The notes beneath the pieces were generated by a model, which was not told the origin of the DNA, ran no database searches, and saw only the letters and a list, made by a program, of their open reading frames with translations. From contig JAUXRI010000270.1 of NCBI GenBank assembly GCA_030681895.1, positions 62,001-126,000 of the forward strand: 64,000 nt of DNA, given 5' to 3'. The translations under genes were made by a program, and so were the position numbers. Shown piece after piece: positions 1 to 64,000 of the stretch (position 1 is the stretch's first letter; each line of letters begins with the position of its first letter). This DNA comes from Myxococcales bacterium (GTDB lineage Bacteria > Myxococcota > Myxococcia > Myxococcales > Myxococcaceae).

Positions 1-923
1 CCCTCGTAGTGAAACTCGTGGTCGTAGTCGTCTTCGATGACGAGCACCTGGTGCCGCCGCGCCAGCTCGAGGAGCGCGAGGCGCCGTGAGGCCGACATGG
101 TGACGGTCGTCGGGAACTGGTGGTGCGGCGTGACGTACACCGCGCGCACCTTTCGACGCCGCAGCAGCCGGGCGAGCGCGTCGACGTCGAGCCCTTCCGC
201 GTCGACGGGAATCGGGGCGAGCCGGGCACCGATGAGGCGCAGCGCATCCCACGCGGGCCGGTAGCCATAGCTCTCGACGGCGACGGTCTCTCCCGGAGCC
301 ACGACGGCGCGCGCGATGAGGTCGAGCGCCATCTGGCTGCCGCGCGTGACGACGAGCTGATCTTCCGTCGCCGGAATGCCGCGCAGGTCTGACAGCATGC
401 CCGCGAGCGCCTGCCGCAAGGAGCTGTGGCCTGCCGGGTCGCCGTACTCGAGCAGGTGTCGCCCTTTGCGGCGAACGACGCGACGCCACGTTCGTGCGAG
501 CAGCTCGACGGGAAAGAGCCGCGGGTCAGGGGTGCCAGCCGAGAGATGGAGCACCTCGTCGCTGAACTGGAACGAGCGAGGGGTGAGGAACGCAGGGAGC
601 GGCTCGAGCGGAACGCCCAGGGGCGGAAGGCCGGGGCGCCGGGTCGGGCGGGGCTCGACGGGCAACGTCTCTCGCACCCAGGTGCCACGGGTTGGCGTGC
701 TGTGCACCCAGCCCTGGGCCTCGAGCTCGGCGACGGCCGCGATGACGGTGTTGCGGTTGATGCGCAGCGACTTCGCCCACGCGCGCGTCCCCGGGAGCCG
801 CTGGCCGGGGAGCAGCCGGCCGCGCCGGATGTCGTTCATCACGCCGTGGGCGAGCTGCAGGAACATCGGGGTCGGCCCTGCCGTCGGCGACGGCATCGTG
901 ACGGTCCAGTTCGACATGGGCAT
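1..923 (-). CDS. MocR/PdxR-type GntR-aminotransferase regulator (partial, runs off left edge)
   Basis: The reading frame is open from the window edge to an ATG at 923 (a second ATG at 917 is equally possible). The N-terminus is a GntR winged helix (about residues 15-75, with LLPGQRLPGTRAWAKSL and INRNTVIAA). It is followed by a fold-type I PLP aminotransferase-like domain: LEYGDPAGHSSLR, then TRGSQMALDLIARAVV, and EDDYDHEFHYEG just before the edge. The PLP-lysine region and C-terminus lie outside the window. MocR proteins use the PLP domain as an effector sensor and commonly control vitamin B6 or amine metabolism. It is divergent from a PNPOx-like gene, with a TGGACC/GGTCCA dyad between them, which fits control of that neighbour. 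Family is clear; the ligand is not. Confidence 0.9.
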   Translation of the reverse strand, partial: MPMSNWTVTMPSPTAGPTPMFLQLAHGVMNDIRRGRLLPGQRLPGTRAWAKSLRINRNTVIAAVAELEAQGWVHSTPTRGTWVRETLPVEPRPTRRPGLPPLGVPLEPLPAFLTPRSFQFSDEVLHLSAGTPDPRLFPVELLARTWRRVVRRKGRHLLEYGDPAGHSSLRQALAGMLSDLRGIPATEDQLVVTRGSQMALDLIARAVVAPGETVAVESYGYRPAWDALRLIGARLAPIPVDAEGLDVDALARLLRRRKVRAVYVTPHHQFPTTVTMSASRRLALLELARRHQVLVIEDDYDHEFHYE

Positions 924-945
924 GGACTAGCAGAGTTGTCGAAAC

Positions 946-965
946 TGGACCTTCTCGACGGTCCA
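946..965. promoter_or_regulatory. TGGACC-N8-GGTCCA dyad, candidate MocR operator
   Basis: A perfect 6-bp inverted repeat with an 8-bp spacer lies in the 64-bp divergent gap. Extra half-sites occur nearby: GGTCCA at 903-908 and GGGTCC at 967-972. A longer arm, ggtccagttcgaca (903-916), is also inverted at 937-951 with one extra base. The position between the regulator and its probable target suggests an operator for both genes; binding is inferred. Confidence 0.5.
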
Positions 966-987
966 TGGGTCCGGCACCTTTCAGCCC

Positions 988-2052
988 ATGAGACGACGTG
1001 AATACGAAGCGCCCGCGGCCCTGGGGCTGGAGCTGTTCGAGACGAGCGAGGCCTTTCACCTCGCCGGAGCCGCCGCTGACGGAGAGCTGGTGCTGAAGAC
1101 GCTCCACGGGGTGGTGGACGATGGGTGGCTCTGCTTTCACGGCGCACCGGCCGGCGAGAAGACGTCGCTGCTGGGCTGCCAGGTGGTGGTGTCGGTCGAG
1201 GAGACCGTCGCGCGGGTCCCCAGCTACTTCGTGGACACCGAGCGGGCCTGCCCTGCCACGACGCTCTTTCGCGCGGCGCAGGCCCGAGGCGTGCTCACCG
1301 CCATCGACGAGCCGGCGCGCAAGGCGCGGGTGCTGCAACGTCTGATGGAGAAGCTGCAACCCGAGGGTGGCCATCAGCCCATCGAGGCGACGTCTCCGCT
1401 GTACCGGGCTGCGGTGAAGGGGTTGCTCATCGCGGGCGTGTCTCTGGGAGAGCTCACCGCGAAGGCCAAGCTCATGCAGAACAAGAATGACGAGACGCGC
1501 GCGCGGGTGCTGGAGCAGCTGTGGCTCCGCGGGGCGCCGGGCGACGTTCGCGCTATCGAGCTCATCCTGGCCGCCAACCCGTCGACGACGACGCCGGCCT
1601 TCCTCCAGGGGCCTCGAGGCGTTCGGCTGCACGCGTGCCTGCACTCGGCTGCGCAGTCCTCCGGTCACCTCGACGAGGCCGTGGCGTTGCTGCGTGGTGC
1701 CTACTGGAATGACGTGTTCACCGAGGCCGAACTCGGCGCCGCGCACCGAGGCAGCCCCGTGTGGGTCGGAGCGACGGACGAACAGGGCGCGCTCATCGGC
1801 ACCGCGCGGGCCATCACCGACACCTCGAAGTACGCGTGGGTCTACGACGTGTGTGTCCGACCAGACTGGCGCGGCCGCGGTGTCGGTCAGGCGCTGATGA
1901 CGCTGGTGCTCGACCACCCGCAGGTGCGGCGGTGTCGCCGGATTCGCCTCGGCACGCGTGACGCGCAGACGCTCTATGCGCGCTTCGGCTTCGTCGACAC
2001 GTCGATGCTCCGGCGCCCGTATGTGACGACCGAGATGGTGCTCGTTCGGTGA
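988..2052 (+). CDS. Fusion protein: pyridoxamine 5'-phosphate oxidase-like FMN domain plus GNAT acetyltransferase
   Basis: 354 aa. Residues about 1-210 resemble the PNPOx-like split-barrel flavin family. Visible segments are LKTLHGVVDDGWLCFHGAPAGEK near the N-terminus, CQVVVSVEETVARVPSYFVD, and a helical MEKLQPEGGHQPI region. Residues about 220-354 are a GNAT N-acetyltransferase with YAWVYDVCVRPDWRGRGVGQALM, the acetyl-CoA loop being RGRGVG, and ending in LYARFGFVDT. Such bifunctional PNPOx/GNAT proteins are a known architecture, but their substrate is not established. The gene is divergent from a MocR regulator, which suggests PLP- or amine-responsive control. ATG at 988 opens the conserved N-terminus. 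Confidence 0.85.
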   Translation: MRRREYEAPAALGLELFETSEAFHLAGAAADGELVLKTLHGVVDDGWLCFHGAPAGEKTSLLGCQVVVSVEETVARVPSYFVDTERACPATTLFRAAQARGVLTAIDEPARKARVLQRLMEKLQPEGGHQPIEATSPLYRAAVKGLLIAGVSLGELTAKAKLMQNKNDETRARVLEQLWLRGAPGDVRAIELILAANPSTTTPAFLQGPRGVRLHACLHSAAQSSGHLDEAVALLRGAYWNDVFTEAELGAAHRGSPVWVGATDEQGALIGTARAITDTSKYAWVYDVCVRPDWRGRGVGQALMTLVLDHPQVRRCRRIRLGTRDAQTLYARFGFVDTSMLRRPYVTTEMVLVR

Positions 2053-2119
2053 AGAAGCGGAAGCGTCAGCACCCGGTCCCCACGATGCGTGCGTCGCTCC
2101 ACTGCTTGTGTGCCAGCAG

Positions 2120-2212
2120 CCCGAAGCCGAGGTGGACGCGATGGCTGATCTGGTCGACGAGAAGAAGATTCGCTTCGTGGGGTTGAGCAACTTCAAGGCC
2201 GCGGTTCTCGTG
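2120..2212 (+). pseudogene. Aldo/keto reductase relic
   Basis: One frame reads DAMADLVDEKKIRFVGLSNF, a close match to the aldo/keto reductase segment usually seen as ALAELVxEGKIRxIGVSNF. The similarity ends within about ten codons on either side, and no barrel strands or catalytic Tyr/Lys/His region can be read in any frame of the 290-bp gap. It appears to be the last scrap of a deleted gene between the PNPOx-GNAT gene and the enoyl-CoA hydratase. Confidence 0.55.
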
Positions 2213-2343
2213 CGTGACGAGCGAACTGGAGACGAACGAGCATCATCGACCGCGACGACCGGCCGCGTGGTCGGTCGAGCGCAGTGCGGCCTTGCTGACT
2301 TGTCGACCCGTCGCGTGAGCGTCGGGACAGGCCGAGTCGAGCG

Positions 2344-3120
2344 TCAGCTCCCCGTGAAGACCGGCGCGCGACGAGCGGCCGCGGCGGCGAGGCCTTCCGC
2401 CATGTCGGCGCTCCCGTAGCTGACGGCCTGGTGCGCCGCTTCCGCCTCGAGACACCGCTGGAGCGCGGCACGGTCGGCTCCGAGTTCCGCCTTCAGCGCC
2501 TTGATGGCCAACGGAGCCTGCGCCGCCAGCGTGGTGGCGAACGCGCGCGCCGCAGGCATCACCTCGGCCAGTGGCTGTCCTTCGAGCGCGAGGCCGAGGC
2601 CCACCGCGTCGGCACCAGAGAAGCGCTGGCCGGTCATCAACAGCCGAGCAGCCTCCGCCGGGCCCGCTCGCCGCGGCACGAAGTACGTCGCGCCCATGCC
2701 GGGGTGCAGACCGAGCTGCACGAAGTTGAGCGCCAGCTTTGCCTCGACGTCGACGAAGCAGAAGTCACACGCCAGCGCGAGACAGAAGCCCGCGCCGATG
2801 GCGGCACCTTCAACGACGGCGATGGTGGGCACCTCGAGGTCGAGCACGCTCAAGTAGCGGGCATAGAAGCCGAGCATGAAGCGGCGGGCTTCCTCGGCCG
2901 GCACGCTCCGGAGCCGCTCGAGCATCGTCAGGTCACCGCCGCCCGAGAACGCGCCGCCTGCGCCGGTGAGCAGCACGACCCGAACATCGGCCCGGCCCTT
3001 CAGGTCCTCGACGCGTGCCTTCAAGGCGTCGCCGAGCTCCGGCGTCATCGCGTTGCGCCGGCCGGGCTCATCGAGCGTGAGGGTCGCGACGGGTCCATCG
3101 ATGGTGAGGTGAACGGGCAT
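2344..3120 (-). CDS. Enoyl-CoA hydratase/isomerase family protein
   Basis: 258 aa crotonase-fold protein. Start chosen at MPVHLTIDGPVATLTLDEPG, the usual crotonase N-terminus; the frame stays open another 168 codons upstream, but that stretch has no family similarity. Oxyanion-hole segments are visible: GAGGAFSGGGDL near residue 60 and VEGAAIGAGFCLALACDF near 105. The usual catalytic-glutamate region reads LGLHPGMGATYFVPRR, so hydratase versus isomerase or other crotonase activity cannot be assigned. The C-terminal helical region is present. Likely acts on acyl-CoA in fatty acid or branched-chain breakdown. No beta-oxidation partners are adjacent. Confidence 0.85.
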   Translation of the reverse strand: MPVHLTIDGPVATLTLDEPGRRNAMTPELGDALKARVEDLKGRADVRVVLLTGAGGAFSGGGDLTMLERLRSVPAEEARRFMLGFYARYLSVLDLEVPTIAVVEGAAIGAGFCLALACDFCFVDVEAKLALNFVQLGLHPGMGATYFVPRRAGPAEAARLLMTGQRFSGADAVGLGLALEGQPLAEVMPAARAFATTLAAQAPLAIKALKAELGADRAALQRCLEAEAAHQAVSYGSADMAEGLAAAAARRAPVFTGS

Positions 3121-3548
3121 GCCGCGGAACTGAGGCGAAAGCGGCCGTGGCGTCACGCTCAGAATCGGGCAGCAGTCGTTCAAGAAGCGTGGCGCGGAAA
3201 TCCGAGACGCCACGCGCCGCCCCGACCGCTCGATGCGCAGGGACACATCGAGTCGCCACGGTTCGAGCCCCTGATCACCGTTCGACTCAACAGGCCCGAC
3301 CTCGGTGGTTTCGATCTCAAACGCACGCGCCAGGTGAGCCGCATCGTGCGCGTTGCTCGAGGCCATGGTGTCAAGCGGGCAGCTGAGGCCGTGCTCCGTG
3401 TGGGGCTCGACGTTCCGCCTTCGCGATGACAGCGCGTACCCGCTCGCGAGCATGGAGTGGATGTCATTCGGCTGGCGCGCGCAGGCCCGGCAGCATCGTT
3501 TCGCAGCGACGAGACGTCTCGGAGCTCGAACTCCACCGCGGGAATTGC
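3121..3548. other. Gene-free stretch, no recognised feature
   Basis: Frames on the minus strand remain open here because of high GC, including an upstream extension of the enoyl-CoA hydratase frame. None shows a recognisable domain, a convincing ribosome site or consistent third-position bias. Nothing further is supported. Confidence 0.4.
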
Positions 3549-3784
3549 GTCGAGCAGCGAGCGCGCCGCCTTCTTGCCGCGGCTCAGCTCGAACGCACGA
3601 GCTTGAGAGCGGCCTCTTCGACACCCCGTCGCCGTTCGACCTCGATGGTCGTGCCCCGCGTCGCTCGAGCAGCGAGCGCGCCGCCTTCTTCGCCCCCGAG
3701 GCTCAGCTCGAACGAACGAGCTCGAGCACGGCCTCTTCGACCCCTCGCGGCCGCTCGATCTCGATGGTCGTACCCTGCGTCGCG
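3549..3784 (-). repeat. Two tandem ~115-120 bp units derived from the 3' end of the GreA/B-like gene
   Basis: Units start at 3550 and 3665, and a third copy of the opening (tcgagcagcga) starts at 3785 inside the gene. Read on the minus strand, unit 2 encodes the real C-terminus, ending VEEAVLELVRSS-stop at 3703. Unit 1 encodes a diverged copy, ATRGTTIEVERRRG then VEEAALKLVRSS and a stop at 3584. The outer copy is thus an orphan gene tail, left by tandem duplication of the 3' end or by decay of a second gene copy. Confidence 0.75.
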
Positions 3785-4209
3785 TCGAGCAGCGACCTCG
3801 CCAGCGGCGCCTCGATGGACAGCCGGCCCACCTTCACGTCGGCCTCATCGGGCCCCACCAGCCGCACCGTCTGCTTTCGGCCGTCGCTCCAGCGGAGCGT
3901 CACCGTGCTCCCGAACCGCACGATGCCGTCATCGACCTCGGGAGGTTTCACCACGCGCACGCTCTCGAGCGTCGCGCTCAGCATCGCGTCCTTCGCCTCG
4001 AGCCGTCGCTTCGCCTCATCGCGCTCGGCTCCCGCTGGCATCGCGTGCAGCTCGGCCCGGTCCTCCGTCTCGAGCCGTTGCAGCGCGTCGACCAGCGCCC
4101 GGTGACCCTCGGGCGTGATGGGCCGCTCCTGGCCGCGGGCGGCGCGTTGCGGTGGCCGGCCAGAGACCGACGTGTCTTCCGTCTCTTCGCTGGTGAAGGC
4201 CTTCGACAT
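3703..4209 (-). CDS. GreA/GreB-family transcription elongation factor-like protein
   Basis: 168 aa. After a 25-residue polar leader, residues about 30-85 form a charged helical stretch (ITPEGHRALVDALQRLETEDRAEL, then ERDEAKRRLEAKDAML), where GreA/B has its coiled coil. Residues about 95-165 are the FKBP-like C-terminal domain, with GSTVTLRWSDGRKQTVRLVGP, LSIEAPLARSLLDA and GTTIEIERPRG. Gre factors bind RNA polymerase and stimulate transcript cleavage. The coiled coil looks short, so it may be an RNAP-binding regulator rather than a full cleavage factor. The 3' end is duplicated just downstream. Confidence 0.75.
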   Translation of the reverse strand: MSKAFTSEETEDTSVSGRPPQRAARGQERPITPEGHRALVDALQRLETEDRAELHAMPAGAERDEAKRRLEAKDAMLSATLESVRVVKPPEVDDGIVRFGSTVTLRWSDGRKQTVRLVGPDEADVKVGRLSIEAPLARSLLDATQGTTIEIERPRGVEEAVLELVRSS

Positions 4210-4335
4210 CGCACTCCTCGTTTAACGCCGAGGCGAATCGAACGCCCGCAACGAGTGTCACGATTGGGGCGCCTTCCGCACGCGCCGTGACGACCGTTGA
4301 CGCCGACGCGCGCACCGTCCACAAGCAGCGGCACC

Positions 4336-4842
4336 ATGAGCACCCACTGGGACGCCGTCACCGCGCACGTCGAGCACCGCGTCACGTTCTCCGAGACCGA
4401 CGCGCTCGGCTACGTGCACCACAGCAACGTCGCCTCGTGGTTCGAGCGCGGCCGTGAGGCCTTCTTCCGCCGCTTCAACGAGCCGGCCGTCGACCTCGTG
4501 CGCAAGGGCCACTGGCTCGCGCTTCGCCAGCTCAACGTCCGCTACGACAGCTTCATCGGCTACGAAGATCAGCTCTCGATTCGCGTGGCCCTGACGAAGT
4601 TGGGTCGAGTCGCGCTCGACTTCCACTACCGCATCGACAACCTCACCACCGGCAAGCTCGCCGTCCGTGGCCACACCAACATGGTGGCCGTCGAGGTGAA
4701 GGCGCTGGGGGAGCCGCCCGCGCTCGGTCGAATCCGCTTCCCGCGCGAGCCGTTCGAGCCGCTGAAGGTCGACCCCGACGAGTTCTACGGAGCGCCGCAA
4801 GGCGCGTGGAAGCCGCCGCGCTGGGAATCCGACGAGGGCTGA
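4336..4842 (+). CDS. Acyl-CoA thioesterase, 4HBT/YbgC-like hot-dog fold
   Basis: 168 aa from the ATG at 4336 (MSTHWDAV); an upstream frame extension adds 13 residues without similarity. Hot-dog features: HRVTFSETDALGYVHHSNVASWFERGREAFF, the hallmark of 4HBT enzymes, with the catalytic aspartate in ETDALG; then RYDSFIGYEDQLSIRVALTKLGR and HTNMVAVEV. Predicted cytoplasmic hydrolysis of acyl-CoA or hydroxybenzoyl-CoA-type thioesters. The C-terminal 25 residues extend past the core fold. The gene stands alone, divergent from the Gre-like gene. Confidence 0.85.
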   Translation: MSTHWDAVTAHVEHRVTFSETDALGYVHHSNVASWFERGREAFFRRFNEPAVDLVRKGHWLALRQLNVRYDSFIGYEDQLSIRVALTKLGRVALDFHYRIDNLTTGKLAVRGHTNMVAVEVKALGEPPALGRIRFPREPFEPLKVDPDEFYGAPQGAWKPPRWESDEG

Positions 4843-4927
4843 GACGGGCTGCTGATCAACCGCCCGCTATCTCGCGACCTTGGAGCACGCAGCACCGGGC
4901 ACGGCGCCTGCTGTGGGTACCGCTCGC

Positions 4928-5962
4928 ATGCGACGCGTCCTCGGAAAACTGATGGTGCTGTGGAGCCTCTCGGCCTGCGGGCCTCTGCAGGAACAGCTGC
5001 CAGCGCAGGGCACCACCAACGGGCCGACGCTCCTGACGGCCGCTTGCGAAGGCGACGAGTCGTGTCCTGGCGGGATGATCTGCGAGGGCTGCAACGGCCC
5101 GCACGACGCCCAGTGCATTCCGGGCTGTCGCACTGACGCGCAATGTCCCCGGCTCCACATCTGTCGCGGCCCCGTGCTGTGCAACACCTGCCCCTGCGCG
5201 CCCGGTTGGTGCGAGCTCGACCCGTGTCGCGACGTCGACGGCGACGGCTACGCGTTCACCGACGACCCTGGCATCTCGTGCCCGGGCAAACAGAAGGGCG
5301 ACTGCAACGAGGCGAACAAGGAGCAGCACCCCAACGCGCGCGAGTACTGCGCCAACGGCATCGACGACGACTGCGATGGCCGCACCGACCGCTTCGACCC
5401 CTCGTGCCAGATGTGCACCGACCAATCGCAGGCGTGCAACGACGCGAGTGAGTGCGCGCAGGGAAACCAGGTGGGCTCGGTGCGCTGCGACCGCGGCTGT
5501 TGTCTGGCCTGCCCGGTGCTCGACCCTGTGATGTGCACGACTGATCAGATTCAAGTTGGCGGAGGGCTCGACCCCGTCACCGCCTGCCGCGTCGCCCGGA
5601 CGTGCATCGATTGGCGCGTCTGCTCGAACACGAACTACGACCCGGTCTGCGGAACCGACTTCGCGACGTACCGCAACCCGTGCCAGGCGGCGCAAGCCGG
5701 CGCCACCGTGCTGCATCGCGGAGGGTGCGTGTGGAACGAAGGCCGTCCGTGCTCGCTCACCCCTGTCGGCCAGGAAGGCGCGTGTGAGAACGGGCAGTAC
5801 TGCCGCCTCGACGCCGTCGCCGGCAAGCGCTGCACGAAGCAGAGCGTCTGCGTCGTCGATGCCGATTGTCCTGCGGGACTTGCCGGTCAGCCGAGCTGCA
5901 GCGGCGACGCGGGCGCTTCGTGGTCGTGTCAGCAGGGCCAGTGCGTCGCGCAGTGCCGGTGA
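4928..5962 (+). CDS. Lipoprotein with MopE-like metal-binding and Kazal-like domains
   Basis: 344 aa starting at MRRVLGKLMVLWSLSACG, a signal peptide with lipobox LSAC; the ATG 48 bp upstream would bury it. The mature protein is Cys-rich. Around residues 95-160 is a MopE-type putative metal-binding repeat (DVDGDGYAF, then GDCNEANKEQHPNAREYC and NGIDDDCDG). Around 225-265 is a Kazal-like module (VCSNTNYDPVCGTDFATYRNPC). Lipoproteins of this type are common in myxobacterial outer membranes and secreted fractions. The Kazal-like part could inhibit a serine protease, but that is inference. It lies upstream of and convergent with the desaturase. Confidence 0.8.
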   Translation: MRRVLGKLMVLWSLSACGPLQEQLPAQGTTNGPTLLTAACEGDESCPGGMICEGCNGPHDAQCIPGCRTDAQCPRLHICRGPVLCNTCPCAPGWCELDPCRDVDGDGYAFTDDPGISCPGKQKGDCNEANKEQHPNAREYCANGIDDDCDGRTDRFDPSCQMCTDQSQACNDASECAQGNQVGSVRCDRGCCLACPVLDPVMCTTDQIQVGGGLDPVTACRVARTCIDWRVCSNTNYDPVCGTDFATYRNPCQAAQAGATVLHRGGCVWNEGRPCSLTPVGQEGACENGQYCRLDAVAGKRCTKQSVCVVDADCPAGLAGQPSCSGDAGASWSCQQGQCVAQCR

Positions 5963-6086
5963 GCGGCTGCGGCGGTCTTCGCCATCGGCAGCCTCGAGAA
6001 CCGTTCATCGCGCGGTCGAGCAGCGCCAACCCGCCACGCGAGCGCGGCGGCGAGCAAGCGTGAGTGCCGAGCGAGAGGGCGAACTC

Positions 6087-7166
6087 CTACGCGACGACAG
6101 GCACGGTCGCTGCGTCTGGCGCGCGGCCCATCTGCGCGAGGAACCGTGCGTGCGACGCGAGCGCGAACCCGACGCTCGGCATCACCTGGTATTCCACCCC
6201 GTGCTTCTCACACACCGCGCGCACGAGCGGCGCGATGGCCGGGTAGTGCACGTGACAGATGCGGGGAAAGAGGTGGTGCTCGAGCTGGTAGTTGAGGCCG
6301 CCGAGATACCAGGTCCAGAACGGGTGGCGCGGCGCGAAGTCGATCGACGTCATCACCTGGTGCCTCGCCCACTCCCGCTGCCCCTCGCCCGAGGGGAACG
6401 CCGCGCCAATCACGCAGTGCGCCGACTGGAAGGTGAGCGCGAGCGACAGGCTCACCACCACCGACACGATGAAGTAGCCGAGCAGCACCTGCCACCACGG
6501 GTGGAAGAACGACGGAATCACGAACGCCCAGGTGAAGAAGAACGTCTTGCCGCCGACGAAGGCGACCATGTCGAAGCCCTTCGGGCGCGGGAAGCTGCGG
6601 GTGCCGATGTGGCCGGTGATGACGTCTTTGATGTCGTCGAGGAAGTGCCACTTCACGGCGAGCAGCGCGTACAAAAACCACGTGTAGAGGTGCTGGTACC
6701 GATGCGCCGGGCGCCACTGCTGCTCGGGAGCCAGCCGCACGAAGGGCTCGATGTCGATGTCGGAGTCGTGCCCCGCCACGTTCGGCGTCGTGTGGTGCTG
6801 CACGTTGTGTTTCCAGTGCCAGATGTACGAGCTGCCGCCGAGCACATCGAGCGTCAACGCCATGGCCCTGTTCCAGCCCTGGGTGTCGGAGGTCGCGCGG
6901 TGCCCGCCGTCGTGTTGAATGTTGAAGCCGATGCCGGCCATCGCGAACCCGAGCGACAGCGCCGCAGCGAGCGCCTGCCACCAGGTCGTGGCGGCGAACA
7001 CCAGCACGGCCCACGAGCTGACGAACCAGGTGAGGATGAAGATGGTCTTCAGCCACATGCCAGGCGTCGCCTGCCGTGACGTCTTCGTCGACTCGAAGTA
7101 CCCGTCGACCGCTTCGTTGAGGTCACGGAAGAACGCCCCGTGCGGCAGATACCGACTCGTCGTCAT
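6087..7166 (-). CDS. Membrane fatty acid desaturase, front-end (delta-5/6-like) type
   Basis: 359 aa integral membrane di-iron desaturase. The three histidine boxes are intact: HDGGH (85-89), HNVQHH (120-125 region) and QLEHH (294-298). A Q rather than H opening the third box is typical of front-end desaturases. Hydrophobic helices flank the boxes (about 40-80, 105-115, 160-172, 205-250). No N-terminal cytochrome b5 domain is fused, so electrons must come from ferredoxin or a separate carrier. Myxobacteria are known to make polyunsaturated and unusual unsaturated fatty acids, which fits. ATG at 7166 gives the family N-terminus. Confidence 0.92.
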   Translation of the reverse strand: MTTSRYLPHGAFFRDLNEAVDGYFESTKTSRQATPGMWLKTIFILTWFVSSWAVLVFAATTWWQALAAALSLGFAMAGIGFNIQHDGGHRATSDTQGWNRAMALTLDVLGGSSYIWHWKHNVQHHTTPNVAGHDSDIDIEPFVRLAPEQQWRPAHRYQHLYTWFLYALLAVKWHFLDDIKDVITGHIGTRSFPRPKGFDMVAFVGGKTFFFTWAFVIPSFFHPWWQVLLGYFIVSVVVSLSLALTFQSAHCVIGAAFPSGEGQREWARHQVMTSIDFAPRHPFWTWYLGGLNYQLEHHLFPRICHVHYPAIAPLVRAVCEKHGVEYQVMPSVGFALASHARFLAQMGRAPDAATVPVVA

Positions 7167-7291
7167 GACTTCTCCAGCGAGGCGATGGTGTGACCGCCAC
7201 CAAGACCAACTCGTGAACTCACGCTACTAGCGCACGACGCAGACCCCGTCATTCCTTCGTCACCGGCAGCCCGATGCTGCCTTGCGCGGGG

Positions 7292-8416
7292 TCACTCCGG
7301 CTCTGGCTCGGTCGCGGGTGGCCGCCAGCGCTTACCCTCGGGCGAGCGCATGAAGTCCTTGAACGCGTCCGAGGCGCCGAGGCTCTCGCGGGTGTACTTC
7401 GCGCCGGCCTTCACCGCGCCGTCGAGCAGCCGGCTGGTGCGGGAATGGTCCTTCCTCGCCACCGCACAGTCGAGCGCGGTGAACCAGGCCTGCAGATTCC
7501 AGGGCTCCAGCTCGATGGCGCGGTCGGCGTGTCCGGTCGCGACGCCGAGGTGGTTCGCCGCCAGCTCGACCCGGGCGCGGAGCACCTCGAGCCATGGGTC
7601 GAGGCCGAGGGTGCGCTCGAGCACGTCGAGCGCCTCGAGGCACGCGTCGTACTCCTTGCGGGTGAAGTGGGAATCGAAGGCCTTGAGCGCGACGCTCGGG
7701 TCGTCGGGGAACGCGGCCGTGAAGGCTTCGACGGCGCGGCTCGAGGCGTTGGGGTCGCTCGCGGTGCCCGCTGTGCGCAGGCTCATGATGCTCCGGTCTT
7801 TCTGGAGCGACGGGTGCAACTCGGTGAAGTGCTGCTCGGTGGCTTTTGCGTCACCGGCGCGCGCCGCGGCGTTGAAGGCGCTCATCGCGGTGATGTGGGC
7901 ATCGGTGAAGGGCACGCCCTCACCGAAGAGCTTCGCGCGCAGGGCCGCGACCGGGTCGGCCGCCGGCGCCATCAACAGGCCGATGCGCCGCAGGTTCACC
8001 GAGGTCCACTCGGCGTCGAAGCTGGTCCAGAAGTCGACGACGCGCACGCCGCCGCTCCGCCGGGGCCGAAGCTCGAGCTCGAAGTGGCCGAAGCCTCCGG
8101 CCTCGTAGCGCACCGAGAAGAGCGCCGTCGGGAAGCCCGCCCGCTCGCGGCAGCGCAGAAAGACGACGACCCCTTTGGCCGTGTCGAGGGTGTTGCGCAC
8201 CTCGACGCCCAGCTTCGAGGTCAGCGTGGCGTCGCGAAAGCTCCGCGCGAAGGCGCTGTCACGAGGCATGCCTTCGGTGGCGCGCTCGACGACGACGTGC
8301 AGGTCGAGCGCCGGGGTGAGCGGGTCTTTCCCCTCGTTCCACGTGTTCTGCGCGGCGTACGCGAAGTCTTCGCACGGCACCGCCGAGAGCACCGCCACCA
8401 GCAGCGTCGTCATCAT
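7292..8416 (-). CDS. Secreted TPR-like protein of unknown function
   Basis: 374 aa from the ATG at 8416 (or the adjacent ATG at 8413). The N-terminus MMTTLLVAVLSAVPCEDF looks like a short signal sequence, possibly with a lipidatable Cys although the lipobox is weak. Residues about 30-150 have a beta-rich pattern without a recognised domain. The C-terminal half (about 190-350) is alanine-rich and helical with TPR-like spacing (AMSAFNAAARAGDAKATEQHF, then AFDSHFTRKEYDACLEALDVLER and ADRAIELEPWNLQAWFTALD). Such repeats usually mediate protein contacts. The adjacent glycosyltransferase is divergent, so no operon link is seen. Confidence 0.65.
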   Translation of the reverse strand: MMTTLLVAVLSAVPCEDFAYAAQNTWNEGKDPLTPALDLHVVVERATEGMPRDSAFARSFRDATLTSKLGVEVRNTLDTAKGVVVFLRCRERAGFPTALFSVRYEAGGFGHFELELRPRRSGGVRVVDFWTSFDAEWTSVNLRRIGLLMAPAADPVAALRAKLFGEGVPFTDAHITAMSAFNAAARAGDAKATEQHFTELHPSLQKDRSIMSLRTAGTASDPNASSRAVEAFTAAFPDDPSVALKAFDSHFTRKEYDACLEALDVLERTLGLDPWLEVLRARVELAANHLGVATGHADRAIELEPWNLQAWFTALDCAVARKDHSRTSRLLDGAVKAGAKYTRESLGASDAFKDFMRSPEGKRWRPPATEPEPE

Positions 8417-8494
8417 GCCGGCCCGTCTACGCCCGGCGCCCTTCACCCCACAACCGTTCGCACTTCGCCACGCTCGTGCTAGTCGCGACGCGCG

Positions 8495-9217
8495 ATGGCT
8501 CAGACGCTCAGCATCCTCATCCCTGTGTTCAACGAAGCGCGCACGGTGCGCAGCCTGCTCGACCGGGTGCGCTCGGTGCAGTTCATCGCCGGCGTGAAGA
8601 CGCAGCTGGTCGTCGTCAACGACTGCTCGAAGGACGGCACCGACGCAGAGGTGCGCGCCTTCATGAAGGAGCACCCCGAGGTCGACCTCATCTATCGCCA
8701 GCATGAGAAGAACCAGGGCAAGGGCGCCGCGCTCCACACTGCGCTCGCGGCCTTCACGGGCGACTTCGCCGTCGTGCAGGACGCCGACCTCGAATACGAC
8801 CCGAACGAGATCAACGTGCTCCTCAAGCCGGTGCTCGATGGGCACGCCGACGTCGTCTACGGCTCGCGCTTCATGGGCGCGCACCCGCACCGCGTCCTCT
8901 ACTTCTGGCACACCGTCGGCAACCGCGTGCTCACCACCATGTCGAACGCGATGACCAACCTGAACCTCACCGACATGGAGACCTGCTACAAATTGTGGCG
9001 CCGCGACATCATCAAGCAGGTCGCGCCGACGCTGCAGGAGAAGCGGTTCGGCTTCGAGCCCGAGGTGACGGCGAAGGTCGCGAAGCTTCCCAACGTGCGC
9101 ATCTACGAGGTGGGCATCTCGTACTTCGGGCGCAGCTACGACGAGGGGAAGAAGATCAACTGGAAGGACGGCGTCTCGGCCGTGCGCTGCATCGTGAAGT
9201 ACGGGCTGGGCCGATGA
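8495..9217 (+). CDS. Family 2 glycosyltransferase (DPM1-like)
   Basis: 240 aa. GT-A fold motifs: LSILIPVFNEARTVRSLLDRV at the N-terminus, VVVNDCSKDGT, then the metal-binding DxD-like element QDADLEYDP near residue 95. MTNLNLTDMETCYKLWRR and FGFEPEVTAKVAKL resemble dolichyl-phosphate mannosyltransferase-like enzymes that use polyprenyl phosphate acceptors. The C-terminal SYFGRSYDEGKKINWKDG is typical of the same group. No C-terminal transmembrane helices, so probably peripheral at the inner membrane. It overlaps the next gene by 4 bp (ATGA), implying translational coupling in glycan or lipid-linked sugar synthesis. Confidence 0.88.
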   Translation: MAQTLSILIPVFNEARTVRSLLDRVRSVQFIAGVKTQLVVVNDCSKDGTDAEVRAFMKEHPEVDLIYRQHEKNQGKGAALHTALAAFTGDFAVVQDADLEYDPNEINVLLKPVLDGHADVVYGSRFMGAHPHRVLYFWHTVGNRVLTTMSNAMTNLNLTDMETCYKLWRRDIIKQVAPTLQEKRFGFEPEVTAKVAKLPNVRIYEVGISYFGRSYDEGKKINWKDGVSAVRCIVKYGLGR

Positions 9218-9936
9218 GCGAGGGCGGGGCGGGCCACGATGCCGTTGGCGCCGCCGCGCTCGAGACCATCTCGGAGCTCGGGCACTTCAACCGGTGGATG
9301 TACGAGACGATTCGACCGCACTGTTCCGGGCGCATGCTCGAGGTCGGCAGCGGCATCGGCAACCTCTCGCGCTTCTTCCTCGACGACCGCAGTGACCTTG
9401 TCATGAGCGACCTGCGCACCTCGTACGTGCAGCGCCTGGAGCAGGACTTCCCCGGACGCGAAGTCGTCTCCATCGACCTGGTGCACCCGCGCTTCTCGAG
9501 CCTGTACGCGGCGCACCTGGGCCAGTTCGACACCGTGTTCGCGTTGAACGTGGTGGAGCACATCGCCGACGACGTGCTCGCCCTCGAGAACTGCCGGAAG
9601 CTGGTGCGGCCCGGCGGCACCGTGGTGATTCTGGTGCCCGCGTACGAGTGGCTGCACAACCGGCTCGACGTGCAGCTGGGCCACTACCGCCGGTACACGC
9701 GCACCACCTTGTCGTCGGCGTTCCGGCGCGCGGGCCTCGAGGTCGCGAAGAGCTGGTACTTCAACGCGGCCGCGACGCTGGGCTGGGCCGTGACGGGCGG
9801 GCTGTTCGCGCGCGACGAGATTCCGCAGGCCGAGGCGACGCTGTTCGACAGGCTGGTGCCGGTGTGGCGGCTGGTCGACCGTGCGCTGGCGTCTCGTGTG
9901 GGGTTGTCGGTCATCACCGTCGGACACGTGCGCTGA
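9214..9936 (+). CDS. Class I SAM-dependent methyltransferase
   Basis: 240 aa. Start at the ATG overlapping the glycosyltransferase stop. SAM-binding motif I is MLEVGSGIGNLSRFF (around residue 45); motif II-like DLRTSYVQRLEQDFPG follows; FALNVVEHIADDVLALENC and LVRPGGTVVILVPAYEW are post-I segments. HYRRYTRTTLSSAFRRAGLEV near the C-terminus is common in methyltransferases paired with GT2 enzymes in surface glycan clusters. The substrate is probably the sugar or lipid product of the coupled glycosyltransferase; this is inferred from linkage only. Confidence 0.87.
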   Translation: MSEGGAGHDAVGAAALETISELGHFNRWMYETIRPHCSGRMLEVGSGIGNLSRFFLDDRSDLVMSDLRTSYVQRLEQDFPGREVVSIDLVHPRFSSLYAAHLGQFDTVFALNVVEHIADDVLALENCRKLVRPGGTVVILVPAYEWLHNRLDVQLGHYRRYTRTTLSSAFRRAGLEVAKSWYFNAAATLGWAVTGGLFARDEIPQAEATLFDRLVPVWRLVDRALASRVGLSVITVGHVR

Positions 9937-9985
9937 GCCCTCGGCGAGGCTGGGAATCTGCAGACGCCCGGGTGATGCTGAGCCG

Positions 9986-12499
9986 GTGACGTTCGTGTTG
10001 CTGGTCTCGTTGCTTGCGCAGGTCCCGATGATGCCGCCGGCGGCTGCCGAGGCGCTGCGGTTTCCTCCAGGCGCGCAGAGGCCCATCTCGGTCGTCGGAA
10101 CCCCAGCGCTCACGTGGGACGGTTCGCGCTGGGTGCTGGTGTGGCGAGATACCCGACGACTGGGCCCACAGAGTCACGTCTACGCGGCGAGGTGGGACGG
10201 AGGCCGCGAGACCGACCCGCCCTGGGGTCTTCCGCTGCCCGGCCCATCGAGCCCGCCAACGTTCGACGGCGTCGAGGTCGTCAGCTCGAACCAGTTCTCG
10301 CTCGTGGTGTTCGAGAGCCGCAGCCGGGATGGGGGCGTCGACCTGGTGGGTGTGCCGTCATCGGGCGTGAGCACCGTGACGGGCGCCTGGGGCGGCACCT
10401 ATGACCTCAACGGCGGTCTGGCGGTCGACAAAGGCACCGCCGCGGTGGCGGCCAGCCGAACGCAGGCGCTCGTGGTCTGGCAGGGTGGCGGAGACGTTCA
10501 CCTGCGCGCCGTGCCAGGCACCGTGCGGTCTCGCTTCAGCGCGGGCCCGAACGTCACGTCGCTGTCGGTCGGCGAGGCTGACGGCGGTTTCCTCGTCGCC
10601 TGGGTCGACTCGCTGGGCCGTGGCCTTGCGACCCTGGTCGACCCGGTGACGCTCGTGGGAACCAGCACCGACCAACTGAGCGCCACTGGCACAACGGGGG
10701 TTCGCGTCGTCAGTCAGCCGAGCGAGCGACTGGTGACCTCCACCGGAATCAGTGGAGAGTTCCGGCTCCAGTCCTTCACTGGCGCGGCCTGGGTTCCGAC
10801 GATCTGGCCCACCTCGTCGAACTTCACACCGCTCACGGTCGCTACCGGCACCACCTTCTTCAGCGTCTATGGCGCCAGCGTTGCCTTCAACGTCTTCGCC
10901 GCGCCTCGTTCGGCGCCGCTGGCCACCTCGCCCGAGCGCTTCCTCTCGAATGCGATGAAACGGCCGGTCGCGTTGGCGCGCTCGGAGAGCAGCGCGGTGT
11001 CGCTGCTGGTGGAAGACAGACGAGTGTTCGGTCAGCCGCTCTTCGCCGAGTCGAACCCCACGCTCACGGTGGTGGCGCCGAATTCGACGGCGTTGCTCTC
11101 TGCGCCCCTCTGGCAGCGCGCACCGAGCGCCGTCTGGGTCGACCAGGAGCAGGCCTTTCTCGTCGCGTGGGACGAAGAGCTCGTCGATGGGGGAACGGGC
11201 GTGACGACGGGCTGGCTCGAGCCGCGAGGTGTGGTGCGGCCCGGCCGAACGCCCATCGCCGTGTCGGTCGGCGGGGGTGCGCAGCCCGTGCTGCTTCGGC
11301 GACCGTCCGGTGGCTCGTATGGTCTCGAGGTTCGCAACGCCGTGAGTTCGCGCTTCATCGTCGAGCTGAACGTCACCGCCAACGCGGTCACGACCGGCGC
11401 CCTGCGCACCGCGTTCCGCGCCACCGACCGCGCCGTTCTTGGCGACACCATCGACCTGCAGTGGGGCAGGGCGCTCCAGGCCGGCTATGCAGGCAACGAG
11501 TCGACGCCGCGCTTCACGTTCTCTGGCCCATCACCGCGGTGCGCTGCGGCGCTCGCGGGCAAGCTGGTGTTCGCTTCGCACGAGCTGGCGGGCCTCACAC
11601 TCGCCGCGGTGCCAGACGGGCCGGGCTTCGCGTCGTACAACCCTCCTCAGCTGTCGCCCATCGTCGGCGCGCAGGGCCCGGTCTGTGCCGCCACCATCAA
11701 GGTGCAAACCGCCGGCCTCCCTCGTGACGACCTCGCGCTCGCGTGGAGAGACGGCAATGAGGTCGTGCTGCACACGATGCCCTTCCCCTCGCTCCAGAAC
11801 ACCGAGTGGGCGGTCTCCGGGTCGAACCCTGGCGGCGACCCGCTCGTCGTCGACACCTCGGCCGGCCCGGTGGTGGTGTGGGTCGGCCGGCAAGGCGTCG
11901 ACGCGGTCGTGTTGCAGGGGGCCGCGCTGTCGTCGGTGAGCTCGCTGGGTGGTGGCCTCGACATCGAGAACCTCTCGGTCGCGTCCTCTCCCATCGGAGT
12001 CGCTGCCGTCGTCTGGGACGCGTTCGTCGCCGACGCGGGGGCGCGTCAGGTGATGATGCGGCTCGTGGGCCCGTTTGATGCCGGAGCCTCGGCCGACGAC
12101 GGGGGAACTCTCGATGCTGGCGTGACGAACGATGGCGGCGCGCCGAACGATGGCGGGGCGCCGAACGATGGCGGCGCGCCGAACGATGGTGGCGCGCCGA
12201 ACGATGGTGGCGCGCCGAACGATGGTGGCGCGCCGAACGATGGCGGCGCGCCGAACGATGGCGGCACGCCGAACGATGGCGGCACGCCGAACGATGGCGG
12301 CACGCCGAACGATGGCGGCGCGATGAACGACGCCGGAGCTCTCGATGCCGGGCTCGTGGAGCCGGTCGACGGCGGCTCGACGGATGAAGATGTTCCGCCG
12401 ACGCTCTCCTTCGTGCCTGCGTGCGGCTGTCAAGGCGCACCGGGAGCGTTCAGCGTGCTCCTCGCGCTCGTGCTGCTCCGCCGTCGCGTCGCGCGCTGA
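9986..12499 (+). CDS. Large secreted surface protein with DGG repeat and MYXO-CTERM-like tail
   Basis: 837 aa from a GTG at 9986 (VTFVLLVSLLAQVP, a plausible signal peptide); an ATG 105 bp upstream would overlap the methyltransferase. Residues about 25-690 are beta-rich with repeated short strands (LTWDGSRWVLVWRD, VDQEQAFLVAWDEE), suggesting a propeller-like fold. Residues about 715-780 are eleven NDGG(A/T)P repeats. The end reads VPACGCQGAP, a hydrophobic helix (FSVLLALVLL) and RRR, matching the MYXO-CTERM pattern of Cys, helix and Arg cluster used for surface sorting in myxobacteria. The function of the body is unknown. Confidence 0.8.
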   Translation: MTFVLLVSLLAQVPMMPPAAAEALRFPPGAQRPISVVGTPALTWDGSRWVLVWRDTRRLGPQSHVYAARWDGGRETDPPWGLPLPGPSSPPTFDGVEVVSSNQFSLVVFESRSRDGGVDLVGVPSSGVSTVTGAWGGTYDLNGGLAVDKGTAAVAASRTQALVVWQGGGDVHLRAVPGTVRSRFSAGPNVTSLSVGEADGGFLVAWVDSLGRGLATLVDPVTLVGTSTDQLSATGTTGVRVVSQPSERLVTSTGISGEFRLQSFTGAAWVPTIWPTSSNFTPLTVATGTTFFSVYGASVAFNVFAAPRSAPLATSPERFLSNAMKRPVALARSESSAVSLLVEDRRVFGQPLFAESNPTLTVVAPNSTALLSAPLWQRAPSAVWVDQEQAFLVAWDEELVDGGTGVTTGWLEPRGVVRPGRTPIAVSVGGGAQPVLLRRPSGGSYGLEVRNAVSSRFIVELNVTANAVTTGALRTAFRATDRAVLGDTIDLQWGRALQAGYAGNESTPRFTFSGPSPRCAAALAGKLVFASHELAGLTLAAVPDGPGFASYNPPQLSPIVGAQGPVCAATIKVQTAGLPRDDLALAWRDGNEVVLHTMPFPSLQNTEWAVSGSNPGGDPLVVDTSAGPVVVWVGRQGVDAVVLQGAALSSVSSLGGGLDIENLSVASSPIGVAAVVWDAFVADAGARQVMMRLVGPFDAGASADDGGTLDAGVTNDGGAPNDGGAPNDGGAPNDGGAPNDGGAPNDGGAPNDGGAPNDGGTPNDGGTPNDGGTPNDGGAMNDAGALDAGLVEPVDGGSTDEDVPPTLSFVPACGCQGAPGAFSVLLALVLLRRRVAR
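12128..12325 (+). repeat. 11 x 18-bp in-frame tandem repeat (NDGG[A/T]P)
   Basis: Eleven consecutive 18-bp units (AAC GAT GGC/GGT/GGG GGC G/ACG CCG) inside the MYXO-CTERM gene encode NDGGAP seven times, NDGGTP three times and NDGGAM once. Near-identity at the nucleotide level, including synonymous positions, indicates recent expansion by slippage or recombination, so the copy number probably varies between strains. It likely forms a flexible acidic stalk between the body and the membrane anchor. Confidence 0.95.
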
Positions 12500-12511
12500 G
12501 GCGGTCGTCCT

Positions 12512-14281
12512 TCACGTCGTCTTCGCGAGCAATCCTCCGACGACCGACCTCGCGATGGGGTGCAGGCGCGGCCGGTTCTGTTCGAACAGCCTCGCCGCGA
12601 GCGCACGGGTCGACGCCCTGCCGTGGAGCGTCGTGTACAGCGGCTTCAGGTACTTCATTCGTCCGACGCGGTTGAGGAATGCCTCGACGGCTGGCAGCAC
12701 CACGTCGTGCTGACAGTGGAGCGCCAGCAACAACCACGCGACGTGCACCTCGGCGTTCTTCGAGGACGAGAAGTGGAAGCGCTCGTCGAGCGTCGTGAGC
12801 TGCGCCGACGTCAGCGTGTGCGGGCTCCACTCGAGGAAGAGCTGCCACTCGATGACCGTCCACGTGGCCGTCTCGTCCTTCGAGGGCACGGTACCGGTGA
12901 GGGCCTTCACCGCATCGAGGCGGCTCGAGGTCGGGCGCGGCGCGTCGTCGGGCACACCAGGCTCGTCGATCCACCGCAGCGCGTTCACCTTCTCGAGCAG
13001 CCCGGGCGCGGCCTTCGAGAAGTGCGCGAGGAAGTCGTCAGTCGTCACGGCGCCGAAGCGATGGGTCTGGAGCCACGACTTGAGCACCACGTCGAACGCG
13101 GCCCGTCCCGCAGCGGCCTCGAGTGTCTTGAGCAGCAGCGCGCCCTTCTCGTACGGCACGACGCTGAAAGCCTCGTCAGGGTCGATGCCGGTGAGATGCG
13201 TGCGCAGCTTCGTCAGCTCGGGGGTGCCGGCCTTCGTGAAGCGCGTGATGGCGGCGTCGAGGTCGTTGCGGCCGAGCGCGGCGTGGAGCGTGGCGAGCTC
13301 CGGGCCTTCGAGCGCCTCGAGGATGCGGCGCTCCGCGAACACCGTGAAGCCCTCGTTGAGCCAGAAGTGTTCGGCGTTGAGGTTGGTGACGAGGTTGCCC
13401 GTCCACGAGTGGGCGAGCTCGTGCGCGACGACGTTCACCATGCTGCGGTCGCCGGCGAGCAGCGTCGGCGTGAGGAAGGTGAGGCGCGGGTTCTCCATGC
13501 CGCCGTACGGGAATGACGGAGGCATCACGAGCAGGTCGAAGCGCTCCCAGTCGTAGGGTCCGAAGAGCGCCTCTGCGGCGGTGAGGTGGCGCTCGACGTC
13601 GGCGAACTCCCAGGCCGCGGAGTCCAGCAGTCCCGGCTCGCTCCACAGGCGCGAGCGCGGTGAGAGGTCCTTCGACGCCAGGTCGCCGACCGCGAACGCG
13701 AGCAGGTACGGCGGAATCGCCTGCGGCATCTCGAAGTGAAAGACGGTCTGCGCGCCGACCGGCTCGCTTCGAACTGGCGCCGCGGCCATGACGGCGACGA
13801 GCCCGGTGGGGACGCTCAACGACGCGCGATACGAGATGCGGCGCGCAGGCGTGTCCTGACAGGGGAGCACCGAGCGCGCGTGAATCGCCTGGCACTGGCT
13901 GAAGAGGAACGGCTGCTTCCCTCCGTGCGTCATCGACGGCTCGAGCCACTGCAGCGCCGAGGCGTCAGGTGCGGTGCGCGAGGTCACGCGCACGCCTGTC
14001 GTGCCCTTCGGAAGGTGAATGCGCAGCGGCGTTCCGAGCACTGCGTCGGGCGCGAGCCACTCCCACGTCAACGCGACGCCAGCGGTGTCGGTGACGGTCG
14101 TGACTTCGAGATTGCGGGTGTCGAGATCGAGCGGACCTGCGTCGGCCGCTGCTGTGCGGAAGTGCAGCGTCGTCGTGCAGGTGAGTCGTCTGGTCGCGAA
14201 GTCGACCTGCGCGTCGAGTTCGAGGTGCCGTGTCGCGGGCTGCGTATCGTCAGTGACGGAGTGCGGGTCAGGTCGGGCCAT
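12512..14281 (-). CDS. M1-family zinc aminopeptidase (leukotriene A4 hydrolase-like)
   Basis: 589 aa from the ATG at 14281 (MARPDP). N-terminal beta domain (residues 1-200), then the exopeptidase motif GGMENP (260-265), zinc ligands HELAH (287-291) and E310 in LNEG, completing HExxH-x18-E. The C-terminal helical domain (about 450-589) resembles the LTA4H C-terminal ARM-like region. Length agrees with the LTA4H subfamily (about 600). No signal peptide, so cytoplasmic removal of N-terminal amino acids is likely. The frame is open for 78 codons upstream, but these lack similarity and overlap a divergent small ORF. Confidence 0.93.
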   Translation of the reverse strand: MARPDPHSVTDDTQPATRHLELDAQVDFATRRLTCTTTLHFRTAAADAGPLDLDTRNLEVTTVTDTAGVALTWEWLAPDAVLGTPLRIHLPKGTTGVRVTSRTAPDASALQWLEPSMTHGGKQPFLFSQCQAIHARSVLPCQDTPARRISYRASLSVPTGLVAVMAAAPVRSEPVGAQTVFHFEMPQAIPPYLLAFAVGDLASKDLSPRSRLWSEPGLLDSAAWEFADVERHLTAAEALFGPYDWERFDLLVMPPSFPYGGMENPRLTFLTPTLLAGDRSMVNVVAHELAHSWTGNLVTNLNAEHFWLNEGFTVFAERRILEALEGPELATLHAALGRNDLDAAITRFTKAGTPELTKLRTHLTGIDPDEAFSVVPYEKGALLLKTLEAAAGRAAFDVVLKSWLQTHRFGAVTTDDFLAHFSKAAPGLLEKVNALRWIDEPGVPDDAPRPTSSRLDAVKALTGTVPSKDETATWTVIEWQLFLEWSPHTLTSAQLTTLDERFHFSSSKNAEVHVAWLLLALHCQHDVVLPAVEAFLNRVGRMKYLKPLYTTLHGRASTRALAARLFEQNRPRLHPIARSVVGGLLAKTT

Positions 14282-14290
14282 GGCCGGTTC

Positions 14291-14503
14291 ATGGCACAGG
14301 CACTCGCCGCGACGAACGACGCCGGCGGGTGCGGTTACGCCGACGGGGGCGCCATCAGCGCTCAGGTGCTCCGCGGCTCGGGCTTCGTCCGCTCCGCTCG
14401 CAGCACGCTCCTGCCCTCGCTCGACCTTCGACGGCTCGCGAAGCTCGCCTCGATGGAGGACCAGTCGAAGGCCGTGCGCGCGTTCTTGAAGCTGAAGGTT
14501 TGA
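14291..14503 (+). CDS. Small hypothetical protein, 70 aa
   Basis: Reads MAQALAATNDAGGCGYADGG at its start and ends DQSKAVRAFLKLKV. It starts 10 bp from the divergent aminopeptidase start. Third codon positions are overwhelmingly G or C, matching real genes here, and the stop is followed closely by the GH3 gene. No domain was recognised and no clear ribosome-binding site precedes the ATG. It could be a true small protein or the 3' remnant of a lost longer gene; a longer start inside the aminopeptidase 5' end cannot be excluded. Confidence 0.45.
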   Translation: MAQALAATNDAGGCGYADGGAISAQVLRGSGFVRSARSTLLPSLDLRRLAKLASMEDQSKAVRAFLKLKV

Positions 14504-14544
14504 GCCCGGAAGCAAACCAGCGCGCCAGCTGTTTCAGTGATGGA

Positions 14545-15723
14545 ATGCCGCGTCTGGAGTCACCTCTGCGCACCACCGTCCTCATCGCCGTCTTCACGGC
14601 TGTTTCTTCATTCGCTCAAGACGCCGGCTCCCGTGAAGGTGTCGTCCCCGCGCCGACGCCTGCGCCCGTCGCGCCTCCCGAGCTCGCGACGCAGAAGCTG
14701 AACGCGTTCCCGTTGGAGCGGAAGGTCGACGACGCGCGGGTCGAGCGGGTGCTGGCGAGCCTCGACACTCGCGCCCGCGCTGCGCAGGTGCTGCTCGCCT
14801 ACCCGCAGATCGACAAGACTGGCCCGGTGCAGGTCGGCGGCGTGCTCTTCCTCGGCACGATGCTCCGCAACACCACCAAGGCGAAGGAGCGCATCGACGC
14901 CGCCCGGGTGCGCGCGACGGTGCCGCCGTTCTTCTCGGTCGACATGGAAGGTGGGCGCTCGAATCGGCTCGCGAGCGTGAAGGCGCTCAAGGAGCTCCCG
15001 TCCGCGCGCGACATGGCGGCGCTGCCTGATGACGAGGTGCAAGCGTGGGGACAGAAGGTCGGCCGCACCATGAAGTGGCTGGGCCTCAACCTGAACCTGG
15101 CGCCGGTGCTCGACGTCGCCCCCTCGGGCCACATGGAGCGCAACCAGCGCTCGTTTTCCGGTGACCCCGCGGTAGTGGTGGCGAAGGCGAAGGCCTACTC
15201 GCGTGGGCTGCTCTCGACCGGCGTCGTGCCCATCGGCAAACACTTCCCCGGCTACGGTGACATCGACGGCGACTCGGACCACCACCTCGTCACCTGCGAC
15301 TGGCCGAAGGCGCGCGTGCTGGCCGAGGTGAAGACGTTCGTCGACGCGGCGCCCGTGCTCGGCGGCGTGATGCTGGCGAACGTCGCGTACACCGCGTTCG
15401 ATTCGAAGCCCGCCATCCTTTCTCCGTCCCTCGTGGCACTGGTGCACGAGCGCGACTGGCTCGCCGTCACCGACGACATCGCCATTCAGGTGCTGGCCGA
15501 TGCCATCGATGGCAGCGCCGAAGACGTGCTCAAGCAGGCCTTCATGGCGGGCAACGACATCATCCTCACCACCGCGCCGCCCGACTGGGACAAGGGCATC
15601 GACCCAATTGGCGTGCTGACGCAGCTGGCAGAAGACGACCCGAAGGCGAAAACACGCCTCGAAGACTCGACGCGCCGGGTGCTGAGGCTGAAGGACCGAA
15701 TGGGCCTGCTCGACGGACTTTGA
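14545..15723 (+). CDS. Glycoside hydrolase family 3 (NagZ-like beta-N-acetylhexosaminidase)
   Basis: 392 aa from the ATG at 14545; MPRLESPLRTTVLIAVFTAVSSFAQDA contains a signal peptide, so it is probably periplasmic or secreted. GH3 (beta/alpha)8 signatures: SVDMEGGRSNRL, LNLNLAPVLDVAP, and KHFPGYGDIDGDSDHH, equivalent to the NagZ KHFPGHGD...DSH loop that supplies the catalytic His/Asp dyad (the motif His of KHFPGHG is Tyr here). The nucleophile aspartate is probably in AVTDDIAIQV. Cytoplasmic NagZ releases GlcNAc from muropeptides; the export signal here suggests action on wall fragments or prey peptidoglycan. Confidence 0.85.
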   Translation: MPRLESPLRTTVLIAVFTAVSSFAQDAGSREGVVPAPTPAPVAPPELATQKLNAFPLERKVDDARVERVLASLDTRARAAQVLLAYPQIDKTGPVQVGGVLFLGTMLRNTTKAKERIDAARVRATVPPFFSVDMEGGRSNRLASVKALKELPSARDMAALPDDEVQAWGQKVGRTMKWLGLNLNLAPVLDVAPSGHMERNQRSFSGDPAVVVAKAKAYSRGLLSTGVVPIGKHFPGYGDIDGDSDHHLVTCDWPKARVLAEVKTFVDAAPVLGGVMLANVAYTAFDSKPAILSPSLVALVHERDWLAVTDDIAIQVLADAIDGSAEDVLKQAFMAGNDIILTTAPPDWDKGIDPIGVLTQLAEDDPKAKTRLEDSTRRVLRLKDRMGLLDGL

Positions 15724-15761
15724 ATTGCGCGAGGGCTCCAGCGAGGTGACGCTGCACGCCC

Positions 15762-16976
15762 ATGCTTCGGAACGTCATCTTCGCCGCGTCCGCTGGTACC
15801 TACGACGTCATGCGCTTCGTGCGCGCGTTGTCCCGCCTCGAAGGCGTGCGGCTGCTCGGCGTCTTCCGGCGGCTGAACGACGAGCTCCGGCAGGTGTGTC
15901 ACGACGTCGCGCTCGTCGATGACGCCACGAGCGTCGACGACCTCACCTCGGCCGTCACGCTGCTCACGCGCAAACACGGCCGGGCGCACCGCATCGTCGG
16001 CATCAACGAGGTGTTGATGGTGCAGCTCGCCCAGGTACGGGAGCGCTTCGGCGTGCCCGGCACCTCGGTCCGTGCGGCGACGTTGTTCCGCGAGAAGGCG
16101 GCGATGAAAGACGCGCTGCGCGCCGCGGGCCTGCCGGTCGCCCGTCATGCGCTGGTCGCGTCGGAGCGGGAGGCCTTCGCGTTCGCCGAAGACGTCGGCC
16201 TCGAGCTCGTGCTCAAGCCACCAGCAGGCGTCGGCGCGAAGTCGACGTACCGTGTCCAGTCGGGTGACGAGCTGCGCGAGACGTTGCGGGCCATGCGCCC
16301 GTCAGCCCAGCGTCCGGTGCTGCTCGAGGAGATGCTGCGTGGGACCGAGCACAGCTTCGAGACCCTCACCGTCGGCGGCGTGCCGCGTGTGTTCTCGTTC
16401 TCGAACTACCTGCCCGGGCCGCTCGAGGTCGTCGAGAACCCGTGGATGCAGTGGGTGTGCCTGTTGCCGCGCGAAGTCTCAGGCCCCACCTTCGACCGCG
16501 CGCGTGTCGCGGGCGTCGCTGCGATTCGTGCGCTCGGCCTCGACGACGGCATGACGCACATGGAGTGGTTCGCGCGGCCTGATGGCTCCATCGCCATCGG
16601 TGAGATTGCCCAGCGCCCACCGGGTCCGCAGCTCTGTCAGATGACCGGGCTGGTGAACGACGTCGACATCTATCGGGCGTGGGCGCGGGCAGTCGTCGAC
16701 GGCGTGCTCGATGCGCCGTGGACTCGACGGTACGCGGCGGCGACCGCGTGGCTGCGTGGTGTGGGCAAGGGACGGGTCAGCGCGATTCGGGGCGTGCGCG
16801 AGGCGTACCAGGTGCTCGCGCCCCACCTCGTCGAGGCGCGCCTGCCTGAGGTGGGGAAGCCGAAGCACGAGGGCTACGAAGGTGACGGGTACGTCGTCGT
16901 TCGCCACGAGCGTACGGACTCGGCGAAGGCCCTCATTCGGGCGGCCATCGAGACGATTCGCGTGCAATATGAGTGA
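15762..16976 (+). CDS. ATP-grasp domain carboxylate ligase-like protein
   Basis: 404 aa. N-terminal Rossmann-like pre-ATP-grasp domain (NVIFAASAGTYDVMRFVRAL). ATP-grasp region about residues 105-300 with FREKAAMKDALRAAGLPVARHA, the lysine-containing LELVLKPPAGVGAKSTYRV, the hinge RPVLLEEMLRGTEHSFE, and the metal-binding IAIGEIAQRPPGPQ. The C-terminal 90 residues resemble the extension seen in PurK/DdaF/BtrJ-like ligases. Likely joins a carboxylate to an amine or thiol via an acyl phosphate. The following lipoprotein and hydrolase are close on the same strand; whether they share a pathway is unknown. Confidence 0.85.
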   Translation: MLRNVIFAASAGTYDVMRFVRALSRLEGVRLLGVFRRLNDELRQVCHDVALVDDATSVDDLTSAVTLLTRKHGRAHRIVGINEVLMVQLAQVRERFGVPGTSVRAATLFREKAAMKDALRAAGLPVARHALVASEREAFAFAEDVGLELVLKPPAGVGAKSTYRVQSGDELRETLRAMRPSAQRPVLLEEMLRGTEHSFETLTVGGVPRVFSFSNYLPGPLEVVENPWMQWVCLLPREVSGPTFDRARVAGVAAIRALGLDDGMTHMEWFARPDGSIAIGEIAQRPPGPQLCQMTGLVNDVDIYRAWARAVVDGVLDAPWTRRYAAATAWLRGVGKGRVSAIRGVREAYQVLAPHLVEARLPEVGKPKHEGYEGDGYVVVRHERTDSAKALIRAAIETIRVQYE

Positions 16977-16986
16977 CGGAGGTCTG

Positions 16987-17469
16987 ATGAGAACGCTCGT
17001 CCTCGTTGTCGCGGTGGTCTGCAGTGGCTGTGAGTCTGGGAACGCCCGGGTCGTCAACGTCACCGTCCCTGCGACGGTCGCCGGCCCGTTCAGCGAAGCC
17101 TCGCGGGGCGTCGTGGTGGTGGACGTCGATGGCCAGCAGTTCGCGTCCGTCGTCCTCTGTGGGCAGCAGCTGCCGAGCCCGCTGGTCGTGTCTCAGGACC
17201 TCGGCTTTGGCTGCATCGGCACGCGCGAAGGCACGACCGAGTCCGTCGGAGCCTGGGTGCAGCCGATGCCGATGGGCTGGGCCGAGCTTCCGTGCAGCGC
17301 GTCGCGGCAGTTCTACCGGCCCTCGCTCCCGGCGGCCGATGGCGGCACGGTGCTCGCGCGCACACCTCAGGCGTCGTGGGCTCAGGGCACCGTCGAGGCG
17401 GCGTGGAGGCGTGATGGCTCGCCGTGTGGCGGAATTCTGAAGACGTCAGTGACGCTGTCGACACCATGA
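16987..17469 (+). CDS. Putative lipoprotein, 160 aa
   Basis: Starts MRTLVLVVAVVCSGCESGN, a short lipoprotein signal with lipobox CSGC. The ATG at 16987 is preserved 5 bp downstream of GGAGG, which decides this start over the ATG at 16969 that overlaps the ATP-grasp stop. The mature region carries four further cysteines (VVLCGQQL, GFGCIG, LPCSAS, GSPCGG) that could form two disulphides. No known domain. The stop overlaps the next ATG by 4 bp, so it is coupled to the alpha/beta hydrolase. Confidence 0.75.
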   Translation: MRTLVLVVAVVCSGCESGNARVVNVTVPATVAGPFSEASRGVVVVDVDGQQFASVVLCGQQLPSPLVVSQDLGFGCIGTREGTTESVGAWVQPMPMGWAELPCSASRQFYRPSLPAADGGTVLARTPQASWAQGTVEAAWRRDGSPCGGILKTSVTLSTP

Positions 17470-18350
17470 GCACCGGGCACCGCACCGACGTGGTGCTCGC
17501 AGCTGACGGCACGCCCATCTCGTTTCACACGCACCGCGACTCGGGCGGCTCGACGGTGCTGCTCACCAACGGCATCGGAACGACGGCGAACTTCTGGCGC
17601 TTCCTCTCCGACGACCTGGTGGTCGACCACACCGTCGTGCACTGGGACTATCGCGGCCACGGCCAGACGCCGGTGTCGGTCTCGGGGGACTACAGGCTCC
17701 GCACGCTCGCAGACGACCTCGCGCGCGTGACGCGCAGGGTGATGGAGCGCGATGGCCGGCCGCCTGTACACGTCGCCTTCTCGATGGGCGTCGCGGTGCT
17801 GCTCGAGCTGTACAGGAATCACCCGGAGTTGGTTCGCGCGATGGCGCTCGTTGCAGGTGCTCCCGATGCGCCGGGCGCGGGCACGTGGCTGTTCCGCGTT
17901 CCCGGGAGCCTCGCCGCGCTGCGAACGGCCGTCGCGCTGACGACCCCGGTCGTTCCTCTCGTCGCGCCGGTCGTGAAGGCGTTCTTGCGCTCCCGTCTGC
18001 CGTACTCGCTTGGGCGAATGGCCGGCGTGCTTCAAGCAGGCGCGTCACGTCACGACATCGACGAGTTCCTCGAAGGCGTGGCCTCGATGGATCCACGCGC
18101 CTACTGGCAGACGCTGCGCGGCCTGCTCGGCGCGAGCGGCTCTGACGTGCTGCCGATGGTGAAGGTGCCCACGCTCATCATCGCCGCGAAGCAGGACATG
18201 CTCATGCCGGTCGAGCAGCTCGAGACGATGCGGCGCGGGCTGCCGCACGCGACGTTCGTGCTGATCGATCAGGCCGGTCACGCCGGGCTCATCGAGAAGG
18301 GGCCCGAGATGGCAGCGGCCGTTCGCGAGCTGCTCGGCTCGCTGCCCTGA
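17466..18350 (+). CDS. Alpha/beta hydrolase
   Basis: 294 aa. Core alpha/beta hydrolase fold: TVLLTNGIGTTANFWRFLSDDL (oxyanion HG-like loop reads NGIG), VVHWDYRGHGQTP, nucleophile elbow HVAFSMGVAVLLEL with Ser in AFSMG (first Gly of GxSxG replaced by Ala), acid region PTLIIAAKQDMLMPVEQ and catalytic His in DQAGHAGLI. No signal peptide, so cytoplasmic. The substrate cannot be deduced; esterase, lactonase and haloperoxidase-like members share this pattern. It is co-transcribed with the upstream lipoprotein (4-bp overlap) and convergent with dihydroorotase across a 500-bp gap. Confidence 0.88.
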   Translation: MSTGHRTDVVLAADGTPISFHTHRDSGGSTVLLTNGIGTTANFWRFLSDDLVVDHTVVHWDYRGHGQTPVSVSGDYRLRTLADDLARVTRRVMERDGRPPVHVAFSMGVAVLLELYRNHPELVRAMALVAGAPDAPGAGTWLFRVPGSLAALRTAVALTTPVVPLVAPVVKAFLRSRLPYSLGRMAGVLQAGASRHDIDEFLEGVASMDPRAYWQTLRGLLGASGSDVLPMVKVPTLIIAAKQDMLMPVEQLETMRRGLPHATFVLIDQAGHAGLIEKGPEMAAAVRELLGSLP

Positions 18351-18459
18351 CGAGAGCCTGCCCACGAGCGTCGACCAGATCAGGTGGTCTCGTTCGCGGC
18401 TTGCCGAACTCGAGACGCGTAACCCCCAGGCACTGGCGCTCGCTGCGCTGGGCGCCCGA

Positions 18460-18510
18460 ATCGAGTCTGAAGATATGAACAGCCTGTGTGCTTTTCTTCA
18501 GACTCGATGT
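18460..18510 (+). repeat. Hairpin repeat R1 (cgagtctgaaga / tcttcagactcg)
   Basis: Perfect 12-bp arms at 18462-18473 and 18495-18506 around a 21-nt loop containing gcctgtgtgctttt. Near-identical to the hairpin at 58345-58395 and related to the cores at 56447-56491, 56615-56784 and 57104-57148. It sits between convergent genes, so it could act as a bidirectional terminator. The 5' flank (caggcactggc) is also shared with the 58.3-kb copy. Confidence 0.85.
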
Positions 18511-18580
18511 GGCCACGAGGCGGTCACGGCGGCTTCTCGTACTCGCCGAGACTCTGTCGCTGACGGCGTCGCACGCCCGA
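18507..18580 (-). pseudogene. 3'-end relic of a metallo-beta-lactamase-fold gene
   Basis: Immediately beyond hairpin R1, about 42 bp match the 3' end of the intact MBL gene at 58.4 kb with about four mismatches. The minus strand reads LGEYEKPP-stop (stop at 18524), against LGEYAKAP-stop there. Upstream codons lose similarity quickly. Hairpin and gene tail therefore moved or were duplicated as a block and the gene body has been lost here. Confidence 0.6.
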
Positions 18581-18641
18581 AATCACCTGCGTGGCCGGGG
18601 GCGCGACAACCACGACGCTGAGCTGGAGACGGTGCACTCCC

Positions 18642-18812
18642 TCACGACACCTGCGCCGCGTCGAGTCGGGCCTGACGTCGGCGCGCGCTGAAAGGCATGT
18701 CGCGCGGCCTCGCGCCGGCGCGGATCTCGCTCAGCATCAACACGGCCTCCTTCGACGCGTCCTCCCAGTCCCGGCCGAGGCCCGACCTGTTCGGCGCGTG
18801 CTGTCGTGATGA
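18642..18812 (-). other. Coding-like fragment, unrecognised
   Basis: The minus strand carries an open stretch reading GRDWEDASKEAVLMLSEIRA and ending RLDAAQVS-stop at 18642. It has strongly G/C-biased third codon positions but no start codon before an upstream stop. It looks like the C-terminal piece of a decayed gene. I do not recognise the family. The rest of the 18351-18852 gap shows nothing beyond the R1 repeat and the MBL relic. Confidence 0.3.
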
Positions 18813-18852
18813 AGAAGCGCTCGACGCTCAAGGTTCCGGCCGAACGCAACGG

Positions 18853-20136
18853 CTACCGCTGCGCGACACCGTCGACGACCACCGCGCCGCCGTTGAACAC
18901 GGTGTGCCGCACCTTCCCGCGCAGCGTCTTGCCCGCGTACGGCGTGTTGCGGCTCTTGCTCGCGAGCTGCTCGGGCACCACGGTCCACGTCGCGTTCACG
19001 TCGAACACGGTGAGGTTGGCAGGGCTCGACACCTCGATGGCGCGCCCATGCCGCTCACTCACCCTCGCGATGGCGGCGGGCTTCCATGAGAGCGCGGCGA
19101 CGATGTCCTGCAGCGGCATGTCGAGCTCGGTGAGCGCGAGGGCGAGCGCCGTCTCGAGGCCCAGCATGCCGGGAGGTGCCTCGGCGAGCGGCAGCTGCTT
19201 CTGCGCAGCGCTGTGGGGCGCGTGATCGGTCGCGATGGCGTCGATGGTGCCGTCAGCGAGGCCGGCCTTGATGGCGGCGATGTCGGCGGGCGTGCGCAGC
19301 GGCGGGTTGACCTTGAAGAGCGGGTCTTTCGACGCGAGCAGCTCATCCGTGAGCGCGAAGTGGTGCGTGGTGGCCTCTGCGGTGATGGGCAGCCCCTCGG
19401 CCTTCGCTGCGCGCACCATCGCGACGCTCTTCGCCGTGGACAGATGCAGGAAGTGCATCGGAGCTCCGGTGAGGCGCACCAGCTCGAGGTCGCGGTGCAC
19501 CATCAACTCTTCGGCGATGGACGGCCAGCCGGGCAGGCCGAGGCGGCAACAGCACGCGCCTTCATGCATCACGGCGCCGGCGGTGAGGCTGGCCACTTCA
19601 CAGTGCTGCGCGAGCACGATGCCCAGGGGCTTCGCCGCTTCGAGCGCCCGTCGCATCAGCCCTGCGTTCTGCACGCCTGAGCCATCGTCGGTGAAGAGGT
19701 GCACACCGGCGCGTGAGAGCGCCTCGTACGGAGCCAGCGCTTCACCCGCGCGCGCCAGCGTGATGCAGCCCGACGGAATGACCTCGCACAGCCCGGCGCG
19801 GACACCCTGCGCGCGAACGAACTCGACGGTGGAGACGTTGTCCTGCGGCGGCGTGGTGTTGGGCATCGCGACGACGGCGGTGAAGCCTCCCAGCGCGGCG
19901 CCGCGGCTGCCGGTCTCGATGGTCTCGGCCTCTTCTTTCCCCGGCTCGCGCAGGTGCACGTGCAGGTCGACGAAGCCCGGGCTCACGTGACAGCCAGTGG
20001 CGTCCAGCTCGCGCGCGTCCGTGCGGGGCAACGAGGGCCCGACCGCGGTGATGCGCCCGTCTTCGATCGCGACGTCGGAGCGGCGCGTTCCGTGTTGGTC
20101 GAGCAGGGTGCCGTTTCGAATGATCAACCGGGTCAT
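18853..20136 (-). CDS. pyrC: Dihydroorotase
   Basis: 427 aa from the ATG at 20136 (MTRLIIRNG); an ATG eight codons upstream is less likely. Amidohydrolase fold: GFVDLHVHLREPG carries the HxH metal pair and the substrate Arg, GGFTAVVAMPNTTPP follows, then metal His residues in HCEVA and HFLHLST, and the catalytic Asp in ATDHAPHS. It converts carbamoyl-aspartate to dihydroorotate, step three of pyrimidine synthesis. The length and LREPG motif fit class I dihydroorotase rather than allantoinase, though the latter is similar. No pyrB neighbour is present in the window. Confidence 0.92.
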   Translation of the reverse strand: MTRLIIRNGTLLDQHGTRRSDVAIEDGRITAVGPSLPRTDARELDATGCHVSPGFVDLHVHLREPGKEEAETIETGSRGAALGGFTAVVAMPNTTPPQDNVSTVEFVRAQGVRAGLCEVIPSGCITLARAGEALAPYEALSRAGVHLFTDDGSGVQNAGLMRRALEAAKPLGIVLAQHCEVASLTAGAVMHEGACCCRLGLPGWPSIAEELMVHRDLELVRLTGAPMHFLHLSTAKSVAMVRAAKAEGLPITAEATTHHFALTDELLASKDPLFKVNPPLRTPADIAAIKAGLADGTIDAIATDHAPHSAAQKQLPLAEAPPGMLGLETALALALTELDMPLQDIVAALSWKPAAIARVSERHGRAIEVSSPANLTVFDVNATWTVVPEQLASKSRNTPYAGKTLRGKVRHTVFNGGAVVVDGVAQR

Positions 20137-20202
20137 CGGCTGGTGTCTGGCAGACTTCACGGACGACGCCCAGTAGCGCTGAAGGGCTACGCTCGCGCGC
20201 CT

Positions 20203-21540
20203 ATGAGCACGACTGACTCACTCGACTCCGGCCAGACGATTCCGCGCGCGCCGGGTCCGACGTCGGTCGTCGACGTCCCACCGCAAGGAGCCGCCCGCTA
20301 CGAGACCATCGGCACGCTCGGCGAAGGCGGCATGGGCCGGGTGCTCGAAGCCGTGGACAAGCAGTTCAGCCGCGTGGTGGCCATCAAGGAGCTGCGCGGC
20401 ACGGGCGGTGACGCGGCCCGACTGCACGCCGAGGCGATGGTGACGGGCAACCTCGAGCACCCGGGCATTCCTCCCGTCTACGAGCGTGGGCTGCGGGCCG
20501 ACGGCACGCCCTGGTACGCGATGCGACGGGTGCGGGGCCGGTCGCTCGAGGCAGCGCTGCGGGAAGGGCAGGGCGTCATCGGCCGCATGGCGTTGTTGGG
20601 CGCGGTGACACGCGCAGCCCAGACGCTCGGCTTCGCGCACGAGAAGGGCGTCGTGCACCGTGACGTGAAGCCCGAGAACATCATGGTGGGCACGCATGGA
20701 GAGGTCTTCGTCGTCGACTGGGGCCTCGCGCGCTCGGGGCACCTCGCCGAGAGCAGCACGTCGAACCCCCATGACTCGGGGAGCGGCTCGAGCATGCGCA
20801 CCGTCGCTGGCGCCGTGATGGGCACGCCGGCGTACATGGCACCGGAGCAGGCACGCGGCGACGGGCAGATGGTGGACGCGCGCACCGACGTGTTCGCGCT
20901 CGGCGCGGTGCTCTATCGCCTGCTGACGGGGCGGGCGCCGTACGAGGCCGACTCGATGGCGAAGGCGGTGGAGCACGCGGTGCGCTGCGACTTCCCGTCG
21001 GTCGATGGCCTGGCGAAAGAGGCGCCCGCGCCGCTGCGAGACATCTGCAAGAAGGCGATGTCGTCTCGGCCTGAGGACCGGTTCCCGACGGCGCAGCACC
21101 TCGCCGATGCCCTCGAGGCGTTCGCCTCTGGCGCCGTGTCACGCGCGTATGAGCAGACCGCTGGGCGCACGGCGGTGGTGGCGCTCGGCTTCGGGCTGAT
21201 CGCGACGGTGATGGGGCTCCAGGGCATCGTGCGGCTCTCCGAGAGCAGGTACCTCGTGGGCCCGCATCTCTTCATCGGCCTCACGTTCTTCGCCATCTCG
21301 ATGTGGTTGGCGTGGCTCGAGGGGCGGACCAACGGCAGGTTGGGGTTGGCTCCGATGGGGTACGGGATGGCGGCGTGCATCTTCATCACGGGCTTCATCG
21401 CCGTGGGGTTCGCGATGGTGACGAAGGCGGACCCGCTCGAGGCAGCGAAGCAGGCGGGCGTCGCGCTGGCTCTCGATGGGCTGTTCACGGCGACGGCGCT
21501 GGGGGTGTGGGGCCTCGTGATGTTCAAGCGGGCGCGGTGA
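20203..21540 (+). CDS. Membrane Ser/Thr protein kinase (Hanks type)
   Basis: 445 aa from the ATG at 20203. Kinase domain about residues 33-310: glycine loop GTLGEGGMGRV (38-48), VAIK with Lys62, catalytic loop HRDVKPEN (152-159), metal motif DWG (172-174, in place of DFG, as often in bacterial kinases), activation segment ending MAPEQAR (213 onward). A DSGSGSS-rich insertion sits in the activation loop. The C-terminal 130 residues hold four hydrophobic helices (about 325-345, 355-372, 383-405, 420-440), so the kinase faces the cytosol from the inner membrane with no large external sensor. Target unknown; such kinases are numerous in myxobacteria. Confidence 0.93.
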   Translation: MSTTDSLDSGQTIPRAPGPTSVVDVPPQGAARYETIGTLGEGGMGRVLEAVDKQFSRVVAIKELRGTGGDAARLHAEAMVTGNLEHPGIPPVYERGLRADGTPWYAMRRVRGRSLEAALREGQGVIGRMALLGAVTRAAQTLGFAHEKGVVHRDVKPENIMVGTHGEVFVVDWGLARSGHLAESSTSNPHDSGSGSSMRTVAGAVMGTPAYMAPEQARGDGQMVDARTDVFALGAVLYRLLTGRAPYEADSMAKAVEHAVRCDFPSVDGLAKEAPAPLRDICKKAMSSRPEDRFPTAQHLADALEAFASGAVSRAYEQTAGRTAVVALGFGLIATVMGLQGIVRLSESRYLVGPHLFIGLTFFAISMWLAWLEGRTNGRLGLAPMGYGMAACIFITGFIAVGFAMVTKADPLEAAKQAGVALALDGLFTATALGVWGLVMFKRAR

Positions 21541-21555
21541 CGACTGGCCCGAGCG

Positions 21556-22254
21556 TCACTTCCTCGCGGCGCGCGCGAAGTGATGGGCGAGGCGCTCGAC
21601 CACTGCGCGGTTCTCGGTCTCGGCCCCGCGAAGCTTGCTCACCTGCGCGCCCAGCTCGGTCACTTCTTTCCCCGCGGCCTCGAGCACGTCCTTGCCTTCG
21701 ATGAGCCACGTCGCGAACGCGTCGCCGGTCAGCTCGAGGTGAAACTGAAAGCCGTAGCTGTCGGCGAGCCGGAACGCCTGCTGCGTGTAGCGGTCGGTCG
21801 ACGCGAGCAGCGTGGAGCCCTCCACCGGCGTCCACGTGTCTTCGTGCCAGTGGGCGACGGTCGACTTCGGCTTGATGCCCTTCAGCACTGCGTCTTCCAG
21901 GCCCTGCTTCGTCCACCGCACCGGCGCGACGCCGACCTCGAAGCCGTTCTTTCCGCGGGTGACTTCGCTCCCGGCCGCCGCGGCGAGCAGCTGCGCGCCC
22001 AGACAGATGCCGAGGCACGGCCGGCCCAGCGCGAGGCGCTCGATGAGGAAGGCGAGCTCGGCGTTGAGGAACGGGTGCGCGCTGGTGTCGGCCACGCTCA
22101 TCGAGCCGCCGAGAATGACGACGAGCTCCGCGTCGAGGTCGTGGTGCTCGACGCCGCGGAACCGCTTGGTGAAGGAGAAGCCCTCGGCGCTCAGCGCAGG
22201 GCCGAACAGCCCCAGGTCTTCGTGTGCCTCGTGCTGCAAGATGACGGCGCGCAT
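21556..22254 (-). CDS. Class I glutamine amidotransferase-like protein
   Basis: 232 aa from the ATG at 22254 (MRAVILQHEAHEDLG); a GTG six codons upstream is possible. Class I GATase triad: nucleophile Cys in PCLGICLGAQLLA, and His/Glu in FQFHLEL. GGSMSVADTSAHPFL and TVAHWHEDTWTPVEGS match stand-alone GATases of the GuaA-like YfeJ type. These often release ammonia from glutamine or act on gamma-glutamyl compounds; the partner synthetase is not nearby. The C-terminal 40 residues are an extra helical tail. Convergent with the kinase gene. Confidence 0.88.
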   Translation of the reverse strand: MRAVILQHEAHEDLGLFGPALSAEGFSFTKRFRGVEHHDLDAELVVILGGSMSVADTSAHPFLNAELAFLIERLALGRPCLGICLGAQLLAAAAGSEVTRGKNGFEVGVAPVRWTKQGLEDAVLKGIKPKSTVAHWHEDTWTPVEGSTLLASTDRYTQQAFRLADSYGFQFHLELTGDAFATWLIEGKDVLEAAGKEVTELGAQVSKLRGAETENRAVVERLAHHFARAARK

Positions 22255-22355
22255 GGGCGGCGGACTCGACACGCATCGCCGAGCACGGTCAACCGTGTTT
22301 CATCCGCAGCGGAAGGTGTGCCGCCCTCGTTCCTGTCGGCGTAGGGTCGCGCGCA

Positions 22356-22904
22356 GTGGCGGCTCCTGAGAACCAGCGAATCATCTTTGCAGTGCAGGCC
22401 GAGGGGCTCTTGCGCGGGCTCGACCCGGACGTGACGGGCCGGCTGAAGACGCGCTTGAAAGAGGCGGGGCTCGACCCCGATGGCGCGCTTCCTCCCGGCT
22501 GGCCTGCGGAGCGGCTGAAGGTGTGGCTCGACATCGCCTCTGCGGAGATCTACCCGGACTTTCCCCTCGACGAGGCGCACCGCCGCATCGGCCGCCGCTT
22601 CCTCGATGGCTGGCAGCGCACGATGCTCGGCGCTGCATCGGCTCAGTTCCTCAAGGTGCTGGGCATGAAGCGCACGCTCGAGCGCCTGACGCGCGCGTTC
22701 CGCACGGGCGACAACTTCAGCGAGACGTCGGTCGACTTCCCTGAAGAGCGCGTGGGCGTGGTCACCATCCGCTCGCAGCAGCTGCCGCATTACATCGCGG
22801 GCATTCTCGACGGCGGGCTCGCGCTGATGAAGGTGAAGGGCAAGGTCACCATCGAGCCAGTGTCGGGTGAGACCATGACGTTCCGAGTCGAATGGGAGCC
22901 GTGA
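22356..22904 (+). CDS. DUF2378 (TIGR02265) family protein
   Basis: 182 aa from a GTG at 22356. Features of the myxobacterial DUF2378 family: N-terminal RIIFAVQAEGLLRGL, IYPDFPLDEAHRRIGRRFLDGW, then a C-terminal beta-rich segment with VGVVTIRSQQLPHYIAGILDGG. The family is largely confined to Cystobacterineae and present in many paralogues; its function is unknown, though the C-terminal part resembles HNOB/V4R-like ligand-binding folds. It ends 3 bp before the cyclase start, so the two are probably co-transcribed. Confidence 0.85.
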   Translation: MAAPENQRIIFAVQAEGLLRGLDPDVTGRLKTRLKEAGLDPDGALPPGWPAERLKVWLDIASAEIYPDFPLDEAHRRIGRRFLDGWQRTMLGAASAQFLKVLGMKRTLERLTRAFRTGDNFSETSVDFPEERVGVVTIRSQQLPHYIAGILDGGLALMKVKGKVTIEPVSGETMTFRVEWEP

Positions 22905-22906
22905 CC

Positions 22907-23575
22907 ATGTGGCGATGGCTGGCGGTGCTGCTGATCAGTGGCTGCGCGACGAGCGGCGGGGTGTCGTTTCAGAAGGCCAACCTCGACGTGGTGCTCGACG
23001 CACGCAACGCGGCCGACGACGCGAAGGACACGGCGACCGTCGCCGCGAAGGACGCCGAGCTGAAGGGCCGCATGGAGACGTGGGTCGTCTTCATCTCGGA
23101 CATGAGCGGCTTCTCGAAGCTGACGCGCGAGAAGGGCATCGCCTGGTTCCTCGCGCAGATTCGCCGCATGGAGCGCGTCGCGTTGCCGCTGTTGCAGAAG
23201 CACCAGTGCGAGCTGGTGAAGCAGTACGGAGACGACTTGTTCATCGTCTCGAAGGACCCGCAGAAGCTCGTCGCGTTCGCGCGGGAGTTCCTGGCGGCGC
23301 TCGAGGTCGAGAAGCAGCGCGGCAGCCCGCTGAACGTCTCCATCGGCATCGCGCAGGGTGAAGTGCTGCGCGTCGGGACCGACCTGTTCGGTGAGCCGGT
23401 GAATCGCGCGTCGAAGCTTGGGGAAGACATGGGCGAGGCCGAGGAGCTGCTGCTCGGCATCGAGGTGTTCGAGGCGCTGAGCCCCGAGCTGAAAGCAGGC
23501 TGCGTCGTTCAGCCTGAAGGCACGCGCGAGGCGAAGTTCCCGTTCGCGTTGTGCTCGAAGCCAGCGGCTCCCTGA
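22907..23575 (+). CDS. Class III adenylate cyclase domain protein with lipobox
   Basis: 222 aa. Start at MWRWLAVLLISGCATSGG, which gives a signal sequence with lipobox ISGC (Cys13). A class III cyclase homology domain follows: metal Asp65 in FISDMSGFS, Lys105 and Asp109 in LVKQYGDD, Asp159 in TDLFGEPVNRASK, Asn166. Lys105 and Asp159 are the ATP-type specificity pair. The transition-state Arg expected four residues after Asn166 is Lys170. A lipoprotein cyclase would put the domain outside the cytoplasm, away from ATP. The start may instead act as an uncleaved anchor, or the domain may be a sensor relic. It follows a DUF2378 gene directly. Confidence 0.82.
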   Translation: MWRWLAVLLISGCATSGGVSFQKANLDVVLDARNAADDAKDTATVAAKDAELKGRMETWVVFISDMSGFSKLTREKGIAWFLAQIRRMERVALPLLQKHQCELVKQYGDDLFIVSKDPQKLVAFAREFLAALEVEKQRGSPLNVSIGIAQGEVLRVGTDLFGEPVNRASKLGEDMGEAEELLLGIEVFEALSPELKAGCVVQPEGTREAKFPFALCSKPAAP

Positions 23576-23585
23576 GGAGCAGGCG

Positions 23586-24125
23586 ATGCGAATCGCCAGC
23601 TGGGTGGGGTTCTTCGTTCTCGCCGGGTGTGCGCGCGTCGCGGTCCGTGACGATGGGACGGCGACCAGCGCGCGGTGTCCGCGCCTCGGCGAACAGGCCC
23701 AGTGGATCGACCGCGTCGGAGGGGCGACGCTTCAGCAAGCGTGCCCCGCAGGTGACCGGTGCGAATCCGGCCCGTTCGTCTGCCGCTGCGAGGCGCCCAC
23801 TCGGCAGGCTCCTGGTGAGGCAGTGGGCGAAGGCGCCTCCAAAGCCTCGAGGAGCGAGGGGCCGGGTCGAATCTGCACCGCCCGCAGTCGATTCGAGCGG
23901 AGAGCTCGGGGTCGATTTCCAGGGGCTGTAAACCGGGTGACGCTTCTGCGGAAACAAGTCCACGTCACCGTGTGGTCGCTGTTCCGTCACTCCCTCGACC
24001 CGAACGGTCGAGTGAGTCACCGAAGGCGGCCGGATTCGTCGCGACGACCGTCACTCGAGGCTTCGGAGCGCCCTCAACCAGCCCTCGCGCTTCAGAGCCG
24101 CTGTTCCTCTTTCACGCGACCCTGA
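23586..24125 (+). CDS. Putative lipoprotein, C-terminal part doubtful
   Basis: Begins MRIASWVGFFVLAGCARVAV, a clear lipoprotein signal with lipobox LAGC, 10 bp after the cyclase stop, following a GAGGAG-like site. Residues 25-80 contain paired cysteines (TSARCPRL, QQACPAGDRCESG, FVCRCE) and good codon bias. After about residue 80 the third-position G/C bias falls and the sequence becomes Arg/Ser-rich, and the frame finally overlaps the end of the chorismate mutase gene by 14 bp. The 3' half is therefore probably non-native, from a frameshift or deletion. The stretch to 24111 holds nothing else recognised. Confidence 0.45.
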   Translation: MRIASWVGFFVLAGCARVAVRDDGTATSARCPRLGEQAQWIDRVGGATLQQACPAGDRCESGPFVCRCEAPTRQAPGEAVGEGASKASRSEGPGRICTARSRFERRARGRFPGAVNRVTLLRKQVHVTVWSLFRHSLDPNGRVSHRRRPDSSRRPSLEASERPQPALALQSRCSSFTRP

Positions 24126-24387
24126 CGAGTGACTTCCCGATGATGGTCGCCAGCACGGCGCGCGTCGCCTGCTCCTCGAGCCCGAGCGTCTTCGCCCGCG
24201 CGACGAGCATCTCGACGTGCTCCGCCTCGCGCTGCGGATCGGTGAGCGGCAGGCCTTCACTTCGCTTCCATGCCCAGAGCGTCTCGACGACCCTCGCGCG
24301 CTCTGCCAGCACCGCCAGGAGCCGCTCATCGATGGCGTCCAGTGTGGCCCGCGTCGCCGTCAGCCGACTCCGTTGCGCGTCGTTCAT
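24112..24387 (-). CDS. Chorismate mutase, AroQ class
   Basis: 91 aa all-helical protein. TLDAIDERLLAVLAERARVVETLWAWKRSEG is the AroQ helix 1 with conserved ID..LL..L..R pattern and a lysine in WKR; LTDPQREAEHVEML follows as the second helix opening, and the third helix is VLATIIGKSLVRVA. Length equals single-domain AroQ enzymes. It would convert chorismate to prephenate for Phe/Tyr synthesis. No signal peptide, so cytoplasmic. Its ATG overlaps the stop of the upstream U32 gene by 4 bp, an unexpected partner for an aromatic amino acid enzyme. Confidence 0.85.
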   Translation of the reverse strand: MNDAQRSRLTATRATLDAIDERLLAVLAERARVVETLWAWKRSEGLPLTDPQREAEHVEMLVARAKTLGLEEQATRAVLATIIGKSLVRVA

Positions 24388-27032
24388 GGCGTCCTCACGT
24401 GCTCGAGCACTCGCATGGTGCCCGCGGTCACGCCGAACTGCTCATGCGCCGAGACGCGCGTGACGACCTCGGCCGCCGACGCCGTTCCACCCAGCAGCGC
24501 CTTCCACGCCTCGAGCACGCTCGCCGTCGTCGCCTCGTCTTCCCACACGAACTCCACGCGGAAGCGCTTCACGCCGGCCTTCAGCAACTTCGGCACCGCG
24601 CGCGCCGCCGTCTGCGCCTGCGCGTTGAACACCGTGTTGCGACAGCCGACGTCGACGACGACCGGGTGCTCTTTGCCTTCGCGGTCCTTCAACCCGAGCC
24701 GATGTGTCTCGCACGGCCGGCCACACGTGCGGAAGTCACGGCCTTGCGACAGCGTGTGCGCGTAGACGCAGTGCTCGGTGTGGAACGTCGCGATGTGGTG
24801 ATGGCCGACGACGGTGAGGCGCTCCGCAGGCACGTTCGCGAGCAGCTCGTGCAGTTGCGTCTCGTCGAGGTCATGCGCCGCGGTGAGCGAGTCACACCCG
24901 AGCGCGAGCAGTTGATGCGCCGTCACGCTGTTGGTGACGTTGAGCGAGAAGTCGCCGTGCACGATGGGGCGCGTGGCGAGCTTCGAGAAGTGCACCAGCC
25001 CGCCCCAGTGCCGCACCAGCACGCCGTCGGGAGCCAGCCGCGTCAGGCGCGAGTCGATGCCTTCTTCTCCCGGCTTCTGCACTCGGGTGGTGGCGATGGT
25101 GACGAAGAGCCCAGCCTGCTTCGCACGAGTGACGGCCTTCTCGAGGCCGACCAGCTCCATCCAGTCGAGCTCCACCTCGGGCAGCTTCGCCGCGATGACG
25201 GCCTCGAGCTGGGCCGGCGTACGCACGAGGGGAACGAGCATCGGCGTCGTCGGCGGCGTCCACCGCGCGGGTGCCTGCAGCTTCGACGCAGCCTCGAGCA
25301 CCGACGCGGCGACCGAGGTCTTCGCGACCTCGTGTCGTCCACGCTCCAGCACGCGCCGCTCGAGCTCCGTCACCAGCTCGCGCCGCAGCGACTTCAGTGA
25401 CGACACCGGCACGTGCAGCCCGCTCCCGAAGCCATCGAGGTCGACCGACGCGAGCCGGAACGGCGTGCCACCGAACGAGCCGAGCTTGTCCGAGAGCACC
25501 TCGACGCCCAGCCCCGCGCCCGTCGCCGCCTGCAACACGTCGCTCGTCGTGCCTTCGACGTGCACGCCTTTGCCGACGTGGCCGGTCGCAGTGAGCGTCA
25601 CGTGAAGCGGAGCTCCAGCCGCGCCCGTCACGGTGAGCGTCACCGGAATGCGGCCCGACACGCCCTTCGCGCCTGCCTCGACCGCGTCCTTCGCTTCCGA
25701 CGTGAGCCGCGGGTCGGACGAGAGGAACACCTGATGTCCCGGCTTCACGCGAGACAGCTCGGGGCCGGGGCGACCGAAGCGCAGCCACCAGCCGTTGGGA
25801 GCCGGCTCGACACCAAAGAGTGGACCGCCCGGCTCCTCGTCTTGCGGACGCCCCGTGTCGAAGCCGACGCCGCAGCCTGGAATCGGCTCGGGCACGTCGA
25901 GCGGAACGCCGCGCGAGTCTTCTGGAGAAGCGCCACCGATGACGGGAAGCGCCACCTTCGTCGCGCCTTCCGCCGCGCCACCACCCACGCCAGCGCCAGT
26001 CGACGGACGACGAAGCGCGCGCTCGATTCGAACGAGCTGACCCTTCACCTCCGCCACTCTGCCGAGCAGCGCGCCACGGTGCTTCGGGAAGCGGCCCTCC
26101 ACCAGGTCTTGATGGTCCGAGCCCGCGAAGAAGCCGTCGGAGAACCCACGCGAGTACGCCACCGCCATGCGCCCGAGGTCCTGTCGGAGCTGCGCCTGCG
26201 CGGGCGCCGACTGCTGCTGCTTCGCGAGCACGACGTCGCGCCAGCGCTTGTACCCCTCGACGGCTGTCACCACGTACGCCGGGCCCTTGAGCCGGCCTTC
26301 AATCTTCAGGCTTGCGACGCCGACGTCGGCCAGCGCTTCGAACGCACGTGGGCCGGCGAGGTCGAGCGGGCTCAGCAGATAGGCCACGTCGCCCAACGGC
26401 CGCACCGCCCCGTCGATGACCAGCTCGTACGGCAATCGGCACGACTGCGCGCACTGCCCCCGGTTCGCCGAGCGCCCGCCCCACGCTTCACTGGTGAGGC
26501 ACTGACCGCTCCACGACATGCACAACGCGCCGTGAATGAAGACCTCGAGCTCGAGCGTGGTGCCCTTCGCGAACATGCGGATCTCGTCGACCGACAGCTC
26601 GCGCGGCACCACGATGCGCGTGACGCCGAGCGCCTGCGCGAACACCGCGGCCTCGGGGCTCGACACCGTCATCTGCGTCGACGCGTGCACTTCCATCGTC
26701 GGCGCCACGGCGCGCGCCAGCACCGCCACCGCCGGGTCCTGCACGATGATGCCGTCGACGCCGGCCTGCGCGCACGCGCGGATCAGCGTCTCGACGATGG
26801 GCAGCTCGTTCTCGAACACCAGCGTGTTGAGCGTCACGTACGCGCGAGCGCCGGCACGGTGCACGTGGTCGAGCGTGTCTCGCAGCGTCGCCACCGAGAA
26901 GTTCGTCGCCCGGGCGCGCGCGTTGAGGCCTTCGTCGAGGCCGAAGTAGACGGCGTCGGCTCCAGCGGCGAGCGCGGCGTTCAAGCTGTCGGCGTCGCCC
27001 GCGGGCGCGAGAATCTCGGGGGTGGAAGGCAC
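24384..27032 (-). CDS. U32 family (RlhA/YdcP-like) Fe-S protein
   Basis: 882 aa. N-terminal U32 domain: EILAPAGDADSLNAALAAGADAVYFG, NARARATNF, VHASTQMTVSS and VVPRELSVDEI, with cysteines C171, C178, C194 and C198 in HGALCMSWSGQC and RGQCAQSC that ligate Fe-S in this family. A C-terminal DUF3656-like half ends with a second Cys cluster (HCVYAHTLSQG, RTCGRPCETH). E. coli RlhA (about 650 aa) is needed for 23S rRNA C2501 hydroxylation. This protein is about 230 residues longer, partly from a Gly/Pro-rich insertion near 345-420. RNA hydroxylation is the best inference; collagenase-like peptidase annotations of the family are historical. Coupled to chorismate mutase. Confidence 0.88.
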   Translation of the reverse strand: MPSTPEILAPAGDADSLNAALAAGADAVYFGLDEGLNARARATNFSVATLRDTLDHVHRAGARAYVTLNTLVFENELPIVETLIRACAQAGVDGIIVQDPAVAVLARAVAPTMEVHASTQMTVSSPEAAVFAQALGVTRIVVPRELSVDEIRMFAKGTTLELEVFIHGALCMSWSGQCLTSEAWGGRSANRGQCAQSCRLPYELVIDGAVRPLGDVAYLLSPLDLAGPRAFEALADVGVASLKIEGRLKGPAYVVTAVEGYKRWRDVVLAKQQQSAPAQAQLRQDLGRMAVAYSRGFSDGFFAGSDHQDLVEGRFPKHRGALLGRVAEVKGQLVRIERALRRPSTGAGVGGGAAEGATKVALPVIGGASPEDSRGVPLDVPEPIPGCGVGFDTGRPQDEEPGGPLFGVEPAPNGWWLRFGRPGPELSRVKPGHQVFLSSDPRLTSEAKDAVEAGAKGVSGRIPVTLTVTGAAGAPLHVTLTATGHVGKGVHVEGTTSDVLQAATGAGLGVEVLSDKLGSFGGTPFRLASVDLDGFGSGLHVPVSSLKSLRRELVTELERRVLERGRHEVAKTSVAASVLEAASKLQAPARWTPPTTPMLVPLVRTPAQLEAVIAAKLPEVELDWMELVGLEKAVTRAKQAGLFVTIATTRVQKPGEEGIDSRLTRLAPDGVLVRHWGGLVHFSKLATRPIVHGDFSLNVTNSVTAHQLLALGCDSLTAAHDLDETQLHELLANVPAERLTVVGHHHIATFHTEHCVYAHTLSQGRDFRTCGRPCETHRLGLKDREGKEHPVVVDVGCRNTVFNAQAQTAARAVPKLLKAGVKRFRVEFVWEDEATTASVLEAWKALLGGTASAAEVVTRVSAHEQFGVTAGTMRVLEHVRTP

Positions 27033-27058
27033 GCGGGCCTTCTATGGGAAGTGGCCCG

Positions 27059-30000
27059 TTAGCGACAGCAGACCACTCCCGACTCCCCGCGCTGCGGGCA
27101 GCCTGCGGGCCTCGTCGGTGTCGCGACCGAGATGGAGCAGCACTGCGACGCGACGACGCCACGGTCCGCGAAGCACGCTCCACCGTCTGGCACCTGCGAC
27201 GGCGCCCGGCTCACTCCCGAGATGGCGAGGCACGTCGCGCCGACCGCCGCCACGTCGTCGTGGCTCACGTCGTTGGAGCAGTCGAGCGGCGCACACCCGT
27301 CGAGCCCGTCGATGGAGGCGCGGAACGCGAAGCACCCGGGGAACGCCGTCGCGTCCTGATAGCCGACCGCGCGCAGCTCGGTGTCGTTCTGGTCGCACAC
27401 GTGCCAGCCCGACGCACAGAGCGCACTGGCCGAAGTCGACACGTCGAGGTCCTGCACCCACGAGCCTGCACAGGCGGCGAGGTCGGGGAAGCGCGTCGGG
27501 TCGCTGAAGCCCTCTCGCGTGCCGTCTGCGCAGCCGACCGACACGCCGCCGTCGACGACTCCCGAGGTCAGACAGCGGCCCGCGAGGCACGTCGTCGCGC
27601 ACGGCTGATTGCAGCCGCCGCAGTGTTGAGCGCTGGCGGTGACGTCGACGCAGCCGGCGCCGCACCGCTGAAGTCCGGGCGTGCACGCGCGCGACACCAT
27701 CGCCGTGGGACGCATCTCGGGCGGCACGCTGTCGATGACCCATCGCGCCGTGCCGTCGACGACCACGGCTCCGGCGTCCGCCCAGTCGGGCTCGGTGGCG
27801 CCGGTCGTTCCCGACGTGCTGAGCCGGTACACGAAGCCCGTCGTGCGCGCCTCGCTCGGCTGCACGACGATGGAGCTGAGGTGCTGCGTGTTGGGCTCCC
27901 ACTCGGGCCAGTACGCCGCGAGGCCACCCACCGTCGCCCAGTTGGTCGGCACCGTCGCCCACGTCTCGCCGTCGTCGGTCGACACCGAGAGTGGCGGAGC
28001 GCTGGTCTCGTTCGCCAGGTACAACGCGTCGTCTGCGCCGCGAACCAGGCCCGTGAAGTTGGGGCTCGAGACCGGCGGCGAGCGGAACGACCACGTGCGC
28101 GCGCCATCGTACGAGCGCGCGACGTTGGTGGGCGTCAGCAGGAAGAGCTGCTGCGAGGGGGGCGCGGCGTAGAGGTCTCCGCCGGGCACGGTCGAGAACG
28201 AGCCCGAGAGGCCACCGTCGAGGAAATAGGTAAACCCGGCGGCGTGCGTGAGGAGCGTCGGCCCAACGCCCCGCCGGTCGCTGATGAGTCGCGGGCCTGC
28301 AGCGCCGGCCGCGGTGAAGAGCCGCGTGTACGTGCCGCCATCGGGCAGCGCAGGCTCCTCGATACGCGCGAGGCCCTCGGGGATGAGCAGCGTCGGGTTT
28401 CCGACAGCGAAGAAGTTCGGCGGCGCGAAGGAACGCACGCCGAGCGAGGGCGGCGCCTGCCAGCGCACGGCCCAGGTGTTGCCGTTGTCGGTGCTCCTCA
28501 TCAGCCGATGCAGCCCGTTGGCCTGGAAGCCGATGATGCTCGCGGTGATCGCTCCGCTGACGTCGTCGATGTGCAGCTCGGTGAGCACGCCCGTCGTCGC
28601 CTGCGTTCCGCTCCACACCTGGGTCCACGCGCGGCCATCTTGAGAGCGGTACAGCGCCGTCGTCGGAGGGTTGCCGAGCGAGACCGTTCGAAGGAAGAGC
28701 CAGGTGCCGTCGGCGTTGAGGTCGAGCGCGACGATGGGGTCGGTGAACGAGGCCAGCTTCACCCACTTGCCTCCGACGGAGCCGGCGAGCGCGTGCCGAT
28801 TGTTGACGCCCTGGTTCGCGACGTTGCGTGGGCGCAGCAGCCCCGCGACGAAGAGCCCGCCCGAGAGGCACTGGCCACGACTGCACTGCGTGCCCGGCGC
28901 GCACGAGACGCCCTCGCACGCCACCTCGCGGCAGCGGCCCTGAATGAAGGCGAACCCGCTCGCGCACGGGCTGCCGGGCGCTCCCGTGGGGTAGCAGGTG
29001 CCATCGCTGCAGAGCTGGCCTGCGCCACACGCACGCCCTGCGCACCGCGCCTCGACGCACTGGCCCGTCAGGCACACGAAGCCGCTTCGACACGCCGTCG
29101 CTCCGCATGAGGTGGGCAGGCACTGGCCGTTCGCGCACGCTGCGTTCGCGGCACAGGTGACGCCCGCGCACGAGAGCGGCACGCACGCCTGCGCCGCGCA
29201 GACGTCTCCAGGCCGGCAGTCGGGGCCGGGCGGGCAGGCTGTCGAGAAGCACTGGCCAGCGTTGCAGAGGGCGCACGACTGTTGCCCGCACGCCGTCGCG
29301 CGACACGACTCGTCGGCGTCGCAGACGAAGCCCGGCGCGCACAGCCCGCCGCACCGGACGCCGCCATCCCCTGCGCCGGCGTCCATCGTGCTGCCGCCAT
29401 CGACTGCGCCTGCGTCCATCGCGCCGCCGCCATCGACAGCGCCGGCGTCCATCGCGCCGCCGCCATCGACTGCTCCGGCATCAATCACCGGGCCGCCGTC
29501 GGGCCTGGGCGGCGGGCTCCCTGCGTCGAGCGGAAGCGGAACCGACGTGCCTGGCGCGAGCACGATGACGCCGAGCTCGTTTGCGCCAGGGAGCAGCAGC
29601 CTGCGGCCCAGCGACGCGCTCACGAAGCCGGTGCGCTCGACGCCCATCACCCACGCGCCGCTCGGCACCGGCCCCAGCGAGAACGCGCCGTCTTCACGCG
29701 TCGTCGCGGTGGCCGCTCCGTCGGGCGACACCGCGCGCACCGTCGCCTGCGGAATCGGCGCGCCCGTCACGTCGAGCACGACGCCGCTCACCGTCGCGGC
29801 CTCACTCGGGCTCGCGCGGAGCGAGACGTCAGCGAGTCTCAGCTCCTCACCCGCGGCGAGCGTCACCTCGCGGCTGTCGGGCAGGTAGCCCTGACGAAAG
29901 AACGACGCCTGCAACGGGCCCTCGGGCAGGCCGTCGAGCGCCCACGCGCCGGTGTCGGCGCTGAAGGTCGAGAACTCCATGCCGGTGATGAAGACGGTGG

Positions 30001-30436
30001 TGCCGAGATGAAAGGCGTCGCCCGCGAGGTCGCCGCGGAGCACCTTGCCCGTCAGCCGCGCGTTGCGGCCGAGCACCACCTCGCCCATCGCGACGTCGCG
30101 GCCCGGCCCTGCGCCGATCGCCTCGAGCGAGAACACGCGCTGCCGGTCTGGCGCGCCGTCACCGTCGAGGTCGAGCGTCATGCGCACCAGACCCCGTGCC
30201 TGCGTGAGGCCAGCGAGCAGAAAGCGGCCGTCATCGTCCGCGCGCACGGCGTTCGAGCTCTCGAGCAGGTCGACCCGCGCGCCCTTCGCAGCGACCAGCG
30301 TGGTGCGCCCCGGGACTGCATACGTGAGCGTGCCGTGCAGTGCGCCTGGACCGGGCGGTGGGGGCGCCGGCGGCAGTGACAGCTCGAGACAGCCCATGAC
30401 GCTCAGCAGGAGCAGCGGGACGAGGGAGCGGGTCAC
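27059..30436 (-). CDS. Large multi-domain outer-surface lipoprotein
   Basis: 1125 aa. Signal MTRSLVPLLLLSVMGCLEL with lipobox VMGC. Residues about 30-300 contain carboxypeptidase regulatory-like beta domains (ALHGTLTYAVPGR, VSGVVLDVTGAPIPQATVRA). Residues about 310-355 are DAGAVDGGGAM repeats. Residues 355-525 are Cys-rich with repeated CxxxxC..GQC modules. From about 530-880 beta-propeller/BNR-like segments occur (LYRSQDGRAWTQVW, RSTDNGNTWAVRW, SYDGARTWSFR, STDDGETWATV). The C-terminal 200 residues are again Cys-rich (GCNQPCATTCLAGRC), ending in VVCCR. Likely surface-exposed adhesin or glycan-binding protein; no catalytic motif seen. Confidence 0.8.
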   Translation of the reverse strand: MTRSLVPLLLLSVMGCLELSLPPAPPPPGPGALHGTLTYAVPGRTTLVAAKGARVDLLESSNAVRADDDGRFLLAGLTQARGLVRMTLDLDGDGAPDRQRVFSLEAIGAGPGRDVAMGEVVLGRNARLTGKVLRGDLAGDAFHLGTTVFITGMEFSTFSADTGAWALDGLPEGPLQASFFRQGYLPDSREVTLAAGEELRLADVSLRASPSEAATVSGVVLDVTGAPIPQATVRAVSPDGAATATTREDGAFSLGPVPSGAWVMGVERTGFVSASLGRRLLLPGANELGVIVLAPGTSVPLPLDAGSPPPRPDGGPVIDAGAVDGGGAMDAGAVDGGGAMDAGAVDGGSTMDAGAGDGGVRCGGLCAPGFVCDADESCRATACGQQSCALCNAGQCFSTACPPGPDCRPGDVCAAQACVPLSCAGVTCAANAACANGQCLPTSCGATACRSGFVCLTGQCVEARCAGRACGAGQLCSDGTCYPTGAPGSPCASGFAFIQGRCREVACEGVSCAPGTQCSRGQCLSGGLFVAGLLRPRNVANQGVNNRHALAGSVGGKWVKLASFTDPIVALDLNADGTWLFLRTVSLGNPPTTALYRSQDGRAWTQVWSGTQATTGVLTELHIDDVSGAITASIIGFQANGLHRLMRSTDNGNTWAVRWQAPPSLGVRSFAPPNFFAVGNPTLLIPEGLARIEEPALPDGGTYTRLFTAAGAAGPRLISDRRGVGPTLLTHAAGFTYFLDGGLSGSFSTVPGGDLYAAPPSQQLFLLTPTNVARSYDGARTWSFRSPPVSSPNFTGLVRGADDALYLANETSAPPLSVSTDDGETWATVPTNWATVGGLAAYWPEWEPNTQHLSSIVVQPSEARTTGFVYRLSTSGTTGATEPDWADAGAVVVDGTARWVIDSVPPEMRPTAMVSRACTPGLQRCGAGCVDVTASAQHCGGCNQPCATTCLAGRCLTSGVVDGGVSVGCADGTREGFSDPTRFPDLAACAGSWVQDLDVSTSASALCASGWHVCDQNDTELRAVGYQDATAFPGCFAFRASIDGLDGCAPLDCSNDVSHDDVAAVGATCLAISGVSRAPSQVPDGGACFADRGVVASQCCSISVATPTRPAGCPQRGESGVVCCR
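29379..29477 (-). repeat. 3 x 33-bp in-frame repeat (DAGAVDGGGAM)
   Basis: Three 33-bp units start at 29379, 29412 and 29445, encoding DAGAVDGG(G/S)(A/T)M linkers in the large lipoprotein. Divergence between units is low (a few substitutions). A partial fourth unit lies toward the N-terminal side (PVIDAGAVDGG). It is a spacer of the same DGG-rich type as in the MYXO-CTERM gene, but with a different unit length. Confidence 0.85.
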
Positions 30437-30520
30437 CCGCCCAGTCTCTCAGACGCACCCGGCCCGAAGGGTACGAAACGCACGCACGCCTCGTCCGTGC
30501 GCGCTAACGTCGCCGCCCCG

Positions 30521-31972
<1,452 letters not shown>

Positions 31973-31975
31973 CCG

Positions 31976-32416
31976 TCAGAGCTTTTCGAGCACGTCGGCC
32001 GCGGGGACGCCGAGCGCCTTCGCCAGCACCTCGAGCGCGCGCACCTCGGGGTTGCTGATGGTGCCGTTGGCGCGCACCACGTCGAGGGCGAGCTTCAGCG
32101 CGTCACGGCGGAAGTCGCCTTCGAGCACGGCGGCGAGGCCTGCGACGAACTCATCGGGCCCGTGGGTCGCCAGCGCTTGAACGGCCATGCGCGCCTCGTC
32201 GAGCAGCGTCGACACCTTCGCGTACTCGTCGAGGTTCTCCATGCCGACCGAGCGCGCGATCACCGCGCGCAGGTCGTCGACCAGCGTCTCGACCTCGGGC
32301 TCTTCGACTTTTCCATCAGCCGACGCCAGGTAGACCGCCGCCTGCACGAGCGCGCGCAGCGTGGCCTCGAGCTTCGGGCGGGCCGTGCGCGCCGTGAAGA
32401 GGTGTCGAACGGTCAC
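31976..32416 (-). CDS. TerB-like (tellurite resistance B fold) protein
   Basis: 146 aa from a GTG at 32416 whose GTGA overlaps the stop of the upstream CX3C gene; an ATG seven codons upstream is possible. Helical TerB-like pattern: VQAAVYLASADGKVEEPEVETLVDDL with the acidic SADGKVEEPE metal-binding-like turn, and a second related turn, VVRANGTISNPEVRALEVLAKALG. TerB-fold proteins bind divalent metal and join envelope-stress or phage-defence complexes, but no other ter genes are nearby. Convergent with the sigma54 activator (3 bp between stops). Confidence 0.75.
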   Translation of the reverse strand: MTVRHLFTARTARPKLEATLRALVQAAVYLASADGKVEEPEVETLVDDLRAVIARSVGMENLDEYAKVSTLLDEARMAVQALATHGPDEFVAGLAAVLEGDFRRDALKLALDVVRANGTISNPEVRALEVLAKALGVPAADVLEKL

Positions 32417-32634
32417 TTGCGGCAGCTCTCGCGGCACGGCTGCACCTGGGCTTCACACGTCTTGAGGCACTCCATGAGGCGTCTGGCCTGGTCGGGCTTC
32501 GAGGCATCCTTCGGGTCACCGGCGCACTGCTTGAGACAGTTCGACGCCTGCTGGTTGCACGTCGCCACGCAGGGAGATTGCGCCGCGACGGTGGCCGCGA
32601 GCGTGACGAGGAGCGTGAGGAGCAGTCGCTTCAT
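32413..32634 (-). CDS. Small secreted protein with two CX3C-X6-CX3C motifs
   Basis: 73 aa from the ATG at 32634. MKRLLLTLLVTLAATVAAQS is a signal peptide. The mature 53 residues carry eight cysteines in two identical spacings: CVATCNQQASNCLKQC and CLKTCEAQVQPCRESC, each CX3C-X6-CX3C, separated by a Lys/Asp-rich linker. This predicts a helical hairpin closed by disulphides, as in CHCH-type proteins, or a metal-binding unit. It is translationally coupled to the TerB-like gene (GTGA overlap), so the two probably act together in the envelope. No known family recognised. Confidence 0.75.
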   Translation of the reverse strand: MKRLLLTLLVTLAATVAAQSPCVATCNQQASNCLKQCAGDPKDASKPDQARRLMECLKTCEAQVQPCRESCRK

Positions 32635-32874
32635 GGTGCCTCTGAGAGAAACGCTAACACCGGTGTGCACTCCCGTGTCAGCCGACGCCCCTGCCCGGGT
32701 GGATCTTCATTCGCGGACGAAACGAGCCCTGATCCCGCCGATGTCGGGGCGAGGGCCTCGGGGTCGCGGCAGGCGTCACGCAGGCCGTGCTTGCTCGGCG
32801 GCGCGTCGCGGAACAACGTCGCTCCCCTCGGCGTCTGTGACATCGCGCCGCCCCACGTTCCCACGAGGCCCTTC

Positions 32875-35799
32875 ATGAGACGTCTACTCCTGCCGTTGGT
32901 GTGTCTGGCGTCATCGTTCGCCCTCGCTGCCGAAGACGCGCCGGTGTCGCTCACCGCATCGGACGGCACGGGGCTGAAGCTCGTGAAGCTCCAGGCGCGT
33001 GCGGTGGTGACCGATCCACTCGCGTTCACCGAGCTGACCCTCACCTTCCAGAACCCGCTCGACCGCGTGCTCGAGGGCCAGTTCAAGGTGATGTTGCCGC
33101 AGGGCGCCACGGTGAGTCGCTTCGCCATGAAGGTGAACGAGCGCTGGCAGGAAGGCGAGGTCGTCGAGAAGCAGGCCGCGCGGAGGGCGTACGAGGACTT
33201 CCTCCATCGCCGGCAAGACCCCGCGTTGCTCGAGCAGAGTGGCGGCAACGAGTTCACCGCCCGCGTGTTTCCGATTCCCGCGAAGGGCCAGAAAGAGCTC
33301 GTCCTCTCGTACAGCCATGAGCTCGCTCAGCAGAACGCCGACTTCGTGGTGCCGCTGAAGGGCCTGCCGGAGATTGGCGAGCTCGACGTCGAGGTGTCCG
33401 GCGTGACGGGAGAAGGCGTGCTGAAGCGCAGAGGCTTCGTGCCGAACGCCGACTTCGTGGCGGCGCCGAAGCGCAACCAACTCGGCGCGCGGTCTGGCGA
33501 CCTCGTCGTCGCGCGCGTGGTGCCAGTCGAAGCGAGCGCGGCGGATCCCGTGACGGCGCTGACGGTGCTGGTCGACTCGTCTGGGAGCCGCGCGCTGGGA
33601 TGGCAGCAGCAGACCGCGCTCGTGCAGAAGCTCCTCGCGGCGATGCCGTCGGCGACCGTGAACGTCGTCGCCTTCGACCAGGAGGTCGCGCCACTGTATT
33701 CCGGGCCGGCCTCGGGGTTCGGCGACGCGCAGTTGAAGACGCTCCGTGCCCGGCGCGCGCTCGGCGCCTCGAACATCGAGTTGGCGCTCAAGTACGTCGA
33801 GGGCAAGCCCACCGCCCGCGTCGTGCTCATCGGCGATGGCGTCTTCACGGCAGGCGTCACCGAAGGGCAGAATCTCACCGCGCAGGTCCTCAAGCTCAAG
33901 GCCGCGGGCGTGAAGCGGCTCGACGCGATCGCGCTGGGCGGGCTGCGCGACGTCGTGGCGCTCACCCGGTTGACGACCGGCTCACTGGAGCGTGACGGCG
34001 CGGTGCTCGATGGTGACCAGGGCGCGGTGGAGGTCGCGCGGCGCCTCGGGCTCGCCACGAAGTCGAAGCTCGAGGTGAAGGTCGACGGCGCAATGGCGGT
34101 GTGGCCGAAGACGCTCTCGGGCGTGCAGGCCGGCGACGCGGTGCTGGTCTACGCGCAGCTCCCTGCTGGCGCGCCGTTCAAGGGCTCCATCGGCGGCCGT
34201 CCCATCGAGGTGACCAACGCGCAGCTCACCAGCATCGAGCGGCCGCTGCTCGAGCGGGCGTGGGCGAAGGCGAAGCTCGCGCTCCTCGAGGCGCAGCTCG
34301 ACGTGGCCGATGGAGCGCCGCAGCGTGAGGCGGTGAAGAAGCAGATCGTCGAGCTCTCGACGAAGAGCCGGGTGCTCTGCTCGCTCACCGCGCTCCTCGT
34401 GCTCGAGACCGAGGCTGACTACGCGCGCTTCAACATCGACCGTCGCGCGCTCGCCGACATCCTCACCGTCGAGAAGGGCCAGGTGACCCGCCTCAAACGC
34501 ACGATGGAGATGGCCGTCGTGGTGACGAAGCCTCCGCCGGTCGAGCAGCCGGCCGAGAAGTCGGCCGACACGAAGAAGAAGGCGAAGGAGGAGAGTAAGG
34601 CCGACTCGAACGACCGGGACGACGCGAAGCCCTCGGACAGGGCTCAGATGGATCCACCGAAGCCGGAGCCGCGTGCCGCCGACCCCGGGGCCGCTGCTCC
34701 TCCACCTCCACCTGCGTCACCGTCACCCTCGGTGCAGGCAGCCTCGGCCGACGCCCGCCCTGCGATGCGACCCGCGCCGATGCGTGACGCCGAGAGAAGA
34801 CGGAGCGCCGGAGCACCCGCGCTCGAGCAAGAGGAGGCGCGCACCGGTAGCAGGAACACCGAGAGCTCGAAGCGGTCGCAGGTCGACCCCTTCACCGGCA
34901 CCTTCAAGAAGGTGATGGACGCGCTGAAGACGGACAAGGCGAAGGCTGTCGCGCTCGCCACCGGGTGGCACGAAGAGCAACCCGGCGACCTGCTCGCGCT
35001 CGTCGCGATGGGCACGGCGCTCGAGGCCGCTGGTGACCTCGCGACCGCCGCGCGCTGCTACGGCAGCATCATCGACCTCTTCCCCGCGCGCGCCGACCTG
35101 CGTCGTTTCGCCGGCGTTCGGCTCGAGCGCCTCGCCGCCGCGCAAGAGCTCGCCATCGACACCTTCGCGAAGGCCGCTGAGCAGCGCGCCGACCACCCAG
35201 CGAGTCATCGGCTGTACGCGTTCTCGCTGCTGCGCGCTGGCCGTCCCGAGAAGGCCTTCGCCGCCATGGAGTCCGGCCTCAAGCAGGCATACCCGTCTGG
35301 TCGTTTCGCAGGCGTCGATCAGATTCTTCGTGAAGACGCGGGGCTCATCGCGGCAGCGTGGATGAAGGCTGAGCCGAACCGTCGAGGAGAGATTGAAGCG
35401 CGCCTCAAGAAGGCCGGGGGCACGCCCGAGAACGCGCCGTCGCTGCGCTTCGTCCTCAACTGGGAGACCGACGCCAACGACGTCGACTTCCACGTCACCG
35501 ACGCGAAGGGCGGCCACGCGTTCTTTTCGCAGCGCACGCTCGCGTCGGGCGGCGAGCTCTACGCCGACGTCACTACCGGCTACGGCCCCGAGTGCTTCAC
35601 GATTCGCAAGCCGAAGGGCCAGCGCGCTGGGCCGTACCACCTGCAGGCGCACTACTATTCCATCGGGCCGATGGGCGCGGGCATGGGCAAGCTGGAGATC
35701 ATCGAGCACGACGGCAAAGGTGGGCTGCGGTTCGAGCAGCGCCCGTACGTGGTGATGGTGAATCAGGCGTACGTCGAGCTCGGCGAGGTCAAAGACTGA
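32875..35799 (+). CDS. Secreted VIT/VWA-domain protein with TPR and DUF2135-like C-terminus
   Basis: 974 aa from the ATG at 32875; signal peptide MRRLLLPLVCLASSFALAAED. VIT domain about residues 20-160 (FTELTLTFQNPLDRVLEGQF, RRAYEDFLHRRQDPALLEQ). VWA domain about 220-380 with MIDAS DSSGS and GDGVFTAGVTEG. A Lys/Asp/Pro-rich low-complexity linker (about 545-660) precedes TPR-like helices (680-830), and the C-terminal DUF2135-like beta domain has LRFVLNWETDANDVDFHV and GYGPECFTIRKP. VIT/VWA proteins bind extracellular matrix or partner proteins. The 240-bp upstream gap shows no extra gene. Confidence 0.88.
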   Translation: MRRLLLPLVCLASSFALAAEDAPVSLTASDGTGLKLVKLQARAVVTDPLAFTELTLTFQNPLDRVLEGQFKVMLPQGATVSRFAMKVNERWQEGEVVEKQAARRAYEDFLHRRQDPALLEQSGGNEFTARVFPIPAKGQKELVLSYSHELAQQNADFVVPLKGLPEIGELDVEVSGVTGEGVLKRRGFVPNADFVAAPKRNQLGARSGDLVVARVVPVEASAADPVTALTVLVDSSGSRALGWQQQTALVQKLLAAMPSATVNVVAFDQEVAPLYSGPASGFGDAQLKTLRARRALGASNIELALKYVEGKPTARVVLIGDGVFTAGVTEGQNLTAQVLKLKAAGVKRLDAIALGGLRDVVALTRLTTGSLERDGAVLDGDQGAVEVARRLGLATKSKLEVKVDGAMAVWPKTLSGVQAGDAVLVYAQLPAGAPFKGSIGGRPIEVTNAQLTSIERPLLERAWAKAKLALLEAQLDVADGAPQREAVKKQIVELSTKSRVLCSLTALLVLETEADYARFNIDRRALADILTVEKGQVTRLKRTMEMAVVVTKPPPVEQPAEKSADTKKKAKEESKADSNDRDDAKPSDRAQMDPPKPEPRAADPGAAAPPPPPASPSPSVQAASADARPAMRPAPMRDAERRRSAGAPALEQEEARTGSRNTESSKRSQVDPFTGTFKKVMDALKTDKAKAVALATGWHEEQPGDLLALVAMGTALEAAGDLATAARCYGSIIDLFPARADLRRFAGVRLERLAAAQELAIDTFAKAAEQRADHPASHRLYAFSLLRAGRPEKAFAAMESGLKQAYPSGRFAGVDQILREDAGLIAAAWMKAEPNRRGEIEARLKKAGGTPENAPSLRFVLNWETDANDVDFHVTDAKGGHAFFSQRTLASGGELYADVTTGYGPECFTIRKPKGQRAGPYHLQAHYYSIGPMGAGMGKLEIIEHDGKGGLRFEQRPYVVMVNQAYVELGEVKD

Positions 35800-35801
35800 C
35801 G

Positions 35802-36116
35802 ATGCGCGCCCGGCTGCCGGCCTTCGTGCTCGCGGTCATCGCCGTGGTCGGCGGAGCGTTCGCCGTGTCGACGTTGCAGCTGCTGGGCTTTCCCGACGGG
35901 CACCTCACCGAGGTCGACCGGGTCGACCAGACGTTGCTGACGGTCTTCGTGACCATGAGCGCGGCGACCGCGGTGGTGAGCACGATGCTCGGCGTCACCG
36001 CGAAACGGTTGAACGCCGTGCGGCTCATCGCCGTCGGCTGGGTGGTGCTCGGCGTTGCCCTGCTCGTGCTCCATCTCGTCGCAGCCAGCACGCTCGAGTC
36101 GGGCGGCGGCGGCTGA
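35802..36116 (+). CDS. Small integral membrane protein, 104 aa
   Basis: Starts at the ATG 2 bp after the VIT/VWA stop, so it is probably in the same operon. Three hydrophobic helices: LPAFVLAVIAVVGGAFAV (about 5-22), LLTVFVTMSAATAVVSTML (44-62) and LIAVGWVVLGVALLVLHLV (74-92), with a short Gly-rich tail. No family recognised. It may anchor or assist the preceding secreted protein, based on spacing alone. Confidence 0.7.
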   Translation: MRARLPAFVLAVIAVVGGAFAVSTLQLLGFPDGHLTEVDRVDQTLLTVFVTMSAATAVVSTMLGVTAKRLNAVRLIAVGWVVLGVALLVLHLVAASTLESGGGG

Positions 36117-36154
36117 GAGTGGAACTGCCTGGGCTCCATCGTTAAGCCTCGCCG

Positions 36155-37798
36155 GTGTCGAAGCCCCTGCCTGTCGAAGACGTCACCAAACGCCCCGCCG
36201 CGGGGAAGAACCGCGTCACCGTCGTCCTCCCGTGGGACCAGGACCCGACGCTCGCGGCGTTCCCGAAGACGCCGGCCGATGGGCAGCTGCTCGTGCTCGA
36301 GACGCGCGCGAAGATTCACGCCATGCCGTGGCATCGGCAGAAGTTGACGCTCATCGTCAGCTCGGTGCGGCACTTCGTCGAAGAGCGCCGCGCGGCCGGG
36401 TTTCACGTCGAGCACCGGCTGGCCGATGACTATGCGAGCGGCGTTGCGGCTTTCGCGAAGTGGGCGAAGCCTGCGGAGCTCCACGCGATGGCGCCGAAGG
36501 AGTGGGCCATCGACGCGCGATTTCGTGAGCTGACGAAGACGCTCCCGCTGACGCTGCACGACGACGGTGGACCCGGTGGGCATTTCATCACCACCCGCGA
36601 CGAGTTCCTCGACTGGGTGAAGGGCCGCAAGCAGGTGCGGATGGATCAGTTCTACCCACTCATGCGGCAGAAGCTCGGGCTGCTCGTCGACGCGAAGGGC
36701 AAACCCGAAGGCGGCAAGTGGAGCTTCGACGCCGACAACCGTGAGCACGCGCGCGGCGTGAAGATGCCGAAGGTGCCGTGGTTCGTGCCAGACGAGCTGA
36801 CGCAGAAGGTGATGCGCTGGGTCGGCCGGGAGGAGATCGGCTCGTGGGGCGCGCTCGAGGGGTTCGGATGGCCGGTGACGCGCACGCAGGCGCTCTCGTG
36901 GCTCACGCACTTCGTCGACCTGCGGCTGAAGGACTTCGGGCCCTACGAAGACGCGATTCGCAGCGACGAGCGCTTCCTCTTTCACTCGTTGCTGTCAGTG
37001 CCGCTCAACCTCGGGCTCTTGAGGCCCGACGAGGTCGCCCGCGCGGCGGCAGCCAAATACGAGAAGGGCCACGTCTCACTCGCGAGCGCCGAAGGCTTCA
37101 TTCGCCAGGTCATCGGCTGGCGGGAGTTCATTCGCGGCACGTACTGGTGGCTGATGCCGGGCCTACGCAGCGCGAACGGGCTTGGCGCGAAGCTCCCCTT
37201 GCCGGACTTCTTCTGGGAGCCCGAACGAACGTCCATGCAGTGCCTGAAGGAAGCGGTGCAGGGGGTGCACGACACCGGCTACGCGCACCACATTCAGCGG
37301 CTGATGGTGCTGTGCAACTACGCGACGCTCGCGGGCCTCGACCCACGCGCCGTCTCGCACTGGTTCTGGGCGGCCTTCGTCGACGCGTACGAGTGGGTCG
37401 AGTTGCCGAACGTCGTCGGCATGGGCACCCACGGCTCCGATGCCTTCACCACCAAGCCGTACATCGCCTCAGCGGCGTACCTGAAGCGGCAGTCGGGGCT
37501 CTCGGCGAAAGGCAGAGGTCCGGTGGCGGCGAAGCACGAAGCGCCCTGTGCGCGATGCGCGTTCGACCCCGACCAACGCACCGGCGAGAAGGCGTGCCCC
37601 TTCAACGCGATGTACTGGGACTTCCTCGCGCAGCATCGCGAGCGGCTCTCGAAGAACCTGCGCATGAGGCAGATGCTCACCACGCTCGACCGCTTCGGCC
37701 CCGAGCAGGTGAAGTTGATTCGTGCGACAGCCGCCGCGCATCGGGCGACGTTGGCTCCGCTGACGCCGGCCTGGGCCTTCCACGAGGACGACGGCTAG
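36155..37798 (+). CDS. FeS-type (6-4) photolyase/cryptochrome (PhrB/FeS-BCP family)
   Basis: 547 aa from a GTG at 36155. The protein lacks the usual N-terminal plant-type photolyase start and matches the photolyase-related family: LPWDQDP, LVLETRAKIHAMPWHRQKL, GFGWPVTRTQALSWLTHF, GHVSLASAEGFIRQVIGWREFIRGTYWW, HHIQRLMVLCNYATLAGLDP and NVVGMGTH (FAD-binding region). The [4Fe-4S] ligands are CARC plus KACPF near the C-terminus, with another Cys in TSMQCL. Such enzymes repair (6-4) photoproducts with FAD, a lumazine and an Fe-S cluster. The C-terminal 30 residues are an extra tail. Confidence 0.92.
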   Translation: MSKPLPVEDVTKRPAAGKNRVTVVLPWDQDPTLAAFPKTPADGQLLVLETRAKIHAMPWHRQKLTLIVSSVRHFVEERRAAGFHVEHRLADDYASGVAAFAKWAKPAELHAMAPKEWAIDARFRELTKTLPLTLHDDGGPGGHFITTRDEFLDWVKGRKQVRMDQFYPLMRQKLGLLVDAKGKPEGGKWSFDADNREHARGVKMPKVPWFVPDELTQKVMRWVGREEIGSWGALEGFGWPVTRTQALSWLTHFVDLRLKDFGPYEDAIRSDERFLFHSLLSVPLNLGLLRPDEVARAAAAKYEKGHVSLASAEGFIRQVIGWREFIRGTYWWLMPGLRSANGLGAKLPLPDFFWEPERTSMQCLKEAVQGVHDTGYAHHIQRLMVLCNYATLAGLDPRAVSHWFWAAFVDAYEWVELPNVVGMGTHGSDAFTTKPYIASAAYLKRQSGLSAKGRGPVAAKHEAPCARCAFDPDQRTGEKACPFNAMYWDFLAQHRERLSKNLRMRQMLTTLDRFGPEQVKLIRATAAAHRATLAPLTPAWAFHEDDG

Positions 37799-37838
37799 AC
37801 GTGAGGCGCGCGTCGCTTCGTGATTGAACGCGGGGCCC

Positions 37839-39227
37839 ATGGCTCGCCCCCCGCTGAACGTCGCCCGGCTCGAGATTCGCCCGCTCATCGCGACCGCGAC
37901 GGCCATCGCCAGCCGCGTGAAGGTCGAGCTGCCCACCCACGAAGGGCTCGCGCGCGCCACGTCGTCCATCGCGCAGGCCGCTCGCCACGCCGAGGTCATC
38001 TCGGAGCGCATGAAGCACCCGCTGAGCCTGCATCGCCTGCCGGTGATGTTCCTCGCCGTCGCGCTCGTCGCCCTGCTCGCGTGGACGTACGTGACGTTCT
38101 TCCGGGTGACGGCGTTGAGCCTCGCGCTGCCCGACCGTGACGCCGCCGGACTCAAGGACCTGCTCAAAGCCGACCCGCGCTTGTCCATCGAGGTCGTCGA
38201 GGTGAAGGGCAGCTTCGAGGCGGCGCGGCACGTGTCGACGGGGCAGGTCGACCTCGCGTTCGTCCAGGGAGGCATCACGGTGCCAGCGGTGCTCCACCGC
38301 GCCGAGCTGCCGAGCCGCGAGCTGGCGCTCCTCTTCCTCAAGCCCGGCGTGCCTGGCCTGCTCGACGCGCGCATCGTGATGACGTCGACGGAACATGAAG
38401 GCAGTCACTCCGTGCTCCTCGCGGTGCTCGGCGTCCTCGGCAGCCAGGCGATGCCGGTGCTCCGACATGATTGGAACACGCTGACGGCGAGCGACGACGT
38501 GCCGGTGCCTCCCGACCTCGACGCGGTCTTCGTGGTGAAGGACCCGTCGGACGAGAAGACGATGCGCGGCGTGGCGCGGCTCGCGAAGGCAGGCTTCCTC
38601 CTCGCTGACCTTCCCCTCGGCGCGCGGGCGCAGCGGCTCGACTACCTCGAGCGCACCATGCTCGAGCCGGGGTGGTTGTCGCAGACGCCGCGCGTGCCCG
38701 AGCAGCCGACCGCGATGTGGAGCGTCTCGACCTTCCTCGTCGCCCGCGACGGCCTCACGCCTCGGCTCCTCGCGCAGGCCTCACGGTTGCTGCGACCCAA
38801 CCGCAGCCTGTCGGAGGCCGGCGTCGCACCCTCGACCGAAGTCACCAGCGAAGTCCTGCAGGGCGTCGATGCGTTCTTCAGCATTCTCATCAACATCGGC
38901 CTCGCCTTCCTCGCGCTCCTCGGCCTCGACGCGATGGGCTGGCGCCGGCAGTTCCACGAGCTCAACTCGCTCATCTCGGTCTTGAGTCAGCTGCAGTCGA
39001 ACAAGGACGTGCTGGCGGTGAAGGACGACGTGCTCCGCAGAGAGAACATGCACTACCTCTCGCTCGTGTCCGACCTGTTGGGGTTGATCAGCCAGATCAG
39101 CAGCTATTACACGCAGGAGAACTCGACCCTCGTGTTCAACAACCTCTCCGACGTCATTCACGAGCGGTGCGACGCGTTGAAGCTCAACATTCAGCTCAAG
39201 CTGCTGCAGTCGGCGATTCGCGACTGA
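37839..39227 (+). CDS. TAXI-type TRAP solute-binding-like membrane protein
   Basis: 462 aa from the ATG at 37839. N-terminal cytosolic segment of 60 residues, then a membrane helix (PVMFLAVALVALLAWTYVTFF). A periplasmic TAXI-like solute-binding domain follows (about 85-340; VVEVKGSFEAARHVSTGQVDLAFVQGG is typical). A second helix (FFSILINIGLAFLALLGLDAMG, about 350) leads to a C-terminal cytosolic helical region of about 90 residues (LISVLSQLQSNKDVLAVKDDVLRREN). No TRAP permease genes are adjacent, so it is an orphan receptor more likely to signal or scaffold than import. The next gene starts 3 bp after its stop. Confidence 0.8.
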   Translation: MARPPLNVARLEIRPLIATATAIASRVKVELPTHEGLARATSSIAQAARHAEVISERMKHPLSLHRLPVMFLAVALVALLAWTYVTFFRVTALSLALPDRDAAGLKDLLKADPRLSIEVVEVKGSFEAARHVSTGQVDLAFVQGGITVPAVLHRAELPSRELALLFLKPGVPGLLDARIVMTSTEHEGSHSVLLAVLGVLGSQAMPVLRHDWNTLTASDDVPVPPDLDAVFVVKDPSDEKTMRGVARLAKAGFLLADLPLGARAQRLDYLERTMLEPGWLSQTPRVPEQPTAMWSVSTFLVARDGLTPRLLAQASRLLRPNRSLSEAGVAPSTEVTSEVLQGVDAFFSILINIGLAFLALLGLDAMGWRRQFHELNSLISVLSQLQSNKDVLAVKDDVLRRENMHYLSLVSDLLGLISQISSYYTQENSTLVFNNLSDVIHERCDALKLNIQLKLLQSAIRD

Positions 39228-39229
39228 CG

Positions 39230-39772
39230 ATGAAGCCGCTCCCACGAGGCTTCGCCGCGCGCGACACGGTCGAGGTGGCTCGAGCGCTCCTCGGCCAACT
39301 GCTGGTGCACGAGGTCGACGGCGTCGCGAGGGTCGGCCGCATCGTCGAGACCGAGGCGTACCTGGGGCCGCACGACCTCGCGTGCCACTCGTCGAAGGGC
39401 CGCACCGCGCGCACCGAGGTGATGTTCGGCCCGCCCGGGTACGCGTACGTCTTCCTCGTCTACGGCATGCACCACTGCGTGAACGTGGTGACCGGGCAGG
39501 GCGCCGCGGTGCTGATCCGCGCCGTGGAGCCGCTCGAAGGGTTCGGGGCCGGTGCGCGCGGTGATGGACCCGGCCGGCTGACCCGTTCGATGGGCATCAC
39601 CCGTGCTCAACAGGGCCTGCCACTCGACCTGAAGCCGCTCTTCCTCGCGCGTGGGCGCTCGGTCTCGCGCATCGGCCGCAGCGCGCGCATCGGGGTCGAC
39701 TTCGCGGGCTCGTGGGCACGCCGGCAGCTCCGGTTCTTCGATGCCCAGTCTCCGCACGTCAGTCAGGGCTGA
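39230..39772 (+). CDS. 3-methyladenine (alkyladenine) DNA glycosylase, AAG/MPG family
   Basis: 180 aa. AAG-fold signatures: ARALLGQLLVHEVDG, IVETEAYLGPHDLACHSSKGRTART with the catalytic Glu in ETEAY and the substrate-pocket His, VMFGPPGYAYVFLVYGMHHCVNVVTG, and VLIRAVEPLEG. GPGRLTRSMGI is the C-terminal DNA-binding segment. It removes alkylated or deaminated purines in base excision repair. Short spacing (2 bp between stop and start) links it to the TAXI-like gene, with the photolyase further upstream. Confidence 0.94.
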   Translation: MKPLPRGFAARDTVEVARALLGQLLVHEVDGVARVGRIVETEAYLGPHDLACHSSKGRTARTEVMFGPPGYAYVFLVYGMHHCVNVVTGQGAAVLIRAVEPLEGFGAGARGDGPGRLTRSMGITRAQQGLPLDLKPLFLARGRSVSRIGRSARIGVDFAGSWARRQLRFFDAQSPHVSQG

Positions 39773-39945
39773 GGGCCTGCAGTCGCCTAAGCAGTCGAAA
39801 TCACGTCGATTGTTGGCCAGTCCGCATCGCTGTCAGTCCGCGGGCTCCTGAAACGGAAATCGGAGCGGCTCGTAGAGGCATGCGGGCGCGAGGTGTGCGC
39901 TCACGTCGCATCGCCGTCGTCGTATCCCCGTCGTTTGGAGCGTTC

Positions 39946-40620
39946 ATGGCCCGCATCTCGCAGCCCACCGAAGTCACCGGGAAGCGCCTTGACGCTCCGC
40001 GAGGAACTGACAACGGTGCGGCCGGCGTGGCGACGGACGAGGACAGCGAGCTGCTCGTGAGGGCGCAGCAGGGCGAGATGGCCGCGTTCGAGCAACTGGT
40101 CGAGCGGCATCAACAGCGCGTCTTCGCCATGACGGCGCGCATGCTGCGCAGCGACGACGACGCGGCCGAGGTGGTGCAGGAGGCCTTCCTCGCGGCGTAC
40201 CGGCACCTGCCCGATTTTCGCGGAGAGTCGGCCTTTGGCTCGTGGGTGTACCGCATCGCCTCGAACTACGCGTTGATGCGCCTGCGCCACCGCAAGGTGA
40301 CGAACATCGTCGAGGAGCCCGAAGGCGCGCCCAACTTCAACGAGCGCGGCAGCCTCATCGACGACGTCGCCGACTGGAGCCGAGATGCCGAGGAGCAGAC
40401 CCTCGACGCCGAGCTGCGCAAGGCCATCGACGACGCGTCGTCCAGGCTGCCTGAGGAGTACCGGCAGGTCTTCCTGCTGCGCGACGTCGAAGGCCTCTCG
40501 TACGAAGAGATTGCCGCGGCGACTGGTGACTCGGTGCCTGCCATCAAGAGCCGGTTGCACCGCGCCCGCTTGTCGCTTCGCGCCGCCATCGACCGCTTCT
40601 ACGGCGACCGCGCGAGTTGA
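39946..40620 (+). CDS. ECF sigma factor (RpoE-like)
   Basis: 224 aa from the ATG at 39946, with TTTGGAG 5 bp upstream; the open frame extends further but without similarity. An N-terminal 30-residue polar tail is followed by sigma region 2 (AFEQLVERHQQRVFAMTARMLR, AAEVVQEAFLAAYRHLPDFRGESAFGSWVYRIASNYALMRLR) and region 4 (LPEEYRQVFLLRDVEGLSYEEIAAATGDSVPAIKSRLHRARLSLR). A zinc-binding anti-sigma factor gene follows 117 bp downstream, the usual arrangement for stress-responsive ECF pairs. Confidence 0.94.
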   Translation: MARISQPTEVTGKRLDAPRGTDNGAAGVATDEDSELLVRAQQGEMAAFEQLVERHQQRVFAMTARMLRSDDDAAEVVQEAFLAAYRHLPDFRGESAFGSWVYRIASNYALMRLRHRKVTNIVEEPEGAPNFNERGSLIDDVADWSRDAEEQTLDAELRKAIDDASSRLPEEYRQVFLLRDVEGLSYEEIAAATGDSVPAIKSRLHRARLSLRAAIDRFYGDRAS

Positions 40621-40737
40621 GCTGAACTCACGCATCCCTGCGGGTGACTGCTCGGCCGTTCAGAGGGCTCATTTGGGGTTGCACCACGCCACCCGCCACA
40701 GCAGTAGAGTGCTGACTGAAGCGCAGCGGGGAACTCT

Positions 40738-40998
40738 GTGAGCGAGACGAAGACCTGTCAGGACTGCATCGACCTGCTCGCCGACTACGTCGACGAAGCG
40801 CTCCCTGCGGATCTGAAGTCGCGACTCGAAGAGCACTTCGGCGGCTGTCAGCCCTGTGAAGACTTCTTGTCCACCTACCGCGCCACCACCTCGGTGTGTC
40901 GAAAGGTGATGGCGCGGGCGATGCCTGACTCCGTGGCGACCAAGCTGCACGCGTTCCTTCGCCAGGAGATTGGGAAGGACAAGGCGAGCGGCGGCTGA
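40738..40998 (+). CDS. Zinc-finger anti-sigma factor (ZAS-like)
   Basis: 86 aa from a GTG at 40738. N-terminal CQDCIDLLADYVDEAL, then LEEHFGGCQPCEDFL gives the HxxxCxxC zinc motif (His at about 33, Cys 37 and 40). No transmembrane helix, so a soluble, probably redox- or zinc-responsive anti-sigma factor that holds the upstream ECF sigma factor. The short C-terminal helix (MPDSVATKLHAFLRQEIG) may contact the sigma factor. Confidence 0.88.
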   Translation: MSETKTCQDCIDLLADYVDEALPADLKSRLEEHFGGCQPCEDFLSTYRATTSVCRKVMARAMPDSVATKLHAFLRQEIGKDKASGG

Positions 40999-41018
40999 GC
41001 CTGGGCTCTCCGCCGGGC

Positions 41019-42359
41019 CTACCGTGCCGTGTTCTGGGTCAGCGCGGAGTCGATGGGCGCGCCCGTGAGTGACTTCAGGAACTCGATCAGGTCGGTCTTC
41101 TCCGTCGCCGACAAGCCGATGGGCGCGATGCCCTGCGCGAGCGTGCCACCGTCGGGCACCGCGCCCGTGCCCGTGTCGTAGAAGCCGACGACGGCCTCGA
41201 GCGTCGCGAACTGCCCCGAGTGCATGTACGGCGCCGACGTCGTCAGGTTCCGCAGGCCAGGCGTGCGGAACGCGCCCATCATCGCGGGGCTCTGCGCTTC
41301 GCCGGTGAGCTTGCCCGTCGTCTTGTTGTCGCTGAAGTCGCTGTTGGTATTGAACGGGCTGGTGAGCAGCGGCGCCACGTCGGTGAAGCGGCCGAGGTCG
41401 CTCGCCGGCACCTTGTCTCCCGTCTGCGGCACCCCGATGGCGTGGAACAGGTCGTCGGAGAACGTCGGGCCCTTGTGGCAGGTGGCGCAGCGGGCCTTGC
41501 CGGTGAACAGCTTGAACCCACGCTTCGCGCTCGCCGACAGCGCCGTCAAATCACCCTCGACGAAACGGTCGAACGCGGCGCCGCGGCTGACGTGCTTGCG
41601 CATGTACGCGGCGAGGGCCTTGCCGTAGTTCACGAAGATGCGGTTGACGATGGCGCGGTCGGCAGGAGCCATCAGCTCCCACGGGCCGTCCGGGTCGGTG
41701 GCTGCGGCCTTCGGCTTGCCAGCGGCGGGGAAGCGGGCGGCGTCGGCGGCGGTCGGGCTGAGCGCGGCGTCGAGCGGCACCGGGAAGACGGCGTCGTAGT
41801 CAGCGCGGTACTTGGTGAAGAGCAGGTGCGCGACCTCGAGCCGCGTCGACTTCATGATGCGCGCGTTCTCGGCGACGGCCAGCGGCAGCGACCACTGCGA
41901 GTCGAAGCGCCCGCCCCAATTCGTCCACTTGTTGAAGGCCGAGTTCACGATGGGCAGCGCGTTGCGGGTGCCGAAGTCGGTGCCGAGCGAGACGTGGTTG
42001 GGGCGCGTGCGGTTGTCGTCGCCCGACGCCGAGGCGTGACACGAGACGCAGGCCACCTTGCCGCGCTCTCCCGCGGCGCCCAGGCCGCCGTTCATGCCGT
42101 CGCTGCCGACGGTGAGCGTGCCGCTGTACGACGCGTCGAAGTACAGGCGTTGACCCAGCACCGCGGCGGCGGCGTTCTCTGCGAAGGCGTTCGTCGGGTC
42201 GGCTGGCACCGCCGGGAGCGGCGAGAAGGTCTTCGCGAGCGCCACGTCGGCGGGAGAGAGCTCGTCGCCGCTCCCCGCGTCAGGCGTCGTCGTCATCGGC
42301 CCGCAGGCACACCACAGCGTCGCGGCCACCGCCGCCGTCATCACAGGTCTCGTCTTCAT
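41019..42359 (-). CDS. Di-haem cytochrome c peroxidase (CcpA/MauG family)
   Basis: 446 aa from the ATG at 42359. N-terminal signal MKTRPVMTAAVAATLWCACG with a lipobox-like WCAC, so possibly a lipoprotein in the periplasm. Two c-type haem sites: CVSCH (104-108) and CATCH (291-295). Usual peroxidase segments: LGQRLYFDASYSGTLTVG, NALPIVNSAFNKWTNWGGRF, and FRTPGLRNLTTSAPYMHSGQF carrying a His in the second-haem region. It reduces H2O2 with electrons from small c-type carriers. An extra 45-residue insertion after LLFTKYRADYDAVFP is unusual for short CCPs. The next gene upstream is convergent across a long gap. Confidence 0.92.
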   Translation of the reverse strand: MKTRPVMTAAVAATLWCACGPMTTTPDAGSGDELSPADVALAKTFSPLPAVPADPTNAFAENAAAAVLGQRLYFDASYSGTLTVGSDGMNGGLGAAGERGKVACVSCHASASGDDNRTRPNHVSLGTDFGTRNALPIVNSAFNKWTNWGGRFDSQWSLPLAVAENARIMKSTRLEVAHLLFTKYRADYDAVFPVPLDAALSPTAADAARFPAAGKPKAAATDPDGPWELMAPADRAIVNRIFVNYGKALAAYMRKHVSRGAAFDRFVEGDLTALSASAKRGFKLFTGKARCATCHKGPTFSDDLFHAIGVPQTGDKVPASDLGRFTDVAPLLTSPFNTNSDFSDNKTTGKLTGEAQSPAMMGAFRTPGLRNLTTSAPYMHSGQFATLEAVVGFYDTGTGAVPDGGTLAQGIAPIGLSATEKTDLIEFLKSLTGAPIDSALTQNTAR

Positions 42360-42809
42360 GTGTCTCCTCGCGCCGGTTGAAGGGCGCCCCCGAAGGAAGC
42401 GAGCAGGTCGCGGCTCGTACGCGTGCGCGCGCACCAGAGCAGGGACCGTGCCGGTCGACGCCGCGGTGTCAGCGACGCGCAGAAGCCCGCAGAAGGTCGA
42501 GCGGCGGCGTGCTGGGGGCGTCGAGGCGGCGTGTCACTGTGTCGGTGCTGGCTGTGTCAGAGGGCGTCGCGCCCGGCCTCCCACGAGGCCAGGTGCCGCG
42601 AAGTCGACGGGCGCTGTGACGTGGAACCGCGAGCGCGCTCCACTATCCCGTGAGGCCGGCGGCTCCATCTCGAACTGGGCGGTCATGCTCGCGCGGGAAT
42701 TGGTCGGCACCTCGTCCCGTTGTCGGTCGTCGGCCAACACGACGCGCCGCGGGGTGTCGAGCTCGCGCAGTACCTGTTCGGCTGCGCGCACGTGCTACAG
42801 CGCTCGCCC
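42360..42809. other. 450-bp gene-free region
   Basis: Lies between the divergent peroxidase and haemerythrin genes, so promoters for both are expected here. Open frames are present on both strands but lack starts with ribosome sites, domain matches or conserved motifs. A direct extension of the haemerythrin frame upstream (to 42720) gives no similarity. No repeats were noticed. Confidence 0.4.
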
Positions 42810-43352
42810 ATGCTGCCGCTGACGACGCGCGCGCCGATGCCGGATGACGTCGTCGAGGCGTTTCTGCAGAGCCACGCGTTCGCGCGCTCGATGTTGTCGC
42901 TGGCCGAGCGGCTGGCCTCGGCGCCGGCCGACGAGTCGAGCGCGGCGACGGCGCAGCGCGTGGCCACCTTTTTCACGCACCACCTCGAGGTGCACTTCGC
43001 CGACGAGGAGTCGTCGCTGGCGCCCCGCATTCAAGGCCGTCACAAGGCCATCGACCAGGCGCTCGCGGCGATGCGGCTCGAGCACGTTCAGCTGCACGCG
43101 CTCATCTGTCGCGTGGCGTTCCTCTGTCAGTTGGTCGCGAAGGACGCGCCTCGGCTGATGACGCTGCGCTTCGAATTGGCGGGGGCCGTCGAGCACCTGC
43201 GCCGCTGCCTCGAGTCACATCAGGAGCGCGAGGAGTCGATGCTCTTCCCCGCCGTGCGCCGGCTGCTCGACTTTGAAGACGTCGAAGAGATGCGCGTCGA
43301 GATGGCGCTGCGCCGGGCGCCGGGCGTCGAGCTCTCCGACGCTGCGGGCTGA
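42810..43352 (+). CDS. Haemerythrin (HHE cation-binding) domain protein
   Basis: 180 aa from the ATG at 42810; ATG at 42837 is an alternative. Four-helix pattern with metal-ligand candidates: QSHAFARSMLSLAERL, FTHHLEVHFADEESSLAP (HHxxxHxxxE), LEHVQLHALICRVAFL, and HLRRCLESHQEREESMLFPAVRRLL. Haemerythrin-like proteins bind a di-iron site and sense or store oxygen or NO. Next to a di-haem peroxidase, this suggests an oxidative or nitrosative stress role, but the two are separate divergent units. Confidence 0.85.
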   Translation: MLPLTTRAPMPDDVVEAFLQSHAFARSMLSLAERLASAPADESSAATAQRVATFFTHHLEVHFADEESSLAPRIQGRHKAIDQALAAMRLEHVQLHALICRVAFLCQLVAKDAPRLMTLRFELAGAVEHLRRCLESHQEREESMLFPAVRRLLDFEDVEEMRVEMALRRAPGVELSDAAG

Positions 43353-43353
43353 G

Positions 43354-44154
43354 CTACTCCTTCACGCCAGAGTCGAGCAGCGCCTTGCGGTACGTGCTGG
43401 CGAGCTGACCCATCGCGAAGCGGCGGGGCACGAAGCGGAAGGTGAAGGCGCCGAGCTGGTTGAGGAACCCCGGCACCGCGAGCCGCTCACGCTTTCGCAT
43501 CGCCCTGAGGCCAGCCCTCGCCGTCACGTCGGCGGGCGCGAGCCACTTCGTCAGCGTCGAGAACTTCTCGCCCGCCGTCATCTCGGTCTGAATGCCGCCG
43601 GGAGCGAAGACCGTCAGGCTCACCGGGTGGCCTTCGAGCTCATGCGCGAGCGCGGTGCCGAAGCTGTTCAGGAACGCCTTCGTGCCCGAGTACGCCGACT
43701 GGTAGGGCACCGGCATCATCCCGCTCATCGACGAGACGAGCATCAGCCCGCCACCGAGCCGGTGGGCCTTCATGTGCGCGACGAGCTCGGTCGCCATGCG
43801 CACGTTCGAGGTGACGTTGAGCTGCAGCATCGAGAGGAAGTCGTCCCACGGCAGGTGGTGGTGGTGGCCGAAGTGGGTCGCGCCTGCATTCAACACGGCG
43901 CCGTACAGGTGCCGGCCTGCGGTCGCTTCCTTGATGACGCGGTCGACGTCGTCGGGCTTCGACATGTCGCCGGTGACGCAGACGACCTGCACGCCCTTCG
44001 GCTCGAGCTCGGCCTTCAGCTCCTCGAGCTTCTGCAGGCGCCGCGCAGAGATGACGAGGTTGGCGCCGTGGTCGACGGCCAGCTGTCGCGCGAACTCACG
44101 ACCAAGTCCGGCAGAGGCGCCGGTGACGAAAATCCACTTGCCTCGGAAGTCCAT
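43354..44154 (-). CDS. Short-chain dehydrogenase/reductase
   Basis: 266 aa. Cofactor motif TGASAGLGREFA (11-22) with RR in ISARRLQKL suggesting NADP(H). NAG motif in LNAGATHFG, catalytic Ser in SSMSGMMP and YSGTK with Tyr/Lys about 30 residues later. The C-terminal TAGEKFSTLTKWLAPADV and FRFVPRRFAMGQLAS are typical of DltE/YqjQ-like classical SDRs that use hydrophobic or keto substrates. No signal peptide. It ends 1 bp from the haemerythrin stop (convergent), and its substrate is unknown. Confidence 0.9.
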   Translation of the reverse strand: MDFRGKWIFVTGASAGLGREFARQLAVDHGANLVISARRLQKLEELKAELEPKGVQVVCVTGDMSKPDDVDRVIKEATAGRHLYGAVLNAGATHFGHHHHLPWDDFLSMLQLNVTSNVRMATELVAHMKAHRLGGGLMLVSSMSGMMPVPYQSAYSGTKAFLNSFGTALAHELEGHPVSLTVFAPGGIQTEMTAGEKFSTLTKWLAPADVTARAGLRAMRKRERLAVPGFLNQLGAFTFRFVPRRFAMGQLASTYRKALLDSGVKE

Positions 44155-44199
44155 GCAGGCCCGATAGCCATGGGTGTCTGTGGATGTAAAGGCGGCGAG

Positions 44200-44673
44200 C
44201 TACCCGTCAGCGGCCTGTGTCTGGGCGGGTGCCGCCGTCGCGCGGCGGGCGAACGCGAAGAACGAGAGCGCGAGCTTCGAGGGCAGGTGCGCCACCTTCA
44301 GCGTCACCGCCGGGTGCACCGGAGCCCAGACGATGAACAGCTCGTCGAGGAACTCGTCGCCGAGCTCGGTGACGCCCTTGAAGTCGACCGTCACCTCGCC
44401 GGCCTGCACGTCGAGCATCAACAGCCGCGCCGAGAGGCGATAGCGCGAGCCCGCCGACGCGACCTCCACCCGTTGCCGCAGCGGCACCACCGGCGTGTAC
44501 CGAACTGCGCGCGCGCGACCCGACGTGGCGAGCCGGCCCTGGGCCACCAGCGTGCGCAGGTGTTTGTGGACGGCCTGACGTGAGACGCCTGCGAGCGAGG
44601 CGAGCTCCCGGCTGCTGAAAGGGGCTCCCGACTCGAGCAGCTTCGCCAGCGCTCCGTTGACGATTCCCGACAT
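44200..44673 (-). CDS. HTH plus STAS-like DUF4325 regulator
   Basis: 157 aa. N-terminal winged helix (residues 18-52; SSRELASLAGVSRQAVHKHLRTLVAQGRL) and a C-terminal STAS-like DUF4325 domain (about 75-140; LMLDVQAGEVTVDFKGVTELGDEFLDELF). HTH-DUF4325 proteins are thought to be signal-responsive repressors, but no target is well defined. The 5' end itself contains one TTGACGAT-type repeat (44656-44664, codons 4-6 in antisense), and seven more lie upstream, which strongly suggests autoregulation through an operator array. Confidence 0.8.
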   Translation of the reverse strand: MSGIVNGALAKLLESGAPFSSRELASLAGVSRQAVHKHLRTLVAQGRLATSGRARAVRYTPVVPLRQRVEVASAGSRYRLSARLLMLDVQAGEVTVDFKGVTELGDEFLDELFIVWAPVHPAVTLKVAHLPSKLALSFFAFARRATAAPAQTQAADG

Positions 44674-44878
44674 GTCTCGAGTTGTAGAGCCGCTGCGGCG
44701 GAGCTCCAGTTTTCAGCCGCTTCCGCCGGCCGTTGACGATGGCGCGCACCGGTTGACGATGGCGATGGGGCGCTGGTTGTCGATTCTCGCGTGCGGCTTG
44801 ACGGTTCTCGGGGGCCGACCGCCCGCCGCAACGAGGTTGACGATGGCGGGTTGACGATGCCGGGCGCTGGTTGACGAA
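44656..44878. promoter_or_regulatory. Array of eight GTTGACGAT-like repeats, candidate operator array
   Basis: 9-mers begin at 44656 (gttgacgat, inside the regulator 5' end), 44732, 44752, 44776 (gttgtcgat), 44797 (cttgacggt), 44836, 44850 and 44870 (gttgacgaa). Several continue as gttgacgatggcg. Spacings of 20, 24, 21, 39, 14 and 20 bp place most on one DNA face. All share one orientation. The array occupies the divergent gap between the HTH-DUF4325 gene and a small membrane operon, so it may control both. The rest of the gap (44879-45119) shows nothing more. Confidence 0.7.
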
Positions 44879-45119
44879 GCCGCGCGAGCCGGGCGCGCCG
44901 GTCCGGTTCCGCCGCTTTCAGTCGTCGGCGCTCGAAGCGGTGCACGAGAACGGCGCGAGCGCTTCCGCGCAATCACGAGCGGGCGGCGCCCTCGACCCGT
45001 GCACGTTCGGCGAGCCTCACAGAGACGAGCGTGCCGACTCGACGCGTCCACGCTGCGGCGCGGAGGCTCGAGCAAACAGACGAGCGTGCGGCCGCCCTCG
45101 TCTGCATCATGCTCGGCGC

Positions 45120-45470
45120 ATGAGCTCGTACCTGCTCCTCCGGTTCTTCAAGTTCCTCGGCGTCGCGCTGCTCTTCGCAGGCACCGTCGGTACCTTCTCG
45201 GCGAAAGACCTCGACGCCCGCCGCACCTGGGCCGAGCTCCACGCCGCGCCAGGCTTCGTGCTGACGTGGATGGTGGGGCTCGCCGTCGCGACGACGACGG
45301 GCGTGAACCCGATGGTGTCGTGGGTCGTCATCGCGGCACTCAGCTCCACCGTCAGCCTGCTCGCGGTGCTGACGCAGGCCCACCTCGTCGAGCGCCGGCA
45401 CCTGGGGCTCTCGGTGCTCGCGGCGGCCGGCTTCCTGGCGGCGCTCGCGTCGATGGTGTGGAAGCCATGA
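45120..45470 (+). CDS. Small four-helix membrane protein
   Basis: 116 aa from the ATG at 45120 (MSSYLLLRFFKFLG). Hydrophobic helices: FFKFLGVALLFAGTVGTF, GFVLTWMVGLAVATTTGVN, VSWVVIAALSSTVSLLAVL and LGLSVLAAAGFLAALASMV, joined by short charged loops (SAKDLDARRTW, LVERRHL). No known domain recognised. Its stop overlaps the next ATG by 4 bp, so it is coupled to the DUF3817 protein. Divergent from the HTH-DUF4325 regulator, with the repeat array between them. Confidence 0.75.
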   Translation: MSSYLLLRFFKFLGVALLFAGTVGTFSAKDLDARRTWAELHAAPGFVLTWMVGLAVATTTGVNPMVSWVVIAALSSTVSLLAVLTQAHLVERRHLGLSVLAAAGFLAALASMVWKP

Positions 45471-45757
45471 AGGCCTTCACGTGGGTCGGGCGAATCGAAG
45501 GCGTGTCGTACCTGCTGCTGTTCTTCGTCGCGATGCCGCTCAAGTACGGGCTGCAGCTGCCGGCGATGGTGAAGTGGGTTGGCCGCGGGCACGGGCTGCT
45601 GGTGGTGGCGTTCGTGGTGACGCTGGCGTTGGCGGCGCGCGCGTCGAAGTGGAGCGCCCGCCGCATCGCGTGGGCCTTCATCAGCTCGATGGTCCCGCTC
45701 GGGTTCGTCTTCTTCGAGGCGTCACTGAAGGTCGACGAGAAGCGCTCGCCTGCGTGA
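45467..45757 (+). CDS. DUF3817 small membrane protein
   Basis: 96 aa. FTWVGRIEGVSYLLLFFVAMPLKYG and the GHGLLVVAFVVTLALA helix match DUF3817, a three-helix inner-membrane family of unknown function. The Trp-Gly-Arg N-terminus and MVKWVGRGHG loop are family hallmarks. SARRIAWAFISSMVPLGFVFFEASLK gives the last helix. It is translationally coupled to the four-helix protein; both may form one membrane complex under the upstream repeat array. Confidence 0.82.
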   Translation: MKAFTWVGRIEGVSYLLLFFVAMPLKYGLQLPAMVKWVGRGHGLLVVAFVVTLALAARASKWSARRIAWAFISSMVPLGFVFFEASLKVDEKRSPA

Positions 45758-45812
45758 GCTGCGCGGCGAAGGTGCCGCCGATTGGCTGGAACGTTGCTAG
45801 CCTGAAGCCACA

Positions 45813-47771
45813 ATGACGTCAGACGTTCACGTCGCCGAGTTGCAGGCCCGGCTCGAGCTGTTGGCCACCTCTTTTCAGAGGAGCCCGCTGTATCTCACGG
45901 TGACCGATCTCTCGAACGACCGGTACCTCGAGGTCAACGACACCTTCTGCCAGGCGATTGGCTTCACCCGCGAAGAGATGATCGGTCGCAACGCGGTCGA
46001 GCTCGGGCTCATCACGCCTGATGGGCGCGACCGCCTGGCCCGCGAGCTGATGGCGATGGCCGCGGCTGCGCAGCGGTACCCCCTCGAGTTCGAGATTCGC
46101 CGCAAAGACGGAACCGCCCTGGTGTGCCGGTACTGGGGTGAAGTGGTGCAGACCGCCGCCGGCATGCGCTTGATCGCCGCGGCAGAGAACGTGACCGAGT
46201 TCCGCAATGAGCGGCTCGCCCGTGAATCAGCGCTCGCGAAACAAGACGCCGCGCTGCGCCGCAGCGACGAGCGCTTCGCCCTCGCGATGGACGCCATCAG
46301 CGACGGCCTCTGGGACTGGGACCTCGCGTCAGACACCAGCTACTTCAGCCCCGGCTACTACCGCATGCTGGGCCTGCCGCTGGGTGGGCTCGAGACCTCG
46401 GGCCTCGGCTGGCTCGCGCGGGTGCACGCCGACGACAGGCCTTCCCTCGAGACCGCGATTCGCGAGTGCTCCGCAGGTCTCCGCCCACACTTCGAGGGCG
46501 AATACCGGCTGCAGGCGACGAGCGGGGAGTGGTTGTGGGTGCTGGGGCGGGGCCGGCCGCTGGGTCGCGACGCGCAGGGCCGCGCGCTGCGCGTGCTGGC
46601 GACGCAGGTCGACATCACCGAGCGAAAGCGCCTGCAGCTGGGCCTCGCGCAGAACGACCGGCTCGTCAGCCTCGGCATGCTCTCGGCGGGCGTGGCGCAT
46701 GAAATCAACAACCCGCTCGCCTCGGTGACGGCGAACCTCGAGCTCCTGCTCGCCCAGGTGACGAGGCTCCCTGGCCTGCCGAGCGCCGCCGCTGCTGACC
46801 TCGCGGACCTCGCCAGGAACGCGCTCGACGGCACCCAGCGGGTGAAGAAAATCTCACGCGCGTTGAGCACCTTCTCGCGGGTCGAGCCGGTCGTGCTGCA
46901 GGCGGTCGACGTGAACCACGCCCTCGAGGAAGCGGCGCGCATGGCCAACGCCGAGCTGCGCTACCGGGCGACGCTGGTGTCGCAGACGGGCACCGTGCCC
47001 CCGGCGAAGGCCTGCCCCGGCACGCTGGTGCAGGTGTTCTTGAACCTCATCGTCAACGCGGCGCACGCGGTCGACGATGGCAAGGCCGACCACCGCATCA
47101 CGCTGCGCAGCTGGGCCGCTGACGGCGGCGTCTTCGTCGAGGTGCAGGACACGGGCGCAGGCATTCCCAGCGAGCACCTGCCACGCGTCTTCGAGCCCTT
47201 CTTCACGACCAAGCCTGCCGGCATGGGCTCGGGTCTGGGCCTTGCCGTCAGCAAGCGGCTCCTCGATGAGTGCGGGGGTGACATTCGCATCGAGAGCGTC
47301 GTCGGTCAGGGCACCCGCGTCACCGTGAGGCTCGACGAGCACCGGGCCGCCAGCGTGACGCCCGAGGTGCCCCTCGAACCTGCCGCGGTGAAGGCGCCGG
47401 TGCGGCGCCGCATGCTGGTCATCGACGACGAGCCCCTGTTGCGGCGCGCCCTCGCCCGCCAGCTCGCCGAGCACCACGACGTCGTGGCCGCCGCGTCGGG
47501 CCTCGAGGCCCTCGCGCAGATCGCGGCGCACCCGGACTTCGACGCAATTCTCTGCGACCTGATGATGCCTGAGATGTCCGGCATGGACTTCCACGCGCGG
47601 CTCGTGACGCAGCAGCCGGCCCTGGCGAGACGGGTCATCTTCATGTCGGGTGGCGCCTTCACGGCCAGCGCCGAGGACTACCTGCGGAGCGTCGACAACC
47701 CGAGGGTCGAGAAGCCGTTCAAGGTCTCGCGGGTGTTGGCGATGGTCGACGAGGTCGCGTCCCTGCGCTGA
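45813..47771 (+). CDS. Hybrid sensor histidine kinase with two PAS domains and receiver
   Basis: 652 aa, no membrane helix, so cytosolic. PAS 1 about residues 10-130 (LYLTVTDLSNDRYLEVNDTFC), PAS 2 about 150-275 (LWDWDLASDTSYFSPGYYRMLG). Dimerisation/phosphoacceptor box SAGVAHEINNPLASV with His at about 297, HATPase motifs NLIVNAAHAV, DTGAGI, FFTTKPAGMGSGLGL, and a C-terminal receiver (about 530-645) with VIDDEPLLRRALARQL, phosphoacceptor Asp in ILCDLMMPEMSGMD, and Lys in RVEKPF. A soluble ligand is likely, but its identity is not visible. No separate response regulator adjoins, so output may go to an unlinked partner. Confidence 0.94.
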   Translation: MTSDVHVAELQARLELLATSFQRSPLYLTVTDLSNDRYLEVNDTFCQAIGFTREEMIGRNAVELGLITPDGRDRLARELMAMAAAAQRYPLEFEIRRKDGTALVCRYWGEVVQTAAGMRLIAAAENVTEFRNERLARESALAKQDAALRRSDERFALAMDAISDGLWDWDLASDTSYFSPGYYRMLGLPLGGLETSGLGWLARVHADDRPSLETAIRECSAGLRPHFEGEYRLQATSGEWLWVLGRGRPLGRDAQGRALRVLATQVDITERKRLQLGLAQNDRLVSLGMLSAGVAHEINNPLASVTANLELLLAQVTRLPGLPSAAAADLADLARNALDGTQRVKKISRALSTFSRVEPVVLQAVDVNHALEEAARMANAELRYRATLVSQTGTVPPAKACPGTLVQVFLNLIVNAAHAVDDGKADHRITLRSWAADGGVFVEVQDTGAGIPSEHLPRVFEPFFTTKPAGMGSGLGLAVSKRLLDECGGDIRIESVVGQGTRVTVRLDEHRAASVTPEVPLEPAAVKAPVRRRMLVIDDEPLLRRALARQLAEHHDVVAAASGLEALAQIAAHPDFDAILCDLMMPEMSGMDFHARLVTQQPALARRVIFMSGGAFTASAEDYLRSVDNPRVEKPFKVSRVLAMVDEVASLR

Positions 47772-47786
47772 GCCTCACGCCTCGTC

Positions 47787-48536
47787 TCAGGGCGTCTTCT
47801 TCGTGCCGTCGAACGCGGCCTCGTCGTGCAGCGCGAGCACGTCGACCTCGAGGTCGGTGAGGATGCTGCCGTACCGGTCGGCCCAGGCGAGCGCGGCTTC
47901 TTTCGACGGCACAGAGATGACGCAGAAGCCCGCGATGAGCTCCTTCGATTCGGCGAAGGGCCCGTCGACGGCCAGCACCCGCTTGCCGGCCTTGAAGCGC
48001 AGCCGCGTGCCGAACCTGCTGGGCAGAATGCCCTCGGTCGACTGCAGCACCCCGGCTTGCACCATCTCGCCGATGAAGGCCCCCATCGCCTTCAGGTCCT
48101 GCTCCGACGGCGGCGCGCCCGACTCGCTGTCGGCGTTGGCCATCATCAGCGCCAGGTACTGCTCCGGTGCGTTGGCCGGCTTCTCGCCGAAGCCCAGGTC
48201 CCACGGCTCGGTGACGAGGCCGAGCTCGAGCTCTCCTTCGTGGAAGGCGGCGAAGCGCTTCGTCCACTCGATGGCCTCGGCGCGGTTGGCGACCTTCAAG
48301 AGCGCGAAGCCGGCCAGCAGGTTGTTGGTGCCGCTCGCGCCGTGCTGCACCTCGCACGCGCCGCCTCGACTGACGATGCGGGTTCGAGGCACCCGCGGGA
48401 GCAGGCCGGCGCCGTTCAGCATCATGCCGTTCTTCAGGGACTCCTGAACGAAGGCACCCATCTCGACGATGACCCGCTGGTCGATGTCATCCGTATCAGA
48501 GCGGGGCCCGACCTTGTGCATGACGATGAAGCGCAT
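47787..48536 (-). CDS. Tandem YCII/DGPF-domain protein
   Basis: 249 aa with two YCII-like halves: residues 1-125 (MRFIVMHKVGPRSD, QESLKNGMMLNGAGLLP, then LKVANRAEAIEWTKRFAAFHEGELELG) and 126-249 (EQYLALMMANADSESG, VQAGVLQSTEGILPS, VDGPFAESKELIAGFCVI). The second half keeps the DGPF signature exactly. DGPF proteins are the characteristic partners of ECF42 sigma factors, one of which follows on the same strand 79 bp away. Two domains fused in one chain is a variant of the usual single-domain partners. Catalytic or binding role of the family is unknown. Confidence 0.88.
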   Translation of the reverse strand: MRFIVMHKVGPRSDTDDIDQRVIVEMGAFVQESLKNGMMLNGAGLLPRVPRTRIVSRGGACEVQHGASGTNNLLAGFALLKVANRAEAIEWTKRFAAFHEGELELGLVTEPWDLGFGEKPANAPEQYLALMMANADSESGAPPSEQDLKAMGAFIGEMVQAGVLQSTEGILPSRFGTRLRFKAGKRVLAVDGPFAESKELIAGFCVISVPSKEAALAWADRYGSILTDLEVDVLALHDEAAFDGTKKTP

Positions 48537-48615
48537 GTGTTTCTCCTTGAATGGGTCGGGCGATTCCGACCTTCACCCAGCACGTCGAACGAGCCACCCC
48601 GAAATCGACATGGCC

Positions 48616-49869
48616 TCAACCCGGCGACTTCATTCGGGCTGCGCGCGCCAGGAGCACCGATTTCTCAGCGGCTTTCTGGGCCAGGCCTGCTGCGCGCTCG
48701 TAGGCGACGCGCGCTTCGAGGTGCCGGCCGGCGCGCTCGAGCAGGTCACCGCGCACGGCCGGGAGCAGATGGTACGCCTCGAGCGAAGGCTCGGTGGCGA
48801 GCCCATCGAGAATCTCGAGGCCGGCCTCTGGGCCGAACACCATCGCATGGGCCACGGCGCGGTTGAGCTCGACGATGGGCTGGGGAGCGAGGGTGGCGAG
48901 CACGTCGTAGAGCGCGGCAATCCGGCCCCAGTCGGTCTCGTCGGCCGTGCGGGCGGTGGCGTGACACGCGGCGATGGAGGCCTGCAGCGCGTAGAGCCCG
49001 AGCGCGCCGCCCAGCGCGTTCACCCGGCGCAGCGACTCGAGCCCGCGCGCGATGCCGGCGTGGTTCCACCGGGAGCGGTCCTGCTCCAGCAACGGCACGG
49101 CCTGCGCGTCGGGGCCCACGCGGCTCTCGAAGCGTGACGTCTGAAGCTCCATGAGCGCGAGCAGCGCGTGCACCTCGGGCTCTCCGGGGTCGACCTTCGC
49201 GAGGAGCCGCCCGAGCCTGAGCGCGTCGTCACACAGGCCAGGCCGAATGACGTCGTCACCCGCCGTCGCCGAATACCCCTCGTTGAAGACGAGGTAGATG
49301 ACGCCGAGCACCGAGGCCAGACGCTCGGCGAGGTCGTCGCCCGTCGGCAGCTCGAAGGGCACACGCGCCTCCGACAGGGTCCGCTTCGCGCGCACGATGC
49401 GCTGCGCGATGGTGGGCTCGGGCACCAGGAACGCGCGGGCAATCTCGGCCGTGGTGAGGCCTCCGAGCAGCTTCAAGGTGAGGGCGACCTGCGCCTCGGG
49501 CGAGAGCAGCGGGTGGCACGAGATGAAGATGAGCCGGAGCAGGTCGTCGCCCACCACGTCGTCGAGCCGGGCATCGAGGTCTGGCGTAACGAGGTGCTCT
49601 GCTTCGCGCGCGAGGGCTTCGTGTCTGCCGGCGACCAGGCTGCCGTGACGGAGCAGGTCGATGGCCCGGTGCTTCGCGGCGCGCATCAGCCACGCGGCCG
49701 GGTTCTCTGGAATGCCGTCGCGCGGCCACTGCTCGAGCGCGGCGACGAGCGCGTCTTGCGCGAGCTCCTCGGCGACCGCGAGGTCACGCACGAGGCGGGT
49801 GAGGGCCCCGACGAGCTTCGGAGACTCGGTGCGCCAGATGGCGTCGATGGCGGCGGCAGGCGTGCTCAC
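48616..49869 (-). CDS. ECF42 sigma factor with long C-terminal extension (DUF6596)
   Basis: 417 aa. Sigma region 2 about residues 20-80 (ALTRLVRDLAVAEELAQDALVAALEQWP, AAWLMRAAKHRAIDLLRH) and region 4 about 115-170 (LTLKLLGGLTTAEIARAFLVPEPTIAQRIVRAKRTL). The 230-residue C-terminal extension is a helical, TPR-like domain (GVIYLVFNEGYSATAGDD, IARGLESLRRVNALGGALGLYALQASIAACHATA), the ECF42 hallmark needed for activity in studied members. No anti-sigma factor gene adjoins, as expected for ECF42. It is paired with the tandem DGPF gene. Confidence 0.93.
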   Translation of the reverse strand: MSTPAAAIDAIWRTESPKLVGALTRLVRDLAVAEELAQDALVAALEQWPRDGIPENPAAWLMRAAKHRAIDLLRHGSLVAGRHEALAREAEHLVTPDLDARLDDVVGDDLLRLIFISCHPLLSPEAQVALTLKLLGGLTTAEIARAFLVPEPTIAQRIVRAKRTLSEARVPFELPTGDDLAERLASVLGVIYLVFNEGYSATAGDDVIRPGLCDDALRLGRLLAKVDPGEPEVHALLALMELQTSRFESRVGPDAQAVPLLEQDRSRWNHAGIARGLESLRRVNALGGALGLYALQASIAACHATARTADETDWGRIAALYDVLATLAPQPIVELNRAVAHAMVFGPEAGLEILDGLATEPSLEAYHLLPAVRGDLLERAGRHLEARVAYERAAGLAQKAAEKSVLLARAARMKSPG

Positions 49870-49916
49870 GGCGCGCGAGCCTTTTCATCGTTCAGGCAGG
49901 CTGACCAGCGGGAGCG

Positions 49917-51023
49917 TCACTCGCCGACGGGCTTTGGCTCCTGCACGCGGGTCGCGCGCTCGATGGCGCGGCGTTGCTGCCGGTCGACGCAGCTCTGCAG
50001 CATCGACTTCACCAGCTCGTGAGGCACGCCGGCCTCGACGCGAAACCCGGCGCCGTCTCCTGCGCGCACCCGCGCGAGGTCGAGCAGCTCGGCCTGGTCG
50101 CCACGGCCCCGGTTCTGCGCCCGGAGCCGCGCGAGGGACAAGAGGCCGCCGATGCTCTTGCGCAGCTCGTCCGTCTTCGTCGCGTCGTTCGCCTGGACAT
50201 CGGCCACCACGCCCACGTCGTGCGAGACGTCGACGTGGAGCGCCAGCCCCTTCGTCGCGCCGACGAGCAGGTCGCGCACGCGCGGGTCGTCGTCGCCGAA
50301 CAGGTCTGCCAGCGCTTGTGGCCCGACGACGCCGTACACCTCGCCGTATGCCTGCGAGTCGTCGAGCACCGGGCGTGAGCTCGTTTCACCACGCTCGAGG
50401 CGGTCGAGGATCGCGCGTGTCGACGCTTCGTCGCTGCCGACCACCAGCAGCTGGTTGTTCCACAGGCCAGCCGAGCGCCTTCCGGTGCCGGGGAACTCCA
50501 GCAGCTTCGCGCGCGGTCCGTAGTCTTTCGTCACGGTGCCCGGCTCGAGGGGGAGCGACCCGAGCTGGCCCGTCATCACGAAGGCGTCGTCGATGACGGC
50601 CACCCTGTCGAGGTGCACGCGTGGGTCGAACCCGGCGTCCGCCAGCACGTCGAGGTCGCCGCGCCCGCCAGCCGTCACGCAGTCGAGGAGCAGCCCGCCG
50701 AGCTCGGAGTTGAGAATCGCGTTCACCTCGGCGACGACGGCGCCGCGCTCCACGGTCTCCGGCATGAGCGACAGGAGCGGGTCTCTCGGACGCGCAGGCG
50801 GTGATGCCGCCGCCACCTCGCCGGCGTCGAGTGCGGGAGGCGTCCACGTGCGCCGCTCGACGACCCGCGTCGCCTCGATGGGCGTCATCTTGCGCGGCAG
50901 CGAGACGTACGGCGGCGGTGGCCTTGGTGGAGGCTCGGCACCGAGCATCAACCAGGCGCCGAGCGCGAGCAGCGCCGCGGCGAGCACCAGCCACCACCAC
51001 CCTCGTCGGCGCGCGCGTGTCAT
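49917..51023 (-). CDS. Membrane-anchored protein of unknown function
   Basis: 368 aa. N-terminal cationic segment and one helix (WWWLVLAAALLALGAWLML, about 9-28), then a Pro-rich spacer and an exported region of about 320 residues. The latter has mixed alpha/beta texture (VAEVNAILNSELGGLLLDCVTAGG, LDRVAVIDDAFVMTGQLG, VVGPQALADLFGDDDPRV), without a recognised motif. The stop of the downstream permease lies 3 bp from its start, so it is likely a periplasmic partner of the ABC exporter. Confidence 0.65.
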   Translation of the reverse strand: MTRARRRGWWWLVLAAALLALGAWLMLGAEPPPRPPPPYVSLPRKMTPIEATRVVERRTWTPPALDAGEVAAASPPARPRDPLLSLMPETVERGAVVAEVNAILNSELGGLLLDCVTAGGRGDLDVLADAGFDPRVHLDRVAVIDDAFVMTGQLGSLPLEPGTVTKDYGPRAKLLEFPGTGRRSAGLWNNQLLVVGSDEASTRAILDRLERGETSSRPVLDDSQAYGEVYGVVGPQALADLFGDDDPRVRDLLVGATKGLALHVDVSHDVGVVADVQANDATKTDELRKSIGGLLSLARLRAQNRGRGDQAELLDLARVRAGDGAGFRVEAGVPHELVKSMLQSCVDRQQRRAIERATRVQEPKPVGE

Positions 51024-51026
51024 CGG

Positions 51027-51863
51027 TCAGAAGTCCATTCGGTCGAAGCGCCACGCCGCGAGGGCGAGGCACGCGAAAGAGAAGAGCCCGCACCCTGCGA
51101 CGAGGCGCGAGAGCACCTCGCCGTCGAGTGGTTGTTCCGCGGCGATGCGCGCCGAGACGGTGGCGAGCGTGCCCAGGCGCGGCATCGGCATCATCAGCCA
51201 GCTGAACAACGTGCGCCCGAGGCCAGGCTCCATCAGCGACATCAGGCTCTCCCGGAAGCTCGCGAGCACGCCGAGGATGAGCGTGGCGAGACCGGCCGCT
51301 CCGCTGACGGCGGCGCTGCGCACGAAGAAGGTGACGCACATCATGACGGAATAGACGGCGCTGAAGCCGGCGAGGCCGAGCGTGCTGCCGAGCACCAGCG
51401 TGGCGCTCCACAGGCCGGTCTTCACGCCGAGCAACACGGTGAGGCCGACGGCGCCGTACAGAATGCCCGCGGTCGTGATGACGAGCACGCCGAACCAGGT
51501 ACCGAACAGCAACTGCCAGCGCGCGACCGGGAGCGAGAGGAGGTGCTCGATGCGGCCCGGGGCCAGCAGCTCGGGCGCGAAGTCACTGCACGCCACCGCG
51601 AGGAAGAAGGCGCCGCCGTAAAACGCCGCGTAGGCCGCGCCGAGGTACACGCCCGAGAGCACCCGGTCGGCCGAGACGATGTCGTCGAAGAGCAGCGAGC
51701 CGAACAGCTTCGAGCCGGCCAGCGCGCCGTCGACGACCTCGAGCTCGAGCGAGAGCCCCAACACCAGCAGCACGAGGGTGATGCCGCCGAAGAGCGCGAG
51801 GAACCACCGCCGCCGCGCGGCCTCGAGCAGCAGGTCCATCGCGATGCGCAAGACCTGCTTCAC
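51027..51863 (-). CDS. ABC-2-type transporter permease
   Basis: 278 aa with six hydrophobic helices: about 20-38 (FLALFGGITLVLLVLG), 65-90, 108-130 (LLFGTWFGVLVITTAGILYG), 135-160, 168-195 (SVMMCVTFFVRSAAVSGAAGL) and 245-268. This layout matches ABC-2 permeases used with CcmA-type ATPases, although no single signature was read. Its ATG overlaps the ATPase stop by 4 bp, making a two-gene exporter with the following membrane-anchored protein. Substrate unknown. Confidence 0.85.
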   Translation of the reverse strand: MKQVLRIAMDLLLEAARRRWFLALFGGITLVLLVLGLSLELEVVDGALAGSKLFGSLLFDDIVSADRVLSGVYLGAAYAAFYGGAFFLAVACSDFAPELLAPGRIEHLLSLPVARWQLLFGTWFGVLVITTAGILYGAVGLTVLLGVKTGLWSATLVLGSTLGLAGFSAVYSVMMCVTFFVRSAAVSGAAGLATLILGVLASFRESLMSLMEPGLGRTLFSWLMMPMPRLGTLATVSARIAAEQPLDGEVLSRLVAGCGLFSFACLALAAWRFDRMDF

Positions 51864-52741
51864 GAAGCCCCCATCACGTCCGAGAGCACCTGCTCGAGGT
51901 CTCTCGCTGCAGGCGCCAGCGCCACCAGCTTCGCGCCCTTCGCGCGCACCTCGTCGAGCGCCTCGTTCAACGCCTCGACGTCACCCTGGAACTGGCCGTC
52001 GAGGAAGCCGGCCGCCCGCACCACGTCGAGGCTCACGCCTTCGGCGAAGCGTACCGTCCACACGGTGGTGACGCGGCGCACGTCGTCGAGCGAGCCCTCG
52101 AGCTTGAGCTGCCCGTCGTGAAGCACGCCGATGCGGTCGCACACCCGCTCCGTCTCGGACAACAGGTGCGAGTTGAGGAGCAACGTCGCGCCGCGGGCCT
52201 TCTCTTCCAGCAACAGCGCGCGCACCTCGACGCGGCCCACCGGGTCGATGCCGTCGGTCGGCTCGTCGAGGATGAGCAGGTCGGGCGCGCCCAGCATCGC
52301 AGCGGCGAGCCCGAGGCGTTGCCGCATGCCCTTGCTGTACGTGCCGATGCGCTGCGAGTCGGGCTTGAGCCCCACACGCTCGAGGCAGCGTGAGAGCTCC
52401 GAATCCGAAGGCGACAGGGACTTGAGCGTCGAGACCGAGCGCAGGAACTGACGGCCGGAGAGCGCCGCAGGCAGGTGCATGCGCTCGGGCAGGTAGCCGA
52501 CGCGCGCGCGAATCGAGAGGTCGTCAGGCGCGCCGCCGAGCACCGTGACGTCGCCAGCCGACGGCCGCACCACGCCGAGGAGCACCTTGATGAACGTCGT
52601 CTTCCCAGCGCCGTTGGGCCCGATGAGCCCGAAGGCCACGCCACGCTCGACCGACAGCGAGAGGCCGCGCAGGGCAGGGCGCGCGCCTCCGAACAGCGCG
52701 CGGTAGGTCTTGGTCAGAGCCGTGGCCGTCAGCGCCGTCAC
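51860..52741 (-). CDS. ABC transporter ATP-binding protein (CcmA/Drr type)
   Basis: 293 aa. Walker A GPNGAGKTT, Q-loop region VGYLPERMHLP, signature YSKGMRQRLGLAAAML (divergent from LSGGQ, as usual in this subgroup), Walker B LLILDEPTDGIDP and switch His in NSHLLSE. The C-terminal 80 residues, with a regulatory-like fold, are typical of CcmA/DrrA-type exporters. Paired with the overlapping ABC-2 permease. Multidrug, lipid or peptide export are all possible. Confidence 0.93.
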   Translation of the reverse strand: MTALTATALTKTYRALFGGARPALRGLSLSVERGVAFGLIGPNGAGKTTFIKVLLGVVRPSAGDVTVLGGAPDDLSIRARVGYLPERMHLPAALSGRQFLRSVSTLKSLSPSDSELSRCLERVGLKPDSQRIGTYSKGMRQRLGLAAAMLGAPDLLILDEPTDGIDPVGRVEVRALLLEEKARGATLLLNSHLLSETERVCDRIGVLHDGQLKLEGSLDDVRRVTTVWTVRFAEGVSLDVVRAAGFLDGQFQGDVEALNEALDEVRAKGAKLVALAPAARDLEQVLSDVMGAS

Positions 52742-52801
52742 GGCCGGCAGGATAGGAGGACTCCTTCGCGCCGGCTCGGCATTCGACGGCCAGATGGGCA
52801 G

Positions 52802-53818
52802 CTACTCGACGTCTTCTTCGTAGTGCGCGCCGGGACGCGGCGTCGGCATCGAAGGCCTGGCGCCGGCCGCGACGTTCTTCGAGAGGACCTGCGAGAGGCG
52901 CTCCGCGAACTCCTGCGCCGAGTGGTGGCCCCGCAGCTTGAGGAGATGGTTGCGGGCGGCGACCTCGACGATGGTCGTCATGTTGCGGCCCGGGCGAACC
53001 GGCACCACCGCGTGCGGCAGCTCGGCGCCCAGAATGTTCATCGACTCCTGCTCGAGCCCCAGCCGGTCGTACTCGGCGCCCGAGTTCCACTCGACCAGCT
53101 CGATGACGAGCTCGATCTTCTTCCGGTCGCGCACCGACGCCACGCCGAAGAGGTCCTTGATGTTGAGAATGCCCAGGCCGCGGATCTCCATGTGGTGCTG
53201 GATCATCTCGTTGCCGTGCCCGTACACGTCACCGCCACGGCGGATGAGGTTGACGATGTCGTCGGCCACCAGCCGGTGCCCGCGCATCACCAGGTCGAGC
53301 GCAATCTCACTTTTGCCGATGCCCGACTTGCCGAGGAGCAGCACGCCGACGCCGAACACGTCCACCAGCACGCCGTGCAGGCTGCCTGACGCGGTGAGCG
53401 TCTCTTCGAGGAACGACTGCACCTGCGAGATGAACGCCGACGAGACGAGCGGCGTGCGCATGAGGGCGAGGCCCGTGCGCTGGCAGCCCTCGACGAGCGG
53501 CACCGGCACCTCGAGGCCCTTGGTGACGACGACGCACGACAGGTTCGACTCGAAGACCTTCTGGAGCACCGCCTGCTGCTGCTGCAGTGACAGTGTGCGC
53601 AGGTAGCTGACCTCGGTGTTGCCGAAGACCTGCACGCGCTCGGGGTGGAGGTGCTCGGTGAACCCCGTCAGCGCGAGGCCCGGCTTCTGGATGCGGGAGC
53701 TCGAGATGCGACGCTCGAGGCCCGCCTGGCCTGCGACGAGCTCCAGCTTCAGGTCGTACTGCGTGTCGTCGAGCAGTTGCTGAATCGTGCACGACGGTGT
53801 GGTCGAGGTGCTGATCAT
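52802..53818 (-). CDS. hprK: HPr kinase/phosphorylase
   Basis: 338 aa from the ATG at 53818. N-terminal regulatory domain (about 1-130; LKLELVAGQAGLERRISSS), conserved His148 in LHGVLVDVFG, Walker A GKSGIGKS (163-170), and HprK signature EIRGLGILNIKDLFG (211-225). In the PTS it phosphorylates and dephosphorylates HPr at Ser46; in proteobacteria-like lineages HprK often sits with PTS-Ntr genes, but no ptsH, ptsN or ptsO genes lie in this window. Its start overlaps the cNMP-binding gene by 4 bp, linking it to cyclic nucleotide signalling. Residues 315-338 are a non-conserved Pro/Glu-rich tail. Confidence 0.93.
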   Translation of the reverse strand: MISTSTTPSCTIQQLLDDTQYDLKLELVAGQAGLERRISSSRIQKPGLALTGFTEHLHPERVQVFGNTEVSYLRTLSLQQQQAVLQKVFESNLSCVVVTKGLEVPVPLVEGCQRTGLALMRTPLVSSAFISQVQSFLEETLTASGSLHGVLVDVFGVGVLLLGKSGIGKSEIALDLVMRGHRLVADDIVNLIRRGGDVYGHGNEMIQHHMEIRGLGILNIKDLFGVASVRDRKKIELVIELVEWNSGAEYDRLGLEQESMNILGAELPHAVVPVRPGRNMTTIVEVAARNHLLKLRGHHSAQEFAERLSQVLSKNVAAGARPSMPTPRPGAHYEEDVE

Positions 53819-54252
53819 CCCGCGAACTCGTCTTCCCGCGCCTGCAGTCGCTTCGCCAGCGCGCGGACCAGCTGCAGCGCGATGGAGCGGTTCGAGCGCA
53901 TCGCATCTTTGAAGTCCTGCTCGGTCAGCACCAGCAGGTCGACGTTCTCGAGCGCCATCACGGTCGCCGAGCGTGGCGCCGGGTTGATGATGCTCAGCTC
54001 TCCGAAACACTCGCCCCGCTTCATGACGCCCACGCGCTTGGAGCCGCGCCGGCCTTCGCGACGCACCTCGCAGGTGCCGCTGATCAGAAAGTACGCCGCC
54101 GCGCCGCTCGAGCCTTCTTTGATGATGACCGAGCCGGTGCGGTGCTGCTCGACGGTGAGGCGCGCCGCCAGCTTCTCGAGCTCGCCGTGAGGAACGTCGG
54201 CGAGGAGCGGCATGGCCTTCAGGGCGTTGGTGCGTTGGGTGAGCTCGTCCAT
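53815..54252 (-). CDS. Cyclic nucleotide-binding domain protein
   Basis: 145 aa from the ATG at 54252 (MDELTQRTNAL); the frame is open 13 codons further. One CAP-ED domain (residues about 15-130), with LKAMPLLADVPHGELEKLAARL at the N-terminus and the phosphate-binding cassette GECFGELSIINPAPRSATV (about 80-98) keeping Glu85 and Arg94 for cyclic nucleotide. No HTH, so it is a stand-alone regulator rather than a CRP-type transcription factor. Coupling to HprK suggests control of the kinase by cAMP or cGMP; this is inference. Confidence 0.88.
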   Translation of the reverse strand: MDELTQRTNALKAMPLLADVPHGELEKLAARLTVEQHRTGSVIIKEGSSGAAAYFLISGTCEVRREGRRGSKRVGVMKRGECFGELSIINPAPRSATVMALENVDLLVLTEQDFKDAMRSNRSIALQLVRALAKRLQAREDEFAG

Positions 54253-54310
54253 GGAGGGCGTGGTTACCACGCGTCGCGCATGGGCACGCAAGTTGCCTCA
54301 CCGCGTCCCC

Positions 54311-56440
54311 ATGAGACTCGGGCTGCTGGCGGTGGTGATGGTGGGCTGTACGGGGCCGGCCGTGGTTTCAGCGGGTTCGGCCGAGCTGGCCATTCCCCAG
54401 ACGCTGGAGTTCGGGCGAACGGCCCTCAGCTTTTCGAGGACGAAGCCGCTGGTGGTGGTGAATCGCGCGCGGGTGGCGAAGACGGTCGAGGTGTCCGTCA
54501 ACGGTCCGTTCGCTGCGCCGGCCACGCTCGAGGTGCCTGGTGGTGCAGAGGTGTCGCTCGAGGTGACGTTCAGCCCGGGCGCTGCGGGCGCGGTCGCTGG
54601 CGTGTTGCTGCTCGATGGTGTCGAGGTGGCGTTGACGGGTGAAGGCGTCGCGGCGCTCGAGTGCGGCGCGAGCACGGTCTGCGACGTCGTCGCGTTCGAC
54701 CCCGAGACGTTGAGCTGCACGCACACGCCGAAAACCGACGGGAGCGCGTGCGACGACGAGCTCGCCTGCATCGAAGGTGGAACGTGTCAGGCCGGCGCGT
54801 GTCTTGGCCGCGCCGCGCGGTGTGACGACGGCAACGCCTGCACGAGCGACGCGTGCTCGGTCGGCCGTGGTTGCCAGCATGAGACCCGCCAGTGCGCGCA
54901 GCCCTCGAACCCCTGCCAGGCCCCGGTGTGCGACCCGCTCCTGGGTTGTGGCTCCGCGCCCGTTCAAGACGGAACGCCGTGTGGTGCGGTCAGCTGTGAG
55001 CTCGCCAACGTCTGCCTCGCGGGCCAGTGCCGCGCCGTCGTCCCTCCCGAGGGCTTCACGTGTTCGCCCGAGTCGGCGTGCCGCGGCGAAGGCGTGTGCC
55101 GCAACAAGGCGTGCGTGCGGCCTGCCGAGCGCGAGCTGTCACCCCGGTGGACGTACACCGCGAACACCAGCGACTTTCGCTTCGAGGGCGTCACCGACGC
55201 GCAGGGCAACTGGTACTGGGTCGAGTGCACCAGCATCGCGACGAAGATGGGCACCGCCCAGGACCGGAAGCAGAAGCAGCCCGGCCACCAGTGTGACGTG
55301 CACTCGCGAACGCCAGATGGGCTCGAGCGCTTTCGCGCCGAGGTGACGGGCACTGGCGTGCTCCGGGGCATGACGGACAAGACGCAGCTCATCAGCCAGG
55401 GGCTGTTCGTCTTCGCCGTCAACGACGCCACGCTCGCCGCCGTCAACGTCAGCACCGGAGTCGTGGTGTGGAAGCAGGCCCTCTCGGCGCCGAGCAGCGG
55501 CTACCAGGGCATCGAGGCGCTGGCCGAAGACGGGCAGGGTGGGCTGTGGGCCATCACGCGTGAGGACGCCGAGTCTTCGACGTGGTCGCTGGTTCGGGTC
55601 GACGTCGCGACGGGGCGCGTGCTGGCTCGAACGGGCAGGCCTTCGCGCGTGCGTGGGCTGGTGGTCGACGGCCTCGGCCGCGCGTTCGTGCTGAGCGATG
55701 GGATGCCCTCGATGCTTCCGGTTGGCCGCGAGGCGCTCGAGCGCGTCGAGCTCGACGGCTCCCTCGGCTTCTCGGTGGGCGCCGGCGCGCATCCACCCGT
55801 GATGGTGCTGGGCGACCGGCTCGTGATGGCCGACGACTCGGTTCGCAGCACGGTCGATGGCCGGGAGCTGGAAGCCGAGAGCTCCACCGATTGGACGACG
55901 AGTGGCTGGGCTGGAGTCTCGTCAGGCAGCGCGTCGAGCCGGCTGCGACTGGCGCGCTTCACCGGCCAGCCACGGTTGTCCGCACCCCTGGTCGCGCTGC
56001 AGACGCTCGGCGCCGGTGGCACGCGCGCTCAGTCGTTCACCACCGAGGCTGATCAATCGACCGAGGCGTACCTGACGGCCACGGGTGACGCGCTCTTCGT
56101 CGCGTCGTTGCCCGGGCGAACCCGACCGACGAACCCGACCCCGGGAGAGACGAGGGCGCACCAGGTGCATCCCCTCGGGCTCGAGCTGATGAGCTGCCCG
56201 CTCGTCGACGAGGAGTCGCCCGGCTCGACGATGATGGCGCCTCTGCGGCTCGGCGGCAGGTCCGGTTTCAACGGCCGGTTCTTCGCGGTCCGATCACTCA
56301 CCCTCGACTGCGACACGTGCGACCTGTGGTCTCCGCCGCGCATTGCCTTCTACGACTTCGGCCGGCCAGGGCCGGGCGTCGCACGGACCGGGTGGACAGG
56401 GCCGCGGGGCACGCCGGGCAATGGGTCACGCGCCCGGTAG
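54311..56440 (+). CDS. Multi-domain lipoprotein with Ig-like, Cys-rich and beta-propeller-like parts
   Basis: 709 aa from the ATG at 54311; MRLGLLAVVMVGCTG gives lipobox VVGC-like MVGC. Residues about 25-120 form an ASH/choice-of-anchor-like beta domain (LEFGRTALSFSRTKPLVVVN, LEVTFSPGAAGAVAG). Residues 120-280 are Cys-rich (CDDGNACTSDACS, QCAQPSNPCQAPVCDP). Residues 285-690 look like a PQQ/WD-type beta-propeller (WYWVECTSIATKMG, NVSTGVVVWKQAL, GLWAITREDAESS). The last 17 or so codons are formed by the repeat family described at 56391, so the native C-terminus has probably been replaced. Surface or periplasmic; function unknown. Confidence 0.78.
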   Translation: MRLGLLAVVMVGCTGPAVVSAGSAELAIPQTLEFGRTALSFSRTKPLVVVNRARVAKTVEVSVNGPFAAPATLEVPGGAEVSLEVTFSPGAAGAVAGVLLLDGVEVALTGEGVAALECGASTVCDVVAFDPETLSCTHTPKTDGSACDDELACIEGGTCQAGACLGRAARCDDGNACTSDACSVGRGCQHETRQCAQPSNPCQAPVCDPLLGCGSAPVQDGTPCGAVSCELANVCLAGQCRAVVPPEGFTCSPESACRGEGVCRNKACVRPAERELSPRWTYTANTSDFRFEGVTDAQGNWYWVECTSIATKMGTAQDRKQKQPGHQCDVHSRTPDGLERFRAEVTGTGVLRGMTDKTQLISQGLFVFAVNDATLAAVNVSTGVVVWKQALSAPSSGYQGIEALAEDGQGGLWAITREDAESSTWSLVRVDVATGRVLARTGRPSRVRGLVVDGLGRAFVLSDGMPSMLPVGREALERVELDGSLGFSVGAGAHPPVMVLGDRLVMADDSVRSTVDGRELEAESSTDWTTSGWAGVSSGSASSRLRLARFTGQPRLSAPLVALQTLGAGGTRAQSFTTEADQSTEAYLTATGDALFVASLPGRTRPTNPTPGETRAHQVHPLGLELMSCPLVDEESPGSTMMAPLRLGGRSGFNGRFFAVRSLTLDCDTCDLWSPPRIAFYDFGRPGPGVARTGWTGPRGTPGNGSRAR

Positions 56441-56583
56441 GGTCATCGACTCTGAAAGAATGAACACCCTGTGTCGCAATCTTCGGACTCGATTGTCGAA
56501 GGGCTGGGCCGAGGAGAGTGTCGCGCTCGCGAGTGGCCCTGCGCGGGCCGTTTGAGACGCGCCACGTGCAAGAAGCGACGACG
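56391..56583 (-). repeat. Repeat family copy A (overlaps lipoprotein 3' end)
   Basis: About 190 bp, homologous to copy C (57049-57245): shared GGTGGAC.GGGCCGCG start, hairpin core 56447-56491 (cgactctgaaaga / tcttcggactcg, imperfect) and GTTTGAGACGCGCC end. Its first 50 bp are the last codons of the 709-aa lipoprotein. In the orientation of R1 this copy is inverted. Copies A, B and C are diverged but clearly related. Confidence 0.75.
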
Positions 56584-56594
56584 AGGGCCGGGCG

Positions 56595-56834
56595 GCGCGC
56601 GCACGAAGCGTCATCGAGTCTGAAAAGAAGCACACTCAGGAGCCGTCGGAGAATCCCTGGTCGAGCGCACCCGGCTGGGCATCAGCCCGCGCCTCTCGAC
56701 GCCGCCCGCGATGGATCAGGAAACGCGAGCACATCGATCGTCTCGTTCTTCGGCGGCTCCTCAGTGTCGAAATCTCCGGACTCGGTCGGGGTGTCGCGCT
56801 CGTGAGCCGCTCTGCGCCGGCCGTTCAGTGTGCT
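56595..56834 (-). repeat. Repeat family copy B (split by a 120-bp insertion)
   Basis: Left half: cgagtctgaaaaga arm at 56615-56628 and cacactcag up to 56639. Right half: ctcagtgtcgaaatctccgg from 56760, arm tctccggactcg (56773-56784), then gtgtcgcgctcgtgagc, matching copy A. Joining the halves after removal of 56640-56764 minus the duplicated 5-mer restores a sequence one mismatch from copy C at the junction. Confidence 0.8.
56640..56759. mobile_element. 120-bp MITE-like insertion with 14-bp TIRs and 5-bp target duplication
   Basis: Ends are gagccgtcggagaa on the left and, read inward from the right, gagccgccgaagaa: 12 of 14 positions match as terminal inverted repeats. It is flanked on both sides by ctcag (56635-56639 and 56760-56764). 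The disrupted host is copy B of a repeat whose intact relatives lie on both sides, so the empty site can be inferred. No coding capacity; movement would need a transposase supplied elsewhere. Confidence 0.75.
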
Positions 56835-57048
56835 GGAGCTTACGGGTCGCTCCGACGAGCACCGGGCCGAACGCACACCCGCCCGCCCAGCCGAGGAACA
56901 CCCTGCCCTCGGCGATTCCCTCGACCGCTGCGCCCGGGGGCACGACGCGTCGGGTGATCATCTTCTCGAAGCGTTGCTGAGGCAGGAGTGCGCCGCGACG
57001 AGGTCGTGCAACCCGTCGCAGGTCGCCGTCTGACACGCGCTCAAGGGG
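56835..57048. other. Inter-repeat spacer with possible gene fragments
   Basis: The minus strand holds codon-biased stretches: RVVPPGAAVEGIAEGRVFLG around 56860-56960, and, in another frame, CDGLHDLVAAHSCLSN around 56965-57030. Neither has a full start and stop context or a recognised family. They may be remnants of genes broken by the repeat cluster. Confidence 0.25.
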
Positions 57049-57245
57049 GTGGACCGGGCCGCGTGGCACTCGGGGCAACGAGTCGCGCAGCCAGGAACGT
57101 CATCGAGTCTGAAAAGAAGCACACCCAGTGTCGAAATCTCCGGACTCGTTCTCGGAGGAGCCGGTCGAAGGCAAGGCGCCGCGGTCTTGAGTCGCATTGC
57201 TCCGTGCGTCTGAGACGCGCAACGTTCGAAGACGACGACGACGAT
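57049..57245 (-). repeat. Repeat family copy C (intact)
   Basis: Contains GGTGGACCGGGCCGCG, then the hairpin arms cgagtctgaaaaga (57104-57117) and tctccggactcg (57137-57148) around gaagcacacccagtgtcgaa, and ends gtctgagacgcgcaacg. Its hairpin core is the reverse complement relative of R1 and the 58345 repeat. It provides the uninterrupted sequence used to interpret copy B. The 57246-57403 stretch beyond is otherwise featureless. Confidence 0.75.
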
Positions 57246-57403
57246 TGGCCGCGCGCTGCGCAAGCAGCCCCATGACGACGCGCGCCCCTGGTTGGCTCGA
57301 CCACTCGAGGTGATGCCACGATTGGCTGTCCCTCGACCGGTTCCGCTAACGGTCGTGTCAGGGCTGCGTGGTACCCCCACCTCGGCCGTACACAGGGGGG
57401 AAC

Positions 57404-58330
57404 ATGGGGAATGGGGAAGGGTGCGAGGCGCAGTGTCTTCGGTTGGCCGCGAAGCAGTTGGGAGTCATCAGGCGGGACCAGGCGCTGCAGTTGGGTTTCA
57501 CGGGGCGTCAGGTCGCGTGGCGCGTCGGCACCGGTCGCTGGCGGCTCGTGCTCCCGCGGGTGTACCGGGTCGAAGGGACACCGGAGACCTGGCATCAACG
57601 GTTGATGGCCGTTTGCCTGTGGGCCGGGAGGCGTTCGTTTCTGTCACATGACACGGCGGCAGCACTCTTCGGCCTCCGCCGGTTTGGGCCCAGGCGGCTC
57701 ATTCATCTCACGACGCTCAATTCGCCCTCGACCGCCGAAGACGTTCAGACGCACTTCGTCGGTGGTCTCGAAGCCCGCGACGTCTCGACCGCTGAGGGCT
57801 TTCGGGTCACCTCGGTCACGAGAACCCTGCTCGACCTGAGCGCCACGGTGTCGGCTGCTGACGTGCGTGCCTCGGTCGACGAGGCGCTCTCGCGACGACT
57901 GACCAGCTTCGAGCGCTTGCGCGCGTTCGCCGGCCGTCATCGAGGCCATCGAGGCGTGCGTGCGCTCGTCGAGCTGCTTCACGAGTACGAAGGCGGCGAT
58001 GGGCCGACGGAGAGTGAACTCGAGTGCCGTGTTCTCGAGCTGCTGGAGGACGAGGGCTTTCCCCGTCCAATCAAACAGCAGGTGGTGAAGATCGGTGGTC
58101 GCCTCAGGCGCCTCGACTTCTGCTTCCCCGGGAGCACCGTCGTCATCGAAGCCGATGGGTATGCGTGGCACTGCAACCCGGTCGCCTTCGAACGAGACCG
58201 GGAGCGGTCCAGTGCGCTCGCGGCACGCGGTCTTCGAGTGCTGCACTGGACCTGGGCGGCGCTGGAATCGCGGCCCGAGTCTCTGGTCGCGGAGCTGAGG
58301 ATGGCGCTCGGGGCTCGCCGCGCCGCGTGA
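57404..58330 (+). CDS. AbiEi-like/DUF559-type protein (putative type IV antitoxin or endonuclease-like)
   Basis: 308 aa from the ATG at 57404, chosen because GGGGGG lies 5 bp upstream. N-terminal HTH-like domain (LRLAAKQLGVIRRDQALQLGFTGRQVAWRV), as in type IV antitoxin AbiEi-domain proteins. Middle region (about 60-200) with RRSFLSHDTAAALFGL and TSVTRTLLDLSATV, and C-terminal DUF559/Vsr-like segment (LDFCFPGSTVVIEADGYAWH, RSSALAARGLRVLHWTW), whose E/D residues could form a nuclease centre. No AbiEii toxin gene adjoins, so it is an orphan. It is bracketed by members of the repeat family, which suggests acquisition or a recombination-prone site. Confidence 0.78.
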   Translation: MGNGEGCEAQCLRLAAKQLGVIRRDQALQLGFTGRQVAWRVGTGRWRLVLPRVYRVEGTPETWHQRLMAVCLWAGRRSFLSHDTAAALFGLRRFGPRRLIHLTTLNSPSTAEDVQTHFVGGLEARDVSTAEGFRVTSVTRTLLDLSATVSAADVRASVDEALSRRLTSFERLRAFAGRHRGHRGVRALVELLHEYEGGDGPTESELECRVLELLEDEGFPRPIKQQVVKIGGRLRRLDFCFPGSTVVIEADGYAWHCNPVAFERDRERSSALAARGLRVLHWTWAALESRPESLVAELRMALGARRAA

Positions 58331-58344
58331 CAGGCACTGGCCGA

Positions 58345-58395
58345 ACCGAGTCTGAAGATTCGAACAGCCTGTGTGCTTTTCTTCAGACTCGATGT
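58345..58395 (+). repeat. Hairpin repeat R5 (pair of R1)
   Basis: Perfect 12-bp arms cgagtctgaaga (58347-58358) and tcttcagactcg (58380-58391), with a loop nearly identical to R1 (gcctgtgtgctttt). Same orientation as R1 and the same flanks on both sides, with the MBL gene tail on the right. Located between convergent genes, so a bidirectional terminator function is plausible. Confidence 0.85.
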
Positions 58396-58408
58396 GGCCG
58401 CGAGGCGC

Positions 58409-59167
58409 TCACGGCGCCTTCGCGTACTCGCCGAGCGCCGACGCGTTCTCGAAGACGCCCGAGTGCGCGAACGCGAGCTTCGACACGCCCGCTGGCACCT
58501 TCGCGGCCAGCCCACGCAGCGAGGCCTTGCACTGCTCGAGGTCGTCGCTGAACACCCACGGTGCTGGCCTGAGCTTGCCGTCGGACTGCGCGGTCGCCGA
58601 GTCGCCGAAGAACAACACGCCCCGCGCGAGGAAGGCGGCGCTCCCGCCGGTGTGGCCGGGAATGTTCCACGCGGTCACCCCGACGCCGCCGAGCTGCACC
58701 GTGGCGGCATCGACCAGCACGTTCGTCACCTTCACCGACTTGCCCTTCTGGATTCCCATGAACTTCGGCAGCGGGCCCTTCCCTGCCTCGGTGCCCTCGG
58801 CGAGCCCGCGGTCGCCTTCGAAGACGTACACCGCTGCGCCGGGGAACTGCTGGCAGCCTGCGACGTGGTCGGGGTGGCCGTGCGTGACGAAGATGGCCTT
58901 CACCGACGACGGCTCGAGGTTGCGCGCTTTGAGCGCCGCGAGCAGCGTCTTCGCTTCCGGGTCATTGCCGCAGTCCACGAGCGCGACACCGTCATCGAGG
59001 TCGATGAGGTACGCGTTCACATAGCCGTCCCGCACGAGCTGAACGCCAGGCGCGACAGGGCCGTCAGCCGCTGGCACCAGGCCCACGAAGGCCGAGCCGA
59101 CGGTGGCGAAGAAGACTCCGAAGAGCGCGACGAAGACGATGCCGACGATGAGCAGGACGCGTTTCAT
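58409..59167 (-). CDS. Metallo-beta-lactamase-fold hydrolase with N-terminal membrane anchor
   Basis: 252 aa from the ATG at 59167 (MKRVLLIVGIVFVALFGVFF, signal or anchor helix); an ATG three codons upstream is possible. MBL metal motif THGHPDHVAG (HxHxDH), further ligands in NIPGHTGGSA, FFGDSATAQ and FAHSGV. LVDCGNDPEAKTLL is the core strand-helix start. Likely periplasmic; substrate could be a lactone, phosphate ester or beta-lactam-like compound. Its 3' end shares sequence with a relic at 18.5 kb, together with the adjacent hairpin. Confidence 0.9.
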   Translation of the reverse strand: MKRVLLIVGIVFVALFGVFFATVGSAFVGLVPAADGPVAPGVQLVRDGYVNAYLIDLDDGVALVDCGNDPEAKTLLAALKARNLEPSSVKAIFVTHGHPDHVAGCQQFPGAAVYVFEGDRGLAEGTEAGKGPLPKFMGIQKGKSVKVTNVLVDAATVQLGGVGVTAWNIPGHTGGSAAFLARGVLFFGDSATAQSDGKLRPAPWVFSDDLEQCKASLRGLAAKVPAGVSKLAFAHSGVFENASALGEYAKAP

Positions 59168-59350
59168 GGGACGCACGGGTAATCGCGCCGCCTCAGCGAC
59201 ACCAGCTCATTCCCAGGCCCGTTCCACGCCTGCGACGCGGCTCATGATGCAGTGCCGACGGCGTCGACCTCAGTCGGGCTGAACACGTTGAGACCGAGAG
59301 CTGTAACGGAGTCGCGCGCGGCGTGTCGATGGGGCGTCCTGGGGAGGGAC

Positions 59351-60481
59351 TCACCGCACCCAGACGGTGATGCGCTCTCGCGTGGCGGCGGCGCTCCGAA
59401 GCATGTGGGTGTCGGGGAAGATGTGGGCCGCGGCCCCGTTGCACGAGCTGTGAATCATGCTCGGGTATGGCGTCGCAGACGCGCAGGTGGCCTGGAAGTT
59501 CGACGCGGCCAGGTTTCCCGTGAAAGTCCACGCTGACGCGTCGAAGATGTTGAGCACGTTGAGGCCGCGGAGCTGGGTGATGGCCACGCTGTTGGCGTTG
59601 CTGGTCGCCGAGGCGCCGTTGACGGGGTCGACGAAACGCACCTGAGAGCCCGCCAGCGCGAGCGCGCGCACCGACGCGGCGGGAAGGTACGTCGCTGAGT
59701 CGAGCGCGACGCGCAGGCTCTCGACGGTTCGGTCGGTCGTGTGCGCTTGAATCATCGTCCACCCTCCGCCGGCGCTCGTCATGTCGCACTCGGCAAGAAA
59801 CGCGTAGCCACCCGCGCTCAACGAGTAGACGCCGCTCGGCGCCGTGGGCCGCTGCGAGAGAATCGTCGCGCACGAGATGGTCGCTCCGCTCGGCGGCGAA
59901 CTCGTCACCGTGCTCCAGACCCCTGCGGTGCAGAACTCGAGCGCGCCGTTGTTCAAGCGCACCGAGCCGGCCGTCGCGGCGCTGCAGGCCGTCGTGGTGG
60001 CGTTCGCGAGCTGGAGCGGGCCTCCGAGGCGAGTCGTGCCACCTGCCGTCACCTGCAGGTTGAGCGTGGCGCCTGGCCCCGCGGGCTCGAGGTTGGTGGT
60101 GACGACGGTGCCGGCCGTCGGCCCGATGCGCCCATTGAGAATGGTCAGGAGGCCCTGGAAGTTGCCGTTCATCTCATCGGCGCGCGCGGGGAAGTCGGCG
60201 CAGAACGTGACCAGCGGCGAAGGCAGCGTCTGCACGCACGCGGCCTGGGAGAGCGCGACCCGCGCAACGAAGCCAATGGCGCCAACGGCGACGACGGCCG
60301 CCACACCCAGCGCCCGCGTCCGTCGTCGAGCCGAGGCCGCGCGGCTGGCGCGCTGGGCCTGCACCAGCCACTGGGTGACCTCTGCCTCTGACACTCCCTG
60401 CTGAAGCGCCGCCTCGGCGGGCGTGAGGGCACCGCTGAGAATGGCCTCGACGGTCTGGGTTCGGGAGACGAGGGTGGGCAT
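59351..60481 (-). CDS. HTH - transmembrane - fibrinogen-like protein
   Basis: 376 aa. Residues about 8-45 form an IS3-OrfA-like helix-turn-helix (TVEAILSGALTPAEAALQQGVSEAEVTQWLV). A basic linker with RRRTR precedes one membrane helix (ALGVAAVVAVGAIGFVARVAL, about 57-77), so the N-terminus is cytosolic. The outer part has coiled repeats (TNLEPAGPGATLNLQVTAGG), and a fibrinogen C-like module from about 190 (FLAECDMTSAGGGWTMIQ). Fibrinogen-like domains bind sugars or amines; the HTH could couple sensing to gene control. Not a known architecture to me; could also be a rearranged gene. Confidence 0.75.
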   Translation of the reverse strand: MPTLVSRTQTVEAILSGALTPAEAALQQGVSEAEVTQWLVQAQRASRAASARRRTRALGVAAVVAVGAIGFVARVALSQAACVQTLPSPLVTFCADFPARADEMNGNFQGLLTILNGRIGPTAGTVVTTNLEPAGPGATLNLQVTAGGTTRLGGPLQLANATTTACSAATAGSVRLNNGALEFCTAGVWSTVTSSPPSGATISCATILSQRPTAPSGVYSLSAGGYAFLAECDMTSAGGGWTMIQAHTTDRTVESLRVALDSATYLPAASVRALALAGSQVRFVDPVNGASATSNANSVAITQLRGLNVLNIFDASAWTFTGNLAASNFQATCASATPYPSMIHSSCNGAAAHIFPDTHMLRSAAATRERITVWVR

Positions 60482-60555
60482 GAGAGGGCTCGACGGTGAA
60501 GAGAGGACCGCGAAGTGAGTGGCCGCCCCCGGTCTTTCATTTCCGCGAGCCGCCG

Positions 60556-61902
60556 TCAGCCGGTGAGTGAGAAGGGCGTACCGTCGACGTTCAAGGGGTA
60601 CGAGCGCAGCGCCTCGGAAGTCTGAATGCCCGCGACCTGCCGCAGCGCCCGTATCACGTGGGTCGGCGTGAGCGTCACCCCCGTGTCCGAGAACGCGTGG
60701 GTCGTTGGGTCGATCTTCCGCGCGCGCAGCACCGTCGCCAGCGGGTTGGGCCCCATGGGTGAGCCGGTGGTGCCGCCGATGACGCGGCCCGCGGGGAAGA
60801 GGTTGAGCGCGAGCGCCGCCTGACTCTGGGCGAGCAGCGTCGACCCGATGGGCCAGTGCCCGCTGCCGGCCGTCTCACGCACCGGCGTGCGGCCGAAGTC
60901 AGACGTCATCACCACCACGGTCGGCACCATCTCCATGTCGGCCGTCAGCAGCAGGTGCCGGGCCACCTCGAACACCAGCCCGAGCTCGACGAGATGGTCG
61001 GCGTCGGGAATGCCGTGCGAGTCCATGTTCGGCCCGCCGACGGCGATGGTCATCGACATCGCGACGCCGGCCTTGAAGCCGCGCAGCCCCATCGTCGCGA
61101 GCGCTTTGGTGTTGGCGAGCTGGTCGCTGCCGATGGGAGGAATGCTCAGTCGCGCGAGCTCTGGAGACGCCGTCATCGCCTCGCGCCACGCCGTCAGCCC
61201 TCGCTGCCACCCGGGCAGGCGCTGGCTCTGCTGCAGTCGTTCGGCGCGGCTCAACGCGAGCGCCCGCACCTTCGTGTGCACCGGTTGCGACATCAACCGC
61301 ATCGCCGTCACGGTGGGCTGGTTGTTGAGGTACTGGCCCGACGACGGCTTCACGACGTTCTGGAGCGCGACGATTTCAGGCACGCCGCGATAGTCGAGCC
61401 GCACTGGCGCCGTCAGCCCACCGCTCTCGTCGTAGCCGCTGATGTCGACGAGGGGCATCACGCGCCCACGCCCGAGCGCGCCCGCCACCTGCGCCGCGAA
61501 GATGGGGAACCCTTCGAGCAACGAACCGCTCATCGAGAAGCGCGCGCCGACGTCGTGGTTGTTGCTGCCGACATCGATGCCGTTGATGACGGTGAGGCGG
61601 TTGGCGAACTGCGTGAAGAACGGGCCGACGGGCCGCACCATCGGCGTGCCCATCGAGTACGCGTCGACGTAGGGAATGCTGCCGGCCATCGCCAGCTGGT
61701 TGGTGTTGTGGAAGCCGCCGTTCGCGCTCGTGCGTGGCCCGAACTTCGGGTCGCAGAAGAGCATCTGGTCCCACCCTCCCGTCGCGTGCAGCTGCACCCA
61801 GAAGACGGGCGGCGCATTGCCGACCTGCGCCATCGCGCGGCGGCCGGCCATGGCACTGAACAGCGTGGCCGAGAGCAGCTGTCGTCTCGTGAGGGCGCCC
61901 AT
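60556..61902 (-). CDS. DUF1501 family protein
   Basis: 448 aa from the ATG at 61902. N-terminal twin-arginine-like MGALTRRQLLSATLFSAMAG suggests Tat-dependent export of a folded cofactor protein. Family segments: WVQLHATGGWDQMLFCDPKFG, INGIDVGSNNHDVGARFSMSG, VVVMTSDFGRTPVRETAGSGHW, GRVIGGTTGSP. DUF1501 proteins resemble sulfatase/alkaline phosphatase-type folds and are usually paired with a DUF1592/DUF1549-like or haem-motif protein, as here. The start overlaps the stop of the upstream partner by 1 base in an ATGA arrangement. Confidence 0.88.
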   Translation of the reverse strand: MGALTRRQLLSATLFSAMAGRRAMAQVGNAPPVFWVQLHATGGWDQMLFCDPKFGPRTSANGGFHNTNQLAMAGSIPYVDAYSMGTPMVRPVGPFFTQFANRLTVINGIDVGSNNHDVGARFSMSGSLLEGFPIFAAQVAGALGRGRVMPLVDISGYDESGGLTAPVRLDYRGVPEIVALQNVVKPSSGQYLNNQPTVTAMRLMSQPVHTKVRALALSRAERLQQSQRLPGWQRGLTAWREAMTASPELARLSIPPIGSDQLANTKALATMGLRGFKAGVAMSMTIAVGGPNMDSHGIPDADHLVELGLVFEVARHLLLTADMEMVPTVVVMTSDFGRTPVRETAGSGHWPIGSTLLAQSQAALALNLFPAGRVIGGTTGSPMGPNPLATVLRARKIDPTTHAFSDTGVTLTPTHVIRALRQVAGIQTSEALRSYPLNVDGTPFSLTG

Positions 61903-64000
61903 CACTTCTCCAGGGTGAAGCGGGGGTCGAGGAGCAACGTGGCGATGACGGCCTGCCACGCACGAAGGACGTACGCGTCATCGCGGGTGGTTCCGGTCGC
62001 GGGGAGTCCGGTCGAGAGCACCACGTCGTTCGCGCACGGCCGCTCGAGCGCTGCGGGCTCGGTTCGCGCCATGACGGCGGCGGCGCCATCTCGGCGAACG
62101 TCACGCAGCAAGGTGTACAGCTCCTGCACGTCGGCGGAGTCGAGGGTGACCCGCGCGCCGAGCAGCTGCTGGTGCAGGTCGCGCAACGTCTCGAGCACCG
62201 CGGTGTCGGTCGCCGCGACGCCGGTGGGCACGAGTGTCTTCTCGACGCGGGGGAAGAGCTTGCGTTGCGCGGCTGGCAGGTCGAAGTCGCGCGTGACGGC
62301 GATGCACGAGGCCTCGAGCGCGAGGTGCTCGATGATGGCCGCCGTGAGGCTGCTCGCGGCGCGCGACCGCGTCTTCACCCCGAGCGCCGAGCCGTCGAGC
62401 CCGCCGTACAACGTCTTCAGGCTCTCGCGCTGAAGCAGGTACGCGTCGTTGGTGCCGTCGTGGCGGCCGAGGCGTTGGTAGCCGCTGTCTCCCGAGGCGG
62501 CCCAGCCGTGCGCGGACCAGACGAGCCCGAGCGCGTTGCGCAACTTCCGGTCGAGCACCTCGGGCGTCACCAGCGAGCCGCCGCCCAGGCCCGTCAACTC
62601 CACGCGGCCGATGGCGTCTGCGTTGCCCGCGCGAAACGCCGTGCCCTTCACGATGGCCAATACGAGCGGAGGGAGCCGCAGGCCGCTGGCGACGAAGACG
62701 TCGGTGAGGCGCTCGAGTTCCATCGCCTCGGCGGCCGCGGCGGCGTCGAGGCCCGCGTACTCGGGGAGCGACGTGTCGGTCGGCGGCACCAGCAACGGCC
62801 GGCCCCACAACGACGTCGCGACGTGCACCGTCATGCTGCGCGCGAAGCCCCGCTGCGCGGCGACGTGCGCGCCCAGCACCTCGAGCGCGCGCGGCCTGTC
62901 CATCACCGACAGCGCGTTCGCCGCACTCGCGCCAACACCGGGCGGGAACATGTCGGCGGGCCTCGTCCACCCGCGGTCGGGACACGCGTTGTTCTTCGGG
63001 CTGCCGGGGGGCTGGTAGAAGACGTTGTCCTCGTAGCCGCACTCGTCTTCGTTCAGGTACATGCCGGCGATGGGGTCGAGCAGTTGGTGGCACCCCGTGC
63101 ACTGAGGGTTCTTCACCGTCGGCGTGTCTTCGAGGTCGACCGCCGCGGCGTCGATGCGAGGCGCGGCCTTCATGATGTCGAAATCCATGAAGTACTTCAT
63201 CGTGAAGCGCGAGCGCTTGCGGTTGAAGTTGGTCGGCGAGCTCGGGTACCGAAGGAGCCACGCGGCGGTGGTGAGGACGCCAGCGTATTCGCCAGTGCCC
63301 ATCGCTTCGTTGATGCCCGGTACCGAGGTGACGGCTTCGTAGCGGTCGGCGTCGGGGATCATCGAGAACGCGGTGCCAGGCATGAAGCCGTGGTACGGCA
63401 CCCGGTAGAAGCGCGCCGAGTACGCGTTGAGCAGGCGGTGCCGCGCCGTCACCACGTCACTCAGCGGCCGGTCGTTCTTCACGGCCCGCACGAAGAACTC
63501 GAGCGGCTCTCTCGCGAGCGCCTCGACGAGTCGAATGCCTTCGCCGCGCGGCCAGCTGCGCCAGTCGTAGTCGTCGCCGCCGAAGCGGCTCACCGACGCC
63601 GGGTGGTAGACCGAGTTGAGAATGTTGCCCGAGTTGGTGTCGGTGTTGTTCGCGCGAAAGCCGTCGGTGAGGAGCACGTCGCCGAACATCTCGCGCACGC
63701 GCTCGAGGAACGCGGGCTCCTTCATCTGGTTCGTCAGCACGTCGTCGAGGCCGGGCAGCCCGTTGGCCTGCACCTGACCCAACTCAGCGGCCGTGGGAGG
63801 CCGGCCGACCAACTGGAACGACGCCTTGATGAGCGTGTCGACCTCGTCGAGCAGCACGAGGCCTTCGACGATGGGCCGAATCTCTTCACCGGGGCAGCTC
63901 ACCGGGCTCTGGAGCTCGCTGATGATGCGCCTCACGACGTTCGCCTGCGCGCTGTCGGCCGCAAAGAGCACGCCGCCGCCATGGGCGAGCTGGCCGGTGG
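61902..64000 (-). CDS. Large exported CTGCH-motif protein, DUF1501 partner (partial, runs off right edge)
   Basis: The frame is open through the edge (reads QLAHGGGVLFAADSAQANVV upstream), so the start lies beyond the window and at least 699 codons are visible. Residues in the visible part show VDTLIKASFQLVGRPPTAAEL, MKEPAFLERVREMFGDVLLTDG, and a c-haem-like CTGCHQLLDPIAGMYLN. Such proteins precede DUF1501 proteins in planctomycetes and myxobacteria and resemble DUF1549/DUF1588-type cytochrome-like chains. The role of the pair is unproven. Stop at 61902 overlaps the DUF1501 start. Confidence 0.8.
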   Translation of the reverse strand, partial: TGQLAHGGGVLFAADSAQANVVRRIISELQSPVSCPGEEIRPIVEGLVLLDEVDTLIKASFQLVGRPPTAAELGQVQANGLPGLDDVLTNQMKEPAFLERVREMFGDVLLTDGFRANNTDTNSGNILNSVYHPASVSRFGGDDYDWRSWPRGEGIRLVEALAREPLEFFVRAVKNDRPLSDVVTARHRLLNAYSARFYRVPYHGFMPGTAFSMIPDADRYEAVTSVPGINEAMGTGEYAGVLTTAAWLLRYPSSPTNFNRKRSRFTMKYFMDFDIMKAAPRIDAAAVDLEDTPTVKNPQCTGCHQLLDPIAGMYLNEDECGYEDNVFYQPPGSPKNNACPDRGWTRPADMFPPGVGASAANALSVMDRPRALEVLGAHVAAQRGFARSMTVHVATSLWGRPLLVPPTDTSLPEYAGLDAAAAAEAMELERLTDVFVASGLRLPPLVLAIVKGTAFRAGNADAIGRVELTGLGGGSLVTPEVLDRKLRNALGLVWSAHGWAASGDSGYQRLGRHDGTNDAYLLQRESLKTLYGGLDGSALGVKTRSRAASSLTAAIIEHLALEASCIAVTRDFDLPAAQRKLFPRVEKTLVPTGVAATDTAVLETLRDLHQQLLGARVTLDSADVQELYTLLRDVRRDGAAAVMARTEPAALERPCANDVVLSTGLPATGTTRDDAYVLRAWQAVIATLLLDPRFTLEK

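Follow-up and report, generated by a model that had tools for sequence, protein, structure and literature searches.

The array of short repeats next to the HTH-DUF4325 regulator gene in the 64-kb window (the whole stretch of DNA analyzed) is, with a probability of about 0.83 and judging from comparative sequence analysis, a multi-site operator of that very gene, bound by the HTH-DUF4325 protein it encodes. The array is co-conserved with the regulator and absent from the neighboring genes; its copies show helical phasing and flank or overlie the regulator's promoter and start codon. Since it occurs at the regulator's own gene across several phyla while the neighbors change, it should belong to the regulator, which is also its probable ligand, as the first-pass annotation of this DNA had supposed. 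Control by the gene's own product is very probable, and repression seems a better guess than activation, although with less assurance.

The unit GTTGACGAT was found in five exact copies and three variants between positions 44656 and 44878, every copy on the plus strand. The exact copies are the putative operator copies 1, 2, 3, 6, and 7 (44656..44664, 44732..44740, 44752..44760, 44836..44844, and 44850..44858), while copies 4, 5, and 8 are the variants GTTGTCGAT (44776..44784), CTTGACGGT (44797..44805), and GTTGACGAA (44870..44878), respectively; the steps between successive copies are 76, 20, 24, 21, 39, 14, and 20 bp. Copy 1 lies within the regulator gene, where it reads codons 6 to 4 as ATC GTC AAC (I-V-N), and the array as a whole is located in and beside the 446-bp gap separating the two divergent ATG codons (44673 on the minus strand and 45120 on the plus strand). 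These coordinates bear out the initial description of eight repeats in one orientation, five of them exact, at a 446-bp divergent gap, with one covering codons 4 to 6 of the regulator. The "phased" spacing claimed at the same time holds across the relatives, where a periodicity is evident, and only in part for this copy alone, with its steps of 14 to 76 bp. In the window TTGACGAT occurred 8 times versus 0.97 in shuffles (8 was never reached, n = 100), with five of the eight within 203 bp. The exact 9-mer was present in 154 copies in the entire 9.8-Mb genome, which gives 0.003 expected per 203 bp, and the only two pairs of exact TTGACGAT 2 to 32 bp apart in the whole genome were both inside this array. 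No Rfam match indicative of an RNA element was found. A regulon of genome-wide arrays was also considered for the window's genus and rejected, as other close pairs were about as frequent as, or slightly more frequent than, those of a reversed-pattern control and apparently lay mostly in coding sequence.

The regulator itself (44200..44673, minus strand) is a protein of 157 amino acids with a winged HTH at approximately residues 1 to 62 and a STAS-like domain at approximately residues 76 to 150. It is a member of Pfam DUF4325 (PF14213), a STAS-like domain of unknown function, scoring 25.5 bits against the curated cut-off of 23, and its N-terminal winged HTH matched HTH_11 with 25.4 bits against a cut-off of 25. 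No other DUF4325 match was present in the window's genome. The AlphaFold2 model of the protein comprises a winged HTH and a small alpha/beta domain (mean pLDDT 77, pTM 0.52), and a fold search with the HTH model returned MarR/ArsR-type and related winged helices with a best E value no better than 0.004. A HATPase domain was not matched by Pfam in this protein, and the alignment shows a gap at the position of the ATPase of its relatives. A TTGACRA array at its own gene, which we propose as a feature of the family, is present here in eight copies.

The first-pass annotation had named the same 9-mer array at orthologues as the check for its proposal, and nearly all Myxococcaceae orthologues turned out to carry it next to differing neighboring genes. 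Orthologues with 55 to 87% identity had ATCGTCAAC arrays despite different upstream genes; relatives from the same genus or family had the same word upstream in variable copy number and orientation, and a spacing of 20 + 14 bp (or 19 + 14 bp) recurred in the window and at L012/L037, L038, and L039. Two loci, L063 and L065, were found through the repeat pair alone, and both were at previously unlisted orthologues. One orthologue, L022, had no site at its own regulator; its genome, G010, has TTGACGAT arrays at two other places (L084:2368-2433 and L085:2212-2251), the former between the frames of an RCC1-like lipoprotein and an outer-membrane-like protein. Upstream of the L024 regulator, TTTACGAT and GTTACGAT half-sites form inverted rather than direct repeats.

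The generality of the association was evaluated in 59 nonredundant regulator genes, drawn from the earlier loci, from Myxococcota, and from the phyla of three distant loci, the latter searched via Zoogloea, Acidobacteria, and Spirochaetales records. At least two exact TTGACRA sites were present at 33 of the 59 regulators versus 1 of 70 neighboring genes (P = 2e-13, kinship ignored), 0.2 expected in shuffles, and 5 of 642 tiles; this and the other P values are to be taken as guides because L063 and L065, included in the set, had entered it through the motif itself and the genes are mutually related. The 18 kb upstream of these genes contained 127 TTGACRA sites versus 4.9 in shuffles (maximum, 12) and 6 in an equal length downstream, and in most genes the array was confined to the upstream side. 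In an unbiased tally, the 8-mers most often present at least twice per upstream region were AATCGTCA, ATCGTCAA, GTTGACAA, and GTTGACGA, each found at 13 to 15 loci versus a shuffle maximum of 4 for any 8-mer. Among 56 same-strand spacings of up to 60 bp, 36 fell at 19 to 25 bp and others at 11 to 12 or 43 to 45 bp, with a periodicity of approximately 10.5 to 11 bp (Rayleigh p about 5e-9, kinship ignored).

Alignment of the promoters of the short-type genes revealed a pattern of GAAAACTGG or a TTGC-like −35 element, approximately 17 bp, TAnnnT, 6 to 8 nt, and ATG. In the window this corresponds to a predicted −35 element CTGGAG (44704..44709, minus strand), within the conserved block GAAAACTGGAG, and 17 bp from it a predicted −10 element TACAAC (44681..44686, minus strand), 7 nt before the ATG; a sigma-70 scan of the locus found no promoter-like site and did not pick up this −10 element. 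Because TAnnnT precedes the ATG by only 6 to 8 nt in most short-type genes, the predicted transcript of these regulators is leaderless. Of the 18 short-type genes, 11 have the copy over codons 4 to 6, in the form ATCGTCAA[CG]. The valine codon within it is GTC in every one of the 11, against 41% GTC among valine codons in the rest of these genes (p = 5e-5), a bias suggestive of selection at the DNA rather than the protein level.

Beyond the myxobacteria, arrays were found in relatives from Pseudomonadota, Acidobacteriota, Spirochaetes, Vampirovibrionales, and WOR-3. The 13 nonmyxobacterial loci encode mostly proteins of approximately 350 amino acids composed of HTH, a GHKL ATPase, and DUF4325, and tandem GTTGACAAT with an 11- or 21- to 23-bp spacing covers the promoter and start codon of these genes themselves, typically as three copies 21 to 22 bp apart or spaced 23 + 11, the last one close to the ribosome-binding site or start. 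A pattern search of four genomes placed every GTTGACAAT pair at the ends of the regulator's gene. The family is therefore wider than first drawn: the HTH-DUF4325 core stands, and most nonmyxobacterial members add, between the HTH and the STAS-like domain, an ATPase domain whose type resembles SpoIIAB. That protein was the best match in a PDB fold search with the ATPase-type model (E 1e-5), RsbV/RsbW scoring lower, and a sequence search found no solved structure covering the HTH-ATPase-DUF4325 architecture. The form devoid of the ATPase in the Myxococcaceae has probably arisen through loss. A second DUF4325-like frame, possibly a partial duplicate, lies approximately 600 bp downstream of one regulator (L049:4558-4995), and a second GTTGACAA array is present at the regulator 3′ end in L045:3992-4034 and L127:579-715; in L045 it has the same 23 + 11 spacing as upstream, encodes the last codons RVDK, and faces a convergent next gene.

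The presence of the motif was modestly linked to a helix of the protein: regulators with a helix close to SRQAVHKHL had it in 33 of 38 cases versus 12 of 21 for the others (P = 0.02), and in genes lacking it the helix tended to be changed. Many of the latter instead had tandem TTTACRA or TTGACGCT-like words, and drifted TTKACR repeats were detected in 19 of 36 genes without TTGACRA versus a shuffle mean of 1.3, a result that is supportive only, since the relaxed pattern was picked after inspection. Among 13 usable, more distant genes from a viral-contig collection, only 3 had at least two exact sites.

We then weighed other roles for the array. Its position in the 446-bp gap between two transcription units is what one would expect of a divergent operator serving chiefly the membrane pair on the other side, i.e., a membrane protein of 116 amino acids with no Pfam family (45120..45470, plus strand) and a DUF3817 protein of 96 amino acids (45467..45757, plus strand; PF12823, 73.8 bits), which the first-pass annotation had put forward as targets and a small regulon. 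Among the orthologues examined, however, the pair adjoins the regulator in this genome only, the fetched flanks of its homologues in relatives contained no TTGACRA, and two genomes with both pair genes (G018 and G020) had no regulator match. Because the pair is not kept beside the orthologues and its homologues are devoid of sites, the membrane regulon is not supported and such an operator is quite improbable, an extra effect in this species alone being conceivable; on the sequence evidence, the array marks the regulator gene and not a regulon. No upstream gene was common to the orthologues, and a conserved neighbor as partner was rejected, an SDR gene being shared with one other orthologue and a hemerythrin-like gene with two. 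A set of overlapping sigma-70 type promoters is a still less probable identity for the repeats. In its favor, the −35 consensus of such promoters reads TTGACA, one copy can act as a −35 in AT-rich relatives, the −10 score peaks at a 17-bp spacer (mean, 2.39 of 6; at least 5 of 6 in five of 69 copies), and in L045 a TTGACA-N17-TATAAT ends immediately before the ATG. Most copies, however, have no −10 at the right distance (with a 17-bp spacer, 0 of 16 in the short type reach a score of at least 5 of 6), the conserved unit GTTGACRAT extends beyond the hexamer, TTGACGAT in Myxococcaceae lies on either strand, 50 to 250 bp upstream as well as within the gene and apart from the predicted promoter, and neither the scan of this locus nor the single site-bearing gene among 70 neighbors fits a promoter role.

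An iteron-like replication origin, a partition site, and a mobile-element remnant are the least credible origin of the repeats. Direct repeats about 21 to 22 bp apart beside a winged-HTH gene do look iteron-like, the HTH model resembles, among many winged helices, the AspA centromere-binding protein, and in two lineages arrays occur at both gene ends; yet the contexts look chromosomal, the neighbors change, the array is mostly upstream only, and ATPase-type queries found no match in 72,556 plasmids (L047 and L045) or 50,697 phage records (L047). A regulator-bound array could also serve as an activator platform, which we regard as unlikely though less so than the foregoing. The nearest upstream copy starts 45 to 67 bp before the start in several short-type genes, and a class-I activator would be well served by proximal sites around −57 to −67, but this distance varies (−156 in L038), and repression accounts better for the copy found at +10 in 11 of the 18 short-type genes as well as for those covering the ribosome-binding site or start codon of many ATPase-type genes. 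The self-control operator, our preferred reading, has counterevidence of its own: L022 is devoid of sites at its regulator while its genome has arrays elsewhere, only 3 of the 13 viral-collection genes have two or more exact sites, the helix-motif link is modest, copy number, orientation, and distance vary widely among genes, the 3′-end arrays in two lineages are ill-suited to a simple promoter operator, and, with one copy doubling as a −35 hexamer in some AT-rich relatives, some of the conservation in those genomes might reflect promoter sequence.

In the mechanism we propose for the self-control operator, the winged HTH would read TTGACGAT, or in relatives TTGACAAT or the drifted TTTACRA, and several protein units would join on one face of the DNA or loop the upstream array to the +10 copy, which would lie inside the leaderless transcript. 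The main outcome would be autorepression, and the nucleotide state of the ATPase form could tune its DNA binding. More speculatively, and with the odds rather against it, the regulators may represent an undescribed widespread family combining a DNA-binding head and a full SpoIIAB/SpoIIAA-like pair on one chain, in which ATP binding or hydrolysis would govern assembly on phased TTKACRAT arrays, mainly at the own gene and, in some genomes, at adjacent defense genes, and of which the Myxococcaceae have an operator that outlived the ATPase.

A self-regulating winged-HTH gene is of a known kind; what sets this one apart is the putative operator word together with the fusion of ATPase and STAS-like domains. 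MarR/ArsR-type autoregulated repressors share the winged HTH, the helical phasing, and operator sites that cover the repressor's own promoter; here, in contrast, there are up to eight direct, nonpalindromic words of variable number and orientation, and the effector part is the STAS-like DUF4325 domain, often plus an ATPase. The ATPase form resembles the partner-switching systems SpoIIAB-SpoIIAA and RsbW-RsbV in combining a GHKL ATPase with a STAS-like domain, but here a single chain carries both, preceded by a DNA-binding domain, no sigma factor was seen, and the window protein lacks the ATPase. A literature search on DUF4325 returned two passing mentions (PMC5982333 and PMC7924643), and searches on DUF4325, on STAS-like plus HTH, and on the repeat found no paper in the library covered that describes the family or its operator. 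DUF4325 gains a candidate DNA target that is testable and holds across several phyla, and many of its members emerge as single-chain fusions of an HTH, an anti-sigma-type ATPase, and a STAS-like domain. A candidate operator also makes DNA binding, control by nucleotides, and the inducing signal open to direct assay.

In some genomes the regulator may control phage defense, as it lies within phage-defense loci there. In L050 an HTH-ATPase-DUF4325 gene (L050:3-6164) is located between HmaB and HmaC of an Hma defense system, and in L181 the regulator adjoins a type I restriction-like gene and a gene for an XRE-HTH protein with an IrrE/M78 peptidase domain (reverse-complement coordinates, about 2495 to 3679). 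The latter gene has three GTTGACAA copies, which cover its promoter and, in one case, codons 2 to 4, and it is the clearest candidate for a second target. The regulator's neighbors in L153 resemble those in L050. In the WOR-3 genome, a methyltransferase gene lying downstream of the regulator's 3′ end has two copies in front of it.
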